Shown here piece after piece: positions 1 to 64,000 of a stretch of DNA of 64,000 bases (positions within the stretch are counted from its first letter, which is position 1; the number at the start of each line of letters is the position of its first letter). The notes beneath the pieces were generated by a model that was not told where the DNA came from, did no database searches, and saw nothing but the letters and a program-made list of their open reading frames with translations. The position numbers and the translations under genes are program-made. Origin of the DNA: Actinophytocola gossypii (GTDB lineage: Bacteria > Actinomycetota > Actinomycetes > Mycobacteriales > Pseudonocardiaceae); the NCBI RefSeq assembly GCF_025165815.1, contig NZ_JAFFZE010000009.1, positions 62,001 to 126,000 on the forward strand, given 5' to 3'.

Positions 1-72
1 CGCACGACAATGCCGCCCGGTGTGCCTGCTGGGAAGGCGGCACAGCGCATCACGGGTGAAAGGTTCCGCCTT

Positions 73-78
73 TATGGT
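73..78 (+). promoter_or_regulatory. putative -10 hexamer for leaderless LysR gene
   Basis: TATGGT lies exactly six nucleotides before the ATG at 85. No Shine-Dalgarno sequence precedes that ATG, so transcription probably starts at the start codon and the mRNA is leaderless. The same geometry recurs at several genes in this window. Inference from sequence only. Confidence 0.4.
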
Positions 79-84
79 GAACCG

Positions 85-975
85 ATGAGGGTCGAACGAG
101 CGCGCTACTTCCTGGCCGCCGTCGAGACCGGGTCGCTGCGGGCCGCGGCCGCCCGGTGCGGGGTCAGCCAGCCCACGGTCGGGCAGCAGCTCGCGCTGCT
201 CGAGGAGGAGCTCGACGTCGTCCTGCTCACCCGCAGCCGGCACGGGGTGCGGCCGACCCCGGCCGGCCAGGCCATCCTGGAGCCGCTGCGCAGGCTGGTC
301 GCGGCCGAGGACGACGTGCGCGAGTCGGCCATGGAGTCGAGCGGCACCTACCGCGGCCGGGTCCGGATCGGCGGCGTGTCGGTGACCGCGGCGACGATCG
401 TCGCGCCGGTCGTCGGGCAGCTCCGCGCGGACCACCCCGGGCTGCGGTTCACCGTCCACGAGGGACGCTCGGCCGACATCGAGGCCGCCGTGCTGGACGG
501 CGGGCTGGACCTCGGCGTGATCACCACCCCGCCCGGTCCGGCCACGGCCGGGCTGCACCGGCTACCGCTCGTCTCGGCCCCGCTCGGGATCTGCGTGCGC
601 ACCGACCACCCGCTCGCCGGCCGCGACCACGTGCACTGGCGCGACCTGGAGCCCTGGCCGATCGTCACGATGCGGACCGGCACCGTGCTGTGGGAGACGC
701 TGCACCGGCACGTCGCCGCTCCGGACGTCGTCGTCCAGGCCATGTCGGCGCGCACGGTCAAGGTGATGGTCGCCCAGGGCGCCGGCCTCGGCGTCCTCGC
801 CCGGTTCGACACCCCGGCCGACCTCCCCGGCCTGGTCTGGATCCCGATCCGCGACGCGGGCCCGGTCCAGCTGTGCCTGACCCAGCGCCAGGACAGCCAG
901 CCCTCGCGGTCCGCCCTCGTCGTCCGGCGGCTGATCCTCGCCAGGGCGGCCGAACTGGCGGATCCGGCCGACTGA
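85..975 (+). CDS. LysR-family transcriptional regulator
   Basis: A 296-residue protein of typical LysR length. Residues 1-60 form the winged helix-turn-helix (ARYFLAAVETGSLRAAA..SQPTVGQQLALLEEEL), the classic LysR DNA-binding signature. The remainder is a periplasmic-binding-protein-like effector domain containing GRVRIGG and a C-terminal MVAQGAGLGVLAR segment. An in-frame upstream start at 10 would add 25 unrelated residues. The ATG at 85 fits the family N-terminus and has a -10-like hexamer six nt upstream. LysR proteins usually regulate a divergent neighbour, but that gene would lie outside the left edge of the window, so target and effector are unknown. Confidence 0.9.
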   Translation: MRVERARYFLAAVETGSLRAAAARCGVSQPTVGQQLALLEEELDVVLLTRSRHGVRPTPAGQAILEPLRRLVAAEDDVRESAMESSGTYRGRVRIGGVSVTAATIVAPVVGQLRADHPGLRFTVHEGRSADIEAAVLDGGLDLGVITTPPGPATAGLHRLPLVSAPLGICVRTDHPLAGRDHVHWRDLEPWPIVTMRTGTVLWETLHRHVAAPDVVVQAMSARTVKVMVAQGAGLGVLARFDTPADLPGLVWIPIRDAGPVQLCLTQRQDSQPSRSALVVRRLILARAAELADPAD

Positions 976-1074
976 GAAGGCGTCCTTTCGCCGCGTGGTG
1001 GACACTCGGTATTGTTGTCGCCGTCCGTCGGTGGTCGGCACATCCCATTGCGCTGCACAACGGGAGGGAATCCT

Positions 1075-2163
1075 GTGGCCGTGGATCTGGAGGTTGCCGC
1101 ACGGACGACGAGTCGCGGGCTGGTCGTGCTGGTCGATGGCGACCTGACCGGGCTGGACACCGACGACGCCGCGGTGCGTGACGCCGTGTCCGAGGTACCG
1201 GCGGCCGGGCTCGTGGTGTTCGACCTCACCAAGGTCCGGCTGCTCACCGCCGCCGGCGTGCACACGTTGCTGTCGGCCATCACTCCGCTGCGGGCCCGTG
1301 GCGTGCGCTGCCGCATCGCGGTCGACCCGGACAGTCCGACCGCGACCGTGCTGGCGGCCGCGGGGATGCCGGCCACCGTGAGCGTCCTGGACACCGTCGA
1401 CGAAGCGCTGACGCGGGAGGAACAGCCGGTCGCGACGAACGACGTGGGGCTGCTCGCCACCGAACTCGCCTCGCTGACCAGGGCACTGGTCGACGCCACC
1501 ACGGTCGGTGCGGTGCTGCGCCGGATCGTGACCGCGACCACCGTCATCGTGCCGGGCGCCGACCTGGTCAGCTTCACCCTGCGGGACCCGGGCGGCGGGT
1601 TCTTCACCCCGACCGGAACCGATCCGGTCGCCAGCGCGTTGGACGAGGTCCAGTACGAGACCGGAGCCGGTCCCTGCGTCGACGCGGCCCGCCTGGACGG
1701 TCCCGCCTACGCCGCCAGCGACGACCTGGCGACCGAGCTCCGATGGCCCACGTTCGCCGCGGCCGCCACCGGCCACGGGTTCGCCGCCGTGCTCTCGACC
1801 GACCTGCTGGCCCACGACCGGCCGCCCGGGCCCGGCGGAGCGCTGAACATCTACTCCCACCAACGCGGCGGGATCAGCACCGACGACCGGTACACCGCAC
1901 TGCTCCTGGCCAGCCACGCCGCGCTCGCGCTGGCCCACGTGACGGCAGCCGAGCTGGCCTCGCTGCAACGCCAGCAACTGCTCAGGGCGGTCGAGACCCG
2001 CGACGTCATCGGCCAGGCCAAGGGCATCCTCATGGCCAGGCAGGGCCTGACCGCCGACGAGGCGTTCGACCTGCTCCGCCGTACCTCGCAGGACCTCAAC
2101 GTCAAACTGGTCGACCTCGCCCGCACCCTGGCCGAACACCCGGACGGGCTCGTCGCCCCCTGA
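1075..2163 (+). CDS. STAS-GAF-ANTAR regulatory protein
   Basis: A 362-residue protein that starts at GTG 1075 behind GGGAGG at 1062-1067. Three domains are visible: an N-terminal STAS fold (about 1-110, hydrophobic strands with DLTKVRLLTAAGVHTLL), a central GAF sensor (about 130-280, YETGAGPCVDAAR), and a C-terminal ANTAR domain (about 300-355, AVETRDVIGQAKGILMARQG). ANTAR domains bind paired RNA hairpins and prevent transcription termination, so the protein probably works at the RNA level in response to a GAF ligand or STAS partner. At the position where anti-sigma-factor antagonists carry the phosphorylated Ser (D-S/S-S-G), this protein has T-A-A-G, so classical phospho-switching is unlikely. 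Targets are unknown; it is a single gene convergent with ddl. Confidence 0.85.
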   Translation: MAVDLEVAARTTSRGLVVLVDGDLTGLDTDDAAVRDAVSEVPAAGLVVFDLTKVRLLTAAGVHTLLSAITPLRARGVRCRIAVDPDSPTATVLAAAGMPATVSVLDTVDEALTREEQPVATNDVGLLATELASLTRALVDATTVGAVLRRIVTATTVIVPGADLVSFTLRDPGGGFFTPTGTDPVASALDEVQYETGAGPCVDAARLDGPAYAASDDLATELRWPTFAAAATGHGFAAVLSTDLLAHDRPPGPGGALNIYSHQRGGISTDDRYTALLLASHAALALAHVTAAELASLQRQQLLRAVETRDVIGQAKGILMARQGLTADEAFDLLRRTSQDLNVKLVDLARTLAEHPDGLVAP

Positions 2164-2173
2164 CCAGCGCCGA

Positions 2174-3271
2174 CTACCGGGAGTCCGCGACCAGATCCGC
2201 CGGGCGGGCACTCGGGTGCGTGGCGCGCGCGGTGTCGATCAACACGTCGAGCAGCTGGCCGTACTCCAGGCCGGCCGCCCGCCACATCCTCGGGTACTGG
2301 GACGCACTGGTGAAACCGGGGAACGTGTTGACCTCGTTGACGACCCGGCTGCCGTCCGCACGCAGGAAGAAGTCGACCCGGAGGAGCCCGGTGCACTCCA
2401 GCGCGCGGAACAGCCGCAGCGCGTCGCGGCCGATGGCCTCGGTGGCCGCAGGGTCGATCGCGGCCGGGATGTCGAACACGGTGCTGGTGTCGGCGTACTT
2501 GGCCTCGTAGTCGAAGAACGTGTGCTCACCGGAGGGCAGGATCTCCATCGGCGGGCTCACCGCCAGGGTGCCGTCCGGCCGTTCCAGGACGCCGATGTCG
2601 ATCTCCCGGCCGGTGACGGCCGACTCCACCAGGACCTTCTCGTCGCTCTCCCGCGCCAGGGCCACGGCCGCGGGCAGGTCTGCCCAGTCGTCCACCCTGG
2701 ACACCCCGATGCTGGAGCCCTCGCGGCAGGGCTTGACGAACACCGGCAGTCCCAACCGGACGCGGTCGGCCGCCGCGACGTCGTGCTGTCCCCGGCGCAG
2801 CACGACCCCGTCGGCGACCTCCAGCCCCACCCCGGCCGCGATCTTCTTCGTGTACTCCTTGTCCATGCTCAGCGCGCTGGCCGCGACGCCGTTGCCGACG
2901 TACGGGATCCCCAGCCCCTCCAGCAGCGACTGCACGGTGCCGTCCTCGCCGAACGGCCCGTGCAGCGCGGGGAACACCACGTCGCAGGCCACGAGCTCGT
3001 GCATCGTGGCGAGCACGCTCCCCGCCGGCGTGCTGTCGCCGGTCGCCGGAAATCCGTTCCGCTGCCAGTGCAGCACCGCCTCGGTGGTCGGCAGCTCCGG
3101 AATGGCCGGGGCGGTGGCCCAGACGCCGTCCCGGCCGATCCGGACCGGCAGGACCTCGTACCGCCGCCGGTCGAGGTTGGTCAGGATGCTGGCCGCCGAC
3201 CGGCACGAGACCTCGTGTTCACCGCTGCGCCCGCCGAACAGGACGGCGAGCCGGATCTTCGGTTCAGGCAC
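2174..3271 (-). CDS. ddl: D-alanine--D-alanine ligase
   Basis: A 365-residue ATP-grasp enzyme that joins two D-alanines for the peptidoglycan stem peptide. It opens with LAVLFGGRSGEHEVS, the Ddl N-terminal signature, and has FVKPCREGSSIGVS, EIDIGVLE and VNEVNTFPGFTSASQYP in the expected order. The omega-loop reads DYEAKY; the final Tyr corresponds to the residue associated with D-Ala rather than D-lactate acceptors, so a vancomycin-resistance-type ligase is not indicated. It starts at GTG 3271, overlapping the end of alr by 8 nt, with GAGGAGG six bases upstream inside alr. Alr and Ddl thus form a two-gene operon making and joining D-Ala. Confidence 0.95.
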   Translation of the reverse strand: MPEPKIRLAVLFGGRSGEHEVSCRSAASILTNLDRRRYEVLPVRIGRDGVWATAPAIPELPTTEAVLHWQRNGFPATGDSTPAGSVLATMHELVACDVVFPALHGPFGEDGTVQSLLEGLGIPYVGNGVAASALSMDKEYTKKIAAGVGLEVADGVVLRRGQHDVAAADRVRLGLPVFVKPCREGSSIGVSRVDDWADLPAAVALARESDEKVLVESAVTGREIDIGVLERPDGTLAVSPPMEILPSGEHTFFDYEAKYADTSTVFDIPAAIDPAATEAIGRDALRLFRALECTGLLRVDFFLRADGSRVVNEVNTFPGFTSASQYPRMWRAAGLEYGQLLDVLIDTARATHPSARPADLVADSR

Positions 3272-4418
3272 GTGAGGCCTCCTCGACCGCGGGCACCTCG
3301 GCGTAGTGGCGGGCCACCCGGGGGCCGACGCCGGTCAGGATCTCGTGCGGAACTGTGCCCGCCCAGCCGGCCCACTCGGCCACCGTCGGTTCCCCTTCCG
3401 TACCCGGCCCGAACACGACGACCTCGTCGCCTGCCCGGGCGGTGTCGTCGCCGAGGTCGACGACGAACTGGTCCATGGCGATCCGGCCGGCGACCGGATA
3501 CCTGCGGCCGGCGATCGACACCTCGGCCCGCCCGGCCGCCGCCCAGGGCAGGCCGTCCGCGTAGCCCAGCGGCACCAGCGCCAGCGTGCTGTCACGTTTG
3601 GTGACGTAGTCGTGCTCGTAGGACACGCCGCTGCCCGCCGGCACCCGCTTGACGAGGATCAGGCGCGCCCGCAGCGTCATCGCGCCGCGCAGCCCGAAGA
3701 CCCGCAGCGGGTCCGGCTCCACCCCGTAGAGCCCGATGCCCGGGCGGACGATCTCGTAGTGCGTGTCCGGCGCGGCGAGGGTCGCCACCGAGTTCGCCAC
3801 GTGGCGGACCTCCGGCCGCAGCCCGGCGCCCCGCGCGACCGCCACCGACTCGTCGAAGAGCCGGATCTGCGCGCGGAGCGTGCCGGCGGCCGGATCCGTC
3901 CCGTTGACAAGGTGCGACCAGACACCGCGCACCCGCACGTACCCGGCCGTCTCCAGCGCGGCGGCCAGTTCCACCAGCTCCCGCCACTCCTCCGGCCGTG
4001 CGCCGTTGCGGTGCAACCCGGTGTCCGCCTTCAGGTGCACCGCGGCGGTGGTGCCCAGCCGGGCGGCGCTCGCGGCGACCGCGCGCAGGTGGTCCGAGGA
4101 GGACACCGACAGGTCGATCTCGGCGAGCAGGGCCTCCCCGAAGTCCTCGTCCGGGCTGTGCATCCAGCTCAGGATCGGGGCGGAGACACCACCGGCGCGC
4201 AGGTGCAGCGCCTCGGCGGTGGTCGTCACGCCGAGCCAGGTCGCGCCGGACGCGAGCGCGGTGGTCGCCACCCGCACCGCGCCGTGACCGAACCCGTCGG
4301 CCTTGACGACCGCCATCACCTGGGCCGTGGTGCGTCCGGCGAACAGCGCCGTGTTGTGGGCGATCGCCTCCAGGTCCACGACGGCGCGCGCGTGCGGCGT
4401 GGCGATGGGCGTCGCCAC
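3264..4418 (-). CDS. alr: alanine racemase
   Basis: A PLP-dependent racemase converting L-Ala to D-Ala. The PLP-lysine motif AVVKADGFGHG follows AVVDLEAIAHN near the N-terminus. The catalytic Tyr region (GVSYEHDYVTKRDS) and the C-terminal GRIAMDQFVVDLG are present. GTG 4418 was chosen because GGAGA sits five bases upstream and the protein then has the family length (384 residues). The frame stays open up to an ATG at 4532, but that would add 38 Arg-rich residues unlike the family. It is translationally coupled to ddl. The roughly 200 bases to the divergent acyltransferase gene should hold both promoters. Confidence 0.93.
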   Translation of the reverse strand: MATPIATPHARAVVDLEAIAHNTALFAGRTTAQVMAVVKADGFGHGAVRVATTALASGATWLGVTTTAEALHLRAGGVSAPILSWMHSPDEDFGEALLAEIDLSVSSSDHLRAVAASAARLGTTAAVHLKADTGLHRNGARPEEWRELVELAAALETAGYVRVRGVWSHLVNGTDPAAGTLRAQIRLFDESVAVARGAGLRPEVRHVANSVATLAAPDTHYEIVRPGIGLYGVEPDPLRVFGLRGAMTLRARLILVKRVPAGSGVSYEHDYVTKRDSTLALVPLGYADGLPWAAAGRAEVSIAGRRYPVAGRIAMDQFVVDLGDDTARAGDEVVVFGPGTEGEPTVAEWAGWAGTVPHEILTGVGPRVARHYAEVPAVEEASRA

Positions 4419-4627
4419 GACTGTCTCCGAGAACACCGTCCCGATGATTCGGTCACCGCGGGCCCGCGCGTCGGTGATCGGCCGGCACTGTGCCCGAAAG
4501 GTCAGTGGGCGAGGTACGAACGGGCCATCCACGGCCGAACCACGGCCGCGCGCGCCGCGCTTCTGGCTGGCTTTCGATCGGGGACTTGACCCGGGGACTG
4601 CCGACAGCGACGCGATGAGAGGCCGCC

Positions 4628-5722
4628 GTGGACGACGGACGTGTGGGCGCCGGCACCTTCAGCGGAGACCTTCACGAACCGGTCCGGCCGAAGGAACGGC
4701 TGGCCTGGGCGGACGTCGCCAAGGGCGCGTGCATCGTGCTCGTCGTGCTGTGGCACGTCATCGCGAAGGACTACCTGCAGATCGACTGGCGGAGCTCGAC
4801 CCCGCTGCCCGGCGCGTGGGGCACCGTCGGCGAACAGCTCCTGCCGCTGCGGATGCCGCTGTTCTTCGCCATCTCCGGCTTCTTCGCCGCCAACGCGGTC
4901 CGGCGACCGTGGCGGGTCGTCGGCCGGTCCAAGGTGGCCAAGTTCCTGTACCTGTACGGACTGTGGCTGTGCGTGCACACCCTGCTGCTCTCCTTCGCCC
5001 CTGACTTCGACACCGCGCGCGCCACCGGGGTACTGCACTTCCTGGAGCAGCTCACCATCACCCCGTCCAACCTGTGGTACCTGCAGGCACTGGCCGTCTA
5101 CTTCGTGCTGACCAAACTGACGCTGCGGATCCCGCCGGCGGTGATGATCGGAGCGGCGTTCCTGCTGTCCGCGACCGCCGCAGCCGAACTGGTCGCCACC
5201 CCGGGCGACCGCGGCGGCATGTACCAGAACCTGGTGTTCTTCCTCGTCGGCCTGCACGGCAAGCCGATCGTCGCCCGGGTGGCGCGGACGGCGAGCTGGG
5301 CGCGGTTCTTCGCCGTGGCCGTGCCCTACCTCGGCGTCCTCGCGGTCATCCAGTACCTCGGCGCCAGGACCTGGTTCGGCCTGTGGCCCTCGGTCAGCCT
5401 CGTCGCCGTGTTCCTCGGCGTGACCCTGGCCAGCCTGGCCACCCGCTGGGCGGCGCTGACCAGGAGCCTGACCGACATCGGCCGGCAGACCCTGCCGATC
5501 TACGTCGTGCACATGCCGCTGCTGGCCCTGCTGCACGTGGCCCTGGTCGGTCCGATGTCGAACGCCGGCGCCGCGGTGCAACTGGTGATCGCGGTCGTCG
5601 AGCCCGCCGTGATGACCGCCGTCGTGGTCGCGGTCTGTCTACTGCTGTACCGGGTCCTGCCCAACCGGTGGCTCTTCGACCTCCCGGCCCTACGCCGATC
5701 GGCCCCTGCCCGTGTCAGATGA
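4628..5722 (+). CDS. membrane acyltransferase, acyltransferase-3 family
   Basis: A 364-residue polytopic membrane protein. After a soluble 25-residue N-terminus it shows the acyltransferase-3 signature (RLAWADVAKGACIVLVVLWHV), then FFAISGFFAANAV and about ten hydrophobic segments, including a late LTDIGRQTLPIYVVHMPLL, which is typical of the family. Such enzymes O-acylate (often acetylate or succinylate) extracellular sugars or lipids; the actual substrate cannot be read from sequence. It starts at GTG 4628 with GAGAGG upstream. It is divergent from alr and tail-overlaps the LuxR-type gene by 8 nt. Confidence 0.85.
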   Translation: MDDGRVGAGTFSGDLHEPVRPKERLAWADVAKGACIVLVVLWHVIAKDYLQIDWRSSTPLPGAWGTVGEQLLPLRMPLFFAISGFFAANAVRRPWRVVGRSKVAKFLYLYGLWLCVHTLLLSFAPDFDTARATGVLHFLEQLTITPSNLWYLQALAVYFVLTKLTLRIPPAVMIGAAFLLSATAAAELVATPGDRGGMYQNLVFFLVGLHGKPIVARVARTASWARFFAVAVPYLGVLAVIQYLGARTWFGLWPSVSLVAVFLGVTLASLATRWAALTRSLTDIGRQTLPIYVVHMPLLALLHVALVGPMSNAGAAVQLVIAVVEPAVMTAVVVAVCLLLYRVLPNRWLFDLPALRRSAPARVR

Positions 5723-6368
5723 CGCCGGCACGCATGGCGTACGCGACCGCGTGCGGGCGGTTCCGCAGCCGCAGCCTGCTGGTCATGCCGTGGATGATGT
5801 TCTTGACGGTGCGCTCCGAGTAGCAGAGCCGCTGGGCGATCTCGCCGGTGTCGAACCCCTCGGACATCAGCCGCAGCACCTCGACCTCCCGGGGGCTCAG
5901 GCCGCCGGTCTCGAGCCGTCGTGGCGGGACGCCGTCCTTCCGCAGCTCGTCGATCCGGCCGCGCAGCTCGCCGGGCAGGTCCGACGGCGCCGCGGCTGTC
6001 CCGGTCGTCCTCCGCGCCGCCGCGACGATGCTCCTGGCCAGCCGCTCGTCCATCGCCGAGTCCCGTGGCAGCACGGCCGTGACCCTGGCCTCCACCGCGG
6101 CGAGCAGGTCGGCCTCGCTGACCTCGTCGACCAGCAGGACGGCGGCCTGGTCGCCCGCGCGCAGCTCGGCGAGCGCCCCGGGGGTGACCCGCGCCGGAGC
6201 GAGGACCACCACGTCGGCGTCCCGCCGCTGGTCCGGCGGCAGCAACTCGACGTCCCTGCGGGTCTCCAGGTACCGGCTGATGCCGACGTGGGTGAACACG
6301 TCGGAGGCGTGGACGGCGACCCGCACCGGCCCCCGCGTGCCGATCTCGTCGCACAGCACTGACGGCAT
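5715..6368 (-). CDS. LuxR-type regulator with degenerate receiver domain (copy 1)
   Basis: A 217-residue protein. The C-terminal 65 residues are a LuxR/GerE helix-turn-helix (GGLSPREVEVLRLMSEGFDTGEIAQRL..SERTVKNIIHGMTSRL). The N-terminal 120 residues look like a receiver fold, but the paired acidic residues are replaced (VAVHASDVFTHVGI) and no clear phospho-acceptor Asp (as in DVVLMD) is found where DADVVVLAPARV sits, so normal phosphorelay control is doubtful. No Shine-Dalgarno is seen. TATGTT lies exactly six bases before the ATG, suggesting a leaderless transcript. A close paralogue follows at 6477-7106 on the same strand. Confidence 0.85.
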   Translation of the reverse strand: MPSVLCDEIGTRGPVRVAVHASDVFTHVGISRYLETRRDVELLPPDQRRDADVVVLAPARVTPGALAELRAGDQAAVLLVDEVSEADLLAAVEARVTAVLPRDSAMDERLARSIVAAARRTTGTAAAPSDLPGELRGRIDELRKDGVPPRRLETGGLSPREVEVLRLMSEGFDTGEIAQRLCYSERTVKNIIHGMTSRLRLRNRPHAVAYAMRAGVI

Positions 6369-6476
6369 ACGGGAAACATACGGAACTCGGCCGAACGGCC
6401 AGTCAGGCTCCTCCCACGGTAGGAGGCGCGTTCGCCATCTGGTCCCGCCGGCCCAGCGTCCGCGTCACCGAGGAGG

Positions 6477-7106
6477 TCAGATCAACCCGAGCCGGATGGC
6501 GTAGGCGATGGCGTGGCTCCGGTTGCGCAGCCCGAGGCGGCTCAGCAGCCCCTGCAGGATGTTCTTCACCGTCTGCTCCGAATAGGACAGTTCGCGGGCG
6601 ATCTGCCCGGTGTCCAGTCCGTCGGCGATGTGGCGGAGCACGTCGGCCTCCCGGCTGGACAGGCCGGTGAAGGTGAGCTGCCTCGGCGCGAGGACGTCCC
6701 GGTGCAGCTGGGACAGTCCGCGCAGCAGCGTGCCGAGGTGTTCGGGCGGGAGGTCGCCGTGGCCGCGGCGGGCGTCCCCGATGGCGCGCAACAGTCGCAG
6801 GGTGGTCGCCTCGTGCTCGGGTACCAGCACCGCCAGCCCGCACCCGATGGCGGTCCACAGGTCCGCCTGGCGCGGCTCGCTCGCGACCAGCACCAGCCGT
6901 CTCGACGACGACTCCGGCAGGTCACGCAGGGCGGACACGCCCACCGCGACCACCACCTCGGCGTCGCCGAGGTCGTCGACGAGTTCGATGCCCGGCTTGT
7001 CCCGCAGCTCGCTGCGCATGCCGGCGTGGATGAGCGGATCCACGGCCAGCACCGACACGCGGGTGGTCCGGTGTCGTCGCGGCTGCCCCGTGACCTCGAC
7101 TGCCAT
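6477..7106 (-). CDS. LuxR-type regulator with degenerate receiver domain (copy 2)
   Basis: A 209-residue paralogue of the neighbouring regulator, with the same layout: a pseudo-receiver (VLAVDPLIHAGMRSEL, no second Asp, DAEVVVAVGVSAL in place of the phosphorylation strand) and a C-terminal LuxR helix-turn-helix (FTGLSSREADVLRHIADGLDTGQIARELSYSEQTVKNILQGLLSRLGL). The two proteins share the terminal pattern RNR-HA-AYA-R-G-I, so they arose by tandem duplication. The 108-base gap between them contains no other gene. Regulators of this sort often sit beside development or antibiotic loci, but no target is evident here. Confidence 0.85.
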   Translation of the reverse strand: MAVEVTGQPRRHRTTRVSVLAVDPLIHAGMRSELRDKPGIELVDDLGDAEVVVAVGVSALRDLPESSSRRLVLVASEPRQADLWTAIGCGLAVLVPEHEATTLRLLRAIGDARRGHGDLPPEHLGTLLRGLSQLHRDVLAPRQLTFTGLSSREADVLRHIADGLDTGQIARELSYSEQTVKNILQGLLSRLGLRNRSHAIAYAIRLGLI

Positions 7107-7197
7107 GACGTCAGGAAACCAAGCTCCGGCGGCGAGCGCCAGGAACGGCGTTCCTCGTCACGTCGCGGCGGGCAGCGGGAGGACGGCCAGCGGCACG

Positions 7198-7295
7198 TGG
7201 TGTTGGCCGGCGTGGATGTCGCGGTCGCGGAGACCGCCCTGCGCCACCGGCCCGACGACGCCCGCGTCGGCCTGGTCGAGCTGCTCTCCAGCTAG
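7198..7295 (+). other. possible small ORF or gene remnant
   Basis: Between the LuxR-type gene and the DinB gene (7107-7357) one frame reads about 32 codons from GTG 7198 to TAG 7295, with almost every third codon position G or C, as in real genes of this genome. The peptide (ending DDARVGLVELLSS) resembles nothing I can name. A GGGAGGA lies too far upstream to be a good ribosome site. It could be the decayed 3' end of a lost gene. Confidence 0.2.
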
Positions 7296-7357
7296 CCGGT
7301 TGCCACTCCGGCAACTTTCCGTGCGGTCCACGGCGACGTGCCCCGAAGGTGGAGCGC

Positions 7358-7867
7358 ATGAGCAGCCACCAGACCCGCCCGGCGAGCCGGAAACGCGACA
7401 CCGGACCGCCGTCCACCGGCCCCGGCGAGAAGGACGTGCTCGCCGGCTTCCTCGACTACCTGCGCGACGCCGTCGCGGCCAAGGCCGAGGGCGTCCCGCG
7501 GGAACGGGCCTTCGCCCCCGGCGTCCCGTCCGGCACGAACCTGCTCGGCCTGGTCCGGCATCTCACCCACGTGGAACGACACTGGCTGCTCGGCCACCAG
7601 GTCACCGACTGGCGGGCCACCTTCCACCCCACCCCCGGCGACACGCCCGAGTCGGTCCTCGCCGCCTACCGCGCGACCGTCACCGAGGCGAACGCCGAGA
7701 TCGCGACCTGGACCGACCTCGCCGCACCGGGTCCCCGCCCACCGAAACGCGGCGCCCGGCCGCCGTCCCGCCGCTGGACCCTGACCCACCTGATCGAGGA
7801 GACCGCCCGCCACGCCGGCCACGCCGACATCCTCCGCGAGCTCGTCGACGGCGCCACCGGCCGCTGA
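7358..7867 (+). CDS. DinB/DUF664 family protein
   Basis: A 169-residue four-helix-bundle protein of the DinB superfamily (DUF664 type, related to mycothiol-dependent enzymes). The metal-site histidine pattern is visible: H in LVRHLTHVERHWL and the late LIEETARHAGHADILRELVDG, the hallmark of this family. Such proteins are usually metal-dependent hydrolases or transferases with mycothiol or bacillithiol; the substrate here is unknown. ATG 7358 was chosen because GGTGGAG lies four bases upstream; GTG 7349 in frame is an alternative adding three residues. A strong hairpin follows the gene. Confidence 0.85.
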   Translation: MSSHQTRPASRKRDTGPPSTGPGEKDVLAGFLDYLRDAVAAKAEGVPRERAFAPGVPSGTNLLGLVRHLTHVERHWLLGHQVTDWRATFHPTPGDTPESVLAAYRATVTEANAEIATWTDLAAPGPRPPKRGARPPSRRWTLTHLIEETARHAGHADILRELVDGATGR

Positions 7868-7879
7868 CCGCATGCGAAA

Positions 7880-7910
7880 GGCCCCCACCGCGCCGAGCGC
7901 GATGGGGGCC
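7880..7910. terminator. bidirectional hairpin terminator
   Basis: GGCCCCCA and TGGGGGCC form the outer stem and CGCGC/GCGCG the inner stem, around a short loop. The hairpin lies between the 3' ends of the DinB gene (+) and tRNA-Val (-). There is no strong U-tract on either side, as is common in high-GC actinomycetes. Confidence 0.6.
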
Positions 7911-7916
7911 TGTGCG

Positions 7917-7988
7917 TGGGCGATACTGGGATCGAACCAGTGACCTTTCCGGTGTGAGCGGAACGCTCTCCCGCTGAGCTAATCGCCC
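7917..7988 (-). tRNA. tRNA-Val (anticodon CAC)
   Basis: Read on the minus strand it begins GGGCGATTAGCTCAGCGGGA and folds as a complete cloverleaf. The acceptor stem GGGCGAT pairs with ATCGCCC, the D arm contains GCTC..GAGC, the anticodon stem TTCCG/CGGAA carries loop CTCACAC with CAC at positions 34-36, and the T arm contains GGTTCGATCC. The discriminator base is A and CCA is not encoded. Confidence 0.95.
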
Positions 7989-8100
7989 CTCGCGGAATGA
8001 GAGAACAGTACCGGACCCCGTCCGCGCGCGTGCACCCGGGTCGGACGACGCGGGGCCCCGCCGGCGGTACCGGCGAGACCCCGCGTTCCGACGTGCCGGC

Positions 8101-9564
8101 TCAGCGGTGGCCGGGGTGCCAGCCGTAGCGGCCCTGGGTCTGCACGTTCAGCTCATCCGTCCGGACCCACTTGGCCCGGTCGGTCCGGCGGTCGTCGATC
8201 CGCAGGACGTCGAAGCCCTTCCCGAGGTCGGACGAGTAGATGTAGCCGTTGTAGTAGTACGCCGACCAGCTACCGCCGCCCTCCTCCGGGTTCGCGGACG
8301 GGCCACGCTCCCAGAAGCCGATCTTCTCCGGGTTCCGCGAGTCGGAGAAGTCCCACACCTGGATGCCGCCCATGTACCAGGCCTGGACCATGATGTCCTT
8401 GCCCGGAACCGGGATCAGCGAGCCGTTGTGCGCGACGCAGTTCTCCTCGTCGGTCTGGTGCCGGTCGATCTTGAAGTAGGACCGGAACACCATCCTGCGG
8501 TTGTCGCCGCGGCCGACGATGTCGTAGATGCCGTTCGCACCGCGCGTCTCGCCGATCTCCGCGTTGCACGTGGCCGCGCCGCCGCCGCCCAGCTCGTCGG
8601 TGAAGACGACCTTGGTGCCGGCGTTGTTGAACGTGGCCGAGTGCCAGAAGGCGAAGTTCTCGTCGTCCTGGACACGGTGGATCTCGACCGGGTTCGTCCG
8701 GTCGGAGATGTCGTACAGCACGCCGTCACCCATGCACGCACCGGCGGCCAGGTCCTTCTCCGGGTACACCGTGATGTCGTGGCAACCGGCGGTCGCACTG
8801 GTGTAGCCGTCCTCGATGGTGCCCGGCACGCCCGGGTTGCCGCCGTCCGGGAACAGCACCGGCGTGGCGACGATCCGCGCCTTGGTCGGCCGCTTGACCG
8901 GGACCTCGATGATCGAGATCTTGTCGTGCGGCGGCTGGCAGTTCGACAGGCTCGTCGACGGCCCGTACGACGAAACGTACAGGTAGACCTTCTCGTTCCA
9001 CCGGCCGTTCCGGTCCCACCGGTGCTTCTTGTCCGGCACCAGCGTGTGGGTGTGCGAGCCGCAGTCGGTCTCCACCGACTTGACGTACCTCGGCGACCGC
9101 TTGTCGCTGATGTCGAAGATCTTCATGCCCTCCCAGTAGGGCTTGGAGCCGTCGTTCTGGGAGGTCGAGGCGCACGAGTCGTCGCTGCGGCGCGAGTCGG
9201 TCGACAGGAACAGCAGGTCGCCGCTGACCGAGATGTCGTTCTGCGAGCCGGGGCAGAGCACCTGGCTCACGATCTTCGTCTTCCTCGGGTTCTTGATGTC
9301 GTAGATGGTGAACCCGTTGTAGTTGCCGACGAACGCGTACCGCCCCTGGAAGGCGATGTCGGTTCCGGTGCCGCCGGCCAGCGGGCCCGATGGCGCCAGG
9401 TGGTCCACCAGCTTCATGTTCGGGCTGCTGACGATCTCGTCGGGGGCCGGGAAGTCGTCCGCGGCGACGGACGGCACTCCGGCCACCATGGCCACCGCGA
9501 GTGCGGCTGCCCCGATCGCTGCGGTCGACGCTCGTCGGCGCCACCCTCGCAGGGTTGATCTCAC
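8101..9564 (-). CDS. secreted LVIVD-repeat protein
   Basis: A 487-residue exported protein. The N-terminus (RRRAS then a hydrophobic stretch ending VPSVAAD) is a signal peptide of about 35 residues. The mature part contains repeated beta-propeller-like LVIVD motifs (YAFVGNYNGFTIYDIKNP, MKIFDISDKRSPRYV, GVLYDISDRTNPVEI, IQVWDFSDSRNPEKI), four clearly visible. Proteins with these repeats are extracellular and of unknown biochemical role, possibly ligand or metal binding. GTG 9564 was chosen because GAAGGGG lies eight bases upstream; GTG 9582 is also in frame. It is divergent from the DUF305 lipoprotein gene across a 110-base region holding a long-range inverted repeat, suggesting shared control. 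Confidence 0.88.
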   Translation of the reverse strand: MRSTLRGWRRRASTAAIGAAALAVAMVAGVPSVAADDFPAPDEIVSSPNMKLVDHLAPSGPLAGGTGTDIAFQGRYAFVGNYNGFTIYDIKNPRKTKIVSQVLCPGSQNDISVSGDLLFLSTDSRRSDDSCASTSQNDGSKPYWEGMKIFDISDKRSPRYVKSVETDCGSHTHTLVPDKKHRWDRNGRWNEKVYLYVSSYGPSTSLSNCQPPHDKISIIEVPVKRPTKARIVATPVLFPDGGNPGVPGTIEDGYTSATAGCHDITVYPEKDLAAGACMGDGVLYDISDRTNPVEIHRVQDDENFAFWHSATFNNAGTKVVFTDELGGGGAATCNAEIGETRGANGIYDIVGRGDNRRMVFRSYFKIDRHQTDEENCVAHNGSLIPVPGKDIMVQAWYMGGIQVWDFSDSRNPEKIGFWERGPSANPEEGGGSWSAYYYNGYIYSSDLGKGFDVLRIDDRRTDRAKWVRTDELNVQTQGRYGWHPGHR

Positions 9565-9581
9565 TGCATGTACCCCTTCCA

Positions 9582-9659
9582 CAACTGTCGGGTGAGGAAC
9601 ATTATGAGCAGGTGAGGGGCGAATAAACTAGCGCTGTTCGTCCGGTTACTCGACAGTTG
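9582..9659. promoter_or_regulatory. divergent promoter region with 9-bp inverted repeat
   Basis: CAACTGTCG (9582-9590) and CGACAGTTG (9651-9659) are perfect inverted copies 60 bp apart, one just downstream of each likely transcription start. Between them CATAAT on the minus strand (9606-9601) and TAAACT on the plus strand (9624-9629) look like -10 elements for the LVIVD and DUF305 genes. The arrangement suggests an operator pair or looping site. Regulator unknown. Confidence 0.45.
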
Positions 9660-9674
9660 GGAACACGATTACCG

Positions 9675-10391
9675 ATGATTCGGACAAGCCGGGCGGTCGG
9701 TACGCTCCTTCGCCGCGCCGGCGCGCTGGCCGGCGTGCTCCTCGTCGCGGGTGGTTTGGTCGCGTGCACCGAGGAGGCGGCACCGGAGCCGCCGACCAAC
9801 TCCGCGCCGGTGATCGTGCCCGGCGGACCGGGGGAGGAGGCCTCCACGATCGCGCCGGGCGAGGGCACGGCGGTCGAGGAGGAGCCGCCGAACGAGGCCG
9901 ACGTCGAGTTCGTCCAGGACATGATCGTGCACCACACCCAGGCCGTCGCGATGGCCGAGCTCGCCCCGGACCGGGCGGCCGCGGCGGACGTCCGGGGCAT
10001 CGCCGCCCGGATCGCGGACAGCCAGGGCCCCGAGATCGACATGATGAACCGCTGGCTGGAGCGCTACGACAAGCCGACCGTCGACACCGACGCCCCGGAC
10101 GGGGGCCACGGGGGCCACGGGGGCCACGGGGGCCACGGCGCGATGGCCGACCACGCCGACATGCCCGGCATGGCCACCGACGAGCAGCTGGCGACCCTGG
10201 AGGCCGCGAGCGGCGACACCTTCGACACGCTGTTCCTGCAGCTCATGATCCGCCACCACGAGGGCGGGCTGACCATGGTCGAGGAGGTCCGCAGGACCGG
10301 CGTGAACGTCCGCGTGCAGGAGATCGCCGACGACGTCGCCGTCACGCAGACCGACGAGATCAACCGGATGCGCGGCATGCTGGTCGCCTGA
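9675..10391 (+). CDS. DUF305 lipoprotein with His-rich segment
   Basis: A 238-residue protein. A signal peptide with lipobox GLVAC (Cys31) predicts anchoring to the outside of the cell membrane. Two DUF305 ferritin-like helical units follow: VEFVQDMIVHHTQAVAMAEL near residue 85 and FLQLMIRHHEGGLTMVEE near residue 195, each with the paired HH metal-ligand motif. A four-fold Gly-Gly-His repeat followed by other His and Met residues lies between them, and this suggests copper or another soft metal. The function is not established for the family. ATG 9675 is preferred over TTG 9657. Control is probably shared with the divergent LVIVD gene. Confidence 0.88.
   Translation: MIRTSRAVGTLLRRAGALAGVLLVAGGLVACTEEAAPEPPTNSAPVIVPGGPGEEASTIAPGEGTAVEEEPPNEADVEFVQDMIVHHTQAVAMAELAPDRAAAADVRGIAARIADSQGPEIDMMNRWLERYDKPTVDTDAPDGGHGGHGGHGGHGAMADHADMPGMATDEQLATLEAASGDTFDTLFLQLMIRHHEGGLTMVEEVRRTGVNVRVQEIADDVAVTQTDEINRMRGMLVA
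10101..10136 (+). repeat. perfect 9-bp tandem repeat, four copies
   Basis: GGGGGCCAC is repeated four times without change, coding for (Gly-Gly-His)4 in the DUF305 lipoprotein. The absence of synonymous changes shows recent slippage expansion, and copy number may vary between strains. Confidence 0.9.
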
Positions 10392-10469
10392 AAACCCGCA
10401 CGCCAGGCCCCGGAGCGGCTCGATAGCATCGTCACCTACCGATTGTCGAGCCCTTCCCGAGGAGCACCC

Positions 10470-12494
10470 GTGTCCGAGCCACGCCCGCCAGCCGCCGAAC
10501 CCACCCCGCACGTGGTGGTGCCGGCCGGCACCACGGCGGGCGCCGCGATCCGGGACGCCGGCCTGCCCGGCAAGGGCCCGGACGCGGTCGGGGTAGTCCG
10601 TGACGTCGACGGCCGGCTCCGCGACCTCGCCTGGACCCCTGCCGCCGACGCCCAGGTCGAGCCGGTCGCCGCGAACAGCGACGACGGCCGCGCGGTCATC
10701 CGGCACTCCGCCGCGCACGTGCTTGCCCAGGCCGTGCAGCAGCAGTTCCCGGAGGCCAAGCTCGGCATCGGTCCGCCGGTCCGCGACGGCTTCTACTACG
10801 ACTTCGACGTCGCCCGCCCGTTCACCCCCGAGGACCTGGCCGCCCTCGAGAAGCGGATGAAGCAGATCGTCAAGTCCTCCCAGCGGTTCTCCCGCCGCGT
10901 CCTCGACTCGGTCGACGCGGCGAGGACCGAGCTCAAGGACGAGCCGTTCAAGCTGGAACTGGTCGACCTGAAGTCCGACGTCGACACCGACGAGGTGATG
11001 GAGGTCGGGGGCGGCGAGCTGACCGTCTACGACAACCTCGACCCGCGCTCCGGCGAGCAGGTCTGGGGCGACCTGTGCCGCGGCCCGCACGTGCCGACCA
11101 CCAAGCACATCCCGGCGTTCAAGCTCATGCGCGTCGCCGCCGCGTACTGGCGGGGGAGCGAGCAGAACCCGCAGCTGCAGCGGATCTACGGCACCGCGTG
11201 GGAGTCCCAGGAGGCGCAGGACGCCTACCTGGAGCGGCTCGCCGAGGCCGAGCGGCGCGACCACCGCAAGCTCGGCGCCGAGCTGGACCTGTTCTCCTTC
11301 CCCGAGGAACTGGGCTCCGGCCTGCCGGTGTTCCACCCCAAGGGCGGCATCGTCCGGCGCGAGATGGAGAAGTACTCGCGCCAGCGGCACGAGGAGTCCG
11401 GCTACGAGTTCGTGAACACCCCGCACATCAGCAAGGCCGGCCTGTTCCACACCTCGGGCCACCTGCCGTACTACGCCGAGACCATGTTCCCGCCGCTGTC
11501 CTTCGAGGGCGAGGACTACTACCTCAAGGCCATGAACTGCCCGATGCACCACCTGATCTTCCGGTCGCGCGGGCGGTCCTACCGGGAGCTGCCGCTGCGG
11601 CTGTTCGAGTTCGGCGCGGTGTACCGGTACGAGAAGTCCGGCGTGGTGCACGGCCTGACCAGGGCCCGCGGGTTCACCATGGACGACTCGCACATCTACT
11701 GCACCCCCGAGCAGACCCCCGCCGAGCTGCGGTCGCTGCTGCGGTTCGTGCTGGACCTGCTGGCCGACTACGGCCTGTCCGACTTCTACCTCGAACTGTC
11801 GACCCGCGGTGACGGCGACAAGTTCATCGGCTCGGACGAGGAGTGGGCCGAGGCCACCGAGACCCTGCGGCAGGCGGCCCTCGACTCGGGCCTCGAGCTG
11901 GTGCCGGACCCGGGTGGCGCCGCGTACTACGGGCCGAAGATCTCGGTGCAGGCCAAGGACGCGATCGGCCGTTCCTGGCAGATGTCGACCATCCAGGTGG
12001 ACTTCAACCACCCGAAGCGGTTCGAACTCGCCTACACCGCCGCCGACGGGTCGCGCAAGCAGCCGGTGGTGCTGCACCGCGCGCTGTTCGGCTCGATCGA
12101 GCGGTTCTTCGGCGTGCTGACCGAGCACTACGCGGGCGCGTTCCCGGCCTGGCTCGCGCCGGTGCAGGTGGTGGGCATCCCGATCGCCGACGAGCACGCC
12201 GACCACCTCCAGCAGGTGGCCAAGGCGCTGCGGGCGCGGGGCATCCGGGTCGAGGTCGACACCTCCGACGACCGGATGCAGAAGAAGATCCGCAACCACA
12301 CCACCCAGAAGGTGCCGTTCCTGCTGCTCGCGGGCGGCAAGGACGTCGAGGCGGGCGCGGTGTCGTTCCGGTTCCGCGACGGCACCCAGGTCAACGGGGT
12401 CCCGGTGGACCGGGCCGTCGACGTGGTCGCCGACTGGGTCGAGCGCAGGGAGAACGCTTCGCCGACGGCGGAGAGCGTCCGGGTCGACGCCTAG
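10470..12494 (+). CDS. thrS: threonyl-tRNA synthetase
   Basis: A 674-residue class II aminoacyl-tRNA synthetase charging tRNA-Thr. In order: N-terminal TGS domain ([15 protein letters not shown]), the editing or second additional domain containing [13 protein letters not shown], class II core with motif 2 ([32 protein letters not shown]), motif 3 ([21 protein letters not shown]) and a C-terminal anticodon-binding domain. GTG 10470 has GAGGAG upstream; a TTG at 10443 is in frame but less likely. It heads the conserved thrS-HIT-pgsA-pimA neighbourhood. No T-box leader is visible upstream. Confidence 0.97.
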
Positions 12495-12503
12495 GATCGG
12501 AGC

Positions 12504-13061
12504 ATGACCAGCGAGCCGCCCGACCTCGTGGCGCAGGAGGGCGTGGGGATTCCCGACGCCCTCCAACGGCTGTGGACGCCGCACCGGATGGCCTACATCC
12601 GGGGCCAGGACAAGCCGGACGGCGTGGACGCCGCGGGCTGCCCGTTCTGCCGGCTGGTCGAGCTGGAGGACGCGGAGGCGCTGATCGTCGCGCGCGGGGA
12701 GCTGGTGTACGGGGTGCTGAACCTGTACCCGTACAACCCGGGTCATCTGATGGTCGTGCCGTTCCGGCACGTGGCCGACTACGTGGACCTGACGCCGGCG
12801 GAGACGGTCGAGCTGGCCGAGTTCACCCAGCGGGCGATGACCGTGACGCGCTCGGTCTCCGCCCCGCACGGGTTCAACATCGGCATGAACCAGGGCGTGG
12901 TCGCGGGTGCCGGCATCGCCGCGCACCTGCACCAGCACGTCGTCCCGCGCTGGGGCGGCGACGCCAACTTCATGCCCGTGGTCGGCCACACCAAGGTGCT
13001 GCCCCAGCTCCTCACGGAGACCCGCGCCCTGCTCGCCAAGGCCTGGGTGGACCTGCCCTGA
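12504..13061 (+). CDS. HIT-family AP4A hydrolase/phosphorylase-like protein
   Basis: A 185-residue histidine-triad protein with catalytic motif HLHQHVVPRW and an upstream CPFCRLVE zinc-type Cys pair. Position and sequence match M. tuberculosis Rv2613c, a diadenosine tetraphosphate phosphorylase, so removal of AP4A produced by synthetases such as ThrS is plausible. The thrS stop codon forms the first bases of TAGGAT, exactly six bases before this ATG, so a leaderless transcript may start here in addition to read-through from thrS. Confidence 0.9.
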   Translation: MTSEPPDLVAQEGVGIPDALQRLWTPHRMAYIRGQDKPDGVDAAGCPFCRLVELEDAEALIVARGELVYGVLNLYPYNPGHLMVVPFRHVADYVDLTPAETVELAEFTQRAMTVTRSVSAPHGFNIGMNQGVVAGAGIAAHLHQHVVPRWGGDANFMPVVGHTKVLPQLLTETRALLAKAWVDLP

Positions 13062-13101
13062 AGGTGACCACCGAGACGCCCGGCGTCCCGACGGTCACCT
13101 T
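13061..13101. terminator. bidirectional hairpin between HIT gene and yceI
   Basis: AAGGTGACC (13061-13069) pairs with GGTCACCTT (13093-13101), with an inner GACGC/GCGTC stem. It begins at the last base of the HIT-gene stop codon and separates two convergent genes. Confidence 0.65.
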
Positions 13102-13112
13102 CCGGGCGTTGC

Positions 13113-13679
13113 TCAGGCCTGCTCCGGCTGGCGGAGGACGGCCTCGACCTCGATCTGGATGTCGATCTTGTCGGCGACCACGGCGACGCCGTTCTGCACG
13201 CCCTCGAAGTTGACGTTGAAGTCCTTGCGGTTGATCTTGGCGGTCGCGCTGAACCCGATGCGGGTGCCGCCCCACGGGTCGGGACCGACGCCGTTGAACT
13301 CGAAGGTCAGCGGCACGACCTTGGTGACGCCCTTGAGCGTCAGCTCGCCGTCGAGGACGAACTTGTCGCCGTCCTGGCGGGCGCCGGAGGCCTTGTAGGT
13401 CATCGCCGGGTAGGTCTCGACCTCGAAGAAGTCGGCCGAGCGCAGGTGGTTGTCCCGGGTCTCGTTGTGCGTGCTGATCGAGTCCAGCCCGATGGTGATG
13501 TCGACCGAGGACTCCAGCGGGTTCTCCGCGGTGACGATGGTGCCCTTGACGTCGGAGAACCGGCCGCGAACCTTGGTCACCACCACGTGCCGGACGACGA
13601 AGCCGACATCGCTGTGCGCGTCGTCGATGTCCCAGGTGCCCGCCACGTAGCCGGGCAGGTCGACCGTGGTGCTGGTCAT
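13113..13679 (-). CDS. YceI-family lipid-binding protein
   Basis: A 188-residue lipocalin-like beta-barrel that binds isoprenoid or other lipophilic molecules. It begins near GTWDIDDAHSDVGFVVRHVVVTKVRGRFSDVKG, the YceI signature, and has TLKGVTKVVPLTFEF and GFSATAKINRKDFNV. No signal peptide is present, so it is probably cytoplasmic. ATG 13679 has GAGGAG upstream; longer in-frame starts are not family-like. It is divergent from marR across an operator array, so it is probably repressed by that regulator. Confidence 0.93.
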   Translation of the reverse strand: MTSTTVDLPGYVAGTWDIDDAHSDVGFVVRHVVVTKVRGRFSDVKGTIVTAENPLESSVDITIGLDSISTHNETRDNHLRSADFFEVETYPAMTYKASGARQDGDKFVLDGELTLKGVTKVVPLTFEFNGVGPDPWGGTRIGFSATAKINRKDFNVNFEGVQNGVAVVADKIDIQIEVEAVLRQPEQA

Positions 13680-13702
13680 GTGGAGCTCCTCTGCAGAAAT
13701 AG

Positions 13703-13765
13703 TTGAACGATCACATATTGAGCGATCAACCGCGACCGTACACGGGCATGGTTGAGAGTTCAACC
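13703..13765. promoter_or_regulatory. MarR operator array, three TTGA-N4-TCAA copies
   Basis: Three related palindromes occupy the yceI-marR intergenic region: TTGA-ACGA-TCAC (13703-13714), TTGA-GCGA-TCAA (13718-13729) and the perfect GGTTGA-GAGT-TCAACC (13750-13765). The last sits just upstream of TACACT (13768-13773), the likely -10 of marR, so MarR should repress itself and yceI. The same motif occurs at 43505-43520 before the dioxygenase gene. Confidence 0.7.
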
Positions 13766-13779
13766 AGTACACTGTCGGC

Positions 13780-14259
13780 ATGTCCGAGACCCGATGGCTG
13801 ACCGCCTGCGAGCAGGAGGTCTGGCGCGCGTTCATCACGGCGGCCGACGGGCTCACCGACCAGCTCGCCCGCCAACTGCAGCGCGACTCCGGCATGCCGT
13901 ACACCTACTACGAGATCCTGGTCGCGCTGTCCGAGGCACCCGAACGGACCCTGCGGATGAGCGAACTCGCCGGCGCCCGCGGCTCGTCCCGCAGCCGGCT
14001 CTCGCACGCGGTCGCCCGCCTGGAGGAGGTCGGCTGGGTGCGCAGGCGCACCTGCCCCACCGACAAGCGCGGCTCGTTCGCGGTCCTCACCGACAAGGGC
14101 TACTCCGCCCTCGAGGCAGCCGCGCCGGGACACGTCACCGAGGTCCGGGAGAAGCTGTTCGACGTGCTCACCCCCCAACAGGTCGAGCAACTCGGCGAGA
14201 TCAGCCGCGCGATCCTGCGCGGCCTCGGCGCGCCGACCCCGCACTGCCCCGTCGAGTAG
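13780..14259 (+). CDS. MarR-family transcriptional regulator
   Basis: A 159-residue winged-helix protein. The MarR core is clear: PYTYYEILVALSEAPERTLRMSEL, then SRSRLSHAVARLEEVGWVRRRTCPTDKRGSFAVLTDKG, which includes the wing motif D-K-R-G. It is divergent from yceI with a triple palindromic operator array between them. TACACT lies six bases before the ATG with no Shine-Dalgarno, suggesting a leaderless mRNA. MarR proteins of this type commonly sense quinones or phenolic compounds, which would fit a regulon containing YceI and an extradiol dioxygenase. The ligand is an inference. Confidence 0.92.
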   Translation: MSETRWLTACEQEVWRAFITAADGLTDQLARQLQRDSGMPYTYYEILVALSEAPERTLRMSELAGARGSSRSRLSHAVARLEEVGWVRRRTCPTDKRGSFAVLTDKGYSALEAAAPGHVTEVREKLFDVLTPQQVEQLGEISRAILRGLGAPTPHCPVE

Positions 14260-14330
14260 CCGGGGCGGTTAGGCTGCGGAGCGTCCAGCCGACCGTGCCG
14301 ACATCGTGCAGACAAGGGCCCGCCCGACCC

Positions 14331-14957
14331 ATGCTCAACATCTTCGCCCGCGCCTCTGTCTCGCGCGTCACCGACCCGATAGGCGTGTGGCTGGTGCGCC
14401 TTGGGCTCACGCCCAACGCCATGACGCTGGTCGGCACCGCGGGCGCGGTCGGCTTCTCGCTCTGGCTCTTCCCGACGGGCCACCTGCTCGCCGGCACCTT
14501 CGTGGTGTGGGGTCTGGTCATGCTGGACGTCCTCGACGGAGCCATGGCCAGGGCGAAGGGCGGCGGCACCCCGTTCGGCGCGGTGCTCGACTCCACCTGC
14601 GACCGGATCGCCGACGGCGCGCTGCTGGCGGCCATCGCCTGGTACGGGTTCGAGTTCGCCGACCGGCCCCCGCTCGGCGCGGCCGCGTTGATCTGCCTGG
14701 TGCTCGGGCAGGTCGTCTCCTACATCAAGGCCCGCGCCGAGGCGGCCGGGCTGACCGCGAACGTCGGCCTGGTCGAGCGCGCGGAACGGCTGATCATCGC
14801 GCTGGTCGGCACCGGCCTCACCGGGTTGGGCGTGCCCTACGCGGTCGACGTCGCGCTCTGGCTGCTCGTCGCCGGCTCGGTCGTCACGGTCGTGCAGCGG
14901 ATCGTCGAGGTCCGGCGGTCGGCCACCTTGCTCGCAACCTCGGAGGCAGGCGAATGA
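14331..14957 (+). CDS. pgsA: phosphatidylinositol phosphate synthase
   Basis: A 208-residue CDP-alcohol phosphatidyltransferase with about six membrane helices. The catalytic signature is complete: D-x2-D-G-x2-A-R in DVLDGAMARAKGGG, then G-x3-D-x3-D in FGAVLDSTCD. In actinomycetes with this gene order the enzyme joins CDP-diacylglycerol and inositol phosphate, the first step towards PI, PIMs and lipoglycans. ATG 14331 gives the family N-terminus (MLNIFARASVSRVTDPIG) although no good ribosome site is seen. Its stop overlaps the next start (ATGA). Confidence 0.93.
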   Translation: MLNIFARASVSRVTDPIGVWLVRLGLTPNAMTLVGTAGAVGFSLWLFPTGHLLAGTFVVWGLVMLDVLDGAMARAKGGGTPFGAVLDSTCDRIADGALLAAIAWYGFEFADRPPLGAAALICLVLGQVVSYIKARAEAAGLTANVGLVERAERLIIALVGTGLTGLGVPYAVDVALWLLVAGSVVTVVQRIVEVRRSATLLATSEAGE

Positions 14958-15889
14958 GTATCGGAGAGCGGCTGGCCGACCTCGGCTACGCGGCCGGTTG
15001 GGGCCTGGTGCGCGGCCTGCCCGCGCCGCTCGCGCGCGGCGCGTTCCGGGCCGGCGCCGACCTCGCCGTGCGCCGCGGCGGGCCGGGGGTGTCCCAGCTT
15101 CGTCGCAACTACGCCCGCGTGGTGCCGCAGGCCGGGCGTGCCGAGCTGGACGAGCTGGTGCGCGACGGGGTGCGCTCCTACGCCAGGTACTGGATGGAGA
15201 CCTTCCGGCTGCCCGGCATGGACCGCCGGGCCGTCTACGAGCAGGTCGACGAGGTGATGGTCGGCAAGCCGCTGGTCGACGCCGCGCTCGAGCGGGGCAA
15301 GGGCCTGATCCTCGCGCTGCCGCACACCGGCAACTTCGACGTCTCCGGCGTCTGGCTGGTCGGCCACTCCGGCCGGTTCACCACGGTCAACGAGCGGCTG
15401 CGCCCGGAGTCGCTGTACCAGCGCTTCGTCTCCTACCGCGAGTCGCTCGGCTTCGAGATCCTGGCGGCCTCGGGCACCGACGTCGGGCCGTACCGGGTGC
15501 TGATGGAGCGGCTCCGGCAGAACAGGGTGGTCTGCCTGCTGGCCGACCGCGACCTGTCGAAGCGCGGCATCCCGGTCGACTTCTTCGGCGCCAAGACCCG
15601 GATGCCGGCCGGCCCGGCCCGGCTCGCGGCCACGACCGGCGCGCAGATCCTGGTCGTCGACAACACCTTCACCGAGGACGGCTGGGGCCTGCGGATGCAC
15701 ACCCCGATCCTCGTGCACGGCCGGGACGAGGTGGCCTCGGCGACCCAGCGGATCGCCGACGGCTTCGCCGCGGACATCGGCGCCAACCCGGTCGACTGGC
15801 ACATGATGCAGAAGCTGTGGATCGAGGACCTGTCCGACGAGCGGCGGGCGGCGCTGACCGAACCGGAAGGGGCTGCGGAGTCCCGGTGA
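14954..15889 (+). CDS. phosphatidylinositol mannoside acyltransferase
   Basis: A 311-residue lysophospholipid-type acyltransferase, homologue by position and sequence of M. tuberculosis Rv2611c (PatA), which acylates the mannose of PIM1/PIM2 at the inner membrane. The H-x4-D-like catalytic motif is seen in ALPHTGNFDVSGVW, and DRDLSKRGIPVDFFG and MPAGPARLA follow as in the HtrB/LpxL superfamily. The start overlaps the pgsA stop by 4 nt (ATGA) and its own stop overlaps pimA (GTGA), so the three are translationally coupled. Confidence 0.92.
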   Translation: MSIGERLADLGYAAGWGLVRGLPAPLARGAFRAGADLAVRRGGPGVSQLRRNYARVVPQAGRAELDELVRDGVRSYARYWMETFRLPGMDRRAVYEQVDEVMVGKPLVDAALERGKGLILALPHTGNFDVSGVWLVGHSGRFTTVNERLRPESLYQRFVSYRESLGFEILAASGTDVGPYRVLMERLRQNRVVCLLADRDLSKRGIPVDFFGAKTRMPAGPARLAATTGAQILVVDNTFTEDGWGLRMHTPILVHGRDEVASATQRIADGFAADIGANPVDWHMMQKLWIEDLSDERRAALTEPEGAAESR

Positions 15890-17016
15890 GGATCGGTGTC
15901 GTCTGCCCCTACTCCTTCGAGGTCCCCGGAGGGGTCCAGGGGCATGTCGTCGACCTGGCCAAGGCGCTGCGCCGGCTCGGCCACGAGGTGGACGTGCTCG
16001 CACCGGCCGACGAGGACACGCCGCTGCCGGAGTTCGTGCGGCCGGCCGGCCGATCCCTCGGCATCCCCTACAACGGCTCGGTCGCGCGGCTGTCGTTCGG
16101 GCCGGTGTCCTACGCGCGGGTGCGCCGCTGGATCCGCGGGCACGACTTCGACGTGCTGCACCTGCACGAACCGACCGCGCCGAGCCTGTCCATGCTGGCC
16201 CTGATGGTCGCCGACGGGCCGATCGTGGCCACCTTCCACACCTCGACCTCGCGGTCCCGCACCCTGGCCGCGTTCCAGGTGGTGCTGCAGCCGTTCCTGG
16301 AGAAGATCACCGCGCGGATCGCGGTGTCCGCGCTCGCCAGGCGGGTGCAGGTGGAGCACCTCGGCGGCGACGCGGTGGAGATCCCCAACGGCGTCGACGT
16401 CGAGTTCTTCGCCGGCGCCGAGCCGTTGCCCGGTTACCCGAGGGCCGGCGGCACGATCGGGTTCGTCGGGCGGTTCACCGAGCCGCGCAAGGGGATGCAG
16501 GTCCTGCTCGCCGCCCTGCGCATCCTGCTGCCGGAGTTCCCGGACCTGCGGCTCGTCGTGGTCGGCGGGGGCGACCAGGAGGAGCTGCGCCGCCAGGCGG
16601 GCCGGGAGCTGGCCCCCCGGCTGGAGCTGCTCGGCCGGGCCGACGACGTGGTCAAGGCCAGGATGCTCAGCGGCGTCGACGTGTACTGCGCGCCGAACAC
16701 CGGCGGCGAGAGCTTCGGCATGATCCTGACCGAGGCGATGGCGGCCGGCTCGGCGGTGGTGGCCAGCGACCTGGACGCGTTCCGGCGGGTCCTCGACGAC
16801 GGGCGCGCGGGGGAGCTGTTCCCGGTCGGCGACCCGGCCGGCCTGGCGTCGGCGCTGCGCGGCATGCTGGCCTCGCCGGAGCGGCGCGCGGAGCTGGCCG
16901 CCGAGGCACGCCGGCGGGTCGCGGGTTTCGACTGGCCGGTGGTGGCCGGTCAGGTGATGCGGGTGTACGAGCAGGCGATCGCCGCGGACCCGCGGCACGT
17001 GGTCGAGTCCGGATGA
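15886..17016 (+). CDS. pimA: phosphatidylinositol alpha-mannosyltransferase
   Basis: A 376-residue GT4 glycosyltransferase transferring mannose from GDP-mannose to phosphatidylinositol. The N-terminal acceptor domain has SFEVPGGVQGHV and DVLHLHEPTAPS. The C-terminal nucleotide-sugar domain has FVGRFTEPRKGM and the GT4 signature ESFGMILTEAMAAGSAVVASDL. It starts at GTG 15886, overlapping the acyltransferase stop. With pgsA and the acyltransferase it forms the conserved actinobacterial PIM operon. Confidence 0.95.
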   Translation: MRIGVVCPYSFEVPGGVQGHVVDLAKALRRLGHEVDVLAPADEDTPLPEFVRPAGRSLGIPYNGSVARLSFGPVSYARVRRWIRGHDFDVLHLHEPTAPSLSMLALMVADGPIVATFHTSTSRSRTLAAFQVVLQPFLEKITARIAVSALARRVQVEHLGGDAVEIPNGVDVEFFAGAEPLPGYPRAGGTIGFVGRFTEPRKGMQVLLAALRILLPEFPDLRLVVVGGGDQEELRRQAGRELAPRLELLGRADDVVKARMLSGVDVYCAPNTGGESFGMILTEAMAAGSAVVASDLDAFRRVLDDGRAGELFPVGDPAGLASALRGMLASPERRAELAAEARRRVAGFDWPVVAGQVMRVYEQAIAADPRHVVESG

Positions 17017-17038
17017 GTCGAATCTGGGTGAAGGGGCT

Positions 17039-18070
17039 ATGGGTCTTGTCATCACGCTGGTAGCGGTCGGGGTCGTCGTGGCCCTGGTGCTCGGGCTGTG
17101 GCTGGCGGCCACCGCGAACCGGCTGGACCGGCTGCACGTGCGGACCGACGCGGCGTGGGCGGCGCTGGACGCGGCGCTCGCGCGACGGGCGGTGGTGGCC
17201 CGCGCGGTGGCGAACGCGATCGTGACCGGGACCGCGGTGGACGCCGGCACGGACCGGGTCGGCGCGGACAAGCTGCGTGCGGTCGCCGAGCGCGCCGAGG
17301 GGACGCCGAGGGCCGAGCGCGAGGAGGCGGAGAACGCGCTGTCGCTGCAGCTCGCGGCCGTCGACCGGGGCCGGCTGCCGCTGGCGCTCGCGGCCGAGCT
17401 GCTGGACGCCGAGCAGCGCGTGGTGATCGCGCGCCGGGTGCACAACGACGCCGTGCGGGACACCCTCGGCCAGCGCCGCCGCCGGCTGGTGCGCTGGCTC
17501 AAGCTCGCGGGCACCGCGCCGCGCCCGGAGTACTTCGAGATCGTCGAGCCCTCGCTGTCCGGGGAGAACGGCGCCCCGCTGCCCCGGCCGTCCGCGCGGG
17601 TGCTGCTGCTGGACCGGGACCGCAGGGTGCTGCTGTTCAACGGCCACGACCCGGGCCGGCCGGACACCCGCTGGTGGTTCACCGTCGGCGGCGGCGTTGA
17701 GCAGGGCGAGGACCTGCGCACGGCGGCGCTGCGCGAGCTGGCCGAGGAGACCGGGATCCGGCTCACCGAGGAGGACCTGGTCGGGCCGATGTGGCGGCGG
17801 CGCGTGGTGTTCAGCTTCGACGGCCGCACCTACGACGGCGAGGAGTGGTTCTTCCTGGCCGACCTGGGCGGGGACGGTGCCGAGGTCGAGATCCGCATCG
17901 ACACCTCCGGCTTCACCGACGTGGAGAACTCCACCGTCGACGGACACCGCTGGTGGACCGAGGAGGAGCTGCGGCACACCGAGGAGACGGTGTACCCGGT
18001 GCAGCTCCCCACGCTGTTCCCGGAACTGCTCAAGTCCACCTGGGACGGCACGGTTCGCCCCGTCAGGTGA
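17039..18070 (+). CDS. membrane-anchored Nudix hydrolase
   Basis: A 343-residue protein with three parts: an N-terminal transmembrane segment (ITLVAVGVVVALVLGLWLAA), a LemA-like helical stretch to about residue 170, and a C-terminal Nudix domain with a perfect box (GGVEQGEDLRTAALRELAEETGI). It matches M. tuberculosis Rv2609c in position. Nudix enzymes hydrolyse nucleoside diphosphates linked to another moiety; the substrate is unknown, but linkage to PIM synthesis hints at a nucleotide-sugar or membrane-side substrate. It is convergent with fusA2, overlapping by 8 nt. Confidence 0.9.
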   Translation: MGLVITLVAVGVVVALVLGLWLAATANRLDRLHVRTDAAWAALDAALARRAVVARAVANAIVTGTAVDAGTDRVGADKLRAVAERAEGTPRAEREEAENALSLQLAAVDRGRLPLALAAELLDAEQRVVIARRVHNDAVRDTLGQRRRRLVRWLKLAGTAPRPEYFEIVEPSLSGENGAPLPRPSARVLLLDRDRRVLLFNGHDPGRPDTRWWFTVGGGVEQGEDLRTAALRELAEETGIRLTEEDLVGPMWRRRVVFSFDGRTYDGEEWFFLADLGGDGAEVEIRIDTSGFTDVENSTVDGHRWWTEEELRHTEETVYPVQLPTLFPELLKSTWDGTVRPVR

Positions 18071-20186
18071 CCTGGGCCGCCAGCGACTCGGGGAGCGGGT
18101 CGTAGCGGGCGAACGTGCGGGTGAACGTCGCCGAGCCGGAGGTCATCGAGCGCAGGTCGATCGCGTACCGGAGCAGCGCCGTGGCCGGCACCTCCGCCCG
18201 GACCAGGCTGTACCCCGGGGTCTCGTCCGCCTCGGTGCCGAGCACCCGCCCGCGTCGCCCGGACAGGTCGCCGAGCACCGCGCCCAGGTGGTCGTCCGGC
18301 AGCCGCACGGTGACCGTGTCGACCGGCTCCAGCAACGAGATCCGCCCGTTGGCCGCCGCGTCCTTCAGCCCGAGCGCACCGGCTGTCTGGAACGCCGCGT
18401 CGGAGGAGTCCACGCTGTGCGCCTTGCCGTCGAACAGCGTGACCCGGATGTCCACCACCGGGTAGCCGTTCGCCAGGCCCTTCTCCAGCTGCGCCCGCAC
18501 GCCCTTCTCCACCGACCCGATGAACTGCGACGGCACCGCCCCGCCGACGACCTTGTCCACGAACTCGAATCCGGACCCCACCGGCAGCGGCTCCACGTCG
18601 AGGTCGCACACGGCGTACTGCCCGTGCCCACCGGACTGCTTGACGTGCCGCCCCTTCCCGCGCGCCTTCCCGGCGAACGTCTCCCGCAGCGCGACCTTCA
18701 CCGGCTCGGTGTCCACGTCCGCGCCGCCCGCCCGCAGCCGGGCCAGCACCACGTCGGCGTGCGCCTCGCCCATGCACCACAGCACCAGCTGGTGGGTCTC
18801 GGCGTTGCGCTCCAGCCGCAGCGTCGGATCACCCGCCACCAGCCGGGCGAGGTTGCGGGACAGCGCGTCCTCGTCGCTGCGGGTCCTGGCCACGATGGCC
18901 ACCGGCAGCAGTGGCTCCGGCATCGTCCACGGGCGCATCAACAGCGGCTTGTCCGGGCTGGACACGGTGTCGCCGGTCTCCGCGGACCCCAGCTTGGTCA
19001 ACGCGCAGATGTCGCCGGCCACGCAGTGCGCCACCTCGCGCAGGTTCGACCCGAGCGGGGAGTAGATGTGCGCGACGCGCTCGTCGGCGTCGTGGTCCTC
19101 GTGGCCCCGGTCGGCCATCCCGTGCCCGGAGACGTGCACCGGCCGCTCGGGCCGCAGCGTGCCGGAGAACACCCGGATCAGCGACACCCGGCCGACGTAG
19201 GAGTCGACCGCGGTGCGGACGACCTCAGCCACCAGCGGCCCGTCCGGGTCGGCGGACAGTGACGTGGCGCCCGCGCCGTGCACGTCGGTCACGTCCGGCA
19301 CCGCGTGCTCCAGCGGGGACGGGAACGCGCGGGTCAGCGCCTCCAGCAGCTCGGCCATGCCGACGCCGGTGCTGGCGCAGACCGGGATCACCGGGTGGAA
19401 CGAGCCGCGCGCGACCGCGGTCTCCAGGTCGTTGATCAGGGTGGCCTGGTCGATCTCCTCGCCCTCGAGGTAGCGGTCCATGAGGGTCTCGTCCTCGCTC
19501 TCGGCGATGATCCCCTCGATCAGCTCGTTGCGTGCCTCGTCGATGACCGCGAGGTCGTCCTCGCCCGGCTCGCCCACCGCCGGCGGGTGGCCGCCGGAGT
19601 AGTCGAAGAACCGGCGGGTCAGCAGCCCCAGCAACCCGGGCTTCTCGGTCGACGGCAGGTACAGCGGCAGCACGCCCGTGCCGAACGCCTCCTGACAGGA
19701 GGCCAGCTCGGCGGGGAAGTCGGCGCGCTGGTGGTCCAGCCGCGCGATCACCACGGCCCTCGGCATGCCGACCGCGGCGCACTCGGCCCACAGCGCCGTC
19801 GTCGCCGGGTCGACGCCCTCGGCCGCGCACACCACGAACAGTGCCGCGTCCGCGGCCCGCAGCCCGGCCCGGACCTCGCCGACGAAGTCCGCGTAGCCGG
19901 GGGTGTCGATCAGGTTGATCTTGACGTCGTCGTGCACCAGCGGCGCGACCGACAGGCCGACCGACCGCTGCTGGCGCTGCGCGGCCGGATCGTGGTCGCA
20001 GACCGTGGTGCCGTCGGTGACCGTGCCGGCCCTGCTGATCACTCCGGCCGCGGCCAGCAGGCCCTCGGTGAGCGTGGTCTTCCCGGAGCCGGACGGCCCG
20101 ACGAGAACGATGTTCCGCACCTTGGCCGGGTCGTTCACAGCGACCGCGGCTCCGCCGCCACCGTTGTCCACGTGCTTGCTGGCCAT
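18063..20186 (-). CDS. fusA2: elongation factor G-like protein EF-G2
   Basis: A 707-residue EF-G paralogue. The P-loop GPSGSGKTT and G3 motif DTPGYADF are intact, but the guanine-specificity motif NKxD is replaced by ARLD ([12 protein letters not shown]). Domains II-V are recognisable, including [13 protein letters not shown] and [22 protein letters not shown] near the C-terminus. Actinobacterial EF-G2 is non-essential and the mycobacterial homologue lacks ribosome-stimulated GTPase activity as I recall, so it is unlikely to be the housekeeping translocase. ATG 20186 has GAAAGGGTGA upstream and is preferred over an in-frame start at 20195. It is inserted between Nudix and pdxS relative to mycobacteria. 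Confidence 0.9.
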
Positions 20187-20395
20187 GCCAATCACCCTTT
20201 CGGTCCGACGTCGCTGTCTGCCCGGGCGGAAACGTGGTGGAACTCACACCCTGTCTACCAGTCCGGACCACCCACGTCGATGCGGCGGCGACCCGAAAAG
20301 TGGCCTGCCGAGATACCTCCGAATTGGCACGGGGGAGAGGGCCACGCGCTCATACACTGGCCGGCGGGGACATCCACGAGCAGAAGGGAACGACG

Positions 20396-21301
20396 GTGAC
20401 CGACGTTTCGACCACCCAGCCGGAGACCGGCACCGCCCAGGTCAAGCGCGGCATGGCGGAGATGCTCAAGGGCGGCGTGATCATGGATGTGGTCACCGCC
20501 GAGCAGGCCAAGATCGCCGAGGACGCCGGCGCGGTCGCGGTGATGGCGCTGGAGCGCGTGCCCGCCGACATCCGCGCCCAGGGCGGCGTCGCCAGGATGA
20601 GCGACCCGGACCTCATCGACGGGATCATCGAGGCGGTGTCCATCCCGGTGATGGCCAAGGCCCGCATCGGCCACTTCGTCGAGGCCCAGGTGCTGCAGGC
20701 GCTCGGCGTGGACTACGTCGACGAGTCCGAGGTGCTCACCCCGGCCGACTACGCCAACCACATCGACAAGTGGGCGTTCACCGTGCCGTTCGTGTGCGGC
20801 GCGACGAATTTGGGCGAGGCGCTGCGCCGCATCACCGAGGGCGCGGCGATGATCCGCTCCAAGGGCGAGGCCGGCACCGGCGACGTGTCCAACGCGACCA
20901 CCCACATGCGGAAGATCCGTGCCGAGATCAGGAAGCTGACCTCGCTGCCCGAGGACGAGCTGTTCGTCGCCGCCAAGGAGCTGCAGGCGCCCTACGAACT
21001 GGTCAAGGAGGTCGCCACCAGCGGCAAGCTGCCGGTGGTGCTGTTCACCGCGGGCGGCATCGCCACCCCGGCGGACGCCGCGATGATGATGCAGCTCGGC
21101 GCCGAGGGCGTGTTCGTCGGCTCCGGCATCTTCAAGTCCGGCGACCCGGCCAGGCGCGCCGACGCGATCGTCAAGGCCACCACCTTCCACGACGACCCGG
21201 ACATGCTGGCGAAGGTGTCCCGGGGTCTCGGCGACGCGATGGTCGGCATCAACGTCGACGAGATCCCCGAGCCGCACCGGCTCGCGGAGCGAGGCTGGTA
21301 G
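20396..21301 (+). CDS. pdxS: pyridoxal 5'-phosphate synthase subunit PdxS
   Basis: A 301-residue TIM-barrel synthase subunit that makes PLP from ribose 5-phosphate, glyceraldehyde 3-phosphate and ammonia. It has [43 protein letters not shown], the catalytic-Lys segment [14 protein letters not shown] and [13 protein letters not shown] 20396 has AGAAGGGA upstream. TACACT at 20353-20358 is a plausible -10. Its glutaminase partner pdxT lies 1.7 kb downstream, separated by the XRE-azlCD module. Confidence 0.97.
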
Positions 21302-21303
21302 GC

Positions 21304-21855
21304 CTAGACGTGCTCGGACAGCTGCACCGCCACGGTGCCGGGTTCGAGCGCCTCGAAGACATGGGCGACGTCGCCCGGGTAGGCGAGGTAGTCGCCCGGG
21401 CGCAGCTCGACCGGCTCGTCTGCGGGGCCGATCCGGCCCACGCCGGAGACCAGCACCACGTGCTCGACCACGCCGGGCATGTGCGGCTCGGACTCCCGGG
21501 CCGCGCCCGGCTCGGCGCTGAGCAGGTAGATGTCGCGCCGGGCGTTGGGCGGGCAGGAGGACAGCAGCGTCGCAACGTAGTTGGCGCGCTCGGAGTAGAC
21601 CGCCGGGCCCTCGCCGGCCCGGATCACCCGCACCCGCGCCCGGGGCGGGTCGACCAGGCGGCTGAACGGCACGTCCAGCGCAACGCCCAGCGCCCACAGC
21701 GTCTCCACGCTCGGGTTGCCGCTCGCGGACTCGAGCTGGGACAGCGTGGACTTGGCGATGCCGGCCCGCTTGGCCACCTCGGACAACGACAGCCCGGCCC
21801 GTTCGCGCTCCCGGCGCAGTGACCGCGCGATGACCTCCAGTGGTGCCCCGCCCAT
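21304..21855 (-). CDS. XRE-cupin transcriptional regulator
   Basis: A 183-residue protein: N-terminal XRE helix-turn-helix (RRERERAGLSLSEVAKRAGIAKSTLSQLESASGNPSVETLW) and C-terminal cupin sensor (VSGVGRIGPADEPVELRPGDYLAYPGDVAHVFEALEPG). ATG 21855 was chosen because GGAGG lies four bases upstream and because the longer in-frame starts (21882, 21921) would read through a palindromic operator. Divergent from azlC; the paired operators imply control of AzlCD and self-repression. Regulators of this type often sense an amino acid or its precursor through the cupin. Confidence 0.9.
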   Translation of the reverse strand: MGGAPLEVIARSLRRERERAGLSLSEVAKRAGIAKSTLSQLESASGNPSVETLWALGVALDVPFSRLVDPPRARVRVIRAGEGPAVYSERANYVATLLSSCPPNARRDIYLLSAEPGAARESEPHMPGVVEHVVLVSGVGRIGPADEPVELRPGDYLAYPGDVAHVFEALEPGTVAVQLSEHV

Positions 21856-21884
21856 GGCGCCTCCGTTCGCTCTACCGTCCATTC

Positions 21885-21949
21885 CGTTCGCCTTGACGAA
21901 CGAACGGCCTGTGTTCATCATAGGAGACTATGCGTTCGATTTGGCGAAC
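21885..21949. promoter_or_regulatory. twin operators for XRE-cupin regulator
   Basis: CGTTCG-CCTTGA-CGAACG (21885-21902) is a perfect palindrome with a six-base spacer. GTTCG-ATTTGG-CGAAC (21934-21949) is the second copy with the same spacing, overlapping the azlC start codon at 21930. A third half-site CGTTCG lies at 21864-21869. They lie between divergent genes. Confidence 0.65.
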
Positions 21950-22619
21950 CCTGACTCCGGCACACCGGCGCGACGTGCTCGCGCTGGGCGGGGCGATCCT
22001 GGTGGTCGGCACGTCCTTCGGAGCGATCGCGGTGGCGGCCGGCCTCGCGTGGTGGGTGCCGACGGCGTTGTCCGTGCTGGTCTTCGCGGGCGGCTCGCAG
22101 TTCCTGGTGGTCGGCGTGCTGGCCGCGGGCGGCGGAGTGCTCGCCGCGGTGGCCGGCGCGCTGCTGCTCAACGCCCGGCACCTGCCGTTCGGCCTGGCGA
22201 TCGGCCACGTCGTCGGCGGCTCCCGGTGGGCGCGCCTGCTCGGTAGCCACCTGCTGGTCGACGAGTCGGTCGCGTTCGCGCTGGCGCAGCGCGACCCCCG
22301 GCACGCCCGCGCGGTGTTCTGGGCGAGCGGCCTCACCATGTTCGTGGCCTGGAACCTCGGCACCGTGGTCGGTGTGCTGGCCGGCCAGGTGATCGGCGAC
22401 CCGGACGTCCTCGGCCTGGACGCCGCCTTCCCGGCCGGCCTCCTCGCCCTCGTCCTACCGGCACTGCGCGACGCCCGAGCCCGCGGCGCCGCCCTCCTCG
22501 GCGCGGCGGTGGCCCTCGCGACCACCCCGTTCCTCCCGCCCGGCGTCCCCGTCCTCCTCGCCCTGACCGGCCTGTTGGCCCTGCTCCCCGCCCCGACCAG
22601 GAAGGAGGTCCACGCGTGA
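21930..22619 (+). CDS. azlC: AzlC-family branched-chain amino acid exporter subunit
   Basis: A 229-residue membrane protein with about six hydrophobic segments and AzlC motifs: TSFGAIAVAAGLAWWVPTALSVLVFAGGSQF and LLLNARHLPFGLAIGH, then DESVAFAL. AzlC with AzlD exports branched-chain amino acids or analogues. ATG 21930 follows AGGAG. The palindromic operator within its first codons suggests tight repression by the XRE-cupin protein. The stop overlaps the azlD start (GTGA). Confidence 0.92.
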   Translation: MRSIWRTLTPAHRRDVLALGGAILVVGTSFGAIAVAAGLAWWVPTALSVLVFAGGSQFLVVGVLAAGGGVLAAVAGALLLNARHLPFGLAIGHVVGGSRWARLLGSHLLVDESVAFALAQRDPRHARAVFWASGLTMFVAWNLGTVVGVLAGQVIGDPDVLGLDAAFPAGLLALVLPALRDARARGAALLGAAVALATTPFLPPGVPVLLALTGLLALLPAPTRKEVHA

Positions 22620-22990
22620 ACCTCACCGCGATCCTCGTCCTCGCCGCCGGCACCTACGCCTTCCGCGCCGCGGGCCCCCTTCTCCGCGCCCGCCTCACCT
22701 CGCGAGTCCCACCTTCCCGTCGCGCGAGTCGCGAGCCCCACGCTCCGGAAACCGGGGAGGCGGCGTTGCCGCCACGGGTGTCCGAGGTGCTGTCGGTGGC
22801 GGCGACCGTGCTGCTGGTCGCGCTGGTCGCGACGAGTGCGCTGACCGACGGCGCCGCCTTCGCCGGGGTGGCGTTGCCGGCGGGGGTGCTGGCCGGTGGG
22901 CTGCTCGCGTGGCGGAAGGCGCCGTTCGTGGTGGTGGTGATCGTGGCCGCCGGGGTGGCGGCGGGCCTGCGGGCACTCGGCGTGCCGTAG
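22616..22990 (+). CDS. azlD: AzlD-family small subunit of amino acid exporter
   Basis: A 124-residue membrane protein coupled to azlC by a 4-nt overlap. It begins [18 protein letters not shown] and has three later hydrophobic segments, as AzlD proteins do ([21 protein letters not shown]). About residues 25-48 form an Arg/Pro-rich loop with no counterpart in typical AzlD (roughly 100 residues). Its DNA matches a short dispersed repeat also present upstream of ruvC, so the loop looks like an in-frame repeat insertion. Confidence 0.87.
22701..22722 (+). repeat. 22-bp dispersed repeat unit inside azlD
   Basis: This unit differs at only three of 22 positions from CGCGAGTCGTACGTTCCCGT, the tandem unit at 36162-36205, and is followed by a second, truncated CGCGAGTC copy. 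It lies in frame in azlD. Confidence 0.55.
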
Positions 22991-23018
22991 GCTGAACGGA
23001 ATATCAGGAGGTCAACAG

Positions 23019-23642
23019 GTGTCTGGCGGGGAACCGCTGATCGGAGTGCTCGCACTGCAGGGCGACGTGCGCGAGCACCTGGCCGCGTTGCGCGCGTCGG
23101 GAGCGCGGGCCGAGCCCGTCCGCCGGGAGACCGAGCTGTCCCAAGTGGACGGTCTGGTGATCCCGGGTGGCGAGTCGACCACGATCTCCCGGCTGCTGGC
23201 CACGTTCGGCCTGCTCGAGCCGCTGCGCGCGCGGATCGCCGACGGCATGCCGGCCTACGGCTCGTGCGCCGGGATGATCCTGCTGGCGTCGAAGGTGCTC
23301 GACGGCCGCGAGGACCAGCACCAGCTCGGCGGGCTCGACGTGATCGTGCGGCGCAACGCGTTCGGCCGGCAGGTCGACTCGTTCGAGGAGGATCTGGCCT
23401 TCACCGGGGTCGGATCGGTACACGCAGTGTTCATCCGTGCGCCGTGGGTGGAGTCGGCCTCGCCCGAGGTCGAGGTGCTGGCGCGGGTGAGTGACACCCC
23501 TGAGGTCCAGGGCGGCGAGGCGGCCGCCGGTAGGATCGTCGCGGTCCGGCAGGGACGCGTGCTGGCCACGGCGTTTCACCCGGAGCTGACGGGGGACACG
23601 CGCGTGCACGGAATGTTCGTGAACATGGTGACGGAGGGTTAG
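23019..23642 (+). CDS. pdxT: pyridoxal 5'-phosphate synthase glutaminase subunit PdxT
   Basis: A 207-residue class I glutaminase that supplies ammonia to PdxS. The catalytic triad is visible: Cys83 in [10 protein letters not shown], with His187 and Glu189 in AFHPELTGD. The oxyanion motif PGGESTT is also present. GTG 23019 follows AGGAGG. The yebC start codon follows directly after its TAG stop, as in mycobacteria, where pdxT and yebC are neighbours. Confidence 0.97.
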
Positions 23643-24395
23643 ATGAGCGGCCACTCAAAGTGGGCCACGACCAAGCACAAGAAGGCCGCACTCGATGCCA
23701 AGCGGGGCAAACTCTTCGCCAAGCTGATCAAGAACATCGAGGTGGCCGCCCGCACCGGTGGCGGTGACCCGGAGGGCAACCCGACGCTCTTCGACGCCAT
23801 CCAGAAGGCCAAGAAGAACTCCGTCCCCCAGGACAACATCGAGCGCGCCCGCAAGCGCGGCGGTGGTGAGGAGGCGGGCGGCGCCGAGTGGCAGACGATC
23901 ATGTACGAGGGCTACGGCCCCAACGGCGTCGCCGTGCTGATCGAGTGCCTCACCGACAACCGCAACCGCGCCGCGAGCGAGGTCCGCACCGCGATGACCC
24001 GCAACGGCGGCAGCATGGCCGACCCGGGTTCGGTGGCGTACCTGTTCAACCGCAAGGGCGTGGTGATCCTGCCCAAGAACGGTCTGTCCGAGGACGACGT
24101 GCTGCTGGCCGTGCTCGAGGCAGGGGCCGAGGAGGTCAACGACCTCGGCGAGAGCTTCGAGGTCGTCTCCGAGGCGACCGACCTGGTGGCGGTCCGCTCG
24201 TCCCTGCAGAACGCCGGCTACGACTACGAGTCCGCCGAGGCGAGCTTCCTCCCGTCGGTGAGCGTCCCGCTCGACGCCGACGGCGCCCGCAAGGTCTTCC
24301 GCCTCATCGACGCGCTGGAGGACAGCGACGACGTGCAGAACGTCTACGCCAACTTCGACGTGACCGACGACGTCATGGCGGAAGTCGACGCGTGA
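23643..24395 (+). CDS. YebC/PmpR-family regulator
   Basis: A 250-residue protein beginning [43 protein letters not shown], the highly conserved YebC N-terminus, and ending with [17 protein letters not shown]. YebC proteins act as DNA-binding regulators and, in more recent work on the family, as ribosome-associated factors helping translation of proline-rich stretches. No gap separates it from pdxT, so they are co-transcribed. Confidence 0.95.
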
Positions 24396-24430
24396 ACCCA
24401 TGGGCAGCCGCCCTGACCTGAGGGGCGGAT

Positions 24431-27409
24431 GTGAAGTTCGGGGTACTGGGTCCGCTGGCCGTGTGGCGAGCGGGAGCACAGCTTGAGCTGGGCACGCCGA
24501 AAGGTCGGGTGCTCCTGGCGGTACTGCTGTGCCGCCCTGGCCGCCCGGTCGCCGACGACGCGCTCGCCGACGCGCTCTGGGGCGAGGACCAGCCGAAGAG
24601 CGCGGTCAAGAACGTGCAGACCTACGTCCACCGGCTCCGGCAGATCCTCGGCGACCCGAACCGCATCACCAGAGCCGACACCGGCTACCTGGTGCGGGCC
24701 GACCGGGACGAGCTGGACGCGACGCACTTCGCGGACCTGGCGGCCGCCGCCCGTGCCGCCGGCAGTCCCGAGCACGCCCGCGACCTGTTCGACGAGGCCC
24801 TGCGGCTCTGGCGCGGGCCCGCCTTCGCCGGGATCGCCGACGTCCCCGCGGTGGCCCTGGAAGCCGCCCGGCTGGACGAACTGCGGCTCGGCGTGCTCGA
24901 GGAGCGGATCGACGTCGACCTCCGGCTCGGCCGGCACAACGAGCTGCTCGGCGAGCTGACCGCGCTCACGACCGAACACCCGTTCCGCGAGCGGATGTGG
25001 GCCCAGCTCATGCTCGCGCTGTACCACGGCGGCCGGCGCGCGGACGCGCTGCGGGCCTATCGTCAGGCCAGGGACGTCCTGGTCGAGGAAGCCGGGCTCG
25101 AACCGGGGCGGGCGCTGCGGAACCTGCACCAGACCATCCTCGGCGACGACTCGGCACTCGACCCCGGGCCCGCGACCGACGTGCCGGAGCACCGGACCGC
25201 CCCCACCGCGGGCCCCCGGATGCTGCCGCCCGCGCTCGGGGACTTCACCGGGCAGCGGGCGGATCTGGCGGCGATCGAGGCGGTGCTCGGCACGAACCGG
25301 GCAGGCGACGAGCCCGCCGCCGTGGTGACGGTCTCCGGTCCGGGCGGAACCGGGAAGACCACGCTCGCGGTGCAGGCCGCGCACCGCCTCCGGTCCGCCT
25401 ACCCCGACGGGCAGCTGTTCGCGGTACTGGCCGGCACCCGCGCCCAGCCGGTCGAGCCGGCCGGCGTGCTCGGCCGCTTCCTCCGGGCGCTCGGCGTGCC
25501 GGCCACCGCGGTGCCGGACGATCCGGACGAGCGGACCGACCTCTACCGGGCCATGCTCGCCGAACGCCGGATCCTGGTGGTGCTCGACGACGCGCTCGAC
25601 GAGCGGCAGCTGGCCCCGCTGATGCCGGCGAGCGGCACGTGCGGGGCGATCGTCACCGGCCGGGTGCGGCTCGGCGGTCTCGGCGGCGCGAGCCGGGTCG
25701 AGCTCGGCGAGATGTCCGAGGAAGACGGTCTTGCCCTGCTCCGCAACAGCACCGACGACCGGTTGGCCTCGGCGACCGAGGTGGAGCTGACCGACCTGGT
25801 ACGGCTGTGCGCGCGGCTGCCGCTCGCCCTGCGGATCGTCGGCTCCCTCCTGATGTCGCGCCCGCACTGGCGGGTACCTGACCTCGTCTCGCGGCTGGAG
25901 GACGAACAGCACCGGCTGGACGCGCTGCGCTACCGCGACCTCGAGGTGCGGGCCAGCTTCGGGCTGAGCTACGCCGGTCTCGGGAGCGCGGCGCGACGGC
26001 TGTTCCGGCTGCTCGGGCTCCTGGAGGCACCCGACTTCCCGCTCTGGGCCGCGGCGGCCGCCCTCGACACCGAACTGCGCACGGCCCAGGACCTGCTCGA
26101 CGAACTGGTCGACGTCCACCTGCTCGACGTCACCGGAACGCCGAACGGCCAGGCGCGGTACGGCTTCCACGACCTGATCCGCGCGTACGCCAGGGAGCGC
26201 GCGGAGGTGGAGGAGCCCGTGCCGGCCCGGCACGCGGCCGTCGTGCGCGTCCTCGGCGCCCTGCTCGCCTTCACCGACATCGCCGACCGCGACCACATGG
26301 GCCAGAACATGTTCCAGCGGGACGCCGCCCGGTGGCGCCCGGAGCGGGTGGAGGCGAGCCTGCCGCCCGGCATCCCGCCGATGACGTTGCTGGACCAGGA
26401 GCGGATCGCGCTGGTGGTGGGCGTGCGGCAGGCCGCGGAGCTGGGTGGGCACGAGCTCTGCTGGGAGCTGGCCGTCGGTGGGCAGGCGTTGTTCGAGACC
26501 GAGCGATACTTCGACGACTGGCAGGAGTGCTACGAGAAGGCGATGGCCATGGCCAAGGCCGCGGGGCACGTGCGTGGCCAGGCCCGGCTCCTGATCTCGA
26601 TGGCCGGACTGCGCTACCTCCGGCGCCGGTACGGCCCGGCCGAGGAGGTCAACACCGAGGCCATGCGCCTGTTCGAGCGGATCGGGGACCGGCGGGGCTA
26701 CCTGGAGGCGTTGAGCAACGCGCCGTTCTTCCTCGTGCCCAACGGACGGTTGACCGAGGCGATCGCGGCGGGCTTCGAGGCGTACGAACGACTCGAAGCC
26801 AGCGGACAGGCCGCGGCGGCGCTGCATGCGTACTCGCAGGTCGGCCTCGCCCACCTGCAGGCTGGTCGGCCGGCCGCCGCGGTGGAGGTCCTCACCGAGA
26901 TCGTCGCCGGTGCGAGGAAACAGGGGATCCGGACCCTGATCGCGCGGGACACGTACTGGCTCGGCCACGCGCAGCTCGCGCTCGGTCAGCACGACGAGGC
27001 GGCGGAGTCGTTCGCCGAGCTGGCCGCCTGCGCCGAGGCGATCGGGACCTCCGGCATGTTCTACCTGGCGCACGCCCAGGGCTGTCTCCACCTGGCACAC
27101 GGCGAGTACGCCGACGCGCGCCGGTGTCTCCTCGACGGCCTGGAGATCGCGCGGGCGCTGCACGACCCGCTGTTCGAGAGCCGAGTCCTCGTCGACCTGC
27201 TCGACGCCCGCCTGCACGACGGCGACGACCTCCGATCCGCGATCGGCCTCGGCGAACACGCGGTCGAGGTGGCCCGCGGCATCAACTACCCGTATCTGCT
27301 GGCCGGCACGCTGAACGGCCTCGCCGGTCTGTACCGGGCCGCGGGCGACGACGAGGCCGCGGCCCGGGCGGCCGTCGAAGCGGCCGCCGTCGCCGCCGAG
27401 ATCCACTGA
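24431..27409 (+). CDS. AfsR/SARP-family regulator with NB-ARC and TPR domains
   Basis: A 992-residue multidomain regulator. Residues 1-90 form an OmpR-like winged helix (FGVLGPLAVWRAG..ALWGEDQPKSAVKNVQTYVHRLRQ). Residues 95-240 form the bacterial transcriptional activation domain (EHPFRERMWAQLMLALYHGGRRADALRAYRQ). A STAND ATPase follows with Walker A GPGGTGKTT near residue 303, LVVLDDA as Walker B and a later GLGGASRVELGEMSEEDGLALL. The last 350 residues are TPR repeats. GTG 24431 has GAGGGGCG upstream. Such proteins activate secondary metabolism, yet no biosynthetic cluster adjoins. The nearest downstream gene is an unknown lipoprotein gene that may be its target, as afsS is for AfsR. Confidence 0.93.
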   Translation: MKFGVLGPLAVWRAGAQLELGTPKGRVLLAVLLCRPGRPVADDALADALWGEDQPKSAVKNVQTYVHRLRQILGDPNRITRADTGYLVRADRDELDATHFADLAAAARAAGSPEHARDLFDEALRLWRGPAFAGIADVPAVALEAARLDELRLGVLEERIDVDLRLGRHNELLGELTALTTEHPFRERMWAQLMLALYHGGRRADALRAYRQARDVLVEEAGLEPGRALRNLHQTILGDDSALDPGPATDVPEHRTAPTAGPRMLPPALGDFTGQRADLAAIEAVLGTNRAGDEPAAVVTVSGPGGTGKTTLAVQAAHRLRSAYPDGQLFAVLAGTRAQPVEPAGVLGRFLRALGVPATAVPDDPDERTDLYRAMLAERRILVVLDDALDERQLAPLMPASGTCGAIVTGRVRLGGLGGASRVELGEMSEEDGLALLRNSTDDRLASATEVELTDLVRLCARLPLALRIVGSLLMSRPHWRVPDLVSRLEDEQHRLDALRYRDLEVRASFGLSYAGLGSAARRLFRLLGLLEAPDFPLWAAAAALDTELRTAQDLLDELVDVHLLDVTGTPNGQARYGFHDLIRAYARERAEVEEPVPARHAAVVRVLGALLAFTDIADRDHMGQNMFQRDAARWRPERVEASLPPGIPPMTLLDQERIALVVGVRQAAELGGHELCWELAVGGQALFETERYFDDWQECYEKAMAMAKAAGHVRGQARLLISMAGLRYLRRRYGPAEEVNTEAMRLFERIGDRRGYLEALSNAPFFLVPNGRLTEAIAAGFEAYERLEASGQAAAALHAYSQVGLAHLQAGRPAAAVEVLTEIVAGARKQGIRTLIARDTYWLGHAQLALGQHDEAAESFAELAACAEAIGTSGMFYLAHAQGCLHLAHGEYADARRCLLDGLEIARALHDPLFESRVLVDLLDARLHDGDDLRSAIGLGEHAVEVARGINYPYLLAGTLNGLAGLYRAAGDDEAAARAAVEAAAVAAEIH

Positions 27410-27499
27410 GCCGCGTATTCCCGACGTGTGCCGGTCGTATTCCGGGTGCTGTCACCCTCGGGCCTCGAACACCACAGGTAATTTAGGTGAGGGGTAGTA

Positions 27500-28141
27500 G
27501 TGCACAAGGGACACATCGTGTTCGCGGCCGCTCTGGCCGCCATCGGGCTCGGGCTCTCCGCCTGCGGCAGCGAGGATGGTTCGGCGACGCAGGAACCGCC
27601 CGCGTCCTCGGCTCCCGCCGAGACCGAGGAGACCACCGAGAGCACGCCCGCCGACAGCGGGGACGACGCCTCCGCTCCGGTCGACGGCGACGTCACCGCG
27701 CCGGGAACGGAACTCGCGGTCGGCGACCGGGCGGTCCTGCCGTTCGAGTACACCAGCGAGAAGTCGGGCACCATCGCCGTCACCGTCACGGCGATCGAAA
27801 AGGGCACCGAGGCGGACATGGCTCCGTTCGGAGAGAAGGCCAAGGGCATGACGCCCTACTTCATCAGGATGACGGTGGAGAACGTCAGCGGTGCCGACCT
27901 GTCGTACGCGACGCTGTCGCTCGGCGGTGTGCTGGAGGGTGGCGGCGGCACGGGCGTCGTGCTGATCGGCGGCCTCCCCGGCAAGTGCGAGAGTGAGGCC
28001 GCGCCGGCCGAGTTCGCCGCCGAGGGCGCGACGTTCGAGACCTGCTCGCTCACCGCATCGCCCTCCGCGCCGGTCACCGCGGCGGAGTTCGACGAGGGCG
28101 ACGAGTACAGCGACAACCCGGTCGTCTGGGCCGCCGCCTGA
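27500..28141 (+). CDS. predicted lipoprotein of unknown function
   Basis: A 213-residue protein. The signal peptide ends in the lipobox GLSAC (Cys22), followed by a 50-residue Ser/Thr/Glu-rich linker and a globular part resembling DUF4352-type immunoglobulin-like domains (TIAVTVTAIEKGTE..YFIRMTVENVSGADLSYATLSLGG). Two cysteines (GKCES, ETCSL) could form a disulfide. GTG 27500 has GAGGGG upstream and TAATTT near 27479 as a likely -10. No function is known. It is followed by a long hairpin and may be regulated by the preceding SARP protein. Confidence 0.8.
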   Translation: MHKGHIVFAAALAAIGLGLSACGSEDGSATQEPPASSAPAETEETTESTPADSGDDASAPVDGDVTAPGTELAVGDRAVLPFEYTSEKSGTIAVTVTAIEKGTEADMAPFGEKAKGMTPYFIRMTVENVSGADLSYATLSLGGVLEGGGGTGVVLIGGLPGKCESEAAPAEFAAEGATFETCSLTASPSAPVTAAEFDEGDEYSDNPVVWAAA

Positions 28142-28156
28142 CGCGACGCGGCGTTC

Positions 28157-28201
28157 GATGGGCACCTTCGGGACATGGCCGATGTCTCAAAGGTGCCCAT
28201 C
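28157..28201. terminator. long nested hairpin
   Basis: GATGGGCACCTT (28157-28168) and AAGGTGCCCATC (28190-28201) are perfect 12-bp inverted copies. Inside them GACAT (28172-28176) pairs with ATGTC (28182-28186). It lies 15 bases after the lipoprotein stop and 50 bases before the DUF4262 gene. Probably a terminator, though without a U-tract. Confidence 0.6.
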
Positions 28202-28252
28202 ACCACGTTCGACGCCCTAGCCTGCGGGGGACCCGAGCGGAGGTGTACCCCG

Positions 28253-28777
28253 ATGTCTTCCGACGACCTGGCCGACGACCTGACCGACGAGCAGCGGGAG
28301 CTCCGCGAGTGGCTGATCGGTCAGGCCGACGAGCGGGGCAACGCGATCGTCGAGGTGGCCGCCGAGGACGGCGTCGGCCCGTTCACGTTCTCGGTCGGCG
28401 CATGGCGCCGCTTCGGCGTCCCCGAGGCGATCGTCGTCGGACTGCCGGCCGGCGCGGGCGCGCGACTGGTCGACGAGTACGTGCGCCGGGCCGCCGAGGG
28501 CAAGCGGTTCATCCCCGGCGTGCGGTACCACGATTTCCTCGAGGGCATCCCGATCACCTTCGAGCGGGTGGCCAAGGGCCACTACTTCCCGTACTTCGGC
28601 ACCGCGTTCCTGGTCTACCCCGAGGGCGACTTCCCCGCGGTGCAGCTGATCGTGCCCACGCCCGAGGTCGTCTGGCCGTGGCACCCGCACGCTCCGGAGG
28701 GCTTCGCCCGCTGGCAGCCGCTCCTGACGGTCAGCGGCCGCCCGGAGAGCTGGATCCCCGGCGTCAACGGGCCATGA
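28253..28777 (+). CDS. DUF4262-domain protein
   Basis: A 174-residue cytoplasmic protein. It has the DUF4262 pattern FTFSVGAWRRFGVPEAIVVGLP, then FEGIP-like DFLEGIPITFERVAKGHY and FPAVQLIVPTPEVVWPWHPHAPEGFARWQPLL near the C-terminus. The family has no assigned biochemical function. ATG 28253 has GGAGGTG upstream; an in-frame ATG at 28175 lies inside the hairpin and is unlikely. It appears monocistronic. Confidence 0.8.
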   Translation: MSSDDLADDLTDEQRELREWLIGQADERGNAIVEVAAEDGVGPFTFSVGAWRRFGVPEAIVVGLPAGAGARLVDEYVRRAAEGKRFIPGVRYHDFLEGIPITFERVAKGHYFPYFGTAFLVYPEGDFPAVQLIVPTPEVVWPWHPHAPEGFARWQPLLTVSGRPESWIPGVNGP

Positions 28778-28823
28778 CGACCCGTGCTCGACATGCCATC
28801 GATCATGCACAAGGGTGGACGGC

Positions 28824-30551
28824 ATGGCGCAGCCAAGGCCCCGGCCGAGGGCGATCACCGAGGAGCAACTGGGATTCCGGCCGCGACGCGCGGTCCGCTG
28901 GCTGAACCCGGGCGTGCTGGTCGCCACCGGCACGCAGTCGGTGATGGCCAACATCTTCGGCTCCTACGCCGACAAGCGCGAGCTGCAGGGCACCCTCCCC
29001 GACACGGTCCACGAGCACCGCGCCGACGAGACCTGGCTGGACTTCGTCGCAGACCTCGGCGACGGCTTCGACGCCACGTACTCGGTGGCGTCCCTGCTCG
29101 CCGCGTCCAGTCTCGACGTCGGCGAGACCCTGCCCCGCGGCCGGCTCCTGATCATGGGCGGCGACCAGGTCTACCCGGCCGCGTCCACCGAGGCGTACGA
29201 GGACCGCAGCAAGGGCGTCTACCGCGCCGCGCTGCCCGCCGCCCCGCCCGAGGCACCCCGGTTGTTCGCGCTCCCCGGCAACCACGACTGGTACGACGGG
29301 CTCACCTCGTTCCTGCGCGTCTTCGCCCAGGGCCGCCCGTTCGGCGGCTGGGCCACCGAGCAGACCCGCAGCTACTTCGCCGTCGAGCTGCCGCAACGGT
29401 GGTGGCTCTACGCCATCGACACCCAGTTCGACGACTACGTCGACGCCCCGCAGCTCGCCTACTTCCGCGAGGCCGCCACCAGACTCGACGAGGGCGACGC
29501 TGTCATCCTGTGCACCTCCGCCCCCGAATGGGTTCCGGCCGGCTCCGGCGGCGAGCACAAGGGCTACGACACCATCGAGTTCTTCCTGCGTGAGATCGTC
29601 CGCCCCCGAGGCGCCACCGTCCCCCTGATGCTCACCGGCGACAAGCACTACTACACCCGCTACACCGAACGCGACGGCACCGCCCAACGCATCACCTGTG
29701 GCCTGGGCGGCGCGTACCTGTCCGGCACGCACAAGGCTCCCGAGGAACTGACCCTGCCGCCCACGAAGTCCCGGGTCCGCGACCCCAGCGAGCCGGTGAC
29801 CTACGACCTCGCCGCCCGGTACCCGGGCCGCACCCGGTCGGAGTGGCTGGCCACCGGGATCGTCCGGCTGCCGTGGCGCAACCCCGGGTTCTGGGCACTG
29901 ACCGGGGTCCTGCAGACGGCGATGACGCTGGCGGTGCTGTTCGGCCTGACCGAGTCGGACAACCCGGACCGGCAGAACGTGTTCGGCCAGGTGGCCGCCT
30001 GGACACCGGCCGCCCTGGCCGGCCTGGTCCTGGTGTTCGCCGGCATCGCGTTCGCCCGGATCGACCTGCCGAAAGCCGCCCGCACCAACGTGTTCGCCGG
30101 GATCGTGCACGCGGCCGGACACCTGGCACTGAGCACCGGCTGGGCGTTCGTGGTCCGCTGGCTGTACCAGGACGTGGTGCCCGACGGCGCCGCGGGGGAG
30201 TGGCTGCTGCTCGGCCTCCTCGCTGTGGTCACCCCCGTCCTGGTCGGCTTCCTGGACGCGCAGGTGGTGGCGCTGTACCTGCTGGTCGCCAGCCGCTTCG
30301 GCATCAACTCCAACGAGGCGTTCGCCGGTCAGGGCATCGAGGACGACAAGGGCTTCCTGCGCCTGCACATCGCCCCCGACGGCACCCTGACCGTGTACCC
30401 GATCAAGCTCACCCGCATCTGCCGCCACTGGCGCCCCAACCCCGACGGCGCCCCGACCGACCCGTGGCTGCTCCCCGAGGAGCCGCTGCGCCCCGAACTG
30501 ATCGAGCCGCCGATCCGCGTCCCTCGCGTCACTGGCGGCGCGGCAGGTTGA
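28824..30551 (+). CDS. metallophosphoesterase with C-terminal membrane helices
   Basis: A 575-residue protein. The calcineurin-like phosphoesterase motifs are visible: GGDQVYP, ALPGNHDWYDG, and GDKHYYTRY with CGLGGAYLSGTH. After residue about 350 come four or five hydrophobic segments (WALTGVLQTAMTLAVLFGL, ALAGLVLVFAGIAF, and LLLGLLAVVTPVLVGFL among them), so the enzyme is membrane-tethered. The substrate is unknown. ATG 28824 has AAGGGTGGA upstream. Its 3' end overlaps the convergent hydrolase gene by 23 bp. Confidence 0.85.
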   Translation: MAQPRPRPRAITEEQLGFRPRRAVRWLNPGVLVATGTQSVMANIFGSYADKRELQGTLPDTVHEHRADETWLDFVADLGDGFDATYSVASLLAASSLDVGETLPRGRLLIMGGDQVYPAASTEAYEDRSKGVYRAALPAAPPEAPRLFALPGNHDWYDGLTSFLRVFAQGRPFGGWATEQTRSYFAVELPQRWWLYAIDTQFDDYVDAPQLAYFREAATRLDEGDAVILCTSAPEWVPAGSGGEHKGYDTIEFFLREIVRPRGATVPLMLTGDKHYYTRYTERDGTAQRITCGLGGAYLSGTHKAPEELTLPPTKSRVRDPSEPVTYDLAARYPGRTRSEWLATGIVRLPWRNPGFWALTGVLQTAMTLAVLFGLTESDNPDRQNVFGQVAAWTPAALAGLVLVFAGIAFARIDLPKAARTNVFAGIVHAAGHLALSTGWAFVVRWLYQDVVPDGAAGEWLLLGLLAVVTPVLVGFLDAQVVALYLLVASRFGINSNEAFAGQGIEDDKGFLRLHIAPDGTLTVYPIKLTRICRHWRPNPDGAPTDPWLLPEEPLRPELIEPPIRVPRVTGGAAG

Positions 30552-32046
30552 ACTCCTCCATCGCCATCACGGGCTTGAGGTGGCGTTGCGCGCCGCCGAG
30601 GACGAAGGCGTCGCGGAGGACGTCGTCGCCGAGGAGGTTGCCGAGGGCACCCATGATCATGCCCTGGTCGAGGGCCAGGTACCGCTTGGCGACCGTGCCG
30701 CTGCGCACGGCGATCGAGTCGTAGAAGCCGCCGGGGCCGTAGCTGTCGAAGTCGCGGCGCAGCTTCGCCAGTTCGACGAGTGCCGCCCTCGGCTGGTACG
30801 GCAGCGCCAGTACGACCGCGTGCGGGGTCACCACACCGTCGCCGTACGACGACGGCGGGGGCTGGGCCGCACGGCAGCCGTCGAAGCCGACGTCGACGGA
30901 TGTCCGTTCCTGGTCGCTCGCGTAACCCGCCGAGTCCAGGCCCATCACGTCCACGCCGTACTCGCGGTACCCGCCCTCGGGGTTCGACGCGGGGGAGAAG
31001 CCCCAGTAGCCGTACCGCGCGTCCCGCAGGCCGTGCTCGATCTGCCCCCGCACGTACACCTCGTGCTGACGGCCCCACGAGTCCCTGCCCCAGCGCACCT
31101 CGGGCACGAACATGTCCGGCATCAGCTCCTCGAACATGTCCCCGCCCCACGTCGGCACGAACTTGAGGCCGCGGTAGGTGTAGTGGCCCTCGAACACCGG
31201 CACGCCGAGGTACTCCACGAACTCGCCGACCGGCTTCTGCTCCTGCCAGCCCCAGTCGCACGTGTCCGGGAACGTCCGCCACGGCGCGAAGTAGTGCGCG
31301 GGCGGCACCTGGCCGAGCGCGATCGCCACGTAGCTGATCATCCTGGTCTCGCTCGCGAACGAGCCGTACGTGTGACACGTGTACCAGACGTCAGCGCCGA
31401 TCCCCGGATGGTTGCCCGGCGTCGAACAGCCCGGCGGCTCCTCGTCCCAGAAGCCACCCCGCATCAACCCGACCGGCACGTCCTGGCCGCGTGCCCCCGG
31501 GTCGTAGTAGAACGCGAAGTTCATCGGCTCCAACAGCTCCTGAGCCCGCTGTCGCACCTCGGGCACGGCGTTGCGCACCACCATCAGCGCCGCCGCCAGC
31601 CACGCGTTGTCCACACTGGACAGGAACGGGTACACCGCCGCCCCGTCCTCCGGCCACACCCGCAGCTTCACCAGCGTCGCCGGGTCGTACCAGTTGTAGA
31701 ACTGGCCGGAGTCGGCGTGCCGTTCCAGCTTCGCCACCGAGTCCAGGGTCCGCCGGGTACGGCTGACCAGCTCGCGCCGGTCGATGACGCCCAGCTCCTC
31801 GGCCACCACCGCCGACCACAGGTACGAGCCGATGTTCGTCGGCGACGTGTACCCCGACCGCGTCGCCGGGTCCAGGTCACCGCCGATGTTGTCGGCCGGC
31901 AGCCCGGTCTCGGCCACCGTCATCGCGACGAACGAGCGCCAGGTGTCCGTCACCAGGGAGAACCGCTTGGGCGCCGCCGAGGCCGGCGCGGCCGTCGCCA
32001 GCACCAGCACGACCGCGACGGCCAGCCTGGGTAGTGATCGACCCAT
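30529..32046 (-). CDS. secreted glycoside hydrolase, glucoamylase-like PF10091/GH144 type
   Basis: A 505-residue exported enzyme. The signal peptide MGRSLPRLAVAVVLVLATAA ends at an ASA cleavage site. The mature protein has the motifs of the glucoamylase-like (PF10091) family: FYNWYD, SSVDNAWLAAALMVVRN, SETRMISYVAIALGQ, YWGFSPASNPEGGYREYG, DGVVTPHAVVLALPY, GPGGFYDS and ALDQGMIMGAL. Characterised relatives in GH144 cleave beta-1,2-glucan. AGGAGG precedes ATG 32046. It is the last gene of a lacI-SBP-permease-permease operon, so it likely releases the oligosaccharide that the ABC system imports. The substrate is inferred. Confidence 0.85.
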   Translation of the reverse strand: MGRSLPRLAVAVVLVLATAAPASAAPKRFSLVTDTWRSFVAMTVAETGLPADNIGGDLDPATRSGYTSPTNIGSYLWSAVVAEELGVIDRRELVSRTRRTLDSVAKLERHADSGQFYNWYDPATLVKLRVWPEDGAAVYPFLSSVDNAWLAAALMVVRNAVPEVRQRAQELLEPMNFAFYYDPGARGQDVPVGLMRGGFWDEEPPGCSTPGNHPGIGADVWYTCHTYGSFASETRMISYVAIALGQVPPAHYFAPWRTFPDTCDWGWQEQKPVGEFVEYLGVPVFEGHYTYRGLKFVPTWGGDMFEELMPDMFVPEVRWGRDSWGRQHEVYVRGQIEHGLRDARYGYWGFSPASNPEGGYREYGVDVMGLDSAGYASDQERTSVDVGFDGCRAAQPPPSSYGDGVVTPHAVVLALPYQPRAALVELAKLRRDFDSYGPGGFYDSIAVRSGTVAKRYLALDQGMIMGALGNLLGDDVLRDAFVLGGAQRHLKPVMAMEEFNLPRRQ

Positions 32047-32057
32047 CGGGGAACCTC

Positions 32058-32900
32058 CTACTTGAGTCCGGTGGTCGCGATACCGCGCACGAAATGGCGC
32101 TGCAACAGCACGAACACGACGAGCACGGGCAACACCACCACGACCGAGCCGGCGAGCAGCAGATCGTAGTCGGTCCGGTTCTGCCCGATGGCGTACAGCG
32201 CGAGCGCGACCGGCAGGGTGTACTTGTCCTCCGTGGACGCCGCGACCAGCGGCCACAGGAAGTTGTTCCAGGACGCCAGGAACGTCAGGATCCCGAGCGT
32301 CGCCAGCGCCGGTTTGCACAGCGGGAGCACGACCTGCCAGTAGATCCGCAGCTCGCTCGCCCCGTCGATCCGCGCCGCCTCCAACAGGTCGTTCGGGATC
32401 GAGAAGATGAACTGGCGCATCAGGAACACCCCGAACGCCTGCGCCAGGAACGGCAGGATCAGCCCGGCCAGCGTGTTCACCAGCCCGAGATTGCTGGACA
32501 GCACGAACAGCGGCACGATCGTCACGATGCTCGGCACCATGATCGTGCCGAGCACCATGCCGAACAGCACCCGCTTGCCGGGGAACGGCAGCTTCGCCAG
32601 CGCGTAGCCGGCCGCCGAGCAGAACAGCAGGTTGCCGACCGTCGTCACCACCGCGACCACCGCCGAGTTGGTGAAGTAGGTCGGGAAGTCCAGCCGCTCG
32701 AACAGGTCGCCGTAGTTGGCGAACGTGACGTCCTCGGGCAGCCAGGTCATCGGGACCCGCCGGATCTCGCCCTCGCCCTTGAACGACGACAGCAGCATCC
32801 ACACGAACGGCCCGACCATCGCCACCAGCCCGAGGCCCAGCAGCACGTGCAGCACCACCCGGGCGACCACGTCCCTGGAGCGGATCCGGTCACTGCTCAT
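32058..32900 (-). CDS. carbohydrate ABC transporter permease, MalG type
   Basis: A 280-residue inner-membrane protein with six hydrophobic segments. The EAA loop is EAARIDGASELRIYWQVVLPLCKPALATLG, which contacts an ATPase. It also shows FILSS-like WMLLSSFK near the N-terminus, typical of CUT1 MalG permeases. It overlaps the preceding permease by 11 nt, so expression is coupled. No ATP-binding gene lies in this operon, so a shared MsiK-type ATPase elsewhere is expected, as in other actinomycetes. Confidence 0.93.
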   Translation of the reverse strand: MSSDRIRSRDVVARVVLHVLLGLGLVAMVGPFVWMLLSSFKGEGEIRRVPMTWLPEDVTFANYGDLFERLDFPTYFTNSAVVAVVTTVGNLLFCSAAGYALAKLPFPGKRVLFGMVLGTIMVPSIVTIVPLFVLSSNLGLVNTLAGLILPFLAQAFGVFLMRQFIFSIPNDLLEAARIDGASELRIYWQVVLPLCKPALATLGILTFLASWNNFLWPLVAASTEDKYTLPVALALYAIGQNRTDYDLLLAGSVVVVLPVLVVFVLLQRHFVRGIATTGLK

Positions 32901-33786
32901 GGGTGTTCCTCAGCAGCCGGAACCAGGCGATCGACAGCAGCACCACCACGACGAACAGCACGTAGCCCATCGCCGACGCGTAGCCGTAGTTGCCGAAGCC
33001 GAACTGGTTGTAGGTGTGGTAGGCCAGCGACAGCGTCGAGTCCAGCGGCCCGCCCTGGGTCATCACGAACGGCTCCTCGAAGAACTGCACGTACCCGATC
33101 GTGGTGATCACCGCGACGAACAGCATCGTCGGCCGCAGCATCGGCACCGTCAGGTAACGCAGCCGCGCCAACGTCCGCGCGCCGTCGATCGTCGCCGCCT
33201 CGTACAGGTCCTTCGGGATCGCCTGCAGGCCGGCCAGGAAGATGACCATGGCGAACCCGAGGTTGCGCCACGCGGCCATCACGATCAGCGTCGGCAGCGC
33301 GAACGGCCGGTCGTCCAGCCAGCTCGGGCCGTCGATCCCGACCAGGCCGAGCAGCTCGTTGAACAGCCCGGAGTCCGGCTGCAGCAGGAACCGCCACACC
33401 ACCGAGATGGCCACGATGCTGGTCACCACCGGCAGGTAGTAACCGACCCGGAACAGCGTGCGGAACCGGACCAGCCCCGAGTTCAGCCCGAGCGCGACCA
33501 GCAGCGCCAGCGCCATCGTCAGCGGGACCCCGACCACCACGAAGACCGCCGTGTTCACCGCCGCCTGCACGAACTTGGGGTCGGCGAACAGCCGCGCGTA
33601 GTTGTCGAACGCCACCACGTTCACGCCGAGCGGGTCCAGCAGGTCCGCGCTGCGGATGTCGGTGACGCTCATCGCCAGCGACGCCACCACCGGCCCGGCG
33701 GTGAACACCAGGAACAGCGCGGCGAACGGCAGCGCGAACGCCCACCCGGTCACCGCCCGGGCGAGGGTTCCCGACCGTGCCGGCAC
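32890..33786 (-). CDS. carbohydrate ABC transporter permease, MalF type
   Basis: A 298-residue six-helix membrane protein of the CUT1 family. The EAA loop EAATIDGARTLARLRYLTVPMLRPTMLFV is clear, and FEEPFVMTQGGPLDSTLSLAYHTYNQFGFGNYGYASAMG is the usual MalF-type C-terminal pattern. It starts at GTG 33786, five bases after the substrate-binding-protein stop. Confidence 0.93.
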   Translation of the reverse strand: MPARSGTLARAVTGWAFALPFAALFLVFTAGPVVASLAMSVTDIRSADLLDPLGVNVVAFDNYARLFADPKFVQAAVNTAVFVVVGVPLTMALALLVALGLNSGLVRFRTLFRVGYYLPVVTSIVAISVVWRFLLQPDSGLFNELLGLVGIDGPSWLDDRPFALPTLIVMAAWRNLGFAMVIFLAGLQAIPKDLYEAATIDGARTLARLRYLTVPMLRPTMLFVAVITTIGYVQFFEEPFVMTQGGPLDSTLSLAYHTYNQFGFGNYGYASAMGYVLFVVVVLLSIAWFRLLRNTHEQ

Positions 33787-33790
33787 TGGC

Positions 33791-35053
33791 TCAGCCGCCC
33801 GTGCCGATCGAGGTGGCGTGTGCCTGCATCGCCTTCGCCGCGTCCTCGGGGGACGTGGTGCCCTTGGCGACCTTCTCCAGTTCGGTGTCCACCCCGGCCG
33901 CGATCTGCTCCCAGGTCGGGATCGGCGGTGGCGCCTTGGCCACGCCCAGCTGGTCGCCGAACGTCGCCAGCAGCGGGTCGCCGGCCAGCACCGGATCGTC
34001 CCACGCGGCCGCCACCGACGGCAGGTCGTTCACCGTCTGGTACCACTTCACCTGCACCTCGGGCCGGGTCAGGTACGACACGAACTTCCAGGCACCGTCC
34101 CGGTTCTTCGCGTTCTCGAACACCGACAGGTTCGAGCCGCCGATGAACGAGGTGTACTCGCCCGAACCCGATGGCATCGGCCACACCTCGTACTCGCCCT
34201 TCCCGCCCAGCTCGTCGAGCAGCCCGATGTGCCACGGGCCGGACACGAACGACGCGATCTCACCGGAGATGAACTTCGGCTCGGCCTCGCCCTCGCGCAG
34301 CCTGTTCCGTGTGGACAGTCCCTCGTCGTAGAAGGACTGGTAGTACGCCACCGCCTCGGCGACCTCCGGCGAGTCGAGCCGGAACCGCTCGCCGTCGTGG
34401 ATCTCGCCGCCGTTCTGCCACACGAACGGCATGAACGTCTGCCACGCGCCCATCTGGCCCGGCTGCAGGTAGGTACCCCAGCGCGCGCCGCCCCGCTCCC
34501 GCAGGTCCCGCACGGCCTGCTTGAGCCCGTCCCAGGTCGTCGGCGGCTCGGTGACGCCCGCCTTCTCCGCCACGGCCTTGTTCACGAACAGCAGCCGGGT
34601 CTCCACGTACCACGGCACGCTGTAGGAGGTGCCGTCCACGACCCCGGTCTCCCAGGCGCCGGGGAAGAAGTCATCCTCGGCCACCAGGTCGGGCGGGACC
34701 ACGTCGAGCGCACCGGTCTTGGCGAACTCGCCCACCCAGGTGGTGCCGAGCATGGTCACGTCCGGCGTCTGCCGGCCGGCGATCGCGGTAGCGAGCTTGC
34801 TGTGCGCGCCGTCCCACGGCACCGGCGTCACGGTGACCGTGGCATCCGGGTTCTCCTCCATGAAGTCCTCGGCCAGCACCGACAGCTTCTCGCCCTCGGT
34901 GCCCATGGCCCACACGGTGATCTCGCCGGACGCCTTGCCCGACTCGACCTCGGTGCCCTCCCGCGCGCCGCCGCCGGTCTCGTCGCCGCGCCCGCAGGCC
35001 GACGCGACCAGCGTCACCACCGTGAGGGCGACCAGTAAGACGGTCCGTTTCAT
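33791..35053 (-). CDS. sugar ABC transporter substrate-binding lipoprotein
   Basis: A 420-residue CUT1 solute-binding protein. The lipobox LVASAC (Cys20) anchors it outside the membrane. Typical motifs include ITVWAMGTEGEKLSVLAEDF, TPDVTMLGTTWVGEFAKTGAL, YSVPWYVETRLLFVNK and FVSGPWHIGLL. Many Trp residues in the binding region fit an oligosaccharide ligand. ATG 35053 has GGAGG upstream. It follows lacI by only 13 bases. Confidence 0.93.
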   Translation of the reverse strand: MKRTVLLVALTVVTLVASACGRGDETGGGAREGTEVESGKASGEITVWAMGTEGEKLSVLAEDFMEENPDATVTVTPVPWDGAHSKLATAIAGRQTPDVTMLGTTWVGEFAKTGALDVVPPDLVAEDDFFPGAWETGVVDGTSYSVPWYVETRLLFVNKAVAEKAGVTEPPTTWDGLKQAVRDLRERGGARWGTYLQPGQMGAWQTFMPFVWQNGGEIHDGERFRLDSPEVAEAVAYYQSFYDEGLSTRNRLREGEAEPKFISGEIASFVSGPWHIGLLDELGGKGEYEVWPMPSGSGEYTSFIGGSNLSVFENAKNRDGAWKFVSYLTRPEVQVKWYQTVNDLPSVAAAWDDPVLAGDPLLATFGDQLGVAKAPPPIPTWEQIAAGVDTELEKVAKGTTSPEDAAKAMQAHATSIGTGG

Positions 35054-35066
35054 GCCTACCTCCGGG

Positions 35067-36086
35067 TCACTCGTCTGGTCGGTCGTGATGGGAACCGCAG
35101 CTGGCACGGATCACCAGCCGGGTGGGCAGGACCTCGTGGCGCGCTCCCGCCGCGACGCCGGAGATGCGTTCGTCGAGCCAGCGCGCCGCGGTCGCGCCCA
35201 GCTCCCGCATCGCCTGGTGCACCGTGGTCAGCCGGGCGTAGTGGGACGCCATGATGTCGTCCCAGCCGGTCAGCGCCAGGTCCCCGGGAACGGACAGGCC
35301 GAGGTCCTCGGCCGCGCGCAGGGCGCCGAGCGCGACCTCGTCGTTGGCGCAGACCACCGCCTCCGGGCGGGTGCGCCCTCGGGAGAGCAGCTCGCGCGCG
35401 GCCGTGTAACCGGACCGCACGTCGAACTCGGAGCGCACCGGTTCGACCGGGTCCAGACCGGCGTCGGCGAGCGCGGCCGAGAAGCCGGCGAACCGCCCGG
35501 CGACGTCCGGCGACCGGGCGGGATCGCCGAGGAACGCCAGCTCGCGGTGTCCGTGGCCGAGCAGGTGGCCGGTGAGCGCGCGGGCGCTGTCGGTGTTGTC
35601 GGCGGTGACGGTGTCGACCAGCCCGACCCGAGGACGGGCGAGCAGCACCAGCGGCAGCCCGGTGTCGGCGATCCGCGCGACGGTGGCGTCGTCGACCGTG
35701 CGCCCCATGATCACCATGCCGTCGACCCGGCCGGCCAGCTCCGCGACCAGCTCGGCCGCGTTGTCCCGACCCTGGGTGGCCAGGATCAGCACACTGCGGC
35801 CCAGCTCGGCGACGACCTCCTCGTACCCCAGGACGACCTCGGCGTAGTACGGGCCGGACAGGTCCGGGAAGACGATCCCGTTGGCCGCGTGCTGGCCCTC
35901 GGCCAGCGCCCGCCCGGCCCGGCTCGGCCGGAACCGCAGCTCCTCGGCGACCCGCTGCACCCGCCGCCGGGTGGGCGGCGCGACCAGCTCGGAGTCCCGC
36001 AACGCCCGCGACACGGTCGCGATCGACACGCCAGCCCGGTCGGCCACCTCGTAGATGGTCACCGGCCGCCGCTCACGACCCGCCAT
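35067..36086 (-). CDS. LacI-family repressor of the sugar operon
   Basis: A 339-residue protein. It has a LacI N-terminal helix-turn-helix and hinge (TIYEVADRAGVSIATVSRALRDSELVAPPTRRRVQRVAEELRFRPSRAGRAL), then a sugar-binding core with CANDEVALGALRAAEDLGLSVPGDLALTGWDD. ATG 36086 is preceded by GGAGG; ATG 36101 would overlap the operator. It is the first gene of the operon and probably controls its own expression and that of the transporter and hydrolase genes through the palindrome at 36102-36115. Confidence 0.93.
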   Translation of the reverse strand: MAGRERRPVTIYEVADRAGVSIATVSRALRDSELVAPPTRRRVQRVAEELRFRPSRAGRALAEGQHAANGIVFPDLSGPYYAEVVLGYEEVVAELGRSVLILATQGRDNAAELVAELAGRVDGMVIMGRTVDDATVARIADTGLPLVLLARPRVGLVDTVTADNTDSARALTGHLLGHGHRELAFLGDPARSPDVAGRFAGFSAALADAGLDPVEPVRSEFDVRSGYTAARELLSRGRTRPEAVVCANDEVALGALRAAEDLGLSVPGDLALTGWDDIMASHYARLTTVHQAMRELGATAARWLDERISGVAAGARHEVLPTRLVIRASCGSHHDRPDE

Positions 36087-36101
36087 GCCTGCCTCCGTCA
36101 T

Positions 36102-36115
36102 TGGAAGCGCTTACA
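36102..36115. promoter_or_regulatory. LacI-type operator
   Basis: TGGAAGCGCTTACA is a near-perfect palindrome centred on GCGC (12 of 14 positions symmetric). It matches the general LacI/CebR-type operator form with a central CG and lies 16 bases before the lacI start codon, consistent with autorepression. Confidence 0.7.
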
Positions 36116-36161
36116 TTCGCCGTCACCTGAAGTTCTAGCACCCCTGTCAACCGCCCCACCC

Positions 36162-36205
36162 CGCGAGTCGTACGTTCCCGTCGCGCGAGTCGTACGTTCC
36201 CGTCG
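36162..36205. repeat. 22-bp tandem repeat, two exact copies
   Basis: Two identical 22-bp units beginning CGCGAGTCGTACGTTCCCGT lie in the region between lacI and ruvC. A diverged copy lies within azlD at 22701-22722. It looks like a short dispersed intergenic element; function unknown. Confidence 0.6.
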
Positions 36206-36255
36206 CGTGCGGGCCCGTGTCGGTGCGGTGGAGCGGGCGGCGTAGGCCCTAAGGT

Positions 36256-36271
36256 TCGAACTGATGTTCTC
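36256..36271. promoter_or_regulatory. imperfect LexA (SOS) box upstream of ruvC
   Basis: TCGAAC-TGAT-GTTCTC matches the actinobacterial LexA consensus TCGAAC-N4-GTTCGA in 10 of 12 fixed positions. TAAGGT at 36250-36255 is a possible -10, so the box would cover the transcription start. SOS control of ruvC is established in mycobacteria. Confidence 0.55.
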
Positions 36272-36287
36272 GGACCGAGGTGGCGGC

Positions 36288-36869
36288 ATGCGCGTGTTGG
36301 GGGTCGACCCCGGGCTGACCAGGTGCGGCATCGCCGTGGTCGACGGGGGGACCGGGCGGTCGGTGCGCTGCGTCGCGGTCGACGTCGTCCGCACGCCCGC
36401 CGACGCCGAGCTCGCCAACCGCCTGCTCGCGGTCGCCGACGCGCTCGAGGACTGGCTCGACCGCCACCGCCCCGACGTCGTCGCCATCGAGCGGGTGTTC
36501 AGCCAGCACAACGTCCGCACAGCGATGGGCACCGCGCAGGCGGCCGGGGTGGTCGCCCTCGCCGCCGCCCGCCGGGGCCTGACCGTCGCGTTCCACACCC
36601 CGAGCGAGGTCAAGGCCGCCGTCACCGGTTCCGGCCGGGCGGACAAGGCGCAGGTCACCGCCATGGTCACCCGGCTGCTCGGGCTCACCGAGGCGCCAAG
36701 GCCGGCCGACGCGGCCGACGCGCTCGCCCTGGGCATCTGCCACATCTGGCGCGCTCCCATGCGCGCCCGCCTCGCCGAGGCCGAGGCGAAGGCCACCGAA
36801 CTGGCCCGCCGGCACAAGGCCCGCCTGGCGCAGGCGACGAGCAACTCCCCGAAGGGAACGAAGCAATGA
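36288..36869 (+). CDS. ruvC: Holliday junction resolvase RuvC
   Basis: A 193-residue endonuclease that cuts Holliday junctions symmetrically. It begins [14 protein letters not shown] with the first catalytic Asp (Asp7). [22 protein letters not shown] carries the catalytic Glu, and [15 protein letters not shown] holds the C-terminal acidic residues. ATG 36288 matches the family and has GAGGTGG upstream. ATG 36264 would overlap the SOS box and add eight non-family residues. It overlaps ruvA by 4 nt. Confidence 0.96.
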
Positions 36870-37453
36870 TCTCCTCCGTTCGCGGGCGGGTGCTCTCGAT
36901 CGGCTTGGACCACGCCGTGGTCGAGGTCGGCGGCGTCGGGCTCGCCGTCCAGGCCGTGCCCGCCACGCTCGCCACCATGCGCACCGGCGAGGAGGCCGCG
37001 CTCGCCACCGCGCTCGTGGTGCGGGAGGACTCGCTGACCCTGTTCGGGTTCGCCGACGCGGCCGCCCGCGACCTGTTCGGCCTGCTGCAGACCGTCTCCG
37101 GTATCGGCCCGAGGATCGCGCTCGCCACCCTCGCCGTGCTCGATCCCGACCAGCTGCGCGCCGCCCTCGCCGACGGCAACGTCAGCGTGCTCACCCAGGT
37201 CCCCGGCATCGGCCGCAAGGGCGCCGAGCGGATGGTGATCGAGCTGCGTGACAAGGTCGGCGCGCTGCCGGCCGTCGCGCCCGCCCCGAACGGCGCGGGG
37301 GTGCGCGGCTCGGTCGTCGAGGCCCTGGTCGGCCTCGGCTTCCCGGTCAAGCAGGCCGAACAGGCGGTCGACGGCGTTCTGAACGGAAACGGAACCGGCG
37401 ACCAGTCCACGGTGCTGCGCAAGGCACTCGCCACCCTCGGCCGCAAGCGGTAG
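36866..37453 (+). CDS. ruvA: Holliday junction helicase subunit RuvA
   Basis: A 195-residue protein that binds four-way DNA junctions and loads RuvB. The N-terminal OB fold starts [13 protein letters not shown]. Two helix-hairpin-helix motifs follow ([20 protein letters not shown] and [22 protein letters not shown]). The C-terminal RuvB-binding domain ([23 protein letters not shown]) is complete. Start and ruvC stop overlap (ATGA), indicating coupling. Confidence 0.96.
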
Positions 37454-37492
37454 CGGGTCGTGCACGATGGCCCGGTGACCGAGGAGGAGGGC

Positions 37493-38554
37493 ATGGCCGA
37501 CGGCGCCGAGCTGTCGCCGTACGCGGTACCCGGCGAGCGGGACGACGAGTCGTCACTGCGCCCACGCCGGCTGGCCGAGTTCGTCGGCCAGCCGAGGGTG
37601 CGCGAGCAGCTGGAGCTGGTGCTGCAGGGCGCGAGCCTGCGCGGAGCGCCGCCCGACCACGTGCTGCTGTCCGGTCCGCCCGGCCTCGGCAAGACCAGCC
37701 TCGCCATGATCATCGCCGTCGAGCTGGGCAGCGCGCTGCGCATCACCTCCGGCCCCGCGCTCGAACGTGCGGGCGACCTCGCCGCGATGCTGTCCAACCT
37801 GGTCGAGGGCGACGTGCTGTTCATCGACGAGATCCACCGGATCGCCCGCCCCGCCGAGGAGATGCTCTACCTCGCGATGGAGGACTTCCGGGTCGACGTC
37901 GTCGTCGGCAAGGGCCCCGGGGCCACCAGCATCCCGCTGGAGATCGCGCCGTTCACCCTGGTCGGCGCCACTACCCGGTCCGGCGCGCTGACCGGCCCGC
38001 TGCGCGACCGCTTCGGCTTCACCGCGCACATGGAGTTCTACGCCGCCGAGGAGCTCGAGCAGGTGCTCCGCCGTTCGGCGTCGATCCTCGGCGTCGACCT
38101 GCGGCCGGACGGCGCCGAGGAGATCGCTGGTCGCTCCCGCGGCACCCCGCGGATCGCGAACCGCCTGCTCAGACGCGTACGCGACTTCGCGGAGGTCCGC
38201 GCGGACGGCTCGATCACCCGCGCCATCGCGATGTCCGCGCTCGAGGTCTACGACGTCGACGCGCTCGGCCTGGACCGCCTCGACCGCGCCGTGCTCGGCG
38301 CTCTGGTGCGCTCGTTCGGCGGCGGCCCGGTCGGCGTGTCGACGCTGGCTGTCGCTGTGGGCGAGGAGCCAAGTACGGTGGAGGAGGTGTGCGAGCCGTA
38401 TCTGGTTCGCGCGGGAATGCTGGCGAGGACGCCTCGGGGCCGGGTAGCGACCGCGTCGGCATGGGCACATCTCGGGCTGTCGGCCCCGGCTGACGCTCCA
38501 GGTCCGATTCCGCCTACCCTGTTCGACAGTGACCCTGCGCACACCGCAGAGTGA
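37493..38554 (+). CDS. ruvB: Holliday junction branch migration ATPase RuvB
   Basis: A 353-residue AAA+ motor. It has Walker [12 protein letters not shown], Walker B FIDEIHRI, sensor GATTRSG and the winged-helix end with [16 protein letters not shown]. It forms hexamers on either side of RuvA to drive branch migration. ATG 37493 is preferred because GAGGAGGAG lies just upstream; GTG 37475 and GTG 37460 are in-frame alternatives. The gap to ruvA is short, so ruvCAB is one operon. Confidence 0.95.
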
Positions 38555-38583
38555 ATACTTGAGCTTTCCACGGATGGAGAACA

Positions 38584-38997
38584 ATGGAACTGCTTCCCAT
38601 GCTTCTGCTGTTCGGGCTGCTCGGCGTCATGATGTACTTCATGAGCCGGCGCCAGCGCAGGGCGCAGGAGCAGCAAATGCAGCTGCAGAACTCGCTGGCT
38701 GTCGGTGATCGGGTGATGACCACGTCCGGCCTCTACGGCACCGTCGTCGACGTCTCCGACGACTCCAAGATCGGCATCGAGATCGCGCCCGGCTTCGAGA
38801 CCGAGTGGCTGCGTGCGGCGGTGCGCGAGAAGGTCGGCCCCGAGGTCGAGGACGACGAGGACGTCGTCGAGGACGACGACGAGACCGTCGACGACGAGCT
38901 CGACACGGTCGAGGACCGGGACGAGGTCGTGGACACCGACGACGACGTCACCGCGGACACCCGGGACGAGTCGAAGAAGGCCGACACCAAGAAGTAG
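38584..38997 (+). CDS. yajC: preprotein translocase accessory subunit YajC
   Basis: A 137-residue single-span membrane protein: hydrophobic LLPMLLLFGLLGVMMYFM, then RRQRRAQEQQMQLQNSLAVGDRVMTTSGLYGTVVDV, the YajC core. The C-terminal 50 residues are an unusually acidic Asp/Glu/Val-rich tail ending in lysines, longer than in typical YajC. It precedes secD and secF, with which it forms the SecDF-YajC complex assisting export through SecYEG. Confidence 0.93.
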   Translation: MELLPMLLLFGLLGVMMYFMSRRQRRAQEQQMQLQNSLAVGDRVMTTSGLYGTVVDVSDDSKIGIEIAPGFETEWLRAAVREKVGPEVEDDEDVVEDDDETVDDELDTVEDRDEVVDTDDDVTADTRDESKKADTKK

Positions 38998-39010
38998 CCG
39001 GACCCGTGCT

Positions 39011-39046
39011 CGTGACGTGACCGTGTGACACCGGCCTCACGTCACG
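39011..39046. terminator. hairpin between yajC and secD
   Basis: CGTGACGTGA (39011-39020) and TCACGTCACG (39037-39046) are exact inverted copies with a 16-base loop. It could be a partial terminator or processing site within the yajC-secDF transcript. TACGCT at 39051-39056 may be a -10 for secD. Confidence 0.5.
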
Positions 39047-39154
39047 GGGGGTACGCTGCGCCCTCACCCACACGTGTAACGGGTGCGGGCGCAGACGTGT
39101 GACCAGACGCGTCCGGGCGACACCCGAACGCCAGTCCGAGGAGACCGACCGACC

Positions 39155-40921
39155 GTGGCACCACCCTCCGGGCAGATTCGCCCAGGGCGCTATCTCGCGT
39201 TCTTCGTGTTCATCGTGGTCCTGCTCTACACCCTGGTGTTCGCCACCGGCGACCATCAGGCCAAACCCAAACTCGGCATCGACCTCCAGGGCGGTACGCG
39301 GGTCACGCTGAGTGCGCGCACCCTGGACGGCGGCACGCCGGAACGGGAGTCGCTCCAGCAGGCCAGGCAGATCATCGAGAACCGGGTCAACGGCATCGGC
39401 GTCTCGGGCACCGAGGTCGTTCTGGACGGTAGCAACATCGTCATCACCGTGCCGGGTGACCAGGGCGAGCAGGCGAAGGAGCTGGGCCAGACCGCCCAGC
39501 TCCGGTTCCGCGAGGTGGTCCAGGTCGTCCCGGCCGAGACCCCGCCCGCGCAGCAGCCGCCCGCGTCCGAGGACCCGGGCGCCACGCCACCGCCGTCCAC
39601 CGGCGCCTCCACGCCGCCGACGGGTGCCTCGACCCCGCCGACCGGCACCTCCAACGCGCCCCAGGGCCGCCCCGCGCCGGCCGTCGCGGCCCAGCCGGAG
39701 GAGGAGCCCTCCCAGCCACCGACCTCGGACCCGCCCGCTGACGATACGGCCGACGACGAGTCGGAGACCGCGAAGCAGATCCAGGAGGCCAAGGCCGTTC
39801 GGCAGGCCGCGACCCTGGTGCCGAGCGAGGACGGCACCGTGCAGGCCGACCCGGCCGCCCAGCAGGCCGCGTTGGCCGCGCTCGACTGCTCCAAGCCGGA
39901 CCCGCTGGTCGGCAACGACGACCCGGACCTGCCGCTGGTGGCCTGCGACCAGGAGGGCACGGCGAAGTACATCCTCACGCCCTCGTTCCTGCAGGGCACC
40001 CAGATCTCCGACGCCAACTCCTCGGTCAACCCCGAGGGCGTCGGCTACGTGGTGACGCTCGACTTCAAGAGCGAGGGCACCCGGATCTGGGCCGACTACA
40101 CCACCGCCAACGTCGGCAAGCAGGCCGCGTTCGTGCTCGACACGCAGGTGGTGTCCGCCCCCGAGATCCGCGAGCCGATCTCCGGTGGCCAGACGCAGAT
40201 CAGCGGCGGCGCGGGCGGCGGGTTCAGCGCCGACGAGGCCCAGAGCCTCGCCGACATCCTCAAGTACGGCTCGCTGCCGCTGTCGTTCGACAACTCCGAG
40301 GCCGAGACCGTCTCGGCGACGCTCGGGCTCGCCTCGCTGGAGGCCGGGCTGATCGCCGGCGCCGTCGGCCTGGTGCTGGTGTTCCTCTACAGCATCTTCT
40401 ACTACCGCATGCTCGGTGTGCTGACCGGTTTGTCGATCGTGCTGTCCGGTGTGATCGTGTACGCGGTCCTGGTGCTGCTCGGACGCTGGATCGGGTTCAC
40501 GTTGGACCTCGCCGGCGTGGCCGGGTTCATCGTCGCGATCGGCATCACCGCCGACTCGTTCGTCGTGTACTTCGAACGGTTGAAGGACGAGATGCGCGAG
40601 GGCCGGACCTTCCGCTCGGCGGTGCCGAGGGCGTGGGTGCGGGCCAGGCGCACGATCCTGTCCGCGGACGCGGTCATGTTCCTCGCCGCCGCCGTGCTCT
40701 ACGTGCTCGCGGTCGGCCAGGTCAAGGGCTTCGCGTTCACCCTGGGCATGTCGACCGTGCTCGACCTGATCGTGGTGTTCTTCGTGACCCACCCGCTGGT
40801 GGCGCTGGCCGCCAAGTCGAAGTTCCTGTCCAGCCCGAAGATGTCCGGGCTCGGCAAGGTGCGGCGCACGGGTGGTTCGCGGGCCGAGACGCGCGGCCGG
40901 GCCGCGACGAAGGAGGCGTGA
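39155..40921 (+). CDS. secD: protein translocase subunit SecD
   Basis: A 588-residue RND-type membrane protein. It has TM1 (YLAFFVFIVVLLYTLVFA), then LGIDLQGGTRVTL, the conserved SecD D1 motif, and a large periplasmic domain. Five C-terminal helices follow, with GITADSFVVYFERLKDEMREG. Within the first periplasmic domain (about residues 125-205) is a Pro/Thr/Glu-rich low-complexity insert with repeated STPPTGA units. GTG 39155 was chosen; GAGGAG lies rather far upstream. It uses proton motive force with SecF to pull proteins across the membrane. Confidence 0.95.
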   Translation: MAPPSGQIRPGRYLAFFVFIVVLLYTLVFATGDHQAKPKLGIDLQGGTRVTLSARTLDGGTPERESLQQARQIIENRVNGIGVSGTEVVLDGSNIVITVPGDQGEQAKELGQTAQLRFREVVQVVPAETPPAQQPPASEDPGATPPPSTGASTPPTGASTPPTGTSNAPQGRPAPAVAAQPEEEPSQPPTSDPPADDTADDESETAKQIQEAKAVRQAATLVPSEDGTVQADPAAQQAALAALDCSKPDPLVGNDDPDLPLVACDQEGTAKYILTPSFLQGTQISDANSSVNPEGVGYVVTLDFKSEGTRIWADYTTANVGKQAAFVLDTQVVSAPEIREPISGGQTQISGGAGGGFSADEAQSLADILKYGSLPLSFDNSEAETVSATLGLASLEAGLIAGAVGLVLVFLYSIFYYRMLGVLTGLSIVLSGVIVYAVLVLLGRWIGFTLDLAGVAGFIVAIGITADSFVVYFERLKDEMREGRTFRSAVPRAWVRARRTILSADAVMFLAAAVLYVLAVGQVKGFAFTLGMSTVLDLIVVFFVTHPLVALAAKSKFLSSPKMSGLGKVRRTGGSRAETRGRAATKEA

Positions 40922-40922
40922 C

Positions 40923-42194
40923 GTGGCGAGCGACGAGACTCCCCGCACGACGTCGGAGACGACCACGGCGGGAAAGAAAGTCCCGCTCCGCGAGCGGCTC
41001 TACCTCGGCAACGGCGCGTTCGACGTGGTCGGGGCGCGCAAGCGGTGGTACCTGTTCTTCGCGCTGTTGATGCTCGGCTGCGTGGCCTCCATCGTGTTCA
41101 AGGGCTTCAACCTCGGCATCGACTTCGAGGGCGGCACGCGGGTGTCGATGCCCGCCCAGGGGTCGTCCGGTGCGATCGCCACCGAGGAGGTCACCGACGT
41201 CTTCAGCGACACCCTCGGGCGTGAGCCGGCGGCCGTGCAGACCGTGGGCTCCGGCGACAGCACGACCATCCAGATCCGGTCGGAGGCGCTGAACCCGGAC
41301 GAGGTCGCCGACCTCAAGGAAGCGCTGTTCACCGAGTTCGAGCCGCTGAACGTCGATGGCGAGGCGACCGAGTCGGTGATCTCCGACAGCGCGGTGAGCG
41401 CGACCTGGGGCGGGGAGATCTCCGAGCAGGCGTTGATCGCGCTCGGCGTGTTCCTCGTCCTGGTGACGATCTTCCTGGCGTTCTACTTCGAGCGCTGGAT
41501 GGCGGTCGCCGCGCTGGTCGCGCTGGTGCACGACATCGTGGTGACCGCAGGCGTCTACTCGCTGATCGGCTTCGAGGTCACCCCGGCGACCGTGATCGGT
41601 CTGCTGACGATCCTCGGCTTCTCGCTGTACGACACGGTGGTGGTGTTCGACAAGGTCAAGGAGAACACCCGCGGTCTGCTCGGCCTGACCAGGCGGACCT
41701 ACGCCGAGACGGCGAACCTGGCGCTGAACCAGACGCTGATGCGGTCGATCAACACCTCGCTGATCGCGGTGCTGCCGGTGATCGGCCTGCTGGTGGTCGG
41801 TGTCGGTCTGCTCGGTGTCGGCACCCTGCAGGACCTGGCGCTGGTGCAGCTGACCGGCATCCTCGCGGGTGTGGTGTCGTCGATCTGCCTGGCGACCCCG
41901 GTCCTGGTCGACCTCAAGATGCGGGAGCCGAAGTTCCAGGAGCAGGCCCGCCGGGTGTACGCGCGCCGGGAGAACCTGGCGCGCAAGGCCGCCGAGCGGG
42001 ACTCGGTGTCCACCGGTGAGGACGACGACTTCGACGCGAGCGACGACGACGCCCTGGCCGCCGAGCTGCGCAAGGAGAAGGCGCTCGCGGCCGCGTCCAG
42101 TGTGCCGGCGCGCAACCCGAGGCCGGCGGAGGCGCGGCGCGGCAGGCCGACCGGCAAACAGGGTGGCCGCCCGTCCGGCAAACGGCGCCGGTAG
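40923..42194 (+). CDS. secF: protein translocase subunit SecF
   Basis: A 423-residue membrane partner of SecD. It has FNLGIDFEGGTRVSM (D1 motif), the ALVALVHDIVVTAGVYSLIGFEVTPATVIGLLTILGFSLYDTVVVFDKVKEN core, and a basic Arg/Gly/Pro-rich C-terminal tail. GTG 40923 lies one base after the secD stop and has GGAGG upstream inside secD. Translation is almost certainly coupled. Confidence 0.95.
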   Translation: MASDETPRTTSETTTAGKKVPLRERLYLGNGAFDVVGARKRWYLFFALLMLGCVASIVFKGFNLGIDFEGGTRVSMPAQGSSGAIATEEVTDVFSDTLGREPAAVQTVGSGDSTTIQIRSEALNPDEVADLKEALFTEFEPLNVDGEATESVISDSAVSATWGGEISEQALIALGVFLVLVTIFLAFYFERWMAVAALVALVHDIVVTAGVYSLIGFEVTPATVIGLLTILGFSLYDTVVVFDKVKENTRGLLGLTRRTYAETANLALNQTLMRSINTSLIAVLPVIGLLVVGVGLLGVGTLQDLALVQLTGILAGVVSSICLATPVLVDLKMREPKFQEQARRVYARRENLARKAAERDSVSTGEDDDFDASDDDALAAELRKEKALAAASSVPARNPRPAEARRGRPTGKQGGRPSGKRRR

Positions 42195-42198
42195 CGCG

Positions 42199-42723
42199 GT
42201 GGCGGACCTGGCGGGCGCGCTCGAGCTGGTGCGCACGGTCCCGGACTTCCCGGAGCCCGGGGTGCTGTTCCGCGACCTGAACCCGCTGTTCGCGGACGCC
42301 GAGGCGGTCCGGGTGGTCATCGACGCGATGGCCGCCGGACTGCCCGAGGACGTGGACGTCATCGCTCCGGTGGAGGCGCGCGGGTTCCTGCTCGGCGGGG
42401 GCCTGTCGATCGCCATGGGCGTCGGGATGGTGCCGGTGCGCAAGCCGGGGAAGCTCCCGGTGGTGGCCGACCGGGTCGACTACAGCCTCGAGTACGGCAC
42501 CGCGTCGCTGGAGCTGCCGGCCGGCGTGCTGCGGCCGGGCCAGCGGGTGGCCGTGGTCGACGACGTGCTCGCCACCGGCGGGACGGTGGCCGCGGTGTGC
42601 GAGCTGGTGGAGCGGGCCGGGGCCGAGGTCGCCGTGGTCTCGGTGGTGCTGGAGCTGCCCGCGCTGGGCGGCCGCTCGCTGCTGGGCGGGCGGAACGTGC
42701 TGGCGCTCCAGTCGATCACGTGA
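42199..42723 (+). CDS. apt: adenine phosphoribosyltransferase
   Basis: A 174-residue purine salvage enzyme making AMP from adenine and PRPP. It has the PRPP-binding loop VAVVDDVLATGGTV, and DFPEPGVLFRDLNPLF and ARGFLLGGGLSIAMGVGMVPVRKPGKLP typical of Apt. GTG 42199 lies five bases after secF, without a clear ribosome site. The order secD-secF-apt-rel is the usual actinobacterial one. It overlaps the convergent dioxygenase gene by 8 nt. Confidence 0.95.
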   Translation: MADLAGALELVRTVPDFPEPGVLFRDLNPLFADAEAVRVVIDAMAAGLPEDVDVIAPVEARGFLLGGGLSIAMGVGMVPVRKPGKLPVVADRVDYSLEYGTASLELPAGVLRPGQRVAVVDDVLATGGTVAAVCELVERAGAEVAVVSVVLELPALGGRSLLGGRNVLALQSIT

Positions 42724-43492
42724 ACTGGACGGACCGCTTCGACAGGCCGTACCAGTAGCCGTCGATCACCGACCGGGCGGTGTTCTCGGTGCTCAGGCTC
42801 GCGCCGAGGGCGACGAACAGCGGCGCGAAGTGCTCGGTCCTCGGGTGCGCGAGCGGTCCCGACGGGGACTTGCGCGGGAAGTCGAGCAGGGCGTCGAGGT
42901 CCCGCTCGGCCAGCGCCCGCGCGCCCCAGTCGTCGAACTCGGCCGACCACGACGGCGGCGTCACACCCGGGTCGGTCATCCGGATCGCCGACAGGTTGTG
43001 GGTGAAGAAGCCGCTGCCGACGATCAGCACGCCCTCGTCGCGCAGCGGCGCGAGCTTCCGGCCGACCTCCAGCAGCTCCGCCGGGTCCAGTGAGGGCATC
43101 GAGACCTGCAGGACCGGCACGTCCGCGTCCGGGTACATCTCCACCAGCGGGACGTACGCGCCGTGGTCGAGGCCGCGGCCGGGGTCGTCGTGCACCGACG
43201 GGCCGAGCAGGGCGCGGACCTTCGCCGCGAGGCCCGGCGCGCCAGGGGCGGGGTAGGTGACGTCGTAGTAGCGGTCCGGGAAGCCCCAGAAGTCGTAGAC
43301 CAGCGGCACGGTCGTGGTCGCGCCGATGGTCAGCGGGGCGTTCTCCCAGTGTGCGGAGACGATCAGGATCGCGGTCGGGGTCGGCAGCGACGCCGACCAG
43401 GCCGCCAACTCGCTGGTCCAGACGGGGTCGTCGGCCAGCGGAGGTGCGCCGTGGCTGAGGTAGAGCACCGGCATGCTCATCGGCTCCGACAT
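42716..43492 (-). CDS. class III extradiol dioxygenase, DOPA-4,5-dioxygenase-like
   Basis: A 258-residue LigB/DODA-type metalloenzyme. Metal-ligand histidines are visible in [31 protein letters not shown] and [11 protein letters not shown]. Relatives include YgiD and plant DOPA dioxygenase, which open catechol rings next to the diol. ATG 43492 has AGGAG upstream. The gene interrupts the apt-rel neighbourhood on the opposite strand. An operator at 43505-43520 matches the MarR sites near 13.7 kb, so induction by a phenol or quinone through that regulator is plausible. Confidence 0.88.
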
Positions 43493-43504
43493 GGCTACTC
43501 CTGA

Positions 43505-43520
43505 GGTTGAATCTTCAACT
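43505..43520. promoter_or_regulatory. MarR-type operator of the dioxygenase gene
   Basis: GGTTGA-ATCT-TCAACT repeats the TTGA-N4-TCAA motif of the yceI-marR region, with the same spacer and flanking Gs. TATGCT on the minus strand (43527-43522) is the likely -10, so the site covers the transcription start. It also lies upstream of rel, on the other strand. Confidence 0.65.
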
Positions 43521-43560
43521 AAGCATAGCAGGCTATTCTCGGGACGCAGAGGAGCCGCGA

Positions 43561-45870
43561 GTGAGCCAGAACGTCGAGACCGGCGCCACGCAGGACGCCG
43601 CGCAGCAGACCAACGGGCGGGCACCGTCCGCGACCAGACGCGTCCGCGCGCGCCTGGCTAGACGCATCACCGCGCAGCGCTCCGCACCGGTCAAGCAGGT
43701 CCTCGAGCCGCTGGCCGCGGTGCACCGGGAGCTGCACCCCAACGCCAAGCTCACCCTGCTCCAGCACGCCTACGACGTCGCGGAGGAGGCCCACCGCGAC
43801 CAGCGGCGCAAGTCCGGCGACCCCTACATCACCCACCCGCTCGCCGTCGCGACCATCCTCGCCGAGCTGGGCATGGACACCACGACGCTGGTCGCCGCCC
43901 TGCTGCACGACACCGTCGAGGACACCGAGTACTCGCTGAAGAACCTGCACGACGACTTCGGCGAGGAGGTCGCCCGGCTGGTCGACGGTGTCACCAAGCT
44001 CGACAAGGTCCAGCTCGGGTCCGCCGCCGAGGCCGAGACGATCCGCAAGATGGTCATCGCGATGGCCCGGGATCCCCGGGTGCTGGTCATCAAGCTCGCC
44101 GACCGGCTGCACAACATGCGCACCATGCGCTTCCTGCCGCCGGAGAAGCAGGCCAAGAAGGCCAGGGAGACCCTGGAGGTGCTCGCCCCGCTGGCTCACC
44201 GGCTGGGCATGGCCACGGTCAAGTGGGAGCTCGAGGACCTCGCGTTCGCGATCCTGCAGCCCAAGAAGTACGACGAGATCGTCCGGCTGGTCGCCACCCG
44301 CGCGCCGTCCAGGGACACCTACCTGCACCGGGTCACCGACGAGCTGACCAGCCACCTCGAGCAGTCCCGGATCAACGCCAAGGTCGAGGGCAGGCCCAAG
44401 CACTACTACTCGATCAACCAGAAGATGATCGTCCGCGGCCGGGACTTCGACGACATCCACGACCTGGTCGGAGTGCGGCTGCTCGTGCAGGACGTGCGCG
44501 ACTGCTACGCGGCCATGGGCGTCGTGCACGCACTCTGGCAGCCGATGCCCGGCCGGTTCAAGGACTACATCGCCCAGCCGAGGTTCGGCGTCTACCAGTC
44601 GCTGCACACCACGGTGATCGGGCCGGACGGCAAGCCGCTCGAGGTGCAGATCCGCACCTACGACATGCACAACACCGCCGAGTACGGCATCGCCGCCCAC
44701 TGGCGGTACAAGGAGACCAGGGGCACGCACGACGGCCACGCGGTCGAGGTCGACGAGATGGCCTGGATGCGTCAGCTTCTCGACTGGCAGCGGGAGGCCG
44801 CCGACCCCGGCGAGTTCCTCGAGTCCCTGCGCTACGACCTGGCCGCCCGGGAGATCTTCGTGTTCACCCCGAAGGGTGACGTGCACACGCTGCCCGCCGG
44901 GTCCACGCCCGTCGACTTCGCCTACGCCGTGCACACCGAGGTCGGGCACCGGTGCATCGGCGCCCGGCTCAACGGCCGCCTGGTCGCGCTGGAGCGCAAG
45001 CTCGAGAACGGCGACGTGGTCGAGATCTTCACCTCGAAGGCCGAGGGCGCCGGACCGTCCCGCGACTGGCTCGCGTTCGCCGCGTCGCCAAGGGCCCGGG
45101 CCAAGATCAAGCAGTGGTTCGCCAAGGAGCGCAAGGAAGAGGCGATCGAGGCCGGCAAGGAGGCGATCACCAAGGAGGTGCGCCGGGTCGGCCTGCCCAT
45201 GCAGCGCCTGGTGTCCGCCGACTCGATGGCGGCGCTGGCCCGCGAACTGCGCTACGCCGAGATGAGCTCGCTGTACGCGGCCGTGGGGGAGGGGCACACC
45301 TCCGCGCGGCACGTCGTCCAGCGGCTGGTCGCGCTGCTCGGCGGGGTCGAGCACGCCGAGGACGAGCTGGCCGAGCGCGCCACCCCGTCCACGATCACCC
45401 GCCGCAGGCCCACCGGCGACGCCGGCGTGATCGTCAAGGGCGCCAGCGACATCTGGGTCAAGCTGGCCCGCTGCTGCACCCCGGTGCCCGGCGACGACAT
45501 CCTCGGCTTCGTCACCCGAGGCGGCGGTGTCTCGGTGCACCGGACCGACTGCACCAACGCCGGTGAGCTGCTGGCCACGCCCGAGCGGCTGGTCGACGTG
45601 GAGTGGGCGCCGTCGGAGTCCTCGGTGTTCCTGGTGGCCATCCAGGTGGAGGCGCTGGACCGGCACCGGCTGCTCTCCGACGTCACGAAGGTGCTGGCCG
45701 ACGAGAAGGTCAACATCCTGTCCGCGTCCGTGACCACCTCGCGCGACCGGGTGGCGGTGAGCCGGTTCAGCTTCGAGATGGGCGACCCGAAGCACCTCGG
45801 TCACGTGCTGAAGGTCGTGCGCAGTGTCGAGGGCGTGTACGACGTCTACCGGGTCACGTCCGCCTCCTGA
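43561..45870 (+). CDS. rel: bifunctional (p)ppGpp synthetase/hydrolase
   Basis: A 769-residue RelA/SpoT homologue controlling the stringent response. The HD hydrolase domain contains [15 protein letters not shown]. The synthetase domain contains [22 protein letters not shown], with the RxKD form typical of bifunctional Rel enzymes. TGS ([29 protein letters not shown]), zinc-finger/helical ([21 protein letters not shown]) and ACT ([21 protein letters not shown]) domains follow. GTG 43561 has GAGGAG six bases upstream; an in-frame ATG at 43507 is rejected because it lies in the dioxygenase promoter. Confidence 0.96.
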
Positions 45871-45929
45871 GCCCCGGACGTCCGATTCGTTCAAGACGGC
45901 CGGCTCGCGCCCGTCCTAGGTTGGGTCCC

Positions 45930-46817
45930 GTGACCGACATGATGACCCGCGCGACCGACCACGTCCTGCGCAACGCCCGCGTGCTGGAGCGCCGCCGGTT
46001 CGAGTACCTGTTCGGCTCGGGCGACGCCGACGCCGTCCTGACCGCGCTGCTGCCCTACCGCAACCCCGACGGCGGCTTCGGCAACGCGCTCGAGCCCGAC
46101 TGCCGCGCACCCGGCAGCCAGCCGGTGACCACGCTGAACGCCGTGGCGTTCCTCGACGAGCTCGGGGCGGTGGACGGCGACCTGGGGCGCGGTGTCCTCG
46201 CCTACCTGGTCTCGGTGACCGCACCCGACGGCGGCCTCCCGTTCGTGCACCCCTCGGCGGAGGGCTACCCGAGGGCGCCCTGGTGGCGGATACCCGACAG
46301 CTACGAGGGCTCCCTGGTGCCGACCGCGAACATCCTCGGCCTGCTGCACAAGAACAAGGTCGACCACCCGTGGGTGGCCGCCGCCGACGCGTTCTGCTGG
46401 CGGCGCATGGAGGCGATCACCAGTACCCACCCGTACGAGGTCCTGGCCTGCCTGGCGCTGCTGGACCACCACCCCGACCGCGACCGCGCCGCCGCGTTCG
46501 CCACCCGCCTGGGCGACCTCGTCCGCTCCGCCGGCCTGGTCCGCCTCACCGGCGACGAGCCAACCCCCGAGGGATACACCGAGGGCGAGCTGCAGCACCC
46601 GCACGACTACGCGCCCCGGCCGGACAGCCTGGCCCGCCGCTGGTTCACCGACGCCGAGCTGGACGCCAGCCTGGACGCGCTGACGGCCGCCCAGGCCGAG
46701 GACGGCGGCTGGCCGGTGCCGTGGCTGCACTGGACCCCGGTGATCGTGCACGAGTGGCGCCCATGGCTCACGATCGACGCCCTCCTGACCCTGCGCGCCT
46801 ATGGCCGCCTCAACTGA
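45930..46817 (+). CDS. squalene-cyclase/prenyltransferase-fold protein
   Basis: A 295-residue protein with the repeats of the terpenoid-cyclase alpha/alpha toroid: LLPYRNPDGGFGNALEPD, VTAPDGGLPFVHPS and TAAQAEDGGWPVPWLHWTP, each with the DGG(F/W)-type QW-like motif. The DxDD catalytic motif of true cyclases is not obvious, so the activity is unknown. GTG 45930 lies seven bases after TAGGTT and lacks a Shine-Dalgarno sequence, which points to a leaderless mRNA. It is convergent with an AraC-type regulator (8-nt overlap). Confidence 0.75.
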   Translation: MTDMMTRATDHVLRNARVLERRRFEYLFGSGDADAVLTALLPYRNPDGGFGNALEPDCRAPGSQPVTTLNAVAFLDELGAVDGDLGRGVLAYLVSVTAPDGGLPFVHPSAEGYPRAPWWRIPDSYEGSLVPTANILGLLHKNKVDHPWVAAADAFCWRRMEAITSTHPYEVLACLALLDHHPDRDRAAAFATRLGDLVRSAGLVRLTGDEPTPEGYTEGELQHPHDYAPRPDSLARRWFTDAELDASLDALTAAQAEDGGWPVPWLHWTPVIVHEWRPWLTIDALLTLRAYGRLN

Positions 46818-47535
46818 TCAGCTCGGTCAGTGACACGCCGGCCAGGGCGCGCACCTCGCGGGCCAGGTGGGCCTGGTCGGCGTAGCCGGTGCGGTGGGCG
46901 ACGTCGGCGAACGCGGTGCCCTTCCCCGCGAGCCGGCGCGCGGCGTCGAACCGCAGGACGCGTTGCAGCACCTTCGGGCCGTAGCCGAACGCGGCCAGGC
47001 ATCGCCGGTGCAGCTGCCGCTCGGTGAGCCCGATCGTGTCCGCCATGGCACCGACCCGGTCGCCGGCGCGGGCGAGCCGCAGCATCGTCGGCACGGCCGT
47101 GTCCTGGCCGTCGCGCGTCCCGGCCAGCACCGCCCGGGTGAGCACGCCCTGCGCGTCCCCGATCGACTCGGTGTCCGCCAACGCGTCGGCGAGCCGCCGG
47201 GCCCGGCCCGGTTCCCACAGCTCGCCCAGGTCGACCCGTTCGTCCCGCAGCGCGTCGGCGGGAACCCCGAGACCGGCGGGGGAGCGTCCGGTGCGGAACC
47301 GCGCGCCGACGACCTCGCCGGGCACCAGCTCCGCCAGGTGCGACCTGGTGTCCGGCCCGGCGACGAACAGCTCCCCGGTCGCCCGGTACCAGATGACGTC
47401 CACGCACGCGTCCGGCACGATCCGGGCGACCCTCGCCGCCGGCGAGGCGATCCGCCGCGACCACACGCAGGCCAGCAGGCCCCGCGCGGCCGGGTCGGGT
47501 AATCGCTCGGTGTACCGGTCCACGCCGTCGAGCAT
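46810..47535 (-). CDS. AraC-family transcriptional regulator
   Basis: A 241-residue protein. The N-terminal sensor has VWSRRIASPAARVARIVPDACVDVIWYRATGELFVAGPDTRSHL, typical of the small-ligand AraC group with a DUF6597-like domain. The C-terminal AraC helix-turn-helix pair reads IGLTERQLHRRCLAAFGYGPKVLQRVLRFDAARRL and FADVAHRTGYADQAHLAREVRALAG. ATG 47535 was chosen; GTG 47547 is in frame. No target is evident from its neighbours. Confidence 0.87.
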   Translation of the reverse strand: MLDGVDRYTERLPDPAARGLLACVWSRRIASPAARVARIVPDACVDVIWYRATGELFVAGPDTRSHLAELVPGEVVGARFRTGRSPAGLGVPADALRDERVDLGELWEPGRARRLADALADTESIGDAQGVLTRAVLAGTRDGQDTAVPTMLRLARAGDRVGAMADTIGLTERQLHRRCLAAFGYGPKVLQRVLRFDAARRLAGKGTAFADVAHRTGYADQAHLAREVRALAGVSLTELIS

Positions 47536-47568
47536 GCCACCGCCCACCGACAGTTCTGAGAACGTGTC

Positions 47569-48294
47569 TCAGGCGGTGGCGGCCGACTCGATCTCCACCG
47601 GCGTGGTCGGCGTGCCGTCCTCCGGGCCGAGCGTCGGCGTGAGCCCGCGGGCGGCGATCGCGTCCAGGGTCGCCAGGCCGGTCCCGTCGACGCCGCCGAA
47701 CACGGTGTAGTCCGGTGGGAGCGTGGAGTCGCCGTAGACCATGAAGAACTGGCTGCCGCCGGTCTCCGGGCCGGCGTTGGCCATGGCGAGGACGCCGCGC
47801 GGGTAGACCTTGGTGCCCTGGCCGGTCGGCGCGTCGGCGAGATCGGTGGGCAGCTCGTCGGGGATCGTGTAGCCGGGCCCGCCGGTGCCGTCGCCGCTCG
47901 GGTCGCCGCACTGCAGCACCTTGAGCCCCGCCGACGCGGTCAGCCGGTGGCACTCGGTCCCGTCGAAGAACCCCTCCGACACCAGGTGCAGGAAGCTGCG
48001 CACGGTGCACGGCGTCTCGTCGGGCGTCAGCTGGAGCCCGATCTCACCACTGCTCGTGCTGAGCAGGACGCGGTCGCCGCCGAGCGGTTCGGTGGGCGGA
48101 AGCCCGACGGGCGCGTCCTCGTCCGGCTTCCCGACGAACTCGCACCCGTCGTCGTCGACGACCGTCTCGTCGGTTCCCGACGTGCTCGTCTCCGTCTCCG
48201 TTGCCGGCGACGACGACTCGGCGACCGGCCCGCCGGTCCGCGACACGCACCCGGCGAGCGCGAGCACGGCGAGCAGGACGCCCAGGAAGCGCAC
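47569..48294 (-). CDS. cyclophilin-type peptidyl-prolyl isomerase, lipoprotein
   Basis: A 241-residue exported protein. The signal peptide has lipobox LALAGC (Cys16), followed by a Ser/Thr/Glu-rich linker and a cyclophilin domain with HRLTASAGLKVLQCGDPSGDGTGGPGYTIPDELP and ANAGPETGGSQFFMVYGDS. It would catalyse proline isomerisation of proteins outside the membrane. It starts one base after the stop of the neighbouring cyclophilin gene, and the two domains are very similar, so the pair arose by tandem duplication. Confidence 0.9.
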   Translation of the reverse strand: MRFLGVLLAVLALAGCVSRTGGPVAESSSPATETETSTSGTDETVVDDDGCEFVGKPDEDAPVGLPPTEPLGGDRVLLSTSSGEIGLQLTPDETPCTVRSFLHLVSEGFFDGTECHRLTASAGLKVLQCGDPSGDGTGGPGYTIPDELPTDLADAPTGQGTKVYPRGVLAMANAGPETGGSQFFMVYGDSTLPPDYTVFGGVDGTGLATLDAIAARGLTPTLGPEDGTPTTPVEIESAATA

Positions 48295-48295
48295 C

Positions 48296-49135
48296 TCAGC
48301 CCGCGATCGTGGCGGACTCGATGTTCACCGGCAGCTTCGGCTCGCCGTCGTCCGGGCTGTTCCCCGGCGTGATGCCGCCCTCGGCGATCTTGTCGAGCAC
48401 CGCCAGCCCCGGCTTGTCGACCGTGCCGAAGACCGAGTAGTTCGGCGGCAGCATCGAGTCGCCGTAGACCATGAAGAACTGGCTGCCGCCGGTCTCCGGG
48501 CCGGCGTTGGCCATGGCCAGCGTGCCGCGCGGGTAGACCTTGGCGCCCTGTCCGCCCTCGGCGTCGGCGAGGTTCGTCGGCAGCTCGTCGGGAACGGTGT
48601 AGCCCGGCCCGCCGGTGCCGTCGCCGTTCGGGTCGCCGCACTGCAGCACCTTGAGCGCGTCCGAGCTGGTCAGCCGGTGGCACTTGGTGCCGTCGAAATA
48701 CGTCTGCTCGACCAGGTGCGCCATGCTCTGCACGGTGCACGGCGCCTTGGCCCGGTCCAGGGTCAGCGGGATCGTGCCCTGGCTGGTCTTCACGGCGACC
48801 TTGACCGTGCCGGACGACGGCGTCTCAGCCGGGTCCTCGGGCAGGCCGGGGTCCTTCGGCGGCGTCTCGTCGGGGTTCTCGACGTACGCGCAGGCCCCGT
48901 CGGTGGTCTCACCGGTGGCGGTGTCCTCGGTGGGGGCGGTGTCGTCCGTCGCCGCCTCGGAACTCTCCGGGCCCAGGTTGGCCAGCCAGTACACCAGCCC
49001 GACCACGGCGACCACGACGGCGACGGTCAGGCTGACTCCCCAGATCCGGCGGCGCTTGGCGCGTTCCTGCCGCCTGGCGAGCTGACGCTCAAGCTTGCGC
49101 TTGGCGGCCTGCCGACGCTGCTCGTTGCTCGGCAC
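48296..49135 (-). CDS. cyclophilin-type peptidyl-prolyl isomerase, membrane-anchored
   Basis: A 279-residue protein. A basic coiled N-terminus (QRRQAAKRKLERQLARRQERAKRRR) is followed by one transmembrane segment (IWGVSLTVAVVVAVVGLVYWLA), an acidic linker and an extracytoplasmic cyclophilin domain (HRLTSSDALKVLQCGDPNGDGTGGPGYTVPDELP, ETGGSQFFMVYGDS). This layout matches M. tuberculosis PpiB, also next to rel. GTG 49135 has AGGAGG seven bases upstream. Confidence 0.92.
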   Translation of the reverse strand: MPSNEQRRQAAKRKLERQLARRQERAKRRRIWGVSLTVAVVVAVVGLVYWLANLGPESSEAATDDTAPTEDTATGETTDGACAYVENPDETPPKDPGLPEDPAETPSSGTVKVAVKTSQGTIPLTLDRAKAPCTVQSMAHLVEQTYFDGTKCHRLTSSDALKVLQCGDPNGDGTGGPGYTVPDELPTNLADAEGGQGAKVYPRGTLAMANAGPETGGSQFFMVYGDSMLPPNYSVFGTVDKPGLAVLDKIAEGGITPGNSPDDGEPKLPVNIESATIAG

Positions 49136-49328
49136 CGGGCACCCTCCTGACCCTCCGACGTCCTTGCCGGGCGGCAGTCTATGGGTAGCCCAGGTAAGAA
49201 CCGCGTTGAGGTCGGCCGGATTCTCAGGGGATTGCCAGGTTCCGGTGCGAAAGTGGGAAGCTGGATACTGGGCGTGGCAGTGCGGTGACCCATGGACCAG
49301 GCCGGCGGGTACTGACAAGGTGGACTCC

Positions 49329-51566
49329 ATGCAAGACAGGCGTGACGACGGGACTTCGCCGTTCGCCGACGAACTGGAACGCCTGCTGCGCAAGCGCGGC
49401 TTGTCCTGGCGTCGTCTCTCGGACCTCATCGGGTACACGCCGAGCTGGCTGTCCAAGATCAAGCACGGCGCGCCGCCGTCCGCCGAGCTGGCCCGCAAGT
49501 GCGACCAGGTGCTGGAGGCGGACGGCCAGCTGATCGCGCTGGCCGCCGCGTCCGGCGGCGGCCCGGTGCGCCTCGCGCAGCTGCCCGCCGCGGCGGCCAC
49601 GTTCGTCGGGCGCGACGCCGAACTGCGCGAGCTGTCCCAGATCCTGTCCGGCGAGAGCGAGCCGGGAATCCCGCACACGGTCGCCATCGACGGGCCTCCC
49701 GGCGCGGGCAAGACCGCGCTCGCCCTGCGCGTCGCGCACGCCGTGGTCGACCGCTACTCCGACGGCCAGCTCTACGTCGACCTGCGCGGCTACTCCCCGG
49801 ACGGCCAGCCCCGGATCGTCGACGAGGTGCTCGAGGAGTTCCTCACCGCCCTCGGCGTGCAGATCGACGTGATCCCGGCCGGGCTGGAGGCCAGGGCGAA
49901 GCTGTTCCGCTCGGTGCTGGCCGACCGCCGGGTGATGGTCGTGCTGGACAACGCCGCCGACTCCTCCCAGCTGCACCACCTGATGCCGGGGTCGGCCGGT
50001 TGCGCGGTCGTGGTCACCAGCCGCAAGCGCCTTGGCGGCCTCACCATCCGCGGCGACCGGCGGATCACGCTCGGACCGATGACCGAGGACGAGTCGGTCA
50101 CGCTGCTGCGCAAGGTGATCGGCAGCGAGCGGGCGGAGGCCGAGCCGGACGCGGTGCGCGCGCTCGCCAACCGGTGCGGCAACCTGCCGCTCGCGCTGCG
50201 CATCGCCGCCGAACGCGTCGCGACCCACCCGCACCACGCGGTCAGCCTGCTGGTGGAGGAGCTGGCCACCGAGGACGAGCGGCTGGAGGCGCTGTCCACC
50301 GACGACTCGGTCGCCGTGAAGACCGTGTTCTCCTGGTCCTACCGCGACCTGCCGGCCGACGCCGCGCGGATGTTCCGGCTGATCGGCCTGCACGTCGGCT
50401 CGCACGTGAGCACCGGGGCCGCGGCCGCGCTCGCCGACCAGCGGCTCAGCAAGGCCCGCCGGCTGCTCGACCGGCTCGCCGGCGTGCACCTGATCGAGGG
50501 CCTGGGCAGCGACCGGTACCGGATGCACGACCTGCTGCGGGTGTACGCCGCCGAGCAGGCGGTCGAGGAGGAGCCGGAGACGGAGCGGGTGACCGCGCTG
50601 CGCCGGATGGTCGACTGGTACCTGCAGAACGCCTACGCCGCCAACCACACGCTCGCGCCGCAGCGGCACGACCCGGAGCTGGAGAAGTCGGAGTTCTCGG
50701 TTGAGGTAGCCGACTTCGACTACGGCTCGGCGCTGGAGTGGTGCGAGATCGAGATGTCGAACATCGCGATGGCCACCCGCACCGCCGTGGAGGTCGGCGA
50801 GAACGTGGCCGCGTGGAAGCTGCCGGCCGGTTCGTTCAACTACCTCCAACTCCGCAAGCGCTGGACGCCCTGGGTGGCCTCGCACGAGATCGGCGTGACC
50901 GGCGCGCGGCGGGCCGGCGACCGCTACGGCGAGGCGTGGGTGCTCAACAACCTGGCCATCGCCTACCGGGACCTGCGGCGCACCGAGGAGGCGAAGAGAT
51001 GCTTCCAGCAGGCGCGGGCGCTGCGCATCGAAGTCGGCGACCGGGTCGGGCAGGCGTGGAGCCTCATCGGCATCGGCTACATCGGCTTCGACCAGCAGCG
51101 GTTCGACGACGCGGCACTGCACTTCGGTGAGGCGCTGGACATCTTCCGCGAGGTGGGCGACCGGCACGGCGAGGGCATCGCGCTGGCCAACGTCGGGGAC
51201 GCCTACCGCTGCCTCGGCTGGTTCGACCGGGCCGTGGAAGCGCTGGAGCAGGCCCTCGAGCTGTTCCGGGACATCGAGGACCGCTACGGCCAGTGCTACA
51301 CGCTGGTCAAGCTCGGCGACACGTACTCGGAGCTGAGACGGGCCGCGGACGCCCTGGACTGCTTCCGGCGCGCGCTGGACACCCGCCGGGAGCTCGGCGA
51401 CCGCTGGGGTGAGGGGGAGACCCTGCACAAGCTCGGGCTGCTGCTGTACGACAACGGGCAGCCGGAAAAGGCGGCGGAATCCCTCCGGAAAGCGGTCGAG
51501 ATCTTCGACGAGTTGGGCGATCCGAGAGCGGTCGACCTGCGCGAGTTGTTGAGCGGGAGGAGTTAG
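49329..51566 (+). CDS. XRE-NB-ARC-TPR (STAND) regulator
   Basis: A 745-residue signal-transduction ATPase. The N-terminus carries an XRE helix-turn-helix (ELERLLRKRGLSWRRLSDLIGYTPSWLSKIKHG). An NB-ARC module follows with Walker A GPPGAGKTAL near residue 121, Walker B VMVVLDNAADSSQLHHLMPG and the GLPLAL-like NLPLALRIAAERVA. TPR repeats fill the last 250 residues. ATG 49329 has AAGGTGGA upstream; the open frame reaches 49095 but without support. It resembles AfsR-like regulators lacking the SARP domain. Target unknown. Confidence 0.92.
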   Translation: MQDRRDDGTSPFADELERLLRKRGLSWRRLSDLIGYTPSWLSKIKHGAPPSAELARKCDQVLEADGQLIALAAASGGGPVRLAQLPAAAATFVGRDAELRELSQILSGESEPGIPHTVAIDGPPGAGKTALALRVAHAVVDRYSDGQLYVDLRGYSPDGQPRIVDEVLEEFLTALGVQIDVIPAGLEARAKLFRSVLADRRVMVVLDNAADSSQLHHLMPGSAGCAVVVTSRKRLGGLTIRGDRRITLGPMTEDESVTLLRKVIGSERAEAEPDAVRALANRCGNLPLALRIAAERVATHPHHAVSLLVEELATEDERLEALSTDDSVAVKTVFSWSYRDLPADAARMFRLIGLHVGSHVSTGAAAALADQRLSKARRLLDRLAGVHLIEGLGSDRYRMHDLLRVYAAEQAVEEEPETERVTALRRMVDWYLQNAYAANHTLAPQRHDPELEKSEFSVEVADFDYGSALEWCEIEMSNIAMATRTAVEVGENVAAWKLPAGSFNYLQLRKRWTPWVASHEIGVTGARRAGDRYGEAWVLNNLAIAYRDLRRTEEAKRCFQQARALRIEVGDRVGQAWSLIGIGYIGFDQQRFDDAALHFGEALDIFREVGDRHGEGIALANVGDAYRCLGWFDRAVEALEQALELFRDIEDRYGQCYTLVKLGDTYSELRRAADALDCFRRALDTRRELGDRWGEGETLHKLGLLLYDNGQPEKAAESLRKAVEIFDELGDPRAVDLRELLSGRS

Positions 51567-51570
51567 TTCC

Positions 51571-52524
51571 TCAGAGCTGCAACGCCTTCAACATCTGGTC
51601 CAGGAAGGTGGGCACGTCCACCGTTTCCACGACCTTTACCGGAACGCGTCCGGCACCGGCGCTGGTGGTGATGTAGGCGTCGCTGGAAATGAGCCGGAGG
51701 TCGGACACGACCTGGCCCCGGGTGTGCGTTCCGTTGAGCTCGATGCTGAGCGGCATCTCCCGGTAGCCGGCCAGCTTCTGGTCCAGCATGATGGCCGCCG
51801 CGAGCGGGTCGTGCAGCGTGCAGGAATGCTCGCCGAACATGTTCGAGTAGAACCGCGCGTAGTGGTCGAGCAGTTTGTTGGCGAAACTCGCGCGCGGGCC
51901 CTCGGCGGCGGCGAGGCTGGCGAGCCATTCGCTTCCGGCACGGGCTTGTTCGGTGGCGTCCAGGCCGACCAGGATCAGGTCCGGGAAACCGGCGCCGAGA
52001 ACGAGGTCGGCGGCTTCCGGATCGTGGTAGAAATTGGCGTCCGCGTACGGGGTGATGTTTCCCGGCACGGTGACGGCACCGCCCATCACGACGACCGACC
52101 GGAGCAGGTTGGGTAAGTCGGGTTCCAGTAGTACGGCGAGCGCGACGTTGGTCAGCGGGCCGAGCGCGAGCAGGGTCAGCTCACCCGGGTTGGCGCGAGC
52201 CAGGCGCACGATCTGCTCGGCGGCCGAGCCGGGGGCGACCGTGCCGGTGGGCGGGTCGCCGGCGTGCCCACCGAGCCCGTCGTCGCCGTGCACGAACTCG
52301 GCGGTCTGCAGCGGCTGCGCGAGCGGCCGGGCGGCGCCGACGGTCACCGGCGGGTTCAGCCCGACGAGCTCGAGCACGCGCAGCGCGTTGAGTGCTCCGA
52401 GTGGGGCAGGCACATTGCCGTGAACGCTACCCACGGCGACGATCTCGGCGTCCGACTGGGCCGCCAAGTACATGATCGCGAGGGCGTCGTCAACCCCCGG
52501 ATCGGTGTCGAGAATGATGCGCAC
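51571..52524 (-). CDS. inosine-uridine-preferring nucleoside hydrolase
   Basis: A 317-residue enzyme hydrolysing the N-glycosidic bond of ribonucleosides. The calcium site DTDPGVDDALAI is at the N-terminus. VTVGAARPL, LTLLALGPLTNVALAL-like LTNVALAVLLEP, VVMGGAV and EFN-like ADANFYHDPEAADLVL are in family order, and HDPLAAA completes the metal site. GTG 52524 is the start. It is convergent with the STAND regulator (4-nt gap) and divergent from the LOG gene. Confidence 0.93.
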   Translation of the reverse strand: MRIILDTDPGVDDALAIMYLAAQSDAEIVAVGSVHGNVPAPLGALNALRVLELVGLNPPVTVGAARPLAQPLQTAEFVHGDDGLGGHAGDPPTGTVAPGSAAEQIVRLARANPGELTLLALGPLTNVALAVLLEPDLPNLLRSVVVMGGAVTVPGNITPYADANFYHDPEAADLVLGAGFPDLILVGLDATEQARAGSEWLASLAAAEGPRASFANKLLDHYARFYSNMFGEHSCTLHDPLAAAIMLDQKLAGYREMPLSIELNGTHTRGQVVSDLRLISSDAYITTSAGAGRVPVKVVETVDVPTFLDQMLKALQL

Positions 52525-52590
52525 GCTGTGGCACTCAACCAGACAACCCGGCCCGGATGCCAGACCGGGGGTACGTGATCTGATGTCGGT

Positions 52591-53166
52591 ATGCGGGTAT
52601 GCGTTTTCTGTGGATCATCCGCCGGGAAGGGCTCCGGATACCTCGCCGCGGCCGAGGACGTGGGCCGCACGCTGACCGCGGCCGGGGTCGGTCTGGTGTA
52701 CGGCGGCGCGGGGGTGGGGACCATGGGCGCGGTGGCCGACGCGGCGGTCGCCGCCGGCGGCGAGGTCATCGGGGTGATCCCCCAGTCCCTGGTCGACCGG
52801 GAGATCGCCCACCCTGGCCTCTCGGAGCTGCACGTGGTCGCCGACCTGCACGAACGCAAGGCGAAGATGGCCTCGCTGTCGGACGCGTTCCTGGCGCTGC
52901 CCGGCGGGGCAGGCACCCTCGAGGAGCTGTTCGAGGTGTTCACCTGGGCGCAGCTCGGCCTGCACGCCAAGCCGATCGCGCTGCTCGACGTCGGGGGCTT
53001 CTACCGGCCCGTGCTCGAGATGCTGGACCACATGGCGGCCGAGGGCTTCCTGCGGCCCGAGTACCGCGACATGCTCATCGTCGAGACGGCCGTGGAACGT
53101 GTGCTCGATCGTTATAAGGATTACTCCCCGTCGCGCCCGAAGTGGGCGCGGAGTGACGAAGAGTAG
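52591..53166 (+). CDS. LOG-family nucleoside monophosphate phosphoribohydrolase
   Basis: A 191-residue Rossmann-fold protein with the LOG signature PGGAGTLEELFEVFTWAQLG and N-terminal VCVFCGSSAGKGSGY. LOG enzymes cleave cytokinin riboside 5'-monophosphates or AMP to the base and ribose 5-phosphate. The divergent gene is a nucleoside hydrolase, so both act in nucleoside turnover and probably share the 66-base promoter region. Confidence 0.93.
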   Translation: MRVCVFCGSSAGKGSGYLAAAEDVGRTLTAAGVGLVYGGAGVGTMGAVADAAVAAGGEVIGVIPQSLVDREIAHPGLSELHVVADLHERKAKMASLSDAFLALPGGAGTLEELFEVFTWAQLGLHAKPIALLDVGGFYRPVLEMLDHMAAEGFLRPEYRDMLIVETAVERVLDRYKDYSPSRPKWARSDEE

Positions 53167-53344
53167 TCAGATCCGGGCGGCGGACTCGCCCATTCGGTGT
53201 TTCCTCAAACCGTCAACACCTCAACACTGTTCAACATCTCTGTGACTCCCGATAGTGGGTTGTACACGGCCGGTGAAGCGCGCGACGGGGGCACCGGCGA
53301 GGGAGCCACCTAACCCACGGGTGTCTTGACCAGGGGAGATGTCG

Positions 53345-54148
53345 ATGAACACCGCGAGGGCGGGAACCGGCGACGGAGCGCCGGCGATCACCGCACAGCC
53401 CGAGCCCGAGATTGTGGCGCCGAGGTCGGGGGACCGGCCGCTGCAGTCCATTTCCACCACCACGTCCACCAGGCACGTCACGTCGCACACCGCCGCCCGG
53501 ATCGGCAACCGGCGCTGCGGCTCGTGCGGACAGCTGTTGACCGACCCGCCGACCGGACTGGTCGAGCGCTGGCACTGGGACGAGCTCGCCGCGGAGGAGG
53601 TGGCCAGGTCCCGGGGGCAGGGCCACTCCGTCGCGCTGATCATGCTCGATCTCGACCGGTTCAAGGAGATCAACGACAACTACGGTCACCTCGCCGGCGA
53701 CGCCGTACTGCGCGGCGTGGCCGACGTGATCCGCGAGACGACCCGGGACGGCGACCTGGCATGCCGCTACGGCGGCTCGGCCGGCGACGAGTTCATGGTG
53801 CTGCTGCCGGAGGCCGGCCTGGAGGAGGCGCTGGCGGTGGCCGAGCGGATCAGGTCCGGGATCACCGCCATGTCGGTCACCGCGAAGGTCACCCGCGAGC
53901 TGTCGGCGACGATCGAGGGTCAGACGGCGTCCATGGGAGTCGCCACCTACTGCCTCGGCGATCTGGCCGAGCTGGACCTCGAGGACCTGATGCTCGACGC
54001 CGACGTGTCGCTGCGCGCGGCCAAGCGCCACGGCCGCGACCGGATCTGTGTGGCCAACGTGGACGTGACGAGCGAGGGGGTCTCCCGCGCTCAGGCCGAC
54101 CGCCGCCTGGCGTCGTGGTCGCGCTTCCGCCGGCTGCGCTCGGTGTAG
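53345..54148 (+). CDS. GGDEF-domain protein with altered active-site motif
   Basis: A 267-residue cytoplasmic protein. A CxxC pair (RRCGSCGQLL) precedes a GGDEF domain (DLDRFKEINDNYGHLAGDAVLRGVADVI). The allosteric I-site RDGD is at 134-137 with normal spacing, but the catalytic motif reads GG-SAG-DEF (residues 143-150), three residues longer than GGDEF. It may be a weak cyclase, an active AGDEF variant, or a c-di-GMP receptor. ATG 53345 is preferred over 53339 because GGGGAG then lies six bases upstream. It is followed by a strong terminator. Confidence 0.88.
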   Translation: MNTARAGTGDGAPAITAQPEPEIVAPRSGDRPLQSISTTTSTRHVTSHTAARIGNRRCGSCGQLLTDPPTGLVERWHWDELAAEEVARSRGQGHSVALIMLDLDRFKEINDNYGHLAGDAVLRGVADVIRETTRDGDLACRYGGSAGDEFMVLLPEAGLEEALAVAERIRSGITAMSVTAKVTRELSATIEGQTASMGVATYCLGDLAELDLEDLMLDADVSLRAAKRHGRDRICVANVDVTSEGVSRAQADRRLASWSRFRRLRSV

Positions 54149-54165
54149 CCCTACCGTCGTTGGCG

Positions 54166-54201
54166 AAACCCGCGAGTCCCGCGTGCCGGGCTCGCGGGTT
54201 T
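54166..54201. terminator. terminator hairpin after the GGDEF gene
   Basis: AAACCCGCGAG (54166-54176) pairs with CTCGCGGGTTT (54191-54201), with an inner CCCG/CGGG stem. The run of A on one arm and T on the other lets it work on both strands. Confidence 0.75.
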
Positions 54202-54232
54202 CGTGCTTTCTCGTCGCGTGTAGGTTGCGGTC

Positions 54233-54931
54233 GTGCTCGTTGTCGGATTCCCCACAGGTGCGTTCCAGGCGAACTGCTACCTCGTCGCCGCCGGCGAGGG
54301 TGAGCCGTGCGTGATCATCGATCCCGGCCAGGACGCGGCCGAACCGGTGGCCGAGGCCGTGCGGAAGCACCGTCTCTCGCCGGTGGCGGCGCTGCTGACC
54401 CACGGCCACATCGACCACACCTTCTCGGTCGCCCCGATCTGCGACGGCAACGACATGCCGGCGTGGATCCACCCGGAGGACCGGGAGATGCTGAACGACC
54501 CGATGAAGGGGATCAGCCAGGACGGCGCCGCCCTGTTCGGCGGCCGCTTCGAGATGCGTGAGCCGAACGAGGTCCGTGAGCTGTCCGACGGCGCCGACCT
54601 CGACCTCGCCGGCCTGAGCCTCACCGTCGACCACACCCCCGGCCACACCCGGGGCTCGGTGGTGTTCCGCTCGGAGCTGGCCGAGGGCGGTCGGGTCATG
54701 TTCGCCGGTGACACGTTGTTCGCCGGTTCCATCGGCCGCACCGACCTGCCCGGCGGCGACCCGCGCACGATGACCCGGACGCTGCGCACGAAGATGCTCC
54801 CGCTGCCCGACGACACGGTCGTGCTGCCCGGCCACGGCCCGAGCACCACGATCGGCCGCGAGCGGGCGAGCAACCCGTTCCTGCTCGACCTGGACGACCC
54901 CCGAACCACCGGCCCGAACCGAGGACTCTGA
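54233..54931 (+). CDS. MBL-fold metallo-hydrolase (glyoxalase II-like)
   Basis: A 232-residue metallo-beta-lactamase-fold hydrolase. The metal motif THGHIDH begins at residue 56, HTPGHTRGSVVFR and FAGDTLFAGSIGRTDLPGGDP follow, and LPGHGPSTTIGRER lies near the C-terminus. This matches the hydroxyacylglutathione-hydrolase-like family, whose actinobacterial members may act on mycothiol esters or other thioesters. TAGGTT lies six bases before GTG 54233, suggesting a leaderless transcript. M. tuberculosis Rv2581c occupies the equivalent place near rel. Confidence 0.92.
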   Translation: MLVVGFPTGAFQANCYLVAAGEGEPCVIIDPGQDAAEPVAEAVRKHRLSPVAALLTHGHIDHTFSVAPICDGNDMPAWIHPEDREMLNDPMKGISQDGAALFGGRFEMREPNEVRELSDGADLDLAGLSLTVDHTPGHTRGSVVFRSELAEGGRVMFAGDTLFAGSIGRTDLPGGDPRTMTRTLRTKMLPLPDDTVVLPGHGPSTTIGRERASNPFLLDLDDPRTTGPNRGL

Positions 54932-54932
54932 C

Positions 54933-55562
54933 TTGACCGAGCCGGAGCGTATCCCCCTCACCCTGATCGACCACACGAACGTCCGCCGCCGTGGCTGCGT
55001 GACCGTCGGTGTCGCCGTGGTCTTCGGCGCCGCCGTCGGCGGCCTGGTCGGCCTCCTGGCCAACCGCACGGCGGCGTTGATCACCGCGGCGGTGGTGATC
55101 GTCGTGCTGACCACGCTCTCCTGGATCTCCGGCCGCCGCCGCCTCTGGCTGGAGGGCGACCAGGTGGTGGCGAAGGCCGTCGCCCGCAAGTCGGTGGACC
55201 TGCGTCACGCCGAGCGCATCGAGCTGTTGGTCACCGACATCCGCGGCACCAGGACGGTCGGCCTGCTCCTCGCCGCGAAGAACAAGACGATCAACCTGTC
55301 CCTCGCGGTGTACGCCGGAACCGGCGGGCGTGAGCTGGGCATCCTGGTCCTGCGCCGCCTGGCCGACATCCTCGCCGGCAGCGACAACACGAGCGGCCTG
55401 GTGTTCTCCCAGCTCCTGGTCGCCCAACTACGCGCCGAGGCGAAGGGCGACCCGGCCGCGGAACGGCCGCTGTACCGCCTCGCGGCCCTGGCCCCCGCCG
55501 GCCGCCTTGCCCAACGTCTCAAGCCGGAGGCGATCACCCGCTTCGTGGCCACCCTCGACTAG
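54933..55562 (+). CDS. membrane protein of unknown function
   Basis: A 209-residue protein with two adjacent hydrophobic segments (VTVGVAVVFGAAVGGLVGLLA and ALITAAVVIVVLTTLSWI) followed by a 140-residue soluble domain with PH-like beta strands (RLWLEGDQVVAKAVARKSVDLRHAERIELLV) and helices. I do not recognise a named family. TTG 54933 is the only start close to the end of the MBL gene (one base gap), so translation is probably coupled. Confidence 0.7.
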   Translation: MTEPERIPLTLIDHTNVRRRGCVTVGVAVVFGAAVGGLVGLLANRTAALITAAVVIVVLTTLSWISGRRRLWLEGDQVVAKAVARKSVDLRHAERIELLVTDIRGTRTVGLLLAAKNKTINLSLAVYAGTGGRELGILVLRRLADILAGSDNTSGLVFSQLLVAQLRAEAKGDPAAERPLYRLAALAPAGRLAQRLKPEAITRFVATLD

Positions 55563-55564
55563 CA

Positions 55565-57361
55565 CTACTCGTCGAACCACGACGAGTGCCCGCGCGGCGG
55601 TGTTTCCGGCCGAGGTGTCCGCCTCGTCTCCTGGCGACCCCGCCGGTTGTCGGGTGGTTCCGGCGCGCGCTCCTGGTGCCCGGTGTGTTCCGCCCGCCTG
55701 GCCGGCGGCGCCTCCCGACCGTCCCCACTCCTCCGGGGGGCCTGATCACCCGCCCGCCGCGCTCCCGCGGCGCCGCTGCGATCGTCTGGCCGCCGTGCTC
55801 CTCGCGTGCCTGACTCGCCGGCGCGATCGTCTGGCCGTCGTGCTCCTCGCGTGCCTGACTCGCCGGCGCGATCGCCTGTCCGGTGTGTTCTTCGCGTGCC
55901 TGACTCGCCGGCGCGATCGCCTGTCCGGCGTGCTCCTCGCGCGTCGGCTTCGCGGCCAGAGTCTCCCGCTCGCGGTGTTGTTCGCGTGCGAAGTTCGCGC
56001 CCTGGGGTCCCCGCCTGCCGCGCACCCTTCTCCCCACGCTCGGCGGACCCGGTTCGCTTGCGTGGCGTCTCCCGGGGGCCGGCGGGCTCCGGCACCTTCT
56101 CCTGCGCGGCGACCGCGGCGGCCAGTGCCGTCGTGATCGGCACCGCCGCCACCAACCCGATGCTGCCCACCAGCGTCCGCACGACCTCCTGCGCGATCGA
56201 CTGCGAGGTCAGGATGCTGCCCAGTTCCACCCCCGAGATCGACGAGTACAGCAACAGCGGCAGCGCCGCGCCCGCGTACGCCATCACCAGCGTGTTCACC
56301 GCGGACGCCACGTGGTCCCGGCCGATCCGCAGGGCCGACGTGTAGAGCTGCCGCCGGGTCAGCAGCGGGTTCGCCGCCCGCAGCTCCCACACCGCGCTGG
56401 TCTGCGTGACGGTCACGTCGTCGAGCACGCCGAGCGCCCCGATCACCACGCCCGCGAGCAGCAGCCCCCGCGTGTCGATCGGCGCGTTCAGCAGACCGAC
56501 CAGCGTCGCGGTGTCCTCGTCCAGACCGGTCAGCTTCGCGAACGCCGCCCACAGCGCCCCGAGCACCCCGATCAGCGCCAGGCTCACCATGGTGCCCAGC
56601 ACCGCCGTCGACGTCCGAGCGGACAGCCCGTGCGTCAGGTACAGCACCGCGAACATGATCACGCCGGCACCGCAGATCGCCACCAGCAACGGGTTCTCGC
56701 CCGCGATGATCGCCGGCAGCACGAAGAACACCAGCACCAGGAAGCTCATGCCGAGCGCGAGCAGCGCCTTGAGCCCCTGCCACCGGCCGAGCACCAACAC
56801 CGCCACCGCGAACAGGCCCGCCAGCAGCGTGAGCGGCACGTCCCGCTGGAAGTCGACGAGCTGGTAGGACGATCCGGTGAGCGGGTCGCCGCCCCCGTAG
56901 CTCAGCACCACCTCGTCGTCCACCGCGAACCGCGGCGTACTCGGCTCGAGCGGCACGACCGTGCGGATCTCCTGGCCGGGCGCCTCGCCGTCGGTCATCC
57001 GGATGGTGACCACCAGGCACTGCGGCGCCTCCGGCTGCCGCCCGACCTGGACCTCGCCGCTGCAGGACCCGCTGACGGCGCCCGTGATCACGCCGTCCAC
57101 CGGGCGCTGGACCGCGTGCTGGATGTCCGGGCCGTCGCCGAACGGGAACAGCAGCGCCGTCCCCACGACCGCCGCGAGCGCGAACGGCACCAGCAGTGCC
57201 GCGACCAGCGTCCGCACCCGGCGCGACGCGGGAAGCGGGGGAGTGTGTCCGTGGCCGTGACCCGTCGCCCGCTCGGGTCTGGCCTCGGCGTCGTCCTCGC
57301 GTACGACGGGCTCGTCGCGGTCGGTCAACCGCGGGATCGGTTCCGTTTCTCCGTCGTACAC
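55565..57361 (-). CDS. YibE/F-like membrane protein with repetitive tail
   Basis: A 598-residue protein of the YibE/F family. It has one N-terminal transmembrane helix, an extracytoplasmic beta domain (about 85-170), then seven or so helices including GVLDDVTVTQTSAVWELRAANP, the YibE/F core motif. From about residue 430 a 170-residue Arg/Gly/Asp/Glu-rich cytoplasmic tail follows, built on 15-residue repeats (DRAGESGTRGARRP type). The function of the family is unproven; related YibF proteins have been linked to metal or multidrug tolerance. GTG 57361 is the start. It is divergent from the PQQ cluster. Confidence 0.85.
   Translation of the reverse strand: MYDGETEPIPRLTDRDEPVVREDDAEARPERATGHGHGHTPPLPASRRVRTLVAALLVPFALAAVVGTALLFPFGDGPDIQHAVQRPVDGVITGAVSGSCSGEVQVGRQPEAPQCLVVTIRMTDGEAPGQEIRTVVPLEPSTPRFAVDDEVVLSYGGGDPLTGSSYQLVDFQRDVPLTLLAGLFAVAVLVLGRWQGLKALLALGMSFLVLVFFVLPAIIAGENPLLVAICGAGVIMFAVLYLTHGLSARTSTAVLGTMVSLALIGVLGALWAAFAKLTGLDEDTATLVGLLNAPIDTRGLLLAGVVIGALGVLDDVTVTQTSAVWELRAANPLLTRRQLYTSALRIGRDHVASAVNTLVMAYAGAALPLLLYSSISGVELGSILTSQSIAQEVVRTLVGSIGLVAAVPITTALAAAVAAQEKVPEPAGPRETPRKRTGSAERGEKGARQAGTPGRELRTRTTPRAGDSGREADARGARRTGDRAGESGTRRTHRTGDRAGESGTRGARRPDDRAGESGTRGARRPDDRSGAAGARRAGDQAPRRSGDGREAPPARRAEHTGHQERAPEPPDNRRGRQETRRTPRPETPPRGHSSWFDE
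55802..55936. repeat. 45-bp tandem repeat in the YibE/F tail
   Basis: Three 45-bp units starting TCGCGTGCCTGACTCGCCGG (55802, 55847, 55892), flanked by decayed partial copies from about 55757 to 55981, encode 15-residue protein repeats on the minus strand. Small differences between units show some age. Confidence 0.8.
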
Positions 57362-57488
57362 CGGCGCAGTCTCTCAGGTGCCCTCGACCCCGCTGTCAGC
57401 CGTTCACGATCCCTTTTGTCCGTTTTCGGGTGGCGCTGCCCGTTACGCTCGATCCGCAAGGTCACGGTCATCGATCCTTGGAGGGAAC

Positions 57489-57587
57489 ATGCAGGACACC
57501 CCCGAGCTGGAGGTCTGGACCACGCCGGACTTCGTGGAGTACGAGACCCCGATGGAGGTCACGGCCTACGCGGCACGGATGGACTGA
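57489..57587 (+). CDS. pqqA: PQQ precursor peptide PqqA
   Basis: A 32-residue ribosomal peptide. The Glu and Tyr that become PQQ are in the required E-x3-Y spacing (Glu23 and Tyr27 in PMEVTAYAARMD). GGAGGG lies just upstream of ATG 57489. At 32 residues it is somewhat longer than the 23-29 residue PqqA of proteobacteria. It is the first gene of the PQQ cluster, 74 bases before pqqC; TACGCT near 57445 may be the -10. A protease to release the crosslinked pair is not in this cluster. Confidence 0.93.
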   Translation: MQDTPELEVWTTPDFVEYETPMEVTAYAARMD

Positions 57588-57661
57588 CCGGAAGCCCAGT
57601 CCGGCGGCCGGGGGCCGGACGCACCGGCCCCCGGACCGTCGCCCACATCGGAGGTGTCACC

Positions 57662-58369
57662 GTGTCCACGTCGAGTCCCCCACGCGACGGCGAGGAGTTC
57701 GTCGCCGCGTTGCGCGGCCTGTCGCACCGCTACTGGGGAACCCACCCGTTCCACCACCGGATGCACGCCGGCGAGCTGTCGGAGCACGAGCTGCGGGTGT
57801 GGGCCGCGAACCGGTGGTACTACCAGTGCGTCCTGCCGCAGAAGGACGCCGCGATCATCAGCAACTGCCCGGTGCCGGAGGTGCGTCGCGGCTGGCTCGA
57901 CCGGATCGTCTACCACGACGGCGCCGCCGACCGTGACCACGCCAGCGGCCGCGAACGGTGGCTGCGGCTGTGCGAGGCGGTCGGCCTAGACCGGACCGAG
58001 GTGCTCGACGAGCGCCACGTGGTGCCGGGCGTCCGGTTCGCCGTCGACGCCTACGTGACGTTCGCCAGGACCAGGCCGTGGATCGAGGCGGTCGCCTCCG
58101 GTCTCACCGAGATGTTCTCCGGGCACCTGATGCGCCGCCGGGTCGGGGACATGCTCGCCAACTACGAGTGGATCCGCCGCGAGGACCTCGCGTACTTCAC
58201 CAACCGGATCGAGGCGGTCGCCGGCGAGGGAAAGTCCACACTGGACATCGTGGTGCGCTACTGCGTCACCCGCGAGCAGCAGGACAGGGCGATCGACGCG
58301 CTGTCGTTCAAGTGCGACGTGCTGTGGTCGATGCTGGACGCCATCGAGCGCGCGGCCGCGAAGGAGTGA
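57662..58369 (+). CDS. pqqC: pyrroloquinoline-quinone synthase PqqC
   Basis: A 235-residue helical oxidase performing the last ring closure and eight-electron oxidation of PQQ synthesis. The family core is intact: RYWGTHPFHHRMHAGELSEHELRVWAANRWYYQCVLPQKDAAIISNCP, then YHDGAADRDHASGRERWLRL and YEWIRREDLAYFTNRI. GTG 57662 has GGAGGTG five bases upstream. Confidence 0.96.
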   Translation: MSTSSPPRDGEEFVAALRGLSHRYWGTHPFHHRMHAGELSEHELRVWAANRWYYQCVLPQKDAAIISNCPVPEVRRGWLDRIVYHDGAADRDHASGRERWLRLCEAVGLDRTEVLDERHVVPGVRFAVDAYVTFARTRPWIEAVASGLTEMFSGHLMRRRVGDMLANYEWIRREDLAYFTNRIEAVAGEGKSTLDIVVRYCVTREQQDRAIDALSFKCDVLWSMLDAIERAAAKE

Positions 58370-58372
58370 GCG

Positions 58373-58627
58373 ATGGTCAAGCCCCGTCTGCGCACCGGAG
58401 TCCGGCTGACCTTCGACCGGGTCAGGGACACGCATGTGCTGCTGTTCCCCGAGGGCGTGCTGGTGCCCAACGCCACCGCCGCCGCCGTACTGGAGCTCTG
58501 TGACGGCTCGAACGAGGTCGGTGAGATCGCCGACCGCCTCGGTGCGCGGTTCCGCGGGGTGCGGGTCGAGGACGTCGCCGGCGTGCTCGCCCGGTTCGAG
58601 GACAGGAGGGTCGTGGAGTGGACGTGA
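58373..58627 (+). CDS. pqqD: PQQ peptide chaperone PqqD
   Basis: An 84-residue RiPP-recognition element that binds PqqA and presents it to PqqE. It has LTFDRVRDTHVLLFPEGVLVPNATAAAVLELCDGSNEVGEI, the PqqD winged-helix pattern. It begins three bases after the pqqC stop and overlaps pqqE by 10 nt, so the partners are made together. Confidence 0.94.
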   Translation: MVKPRLRTGVRLTFDRVRDTHVLLFPEGVLVPNATAAAVLELCDGSNEVGEIADRLGARFRGVRVEDVAGVLARFEDRRVVEWT

Positions 58628-59724
58628 CCGTCGAACCGCCGCTCGGCATGCTGGCCGAGCTGACGCACCGGTGCCCGCTGCACTGCCCCTACTGCTCCAA
58701 CCCGGTCGAGCTCGCCGCCAAACGGGACGAGCTGACCACCGCCCAGTGGCTCGAGGTGATCGAGGCCGCCCGTGACCTCGGCGTGCTGCAGGTGCACCTG
58801 TCCGGCGGCGAGCCGCTGCTGCGCCCCGACCTGCCGGAGCTGGTCGCCCGCGCTTCGGAGCTCGGCTGCTACGTCAACCTGGTGACCAGCGGCCTCGGGC
58901 TCACCGAGTCCCGCCTGGCCGACCTGGCCGAGCGCGGCCTCGCCCACGTGCAGCTGTCGGTCCAGGGCGCCGACGCGGCCCGCGCCGACCGGATCGCCGG
59001 CGCGAAGGCCCACGCCCGCAAGGTCGACACCGCCGCCGTGGTGCGTGCCGTCGGGCTGCCGCTGAGCGTCAACGTCGTCCTGCACCGGGCCAACCACGAC
59101 CAGGTCGAGGAGCTCATCGACCTGGCCGAGCGGATGGGCGCCGACCGCCTCGAGCTCGCGAACACCCAGTACTACGGCTGGGCGCTGCGCAACCGCACCG
59201 CGCTGATGCCCACACCCGAGCAACTCGCCGCCGCCGAACCGGTCGTGCGGGCGGCGATCGAGCGGCTGCGCGGACGGATGGAGATCGTCTACGTGGTCGC
59301 GGACTACTACGAGCGGTACCCGAAGCCGTGCATGTACGGCTGGGGCGCGCGCCAGCTGACCGTGGCACCCAACGGCGACGTGCTCCCGTGCCCCGCGGCG
59401 TCGGTGATCACCACGCTCGACGTCGAGAACGTGAAACGCAGGCCGCTCGGGGAGATCTGGTACGAGTCCGCGTCCTTCAACGCCTTCCGCGGCGAGGACT
59501 GGATGCGGGACCCGTGCCGTACCTGCGACCGCCGCGCGCTCGACTTCGGCGGCTGCCGCTGCCAGGCGTTCATGCTGACCGGCGACGCCTCGGCGACCGA
59601 CCCGGTGTGCTCGCGCTCGCCGGACCGCTCGGTGGTGGACGGCATCCTGGCCGGCGAGGCCGAGACCGTGGCGTCGGCGGGCGTGCCGGACTTCGTGATG
59701 CGCGCGCCGACGGTGACGCGGTGA
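58618..59724 (+). CDS. pqqE: PqqA glutamate-tyrosine crosslinking radical SAM enzyme PqqE
   Basis: A 368-residue radical SAM/SPASM enzyme linking the Glu and Tyr side chains of PqqA. The SAM cluster motif is HRCPLHCPYCSNP with Cys19, Cys23 and Cys26. HLSGGEPLLRPDL follows. The C-terminal auxiliary cluster cysteines are in CMYGWG, VLPCPAAS, CRTCDRRALDFGGCRCQ and PVCSRSP. GTG 58618 overlaps the pqqD end and has AGGAGGG upstream. Its stop overlaps pqqB (GTGA). Confidence 0.96.
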   Translation: MDVTVEPPLGMLAELTHRCPLHCPYCSNPVELAAKRDELTTAQWLEVIEAARDLGVLQVHLSGGEPLLRPDLPELVARASELGCYVNLVTSGLGLTESRLADLAERGLAHVQLSVQGADAARADRIAGAKAHARKVDTAAVVRAVGLPLSVNVVLHRANHDQVEELIDLAERMGADRLELANTQYYGWALRNRTALMPTPEQLAAAEPVVRAAIERLRGRMEIVYVVADYYERYPKPCMYGWGARQLTVAPNGDVLPCPAASVITTLDVENVKRRPLGEIWYESASFNAFRGEDWMRDPCRTCDRRALDFGGCRCQAFMLTGDASATDPVCSRSPDRSVVDGILAGEAETVASAGVPDFVMRAPTVTR

Positions 59725-60611
59725 AGGTCCGCCTGCTCGGCACCGGGGCCGGTGGCGGCTTCCCGCAGTGGAACTGCGCCTGCCCGCTGTGCTCGGCGTG
59801 TCGCGCCGGCTCGCCCGACGTCCCGGCCCGCACCCAGGACTGCCTCGCGATCAGCTCCGACGGCCGGGACTGGTACCTGTTGAACGCCTCACCCGACATC
59901 CGCGCCCAGGTGATCGCCGAACCGGCGCTCGCCCCGGGGCCGGGCCCACGGGACACCCCGGTACGCGGCGTGCTGCTCACCGACGCCGAGCTGGACCACG
60001 CCCTCGGCCTGATGCTCCTGCGGGAAGGTGGCGGCCTGTCCGTGTGGGCGCCGCCGGCGGTCCTGCACGCCCTGGCCGACGGGTTCCCGATCCGCGCCGC
60101 CGTCGCCCGCTACGGCGAGTGGCACTGGCGCCCGGCGGGCGAACCGGTGGCCGGGCTCGACGTCACCACCCTCGCGGTGAGCGACAAGCGCCCCAAGTAC
60201 GCCAGGGAGTCCACGGCCGACGGCCCGTGGGTCGTGGCGTACCGGATCTCGGACCCGGCGACCGGCGGGAGCCTGGTGTACGCCCCCTGCCTGGCGACCT
60301 GGCCACCCGGCTTCGACGAGTTCGTCGCCGGGGCGAGCTGCGTGCTGCTGGACGGCACCTTCCACTCCGCGCGCGAGATGACCGGCACCGGCACGAGCAC
60401 CGCCGCCCAGCACGCCATGGGACACGTGCCGATCGACGGCCAGGACGGCAGCCTCGCCCGGATCCGCTCCGCCGCGGGCTCGGGCACCCGGTGGATGTAC
60501 ACGCACCTGAACAACACCAACCCGGTACTGGACCGCCGTTCGCCCGAGTACCGCGCGGTGACCGAGGCGGGCGTGGAGGTGCCGATCGACGGAACTTGCC
60601 TGGAGCTGTGA
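59721..60611 (+). CDS. pqqB: PQQ biosynthesis hydroxylase PqqB
   Basis: A 296-residue metallo-hydrolase-fold protein. It starts [24 protein letters not shown], the PqqB signature with a structural Cys site, and has [30 protein letters not shown] and [11 protein letters not shown] in order. In other bacteria PqqB hydroxylates the PqqE product. Here it is the last pqq gene, coupled to pqqE by a 4-nt overlap rather than following pqqA. Confidence 0.96.
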
Positions 60612-60669
60612 CGCGTTCCGGCCGCCGGCCGGGCATGCTGGGGGCCTGGTCGCCGGACGAGGAGATGGA

Positions 60670-61245
60670 ATGGAACAGGTGGTCCTGCTCGACGAGCGAG
60701 GGCTCGGCATCGGCACCGCGGACAAGGCCACGGTGCATCACCGGGACACCCCGCTGCACCTGGCGTTCTCGTGCTACGTGTTCAACGGGTCCGGCGAGCT
60801 GCTGGTGACCCGCCGCGCGCGGTCGAAGAAGACCTGGCCCGGGGTGGTGACCAACTCCTGCTGCGGGCACCCGGCGCCGGGGGAGCCGTTCACCGGCGCG
60901 GTGGTCCGCAGGCTGCGCGACGAGCTGGGGCTGCCCGCGCCCGAGGTCGACCTGGTGCTGCCCCGGTTCCGCTACCGCGCCGAGATGGCCAACGGCGTGG
61001 TCGAGAACGAGCTCTGCCCGGTGTTCCGCACGGTGAGCGACGCCCGGCCGCGGCTCGCCCCGGACGAGGTGGACGAGTACGGCTGGGTGTCCTGGCCGCT
61101 GTTCGTGAGCCTGGTGACCGGCGGCGAGCTCGCCGTGTCGCCGTGGTGTCGAGAGCAGGTCGACCAGCTGGCCGTGCTGGGCGACGACCCGCTCGCCTGG
61201 CCGGTCGCCGACGCGGCCGAGCTGCCTCCGGCCGCGACACACTGA
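60670..61245 (+). CDS. idi: isopentenyl-diphosphate delta-isomerase, type I
   Basis: A 191-residue Nudix-fold isomerase interconverting IPP and DMAPP. Catalytic Cys lies in [10 protein letters not shown] and catalytic Glu in [10 protein letters not shown]; the Mg-binding HLAFSCYVF and PGVVTNSC regions are present. ATG 60670 is 58 bases after pqqB on the same strand with no terminator seen, so it may share the PQQ transcript. No isoprenoid gene is adjacent. Confidence 0.95.
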
Positions 61246-61258
61246 GTCTTCTGTAGCT

Positions 61259-61286
61259 TTGACTTATATAACTGTTGGTTGATAAT
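61259..61286 (+). promoter_or_regulatory. sigma-70-like promoter upstream of SRPBCC gene
   Basis: TTGACT (61259-61264) and GATAAT (61281-61286) with a 16-base spacer closely fit -35/-10 consensus. The surrounding 35 bases are unusually AT-rich for this genome. Confidence 0.6.
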
Positions 61287-61327
61287 TTGGCGCTCTCATC
61301 CCGCAGGGACGACCAGAGGAGAGCTCC

Positions 61328-61978
61328 ATGATCGACGCGACACACCAGATCAACTCCGTGCGCCGAGAGGTCGGCTCGCGGGTGCTCGACGCGGGCGAGG
61401 CGCGCGTCGTCACCATCAGCCAGACCTACGACACGGACCAGAACGACCTGTGGGACGCGGTGACCAGCGCGGAGCGGCTCCCGCGCTGGTTCCTCCCGGT
61501 GTCCGGCGAACTCCGGGTGGGCGGCCGTTACCAGCTGGAAGGCAACGCCGGCGGCACCGTGGAGCGTTGCGATCCGCCCAAGAGCTTCTTCGCCACCTGG
61601 GAGTACGGCGGCGAGGTCAGCTGGATCGACGTCCGCGTCCTGCCCGAGGCGGACGGCCGGGCCCGGCTGGAGTTGGACCACATCTCCCACGTCGACGACG
61701 ACCGGTGGGCCGAGTTCGGGCCGGGAGCGGTCGGCGTCGGCTGGGACGGCGCCCTGCTCGGCCTCGCCCTGCACGTCAGCGGCGGCCCCGCCATCGACCC
61801 GGACGAGGTCATGGCGTGGCAGACCTCCGAAGCGAACCACGAGTTCATGAGGTCGAGCAACGAGTGCTGGTACGAGGCCAACGTGGCGGCCGGCGCGGAC
61901 CCGGTGGCCGCTCGCGAGGCGGCCGACCGCACCATCGCGGCCTTCACCGCACCCCCGGAGCCCCCGCCCGGGTCCTGA
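61328..61978 (+). CDS. SRPBCC (AHSA1-like) domain protein
   Basis: A 216-residue helix-grip protein. The START/AHSA1 pattern is clear: ISQTYDTDQNDLWDAVTSAERLPRWFLPVSGELRVGGRYQLEGNAGG, and FFATWEYGGEVSWIDVRV. Such proteins bind hydrophobic ligands; several are paired with ArsR regulators, but none lies next to it here. ATG 61328 has GAGGAGAG upstream, and the strong promoter just before it suggests appreciable expression. Confidence 0.87.
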   Translation: MIDATHQINSVRREVGSRVLDAGEARVVTISQTYDTDQNDLWDAVTSAERLPRWFLPVSGELRVGGRYQLEGNAGGTVERCDPPKSFFATWEYGGEVSWIDVRVLPEADGRARLELDHISHVDDDRWAEFGPGAVGVGWDGALLGLALHVSGGPAIDPDEVMAWQTSEANHEFMRSSNECWYEANVAAGADPVAAREAADRTIAAFTAPPEPPPGS

Positions 61979-62011
61979 TCCTCGGTCCGGGCGACCTTGA
62001 TTGACACCGCA

Positions 62012-62027
62012 TCGAACGTGTGTTCGA
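62012..62027. promoter_or_regulatory. perfect LexA (SOS) box
   Basis: TCGAAC-GTGT-GTTCGA is an exact match to the actinobacterial LexA operator TCGAAC-N4-GTTCGA. It lies nine bases before the GTG start of the radical SAM gene. TTGACA at 62001-62006 and TCGACT at 62024-62029 (17-base spacer) would place the box over the promoter and the transcription start at the start codon. Confidence 0.85.
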
Positions 62028-62035
62028 CTGTGTTC

Positions 62036-63961
62036 GTGCGATGGGAAAGCCAGCGGGTAGACCAGCAACGACAGCAGACCCTGCCCGGGCTGCCGGGTCT
62101 CGTGCGCAGTGTGGAGACCCCGGAGTTCGCCGGCATGGTCTTCCACGAGGTGCACGCGAGATCGGTGCTGAACAAGGTTCCCGGGCAGTCGCCGATGCCC
62201 TTCCGGTGGACGATCAACCCCTACCGGGGCTGCGGTCACGCCTGCCGGTACTGCCTCGCCGGCGACACGCCGATCCTGCTGGCCGACGGACGCACGCGGC
62301 CGCTCGCCGACCTCTCGGTAGGCGACGAGATCTACGGCACCGAGCGGCAGGGCAGCCGCCGCCGGTACGTCACCACTCGAGTGCTCGCGCACTGGTCCAC
62401 CGTCAAGCCCGCCTACCGGCTCACCCTCCGCGACGGCACCCGGCTGATCGCCAGCGGCGACCACCGGTTCCTCACCGACCGCGGCTGGCGACACGTCGCG
62501 GCGAGTGCCGAACGACGACGGCGCGCGGTGCTCGCCACCGGGGACAAACTCGTTGGCACCGGCGGGTTCGCCTCGGCGCCGAAGGGCAGGGTGGAGTACC
62601 GGTGCGGGTACCTGGCCGGCATCGCGGCCGCGTTCGCGGAGCCGACCGACCAGCGGGTGCTCGGCCGGGCTCGGGAGTACCTGACCGGACCGGAGTCCAT
62701 CAGCCTGCCGGTCGAACGGCCGCTCGTGCCGAGCGAGGAGTGGCACAAGGGATACCTGGCCGGCGTGTTCGACGTGGACGGTGAGTTCGCCCGAGGTCAC
62801 CTCCAGGTGGCCAGGACGAACCGCGCGAACGTCAGCGGGATCTGCGACGCGTTGCTGCGGTTGGACTTCCGGTTCGCGCTGGAGGACCTGGGGCACCGCA
62901 GCGGCGTGCAGCGGATCCGGCTGTCCGGCGGGCTCGCCGAGCACCTGCGGTTCCTGCACACGGTCGACCCGGCGCGCACCGGCCAGGGTGAACTGTCGGG
63001 CGTCGCCGTCCGGGGCGCCGAGCGACTGGGCGTCGAGACCGTGGAGCCCCTCGGGTTGGAGCTGCCGCTGTTCGACATCACCACCGGCACCGGCGACTTC
63101 ATCGCGAACGGGGTGGTGAGCCACAACTGCTTCGCCAGGAACTCGCACACCTACCTCGACCTGGACTCCGGCGAGGACTTCGACAACCAGGTCGTGGTCA
63201 AGGTGAACGCGGTCGAGGTGCTGACGGCGCAGCTCCGTTCCCCGCGCTGGACCCGCGAGCACGTGGCGATGGGCACCAACACCGACCCGTACCAACGGGC
63301 GGAGGGCCGGTACCGCCTGATGCCGGGCATCATCCGCGCGTTGGCCGACAGCGGCACCCCGTTCAACATCCTCACCAAGGGCACCGTGCTCTCCCGTGAC
63401 CTTCCGCTGCTGCGGGAGGTGAGCGCCGACGTCCCGGTCGGGCTCGGCGTCTCGATCGCGCTGATCGACCGGGAACTCCAGCGCAGCCTCGAACCGGGCA
63501 CGGCGAGCCCGCAGGCCCGCCTGGAGCTGGTCCGCAAGATCGTCGACGCCGGCCTGCCGTGCGGTGTGTTCGTCGCGCCAGTGCTTCCCGGTCTCACCGA
63601 CTCGATCGACCAACTCGACGCACTGCTGGCGGCGATCGCCGACACCGGGGCGACGGGAGTGACCGTGCTGCCCCTGCACCTGCGTCCCGGGGCGAGGGAG
63701 TGGTTCGCGGCGTGGCTGGTTCGCGAGCACCCGGAACTGGTGCCGAGCTACCGCCAGATCTACGCCAGAGGCGCCAACGCGGACGTCCGGTACCGCCGCT
63801 GGCTGGGGCGGCGCGTCGGCCCCCTGTTACGGCGGTACGACCTGGCCCCCAAGGAAGCCCGACCGGCGCGAGCGGAGGACCCGACCTGGCCGGAGGGCAG
63901 CCTCGCCTCGATTCCCGAGCAGGCCGCCCCGGTCCGACAGGAGCAGCTGGAACTCCTCTGA
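62036..63961 (+). CDS. Rv2578c-family radical SAM protein containing an intein
   Basis: A 641-residue precursor of which 349 residues form the mature protein after splicing. The N-extein (1-72) has NPYRGCGHACRY with Cys66 and Cys70. The C-extein starts at Cys365 (CFARNSHTYLDLDSGEDFDNQVVVKVN), completing the CxxxCxxC cluster, followed by GTNTDPYQRAEGRYRLM and a TIM-barrel-like SAM domain. The family, known from M. tuberculosis Rv2578c, has no defined reaction; it resembles spore photoproduct lyase-type DNA repair proteins. GTG 62036 fits the family start and lies just behind a LexA box, supporting a DNA-damage role. TTG 61997 would start before the box and is rejected. Confidence 0.93.
   Translation: MRWESQRVDQQRQQTLPGLPGLVRSVETPEFAGMVFHEVHARSVLNKVPGQSPMPFRWTINPYRGCGHACRYCLAGDTPILLADGRTRPLADLSVGDEIYGTERQGSRRRYVTTRVLAHWSTVKPAYRLTLRDGTRLIASGDHRFLTDRGWRHVAASAERRRRAVLATGDKLVGTGGFASAPKGRVEYRCGYLAGIAAAFAEPTDQRVLGRAREYLTGPESISLPVERPLVPSEEWHKGYLAGVFDVDGEFARGHLQVARTNRANVSGICDALLRLDFRFALEDLGHRSGVQRIRLSGGLAEHLRFLHTVDPARTGQGELSGVAVRGAERLGVETVEPLGLELPLFDITTGTGDFIANGVVSHNCFARNSHTYLDLDSGEDFDNQVVVKVNAVEVLTAQLRSPRWTREHVAMGTNTDPYQRAEGRYRLMPGIIRALADSGTPFNILTKGTVLSRDLPLLREVSADVPVGLGVSIALIDRELQRSLEPGTASPQARLELVRKIVDAGLPCGVFVAPVLPGLTDSIDQLDALLAAIADTGATGVTVLPLHLRPGAREWFAAWLVREHPELVPSYRQIYARGANADVRYRRWLGRRVGPLLRRYDLAPKEARPARAEDPTWPEGSLASIPEQAAPVRQEQLELL
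62252..63127 (+). mobile_element. intein within the radical SAM iron-sulfur motif
   Basis: A 292-residue intein (precursor residues 73-364). Block A starts with Cys1 (CLAGDTPILLADG), block B holds LIASGDHRFLTDRGW with the conserved His, and the C-terminal blocks read PLFDITTGTGDFIANGVVSHN before Cys+1. It is inserted directly before the third cluster cysteine. The central part resembles a LAGLIDADG endonuclease: GYLAGVFDVDGEF keeps its acidic residue but the first motif (GYLAGIAAAFAEP) has lost it, so homing activity is probably gone while splicing residues are intact. Confidence 0.92.
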
Positions 63962-64000
63962 CCGACCGGTTCGCGCTGGGCGGAACGCCGCGGCGGGCTG
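63962..64000. other. right edge of window, no feature
   Basis: Thirty-nine bases after the radical SAM stop codon, with no gene start, hairpin or promoter that I can support. Confidence 0.5.

Follow-up and report, generated by a model that had tools for sequence, protein, structure and literature searches.

The window (the whole 64,000-nucleotide stretch of Actinophytocola gossypii DNA analyzed here, from a genome of 7.4 Mb) carries an Rv2578c-family radical-SAM gene that is interrupted within the codons of its CxxxCxxC iron-sulfur motif by a predicted intein of 292 residues. We consider it quite probable that this is a homing intein with Cys1, Asn, and Cys+1 as its splicing residues, inherited vertically while its endonuclease decayed, that any redox delay of its splicing would be a by-product of its position, and that it persists without regulatory selection. 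The site bears on the question of whether native inteins are regulators or mere parasites. It offers a natural series at one codon boundary in actinobacteria, with empty, intact, half-dead, and endonuclease-free states and with the thiol layout of the archaeal MoaA intein, and so opens this question to testing in an iron-sulfur enzyme of bacteria.

The host gene and the boundaries of the insert are as follows.

61997 to 63961, plus strand: precursor frame of the Rv2578c-family radical-SAM protein (single uninterrupted open reading frame, 654 amino acids from TTG)
62036 to 62251, plus strand: N-extein (translation, NF038135 match), its 3' end reading ..NPYRGCGHACRY
62231 to 62233, plus strand: Cys(-7), ligand 1 of CxxxCxxC (translation)
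62243 to 62245, plus strand: Cys(-3), ligand 2 of CxxxCxxC and candidate disulfide partner of Cys1 (translation)
62252 to 63127, plus strand: intein, 292 amino acids, Cys1 to Asn292 (precursor Cys86 to Asn377; translation, profile matches)
63128 to 63130, plus strand: Cys+1, ligand 3 of CxxxCxxC in the spliced enzyme (translation)
63128 to 63961, plus strand: C-extein, the remainder of the radical-SAM barrel (NF038135 and PF04055 matches)

The GTG at 62036 (residue 14) is likely to be the true start of the precursor, since the match to NF038136, the model for intein-containing Rv2578c family radical SAM proteins, begins at that residue (residues 14 to 616; 852.8 bits against a cut-off of 700). 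The intein-less Rv2578c model, NF038135, also scored above its cut-off (512.7 bits against 430), and with both curated cut-offs passed the protein belongs to the Rv2578c family; PF04055 matched the C-extein in a Pfam profile search. The N-side junction reads ..NPYRGC(-7)GHAC(-3)RY/C1LAGDTPILL and the C-side junction ..DFIANGVVSHN/C(+1)FARNSHTYL, where the slash marks the joint. Once the insert is removed, CxxxCxxC is rebuilt from C79, C83, and C378, with RY/CFAR across the joint. An earlier note on this DNA had placed an intein of an Rv2578c-type radical SAM protein at exactly these coordinates, and the NF038136 and TIGR intein models bear it out; the translation agrees with its further statements that the insertion lies between Cys2 and Cys3 of the motif, that Cys+1 is the third ligand, and that both splice-site nucleophiles are Cys. 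Its statement that such proteins are already annotated was also correct: the intein-bearing Rv2578c family is already named (NF038136), and the window copy is a further member, with the same host family, the same insert, no family-defining difference, and a one-acid endonuclease. Upstream of the gene lie pqqC, pqqD, pqqE, pqqB, and genes for an isopentenyl-diphosphate isomerase and an AHSA1-like protein. No function for Rv2578c-family enzymes was found in the literature, and their likeness to SplB is described as weak (PMC12924846). Among titles and the opening parts of abstracts, mostly of open-access papers, we found none that dealt with this intein or with attachment sites located at intein joints.

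Profile matches and conserved residues define the splicing domain.

62252 to 62476, plus strand: N-terminal splicing region (TIGR01445, intein_Nterm; residues 86 to 160, 29.2 bits, cut-off 24.5)
62252 to 62254, plus strand: Cys1 codon, within the N-terminal splicing region
62462 to 62464, plus strand: block B His71 codon, within the N-terminal splicing region
63071 to 63130, plus strand: C-terminal splicing region with block F Asp275, His291-Asn292, and Cys+1 (TIGR01443 match)

The C-terminal match, to TIGR01443 (intein_Cterm), covered residues 359 to 378 at 16.3 bits (cut-off 15.6); Pfam Intein_splicing scored 22.9 bits on the window protein, under its cut-off of 35.8. The nearest PDB chains found by phmmer were DnaB inteins (4o1r, E 5e-6; 6bs8, E 1e-4). 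The insert carries the residues of a class 1 intein, namely, Cys1, the block B His, the block F Asp, the penultimate His, the terminal Asn, and Cys+1. The intein blocks are likewise present in the alignment of relatives, with C1, H71, D275, H291, and N292 invariant in all 106 intein-bearing loci. The insert thus appears to be a class 1-type intein, and the conserved catalytic residues suggest that it splices. The Thr of the block B TxxH motif is absent throughout (Ser in 86 of the 106, Gly in 20, and Thr in none; Ser in the window), and we treat this residue as highly conserved rather than as class 1-defining. A review that calls it highly conserved credits it with straining the first bond (PMC10663303 or PMC3922620), and its loss might slow the first splicing step. 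AlphaFold2 models built from three aligned sequences had mean pLDDT values of 47.4 for the precursor and 46.8 for the intein with short flanks, which are too low for thiol distances. When the low-confidence precursor model (pLDDT 47.4) was compared with the PDB by Foldseek, intein-endonucleases, mini-inteins, and I-DmoI came first, a ranking that may lend weak support to the identity of the insert as an intein. A disulfide inside the intein was considered and rejected: Cys118 of the window is missing in one and Cys198 in three of the four other species of the genus, and 32 of the 106 inteins have no Cys besides Cys1.

The insertion site was compared across relatives by searching NF038135 in 297 genomes of the window's family (257 with a match, 238 above the cut-off) and in 394 genomes of the class (177 with a match, 158 above the cut-off). 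Both splice junctions could be read in 186 loci, 106 occupied and 80 empty; these came mainly from the best-scoring matches listed, so that weak or broken genes are under-sampled. Rows left out were one incomplete locus (L055), five in which the motif pattern was unmatched (L131, L140, L169, L217, and L226), and element- or frameshift-broken copies without both junctions. The occupied loci comprise 87 from the window's family and 19 from seven other families. The insert interrupts the same codon boundary in all 106, which also share Cys1, Tyr(-1), Cys(-3), Cys(-7), and HN/C, and none of the 80 other parsed relatives has an insert there, which argues that the insert is not due to chance. The inteins range from 143 to 519 residues. 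Empty alleles also occur inside intein-bearing genera (among the loci fetched, 6 of 18 in genus g27, 3 of 11 in g16, and 3 of 13 in g5), and in one g28 genome (G027) there is a second copy whose length matches that of an intein-less gene.

In the window, the endonuclease region lies in the middle of the intein.

62567 to 63022, plus strand: LAGLIDADG endonuclease region, intein residues 106 to 257 (approximate bounds; alignment)
62612 to 62638, plus strand: LAGLIDADG motif 1, LAGIAAAFA, catalytic acid lost (motif reading)
62756 to 62782, plus strand: LAGLIDADG motif 2, LAGVFDVDG, catalytic acid kept (motif reading)

The first motif stands in the context GYLAGIAAAFA, with F in place of the acid, and the second in GYLAGVFDVDG. 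An active LAGLIDADG enzyme has the catalytic acid in both motifs, and the window intein has it in one, as the earlier note had said in calling the endonuclease half-degenerate. Among the 106 inteins, both acids are present in 18, one in 26 (including the window), and none in 24 (including L142, whose second motif reads FDAAG by eye), and 38 are mini-inteins with no such domain. All five inteins of family f39 keep both acids, and its genus g118 also has empty alleles, as judged by match length; genera g2 and g37 each yielded one allele with an intact endonuclease and one empty allele. Both acids are kept in all six g45 inteins, and no empty allele was among the g45 loci fetched, a pattern that does not fit neatly with the idea that an intact endonuclease means that the intein is still spreading. 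Mini-inteins were found in all fetched members of g28 (8) and g42 (13). By a simple Nei-Gojobori count over pairs that are not independent, the median dN/dS over the 10 pairs from the 5 species of the window genus was lowest in the exteins (0.148), higher in the splicing part (0.233), and highest in the endonuclease part (0.289), which ranked highest in g45 (0.406) and g22 (0.511) as well; the splicing domain of the g42 mini-inteins gave 0.555 versus 0.197. The endonuclease part in the window genus is relaxed yet constrained, which speaks against regarding it as a dead sequence that merely drifts.

The trees point to a history of both transfer and descent. On the extein tree of 154 rows, from which 15 of the 23 rows of f21 g71 (presumed Streptomyces) were left out, at least 22 changes between occupied and empty are needed, 9 of them forced by starred branches; with shuffled labels the mean was 49.8, and none of 500 shuffles was as low as 22. 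The mini-inteins need 7 changes on the same tree, with 4 forced. The intein tree (106 rows, 140 columns) has poor resolution; it requires 27 changes of genus label, which is the minimum, and g27 (4 changes) and g16 (2 changes) are not single clades. Intein and extein distances are correlated (Mantel r 0.36, with 0 of 999 permutations as high). In some pairs from different families the inteins are closer than the exteins (up to 77% versus 55%), which points to transfer. The inteins so appear to have come by homing and transfer and to have followed mostly vertical descent with decay afterwards, largely genus by genus. The earlier note had proposed that this intein may have been kept as a control device. 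The series of endonuclease states (18, 26, 24, and 38) is that of an ordinary homing cycle and makes a control role unnecessary; together with the count of at least 22 state changes and the inheritance by genus, it fits a homing cycle that involves no selection for a regulatory role.

On the account that we favor, a homing intein would have invaded the most conserved stretch of an Rv2578c-family gene, its CxxxCxxC codons, and in the window genus, as read from the sequence and the trees, it would have been inherited vertically while the endonuclease decayed. Translation would yield an inactive precursor of about 641 residues with its radical-SAM barrel interrupted. We expect inactivity because of that interruption and not for want of a ligand: the earlier note had held that the enzyme cannot hold its cluster without splicing, and this does not follow, because Cys1 supplies the third ligand place, completing CxxxCxxC before splicing in 106 of 106 precursors. 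The conserved residues suggest that self-removal of the intein then begins with an N-S acyl shift at Cys1, proceeds through transthioesterification to Cys+1, and ends with cyclization of Asn, after which Cys+1 would serve as the third cluster ligand. The intein would persist through the homing cycle and because it is hard to delete exactly from a catalytic site, rather than through regulatory selection; inteins in general are described as favoring conserved sites and as being hard to lose there (PMC2814812).

The position of the intein may carry a chemical consequence. With the insert between ligands 2 and 3, ligand 2 becomes Cys(-3), one thiol exchange from Cys1, and oxidation should in that case trap the precursor; this spacing is unavoidable at the site, which makes a redox-sensitive first step a fair prediction. 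MoaA is also a radical-SAM enzyme, with an intein that appears to be inserted before the third cysteine of the motif. In the Pyrococcus abyssi MoaA intein, Cys(-3) and Cys1 form a natural disulfide, and the first step stays blocked until this bond is reduced, a redox trap that reviews attribute to Callahan et al. 2011 (PMC3922620, PMC10663303). The window intein resembles it in having Cys1 with a Cys at -3 (Cys83 and Cys86, the same layout being present in 106 of 106 relatives) and an oxygen-labile host enzyme. The MoaA intein is archaeal, belongs to another host family, and has a disulfide proven experimentally, whereas the disulfide considered here is predicted. By analogy, redox-sensitive splicing at the Cys(-3)-Cys1 pair is plausible; under oxidizing conditions the precursor may be held back like that of P. 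abyssi MoaA, and its delayed activation would be a by-product of the insertion site. DnaBi1 of Mycobacterium smegmatis is likewise an actinobacterial intein in an active-site loop with thiol chemistry; it is inhibited by metal, an effect that is conceivable for the window intein too. Unlike the window intein, it is of class 3, has an intra-intein disulfide (Cys48-Cys118), and lies in another host protein (PMC6195587, PMC7360933). DnaBi1, a sensor of oxidative stress and zinc, is trapped by H2O2 (PMC6195587), and zinc binds to and reversibly inhibits splicing of the mycobacterial DnaB intein (PMC7360933).

Such precedents could also be taken to mean that the host has retained the intein as a regulator, whose splicing would make production of an oxygen-sensitive enzyme depend on reducing conditions and an appropriate iron or metal state. 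Besides the Cys(-3)/Cys1 precedent of MoaA (PMC3922620, PMC10663303) and the zinc inhibition (PMC7360933) and H2O2 trapping (PMC6195587) of mycobacterial DnaB inteins, this idea draws on the fact that all fetched members of g28 (8) and g42 (13) carry inteins without an endonuclease, and on the lack of the block B Thr in all 106 inteins, which could slow the first step and ease trapping. The Cys(-3), however, is dictated by the host motif, so that its conservation is no evidence of a selected switch, and retention at a catalytic site is expected anyway (PMC2814812). The many empty alleles, also within g27, g16, and g5, the second, intein-less-length copy in the g28 genome, and the fast evolution of the g42 mini-intein splicing domain (dN/dS of 0.555 versus 0.197) likewise weigh against retention for control. 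The host gene is apparently broken by frameshifts or elements in several relatives, where assembly errors are possible, and its inactivation by the prophage Samy has, as the authors of that report infer, no significant fitness effect (PMC12924846). This apparent decay of the host gene and the phage insertion speak against an essential switch, and we regard selection for a regulatory role as unlikely. The same broken copies might suggest a dead insertion in a pseudogene, but the window gene has an open frame and retains the catalytic residues (Cys, His, Asp, His-Asn, and Cys), its protein scores above the family cut-offs, and dN/dS is well below 1 in the exteins and the splicing part; we give this reading hardly any credence.

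It is also conceivable, if doubtful, that Cys(-7), Cys(-3), and Cys1 of the precursor itself bind a metal or a [4Fe-4S] cluster, with Cys+1 close at hand in the active site of the intein, and that this occupies Cys1 and halts the acyl shift until the metal is lost or transferred. The complete CxxxCxxC that Cys1 provides in all 106 precursors is consistent with such a gate, as is the binding and inhibition of a mycobacterial DnaB intein by zinc (PMC7360933). Against it, the gate is purely inferred, the barrel that is expected to hold the cluster is interrupted, and the structural models (mean pLDDT of 47.4 and 46.8) are too poor to judge the geometry. The corresponding switch, in which a metal-held precursor would splice at the right metal state and trade the mimic ligand Cys1 for Cys+1, seems to us improbable. 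A homing intein that persists without selection for regulation remains the reading that we prefer.

Several kinds of mobile DNA have landed in the Rv2578c-family gene. In Streptomyces ambofaciens ATCC 23877, the prophage Samy is reported to inactivate a gene of this family (PMC12924846). In three intein-bearing genomes, the gene is cut exactly at the joint between intein and C-extein by elements with a serine integrase. These resemble Samy as mobile DNA with a serine integrase entering an Rv2578c-family gene (PMC12924846) and, unlike Samy, are inserted at the intein joint. In Kutzneria buriramensis (G126), the element is about 14 kb, and its serine recombinase begins at the joint; in a second genome of the same genus, g20 (G109), it is about 22 kb, with an 80% relative of that recombinase, carrying one stop, at the joint; and in an Actinophytocola metagenome-assembled genome (G132), pieces of an element lie on two contigs, with a 60 to 78% recombinase relative in three pieces. 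A 23-base pattern spanning the left joint was found in these 3 of 390 family genomes (a reversed control pattern gave 2 matches). At the threshold used, the sequence common to the two g20 elements is limited to a piece of about 1.6 kb at the end with the integrase (78%), another of about 1 kb (79%), and one of 87 bases, and given so little shared sequence they look like separate arrivals. Comparison of the joint DNA of the three relatives suggests a corresponding site in the window.

63104 to 63151, no strand: predicted unoccupied attachment site, 24 bp on each side of the intein/C-extein joint

Intein sequence forms the left half of the implied site and extein sequence its right half, and the intein thus seems to make the site; if intein joints do serve as attachment sites, one parasite would be building a landing site for another. 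Against this, relatives of this integrase at E of 1e-60 or below occurred in 8 of 297 genomes, and only these 3 have it at the intein joint; a relative at 64% (G205) and another at 73% (Solihabitans fulvus) were judged by eye to lie in other genes. Junction elements were found in 3 intein-bearing and 0 empty alleles, which are too few for a test of excess.

Three other interpretations were tried and set aside. The interrupted genes of Kutzneria and others are not natural split inteins, as the N-terminal half holds the whole intein, followed by the serine integrase. The junction elements do not correspond to catalogued phages, the best phage records being just 26 to 31% identical, and no relatives of them were confirmed in viral contigs. 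An attachment site for Samy overlapping the cysteine motif was looked for in 24 loci (23 of f21 g71 and one other), none of which holds an exact copy of its 12-bp repeat, which is weak evidence since the attachment sites of Samy are described as variable. Insertions elsewhere in the gene were seen as well: in one genome (G016) the break in an empty allele falls at the HAC codons and involves a different serine recombinase, and in another (G389) yet another serine recombinase lies beside an interruption near GTNTDPYQ.

Mobile DNA interrupts the radical-SAM host gene at several points. The host gene carries integrative elements exactly at the intein/C-extein joint in two genomes of the Kutzneria group (g20) and one genome of the window's own genus, that is, in 3 of the 390 genomes of the family Pseudonocardiaceae (loci L173, at 3.1-17.0 kb, L174/L175 and L177/L178). 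Each of the three elements encodes a related serine recombinase, which is broken in two of them, and the attachment site is implied to be half intein and half extein. Its counterpart in the window was predicted from the elements of these relatives:

63104-63151, predicted counterpart of the joint insertion site

Two further interruptions lie elsewhere in the gene. In genome G016, an element (L176, about 2.2-17.6 kb) splits an intein-less copy at the HAC codons of the CxxxCxxC motif and carries a serine recombinase of 578 aa that is different from that of the joint elements. In genome G389, the host gene is broken up near the GTNTDPYQ codons (L225, 1.6-11.6 kb), and one end of the interruption holds the following gene:

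10130-11611 of L225, minus strand, serine recombinase of 493 aa

Other relatives have broken or additional copies. Genome G063 (L181, L182) contains an N-terminal piece that ends in the motif and adjoins a complete second copy, together with a C-terminal piece close to the start of another contig. Host-gene copies at four more loci (L183, L184, L185 and L186), with the intein present or absent, are apparently frameshifted or truncated. Such copies occur in several relatives, so some species may be able to do without the Rv2578c-family enzyme. Genome G027 (g28) carries a copy with a mini-intein (L143) as well as a second family member of intein-less length (C1:6775583-6776527, 431.4 bits).

The sole other match within the window's own genome (L002, 1213-2160, minus strand) encodes a pretoxin HINT domain (PF07591) and does not represent an intein at a radical-SAM site. 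Directly upstream of the host gene in the window lies a group of genes on the same strand:

57635-61978, plus strand, pqqC, pqqD, pqqE, pqqB, isopentenyl-diphosphate isomerase and an AHSA1-like gene

None of the 106 parsed inteins has the Thr of the block B TxxH motif (residue 68 of the window intein); the position is occupied by Ser in 86 and by Gly in 20. The intein of L190 (g5) reaches 519 aa and is enlarged by a long low-complexity stretch, rich in Ala, Gly, Ser and Thr, between its two endonuclease motifs. Mini-inteins of genus group g42 (e.g., L026 and L011) are evolving much faster than their own exteins, with a median dN/dS of 0.555 versus 0.197 by a simple Nei-Gojobori count over non-independent pairs.
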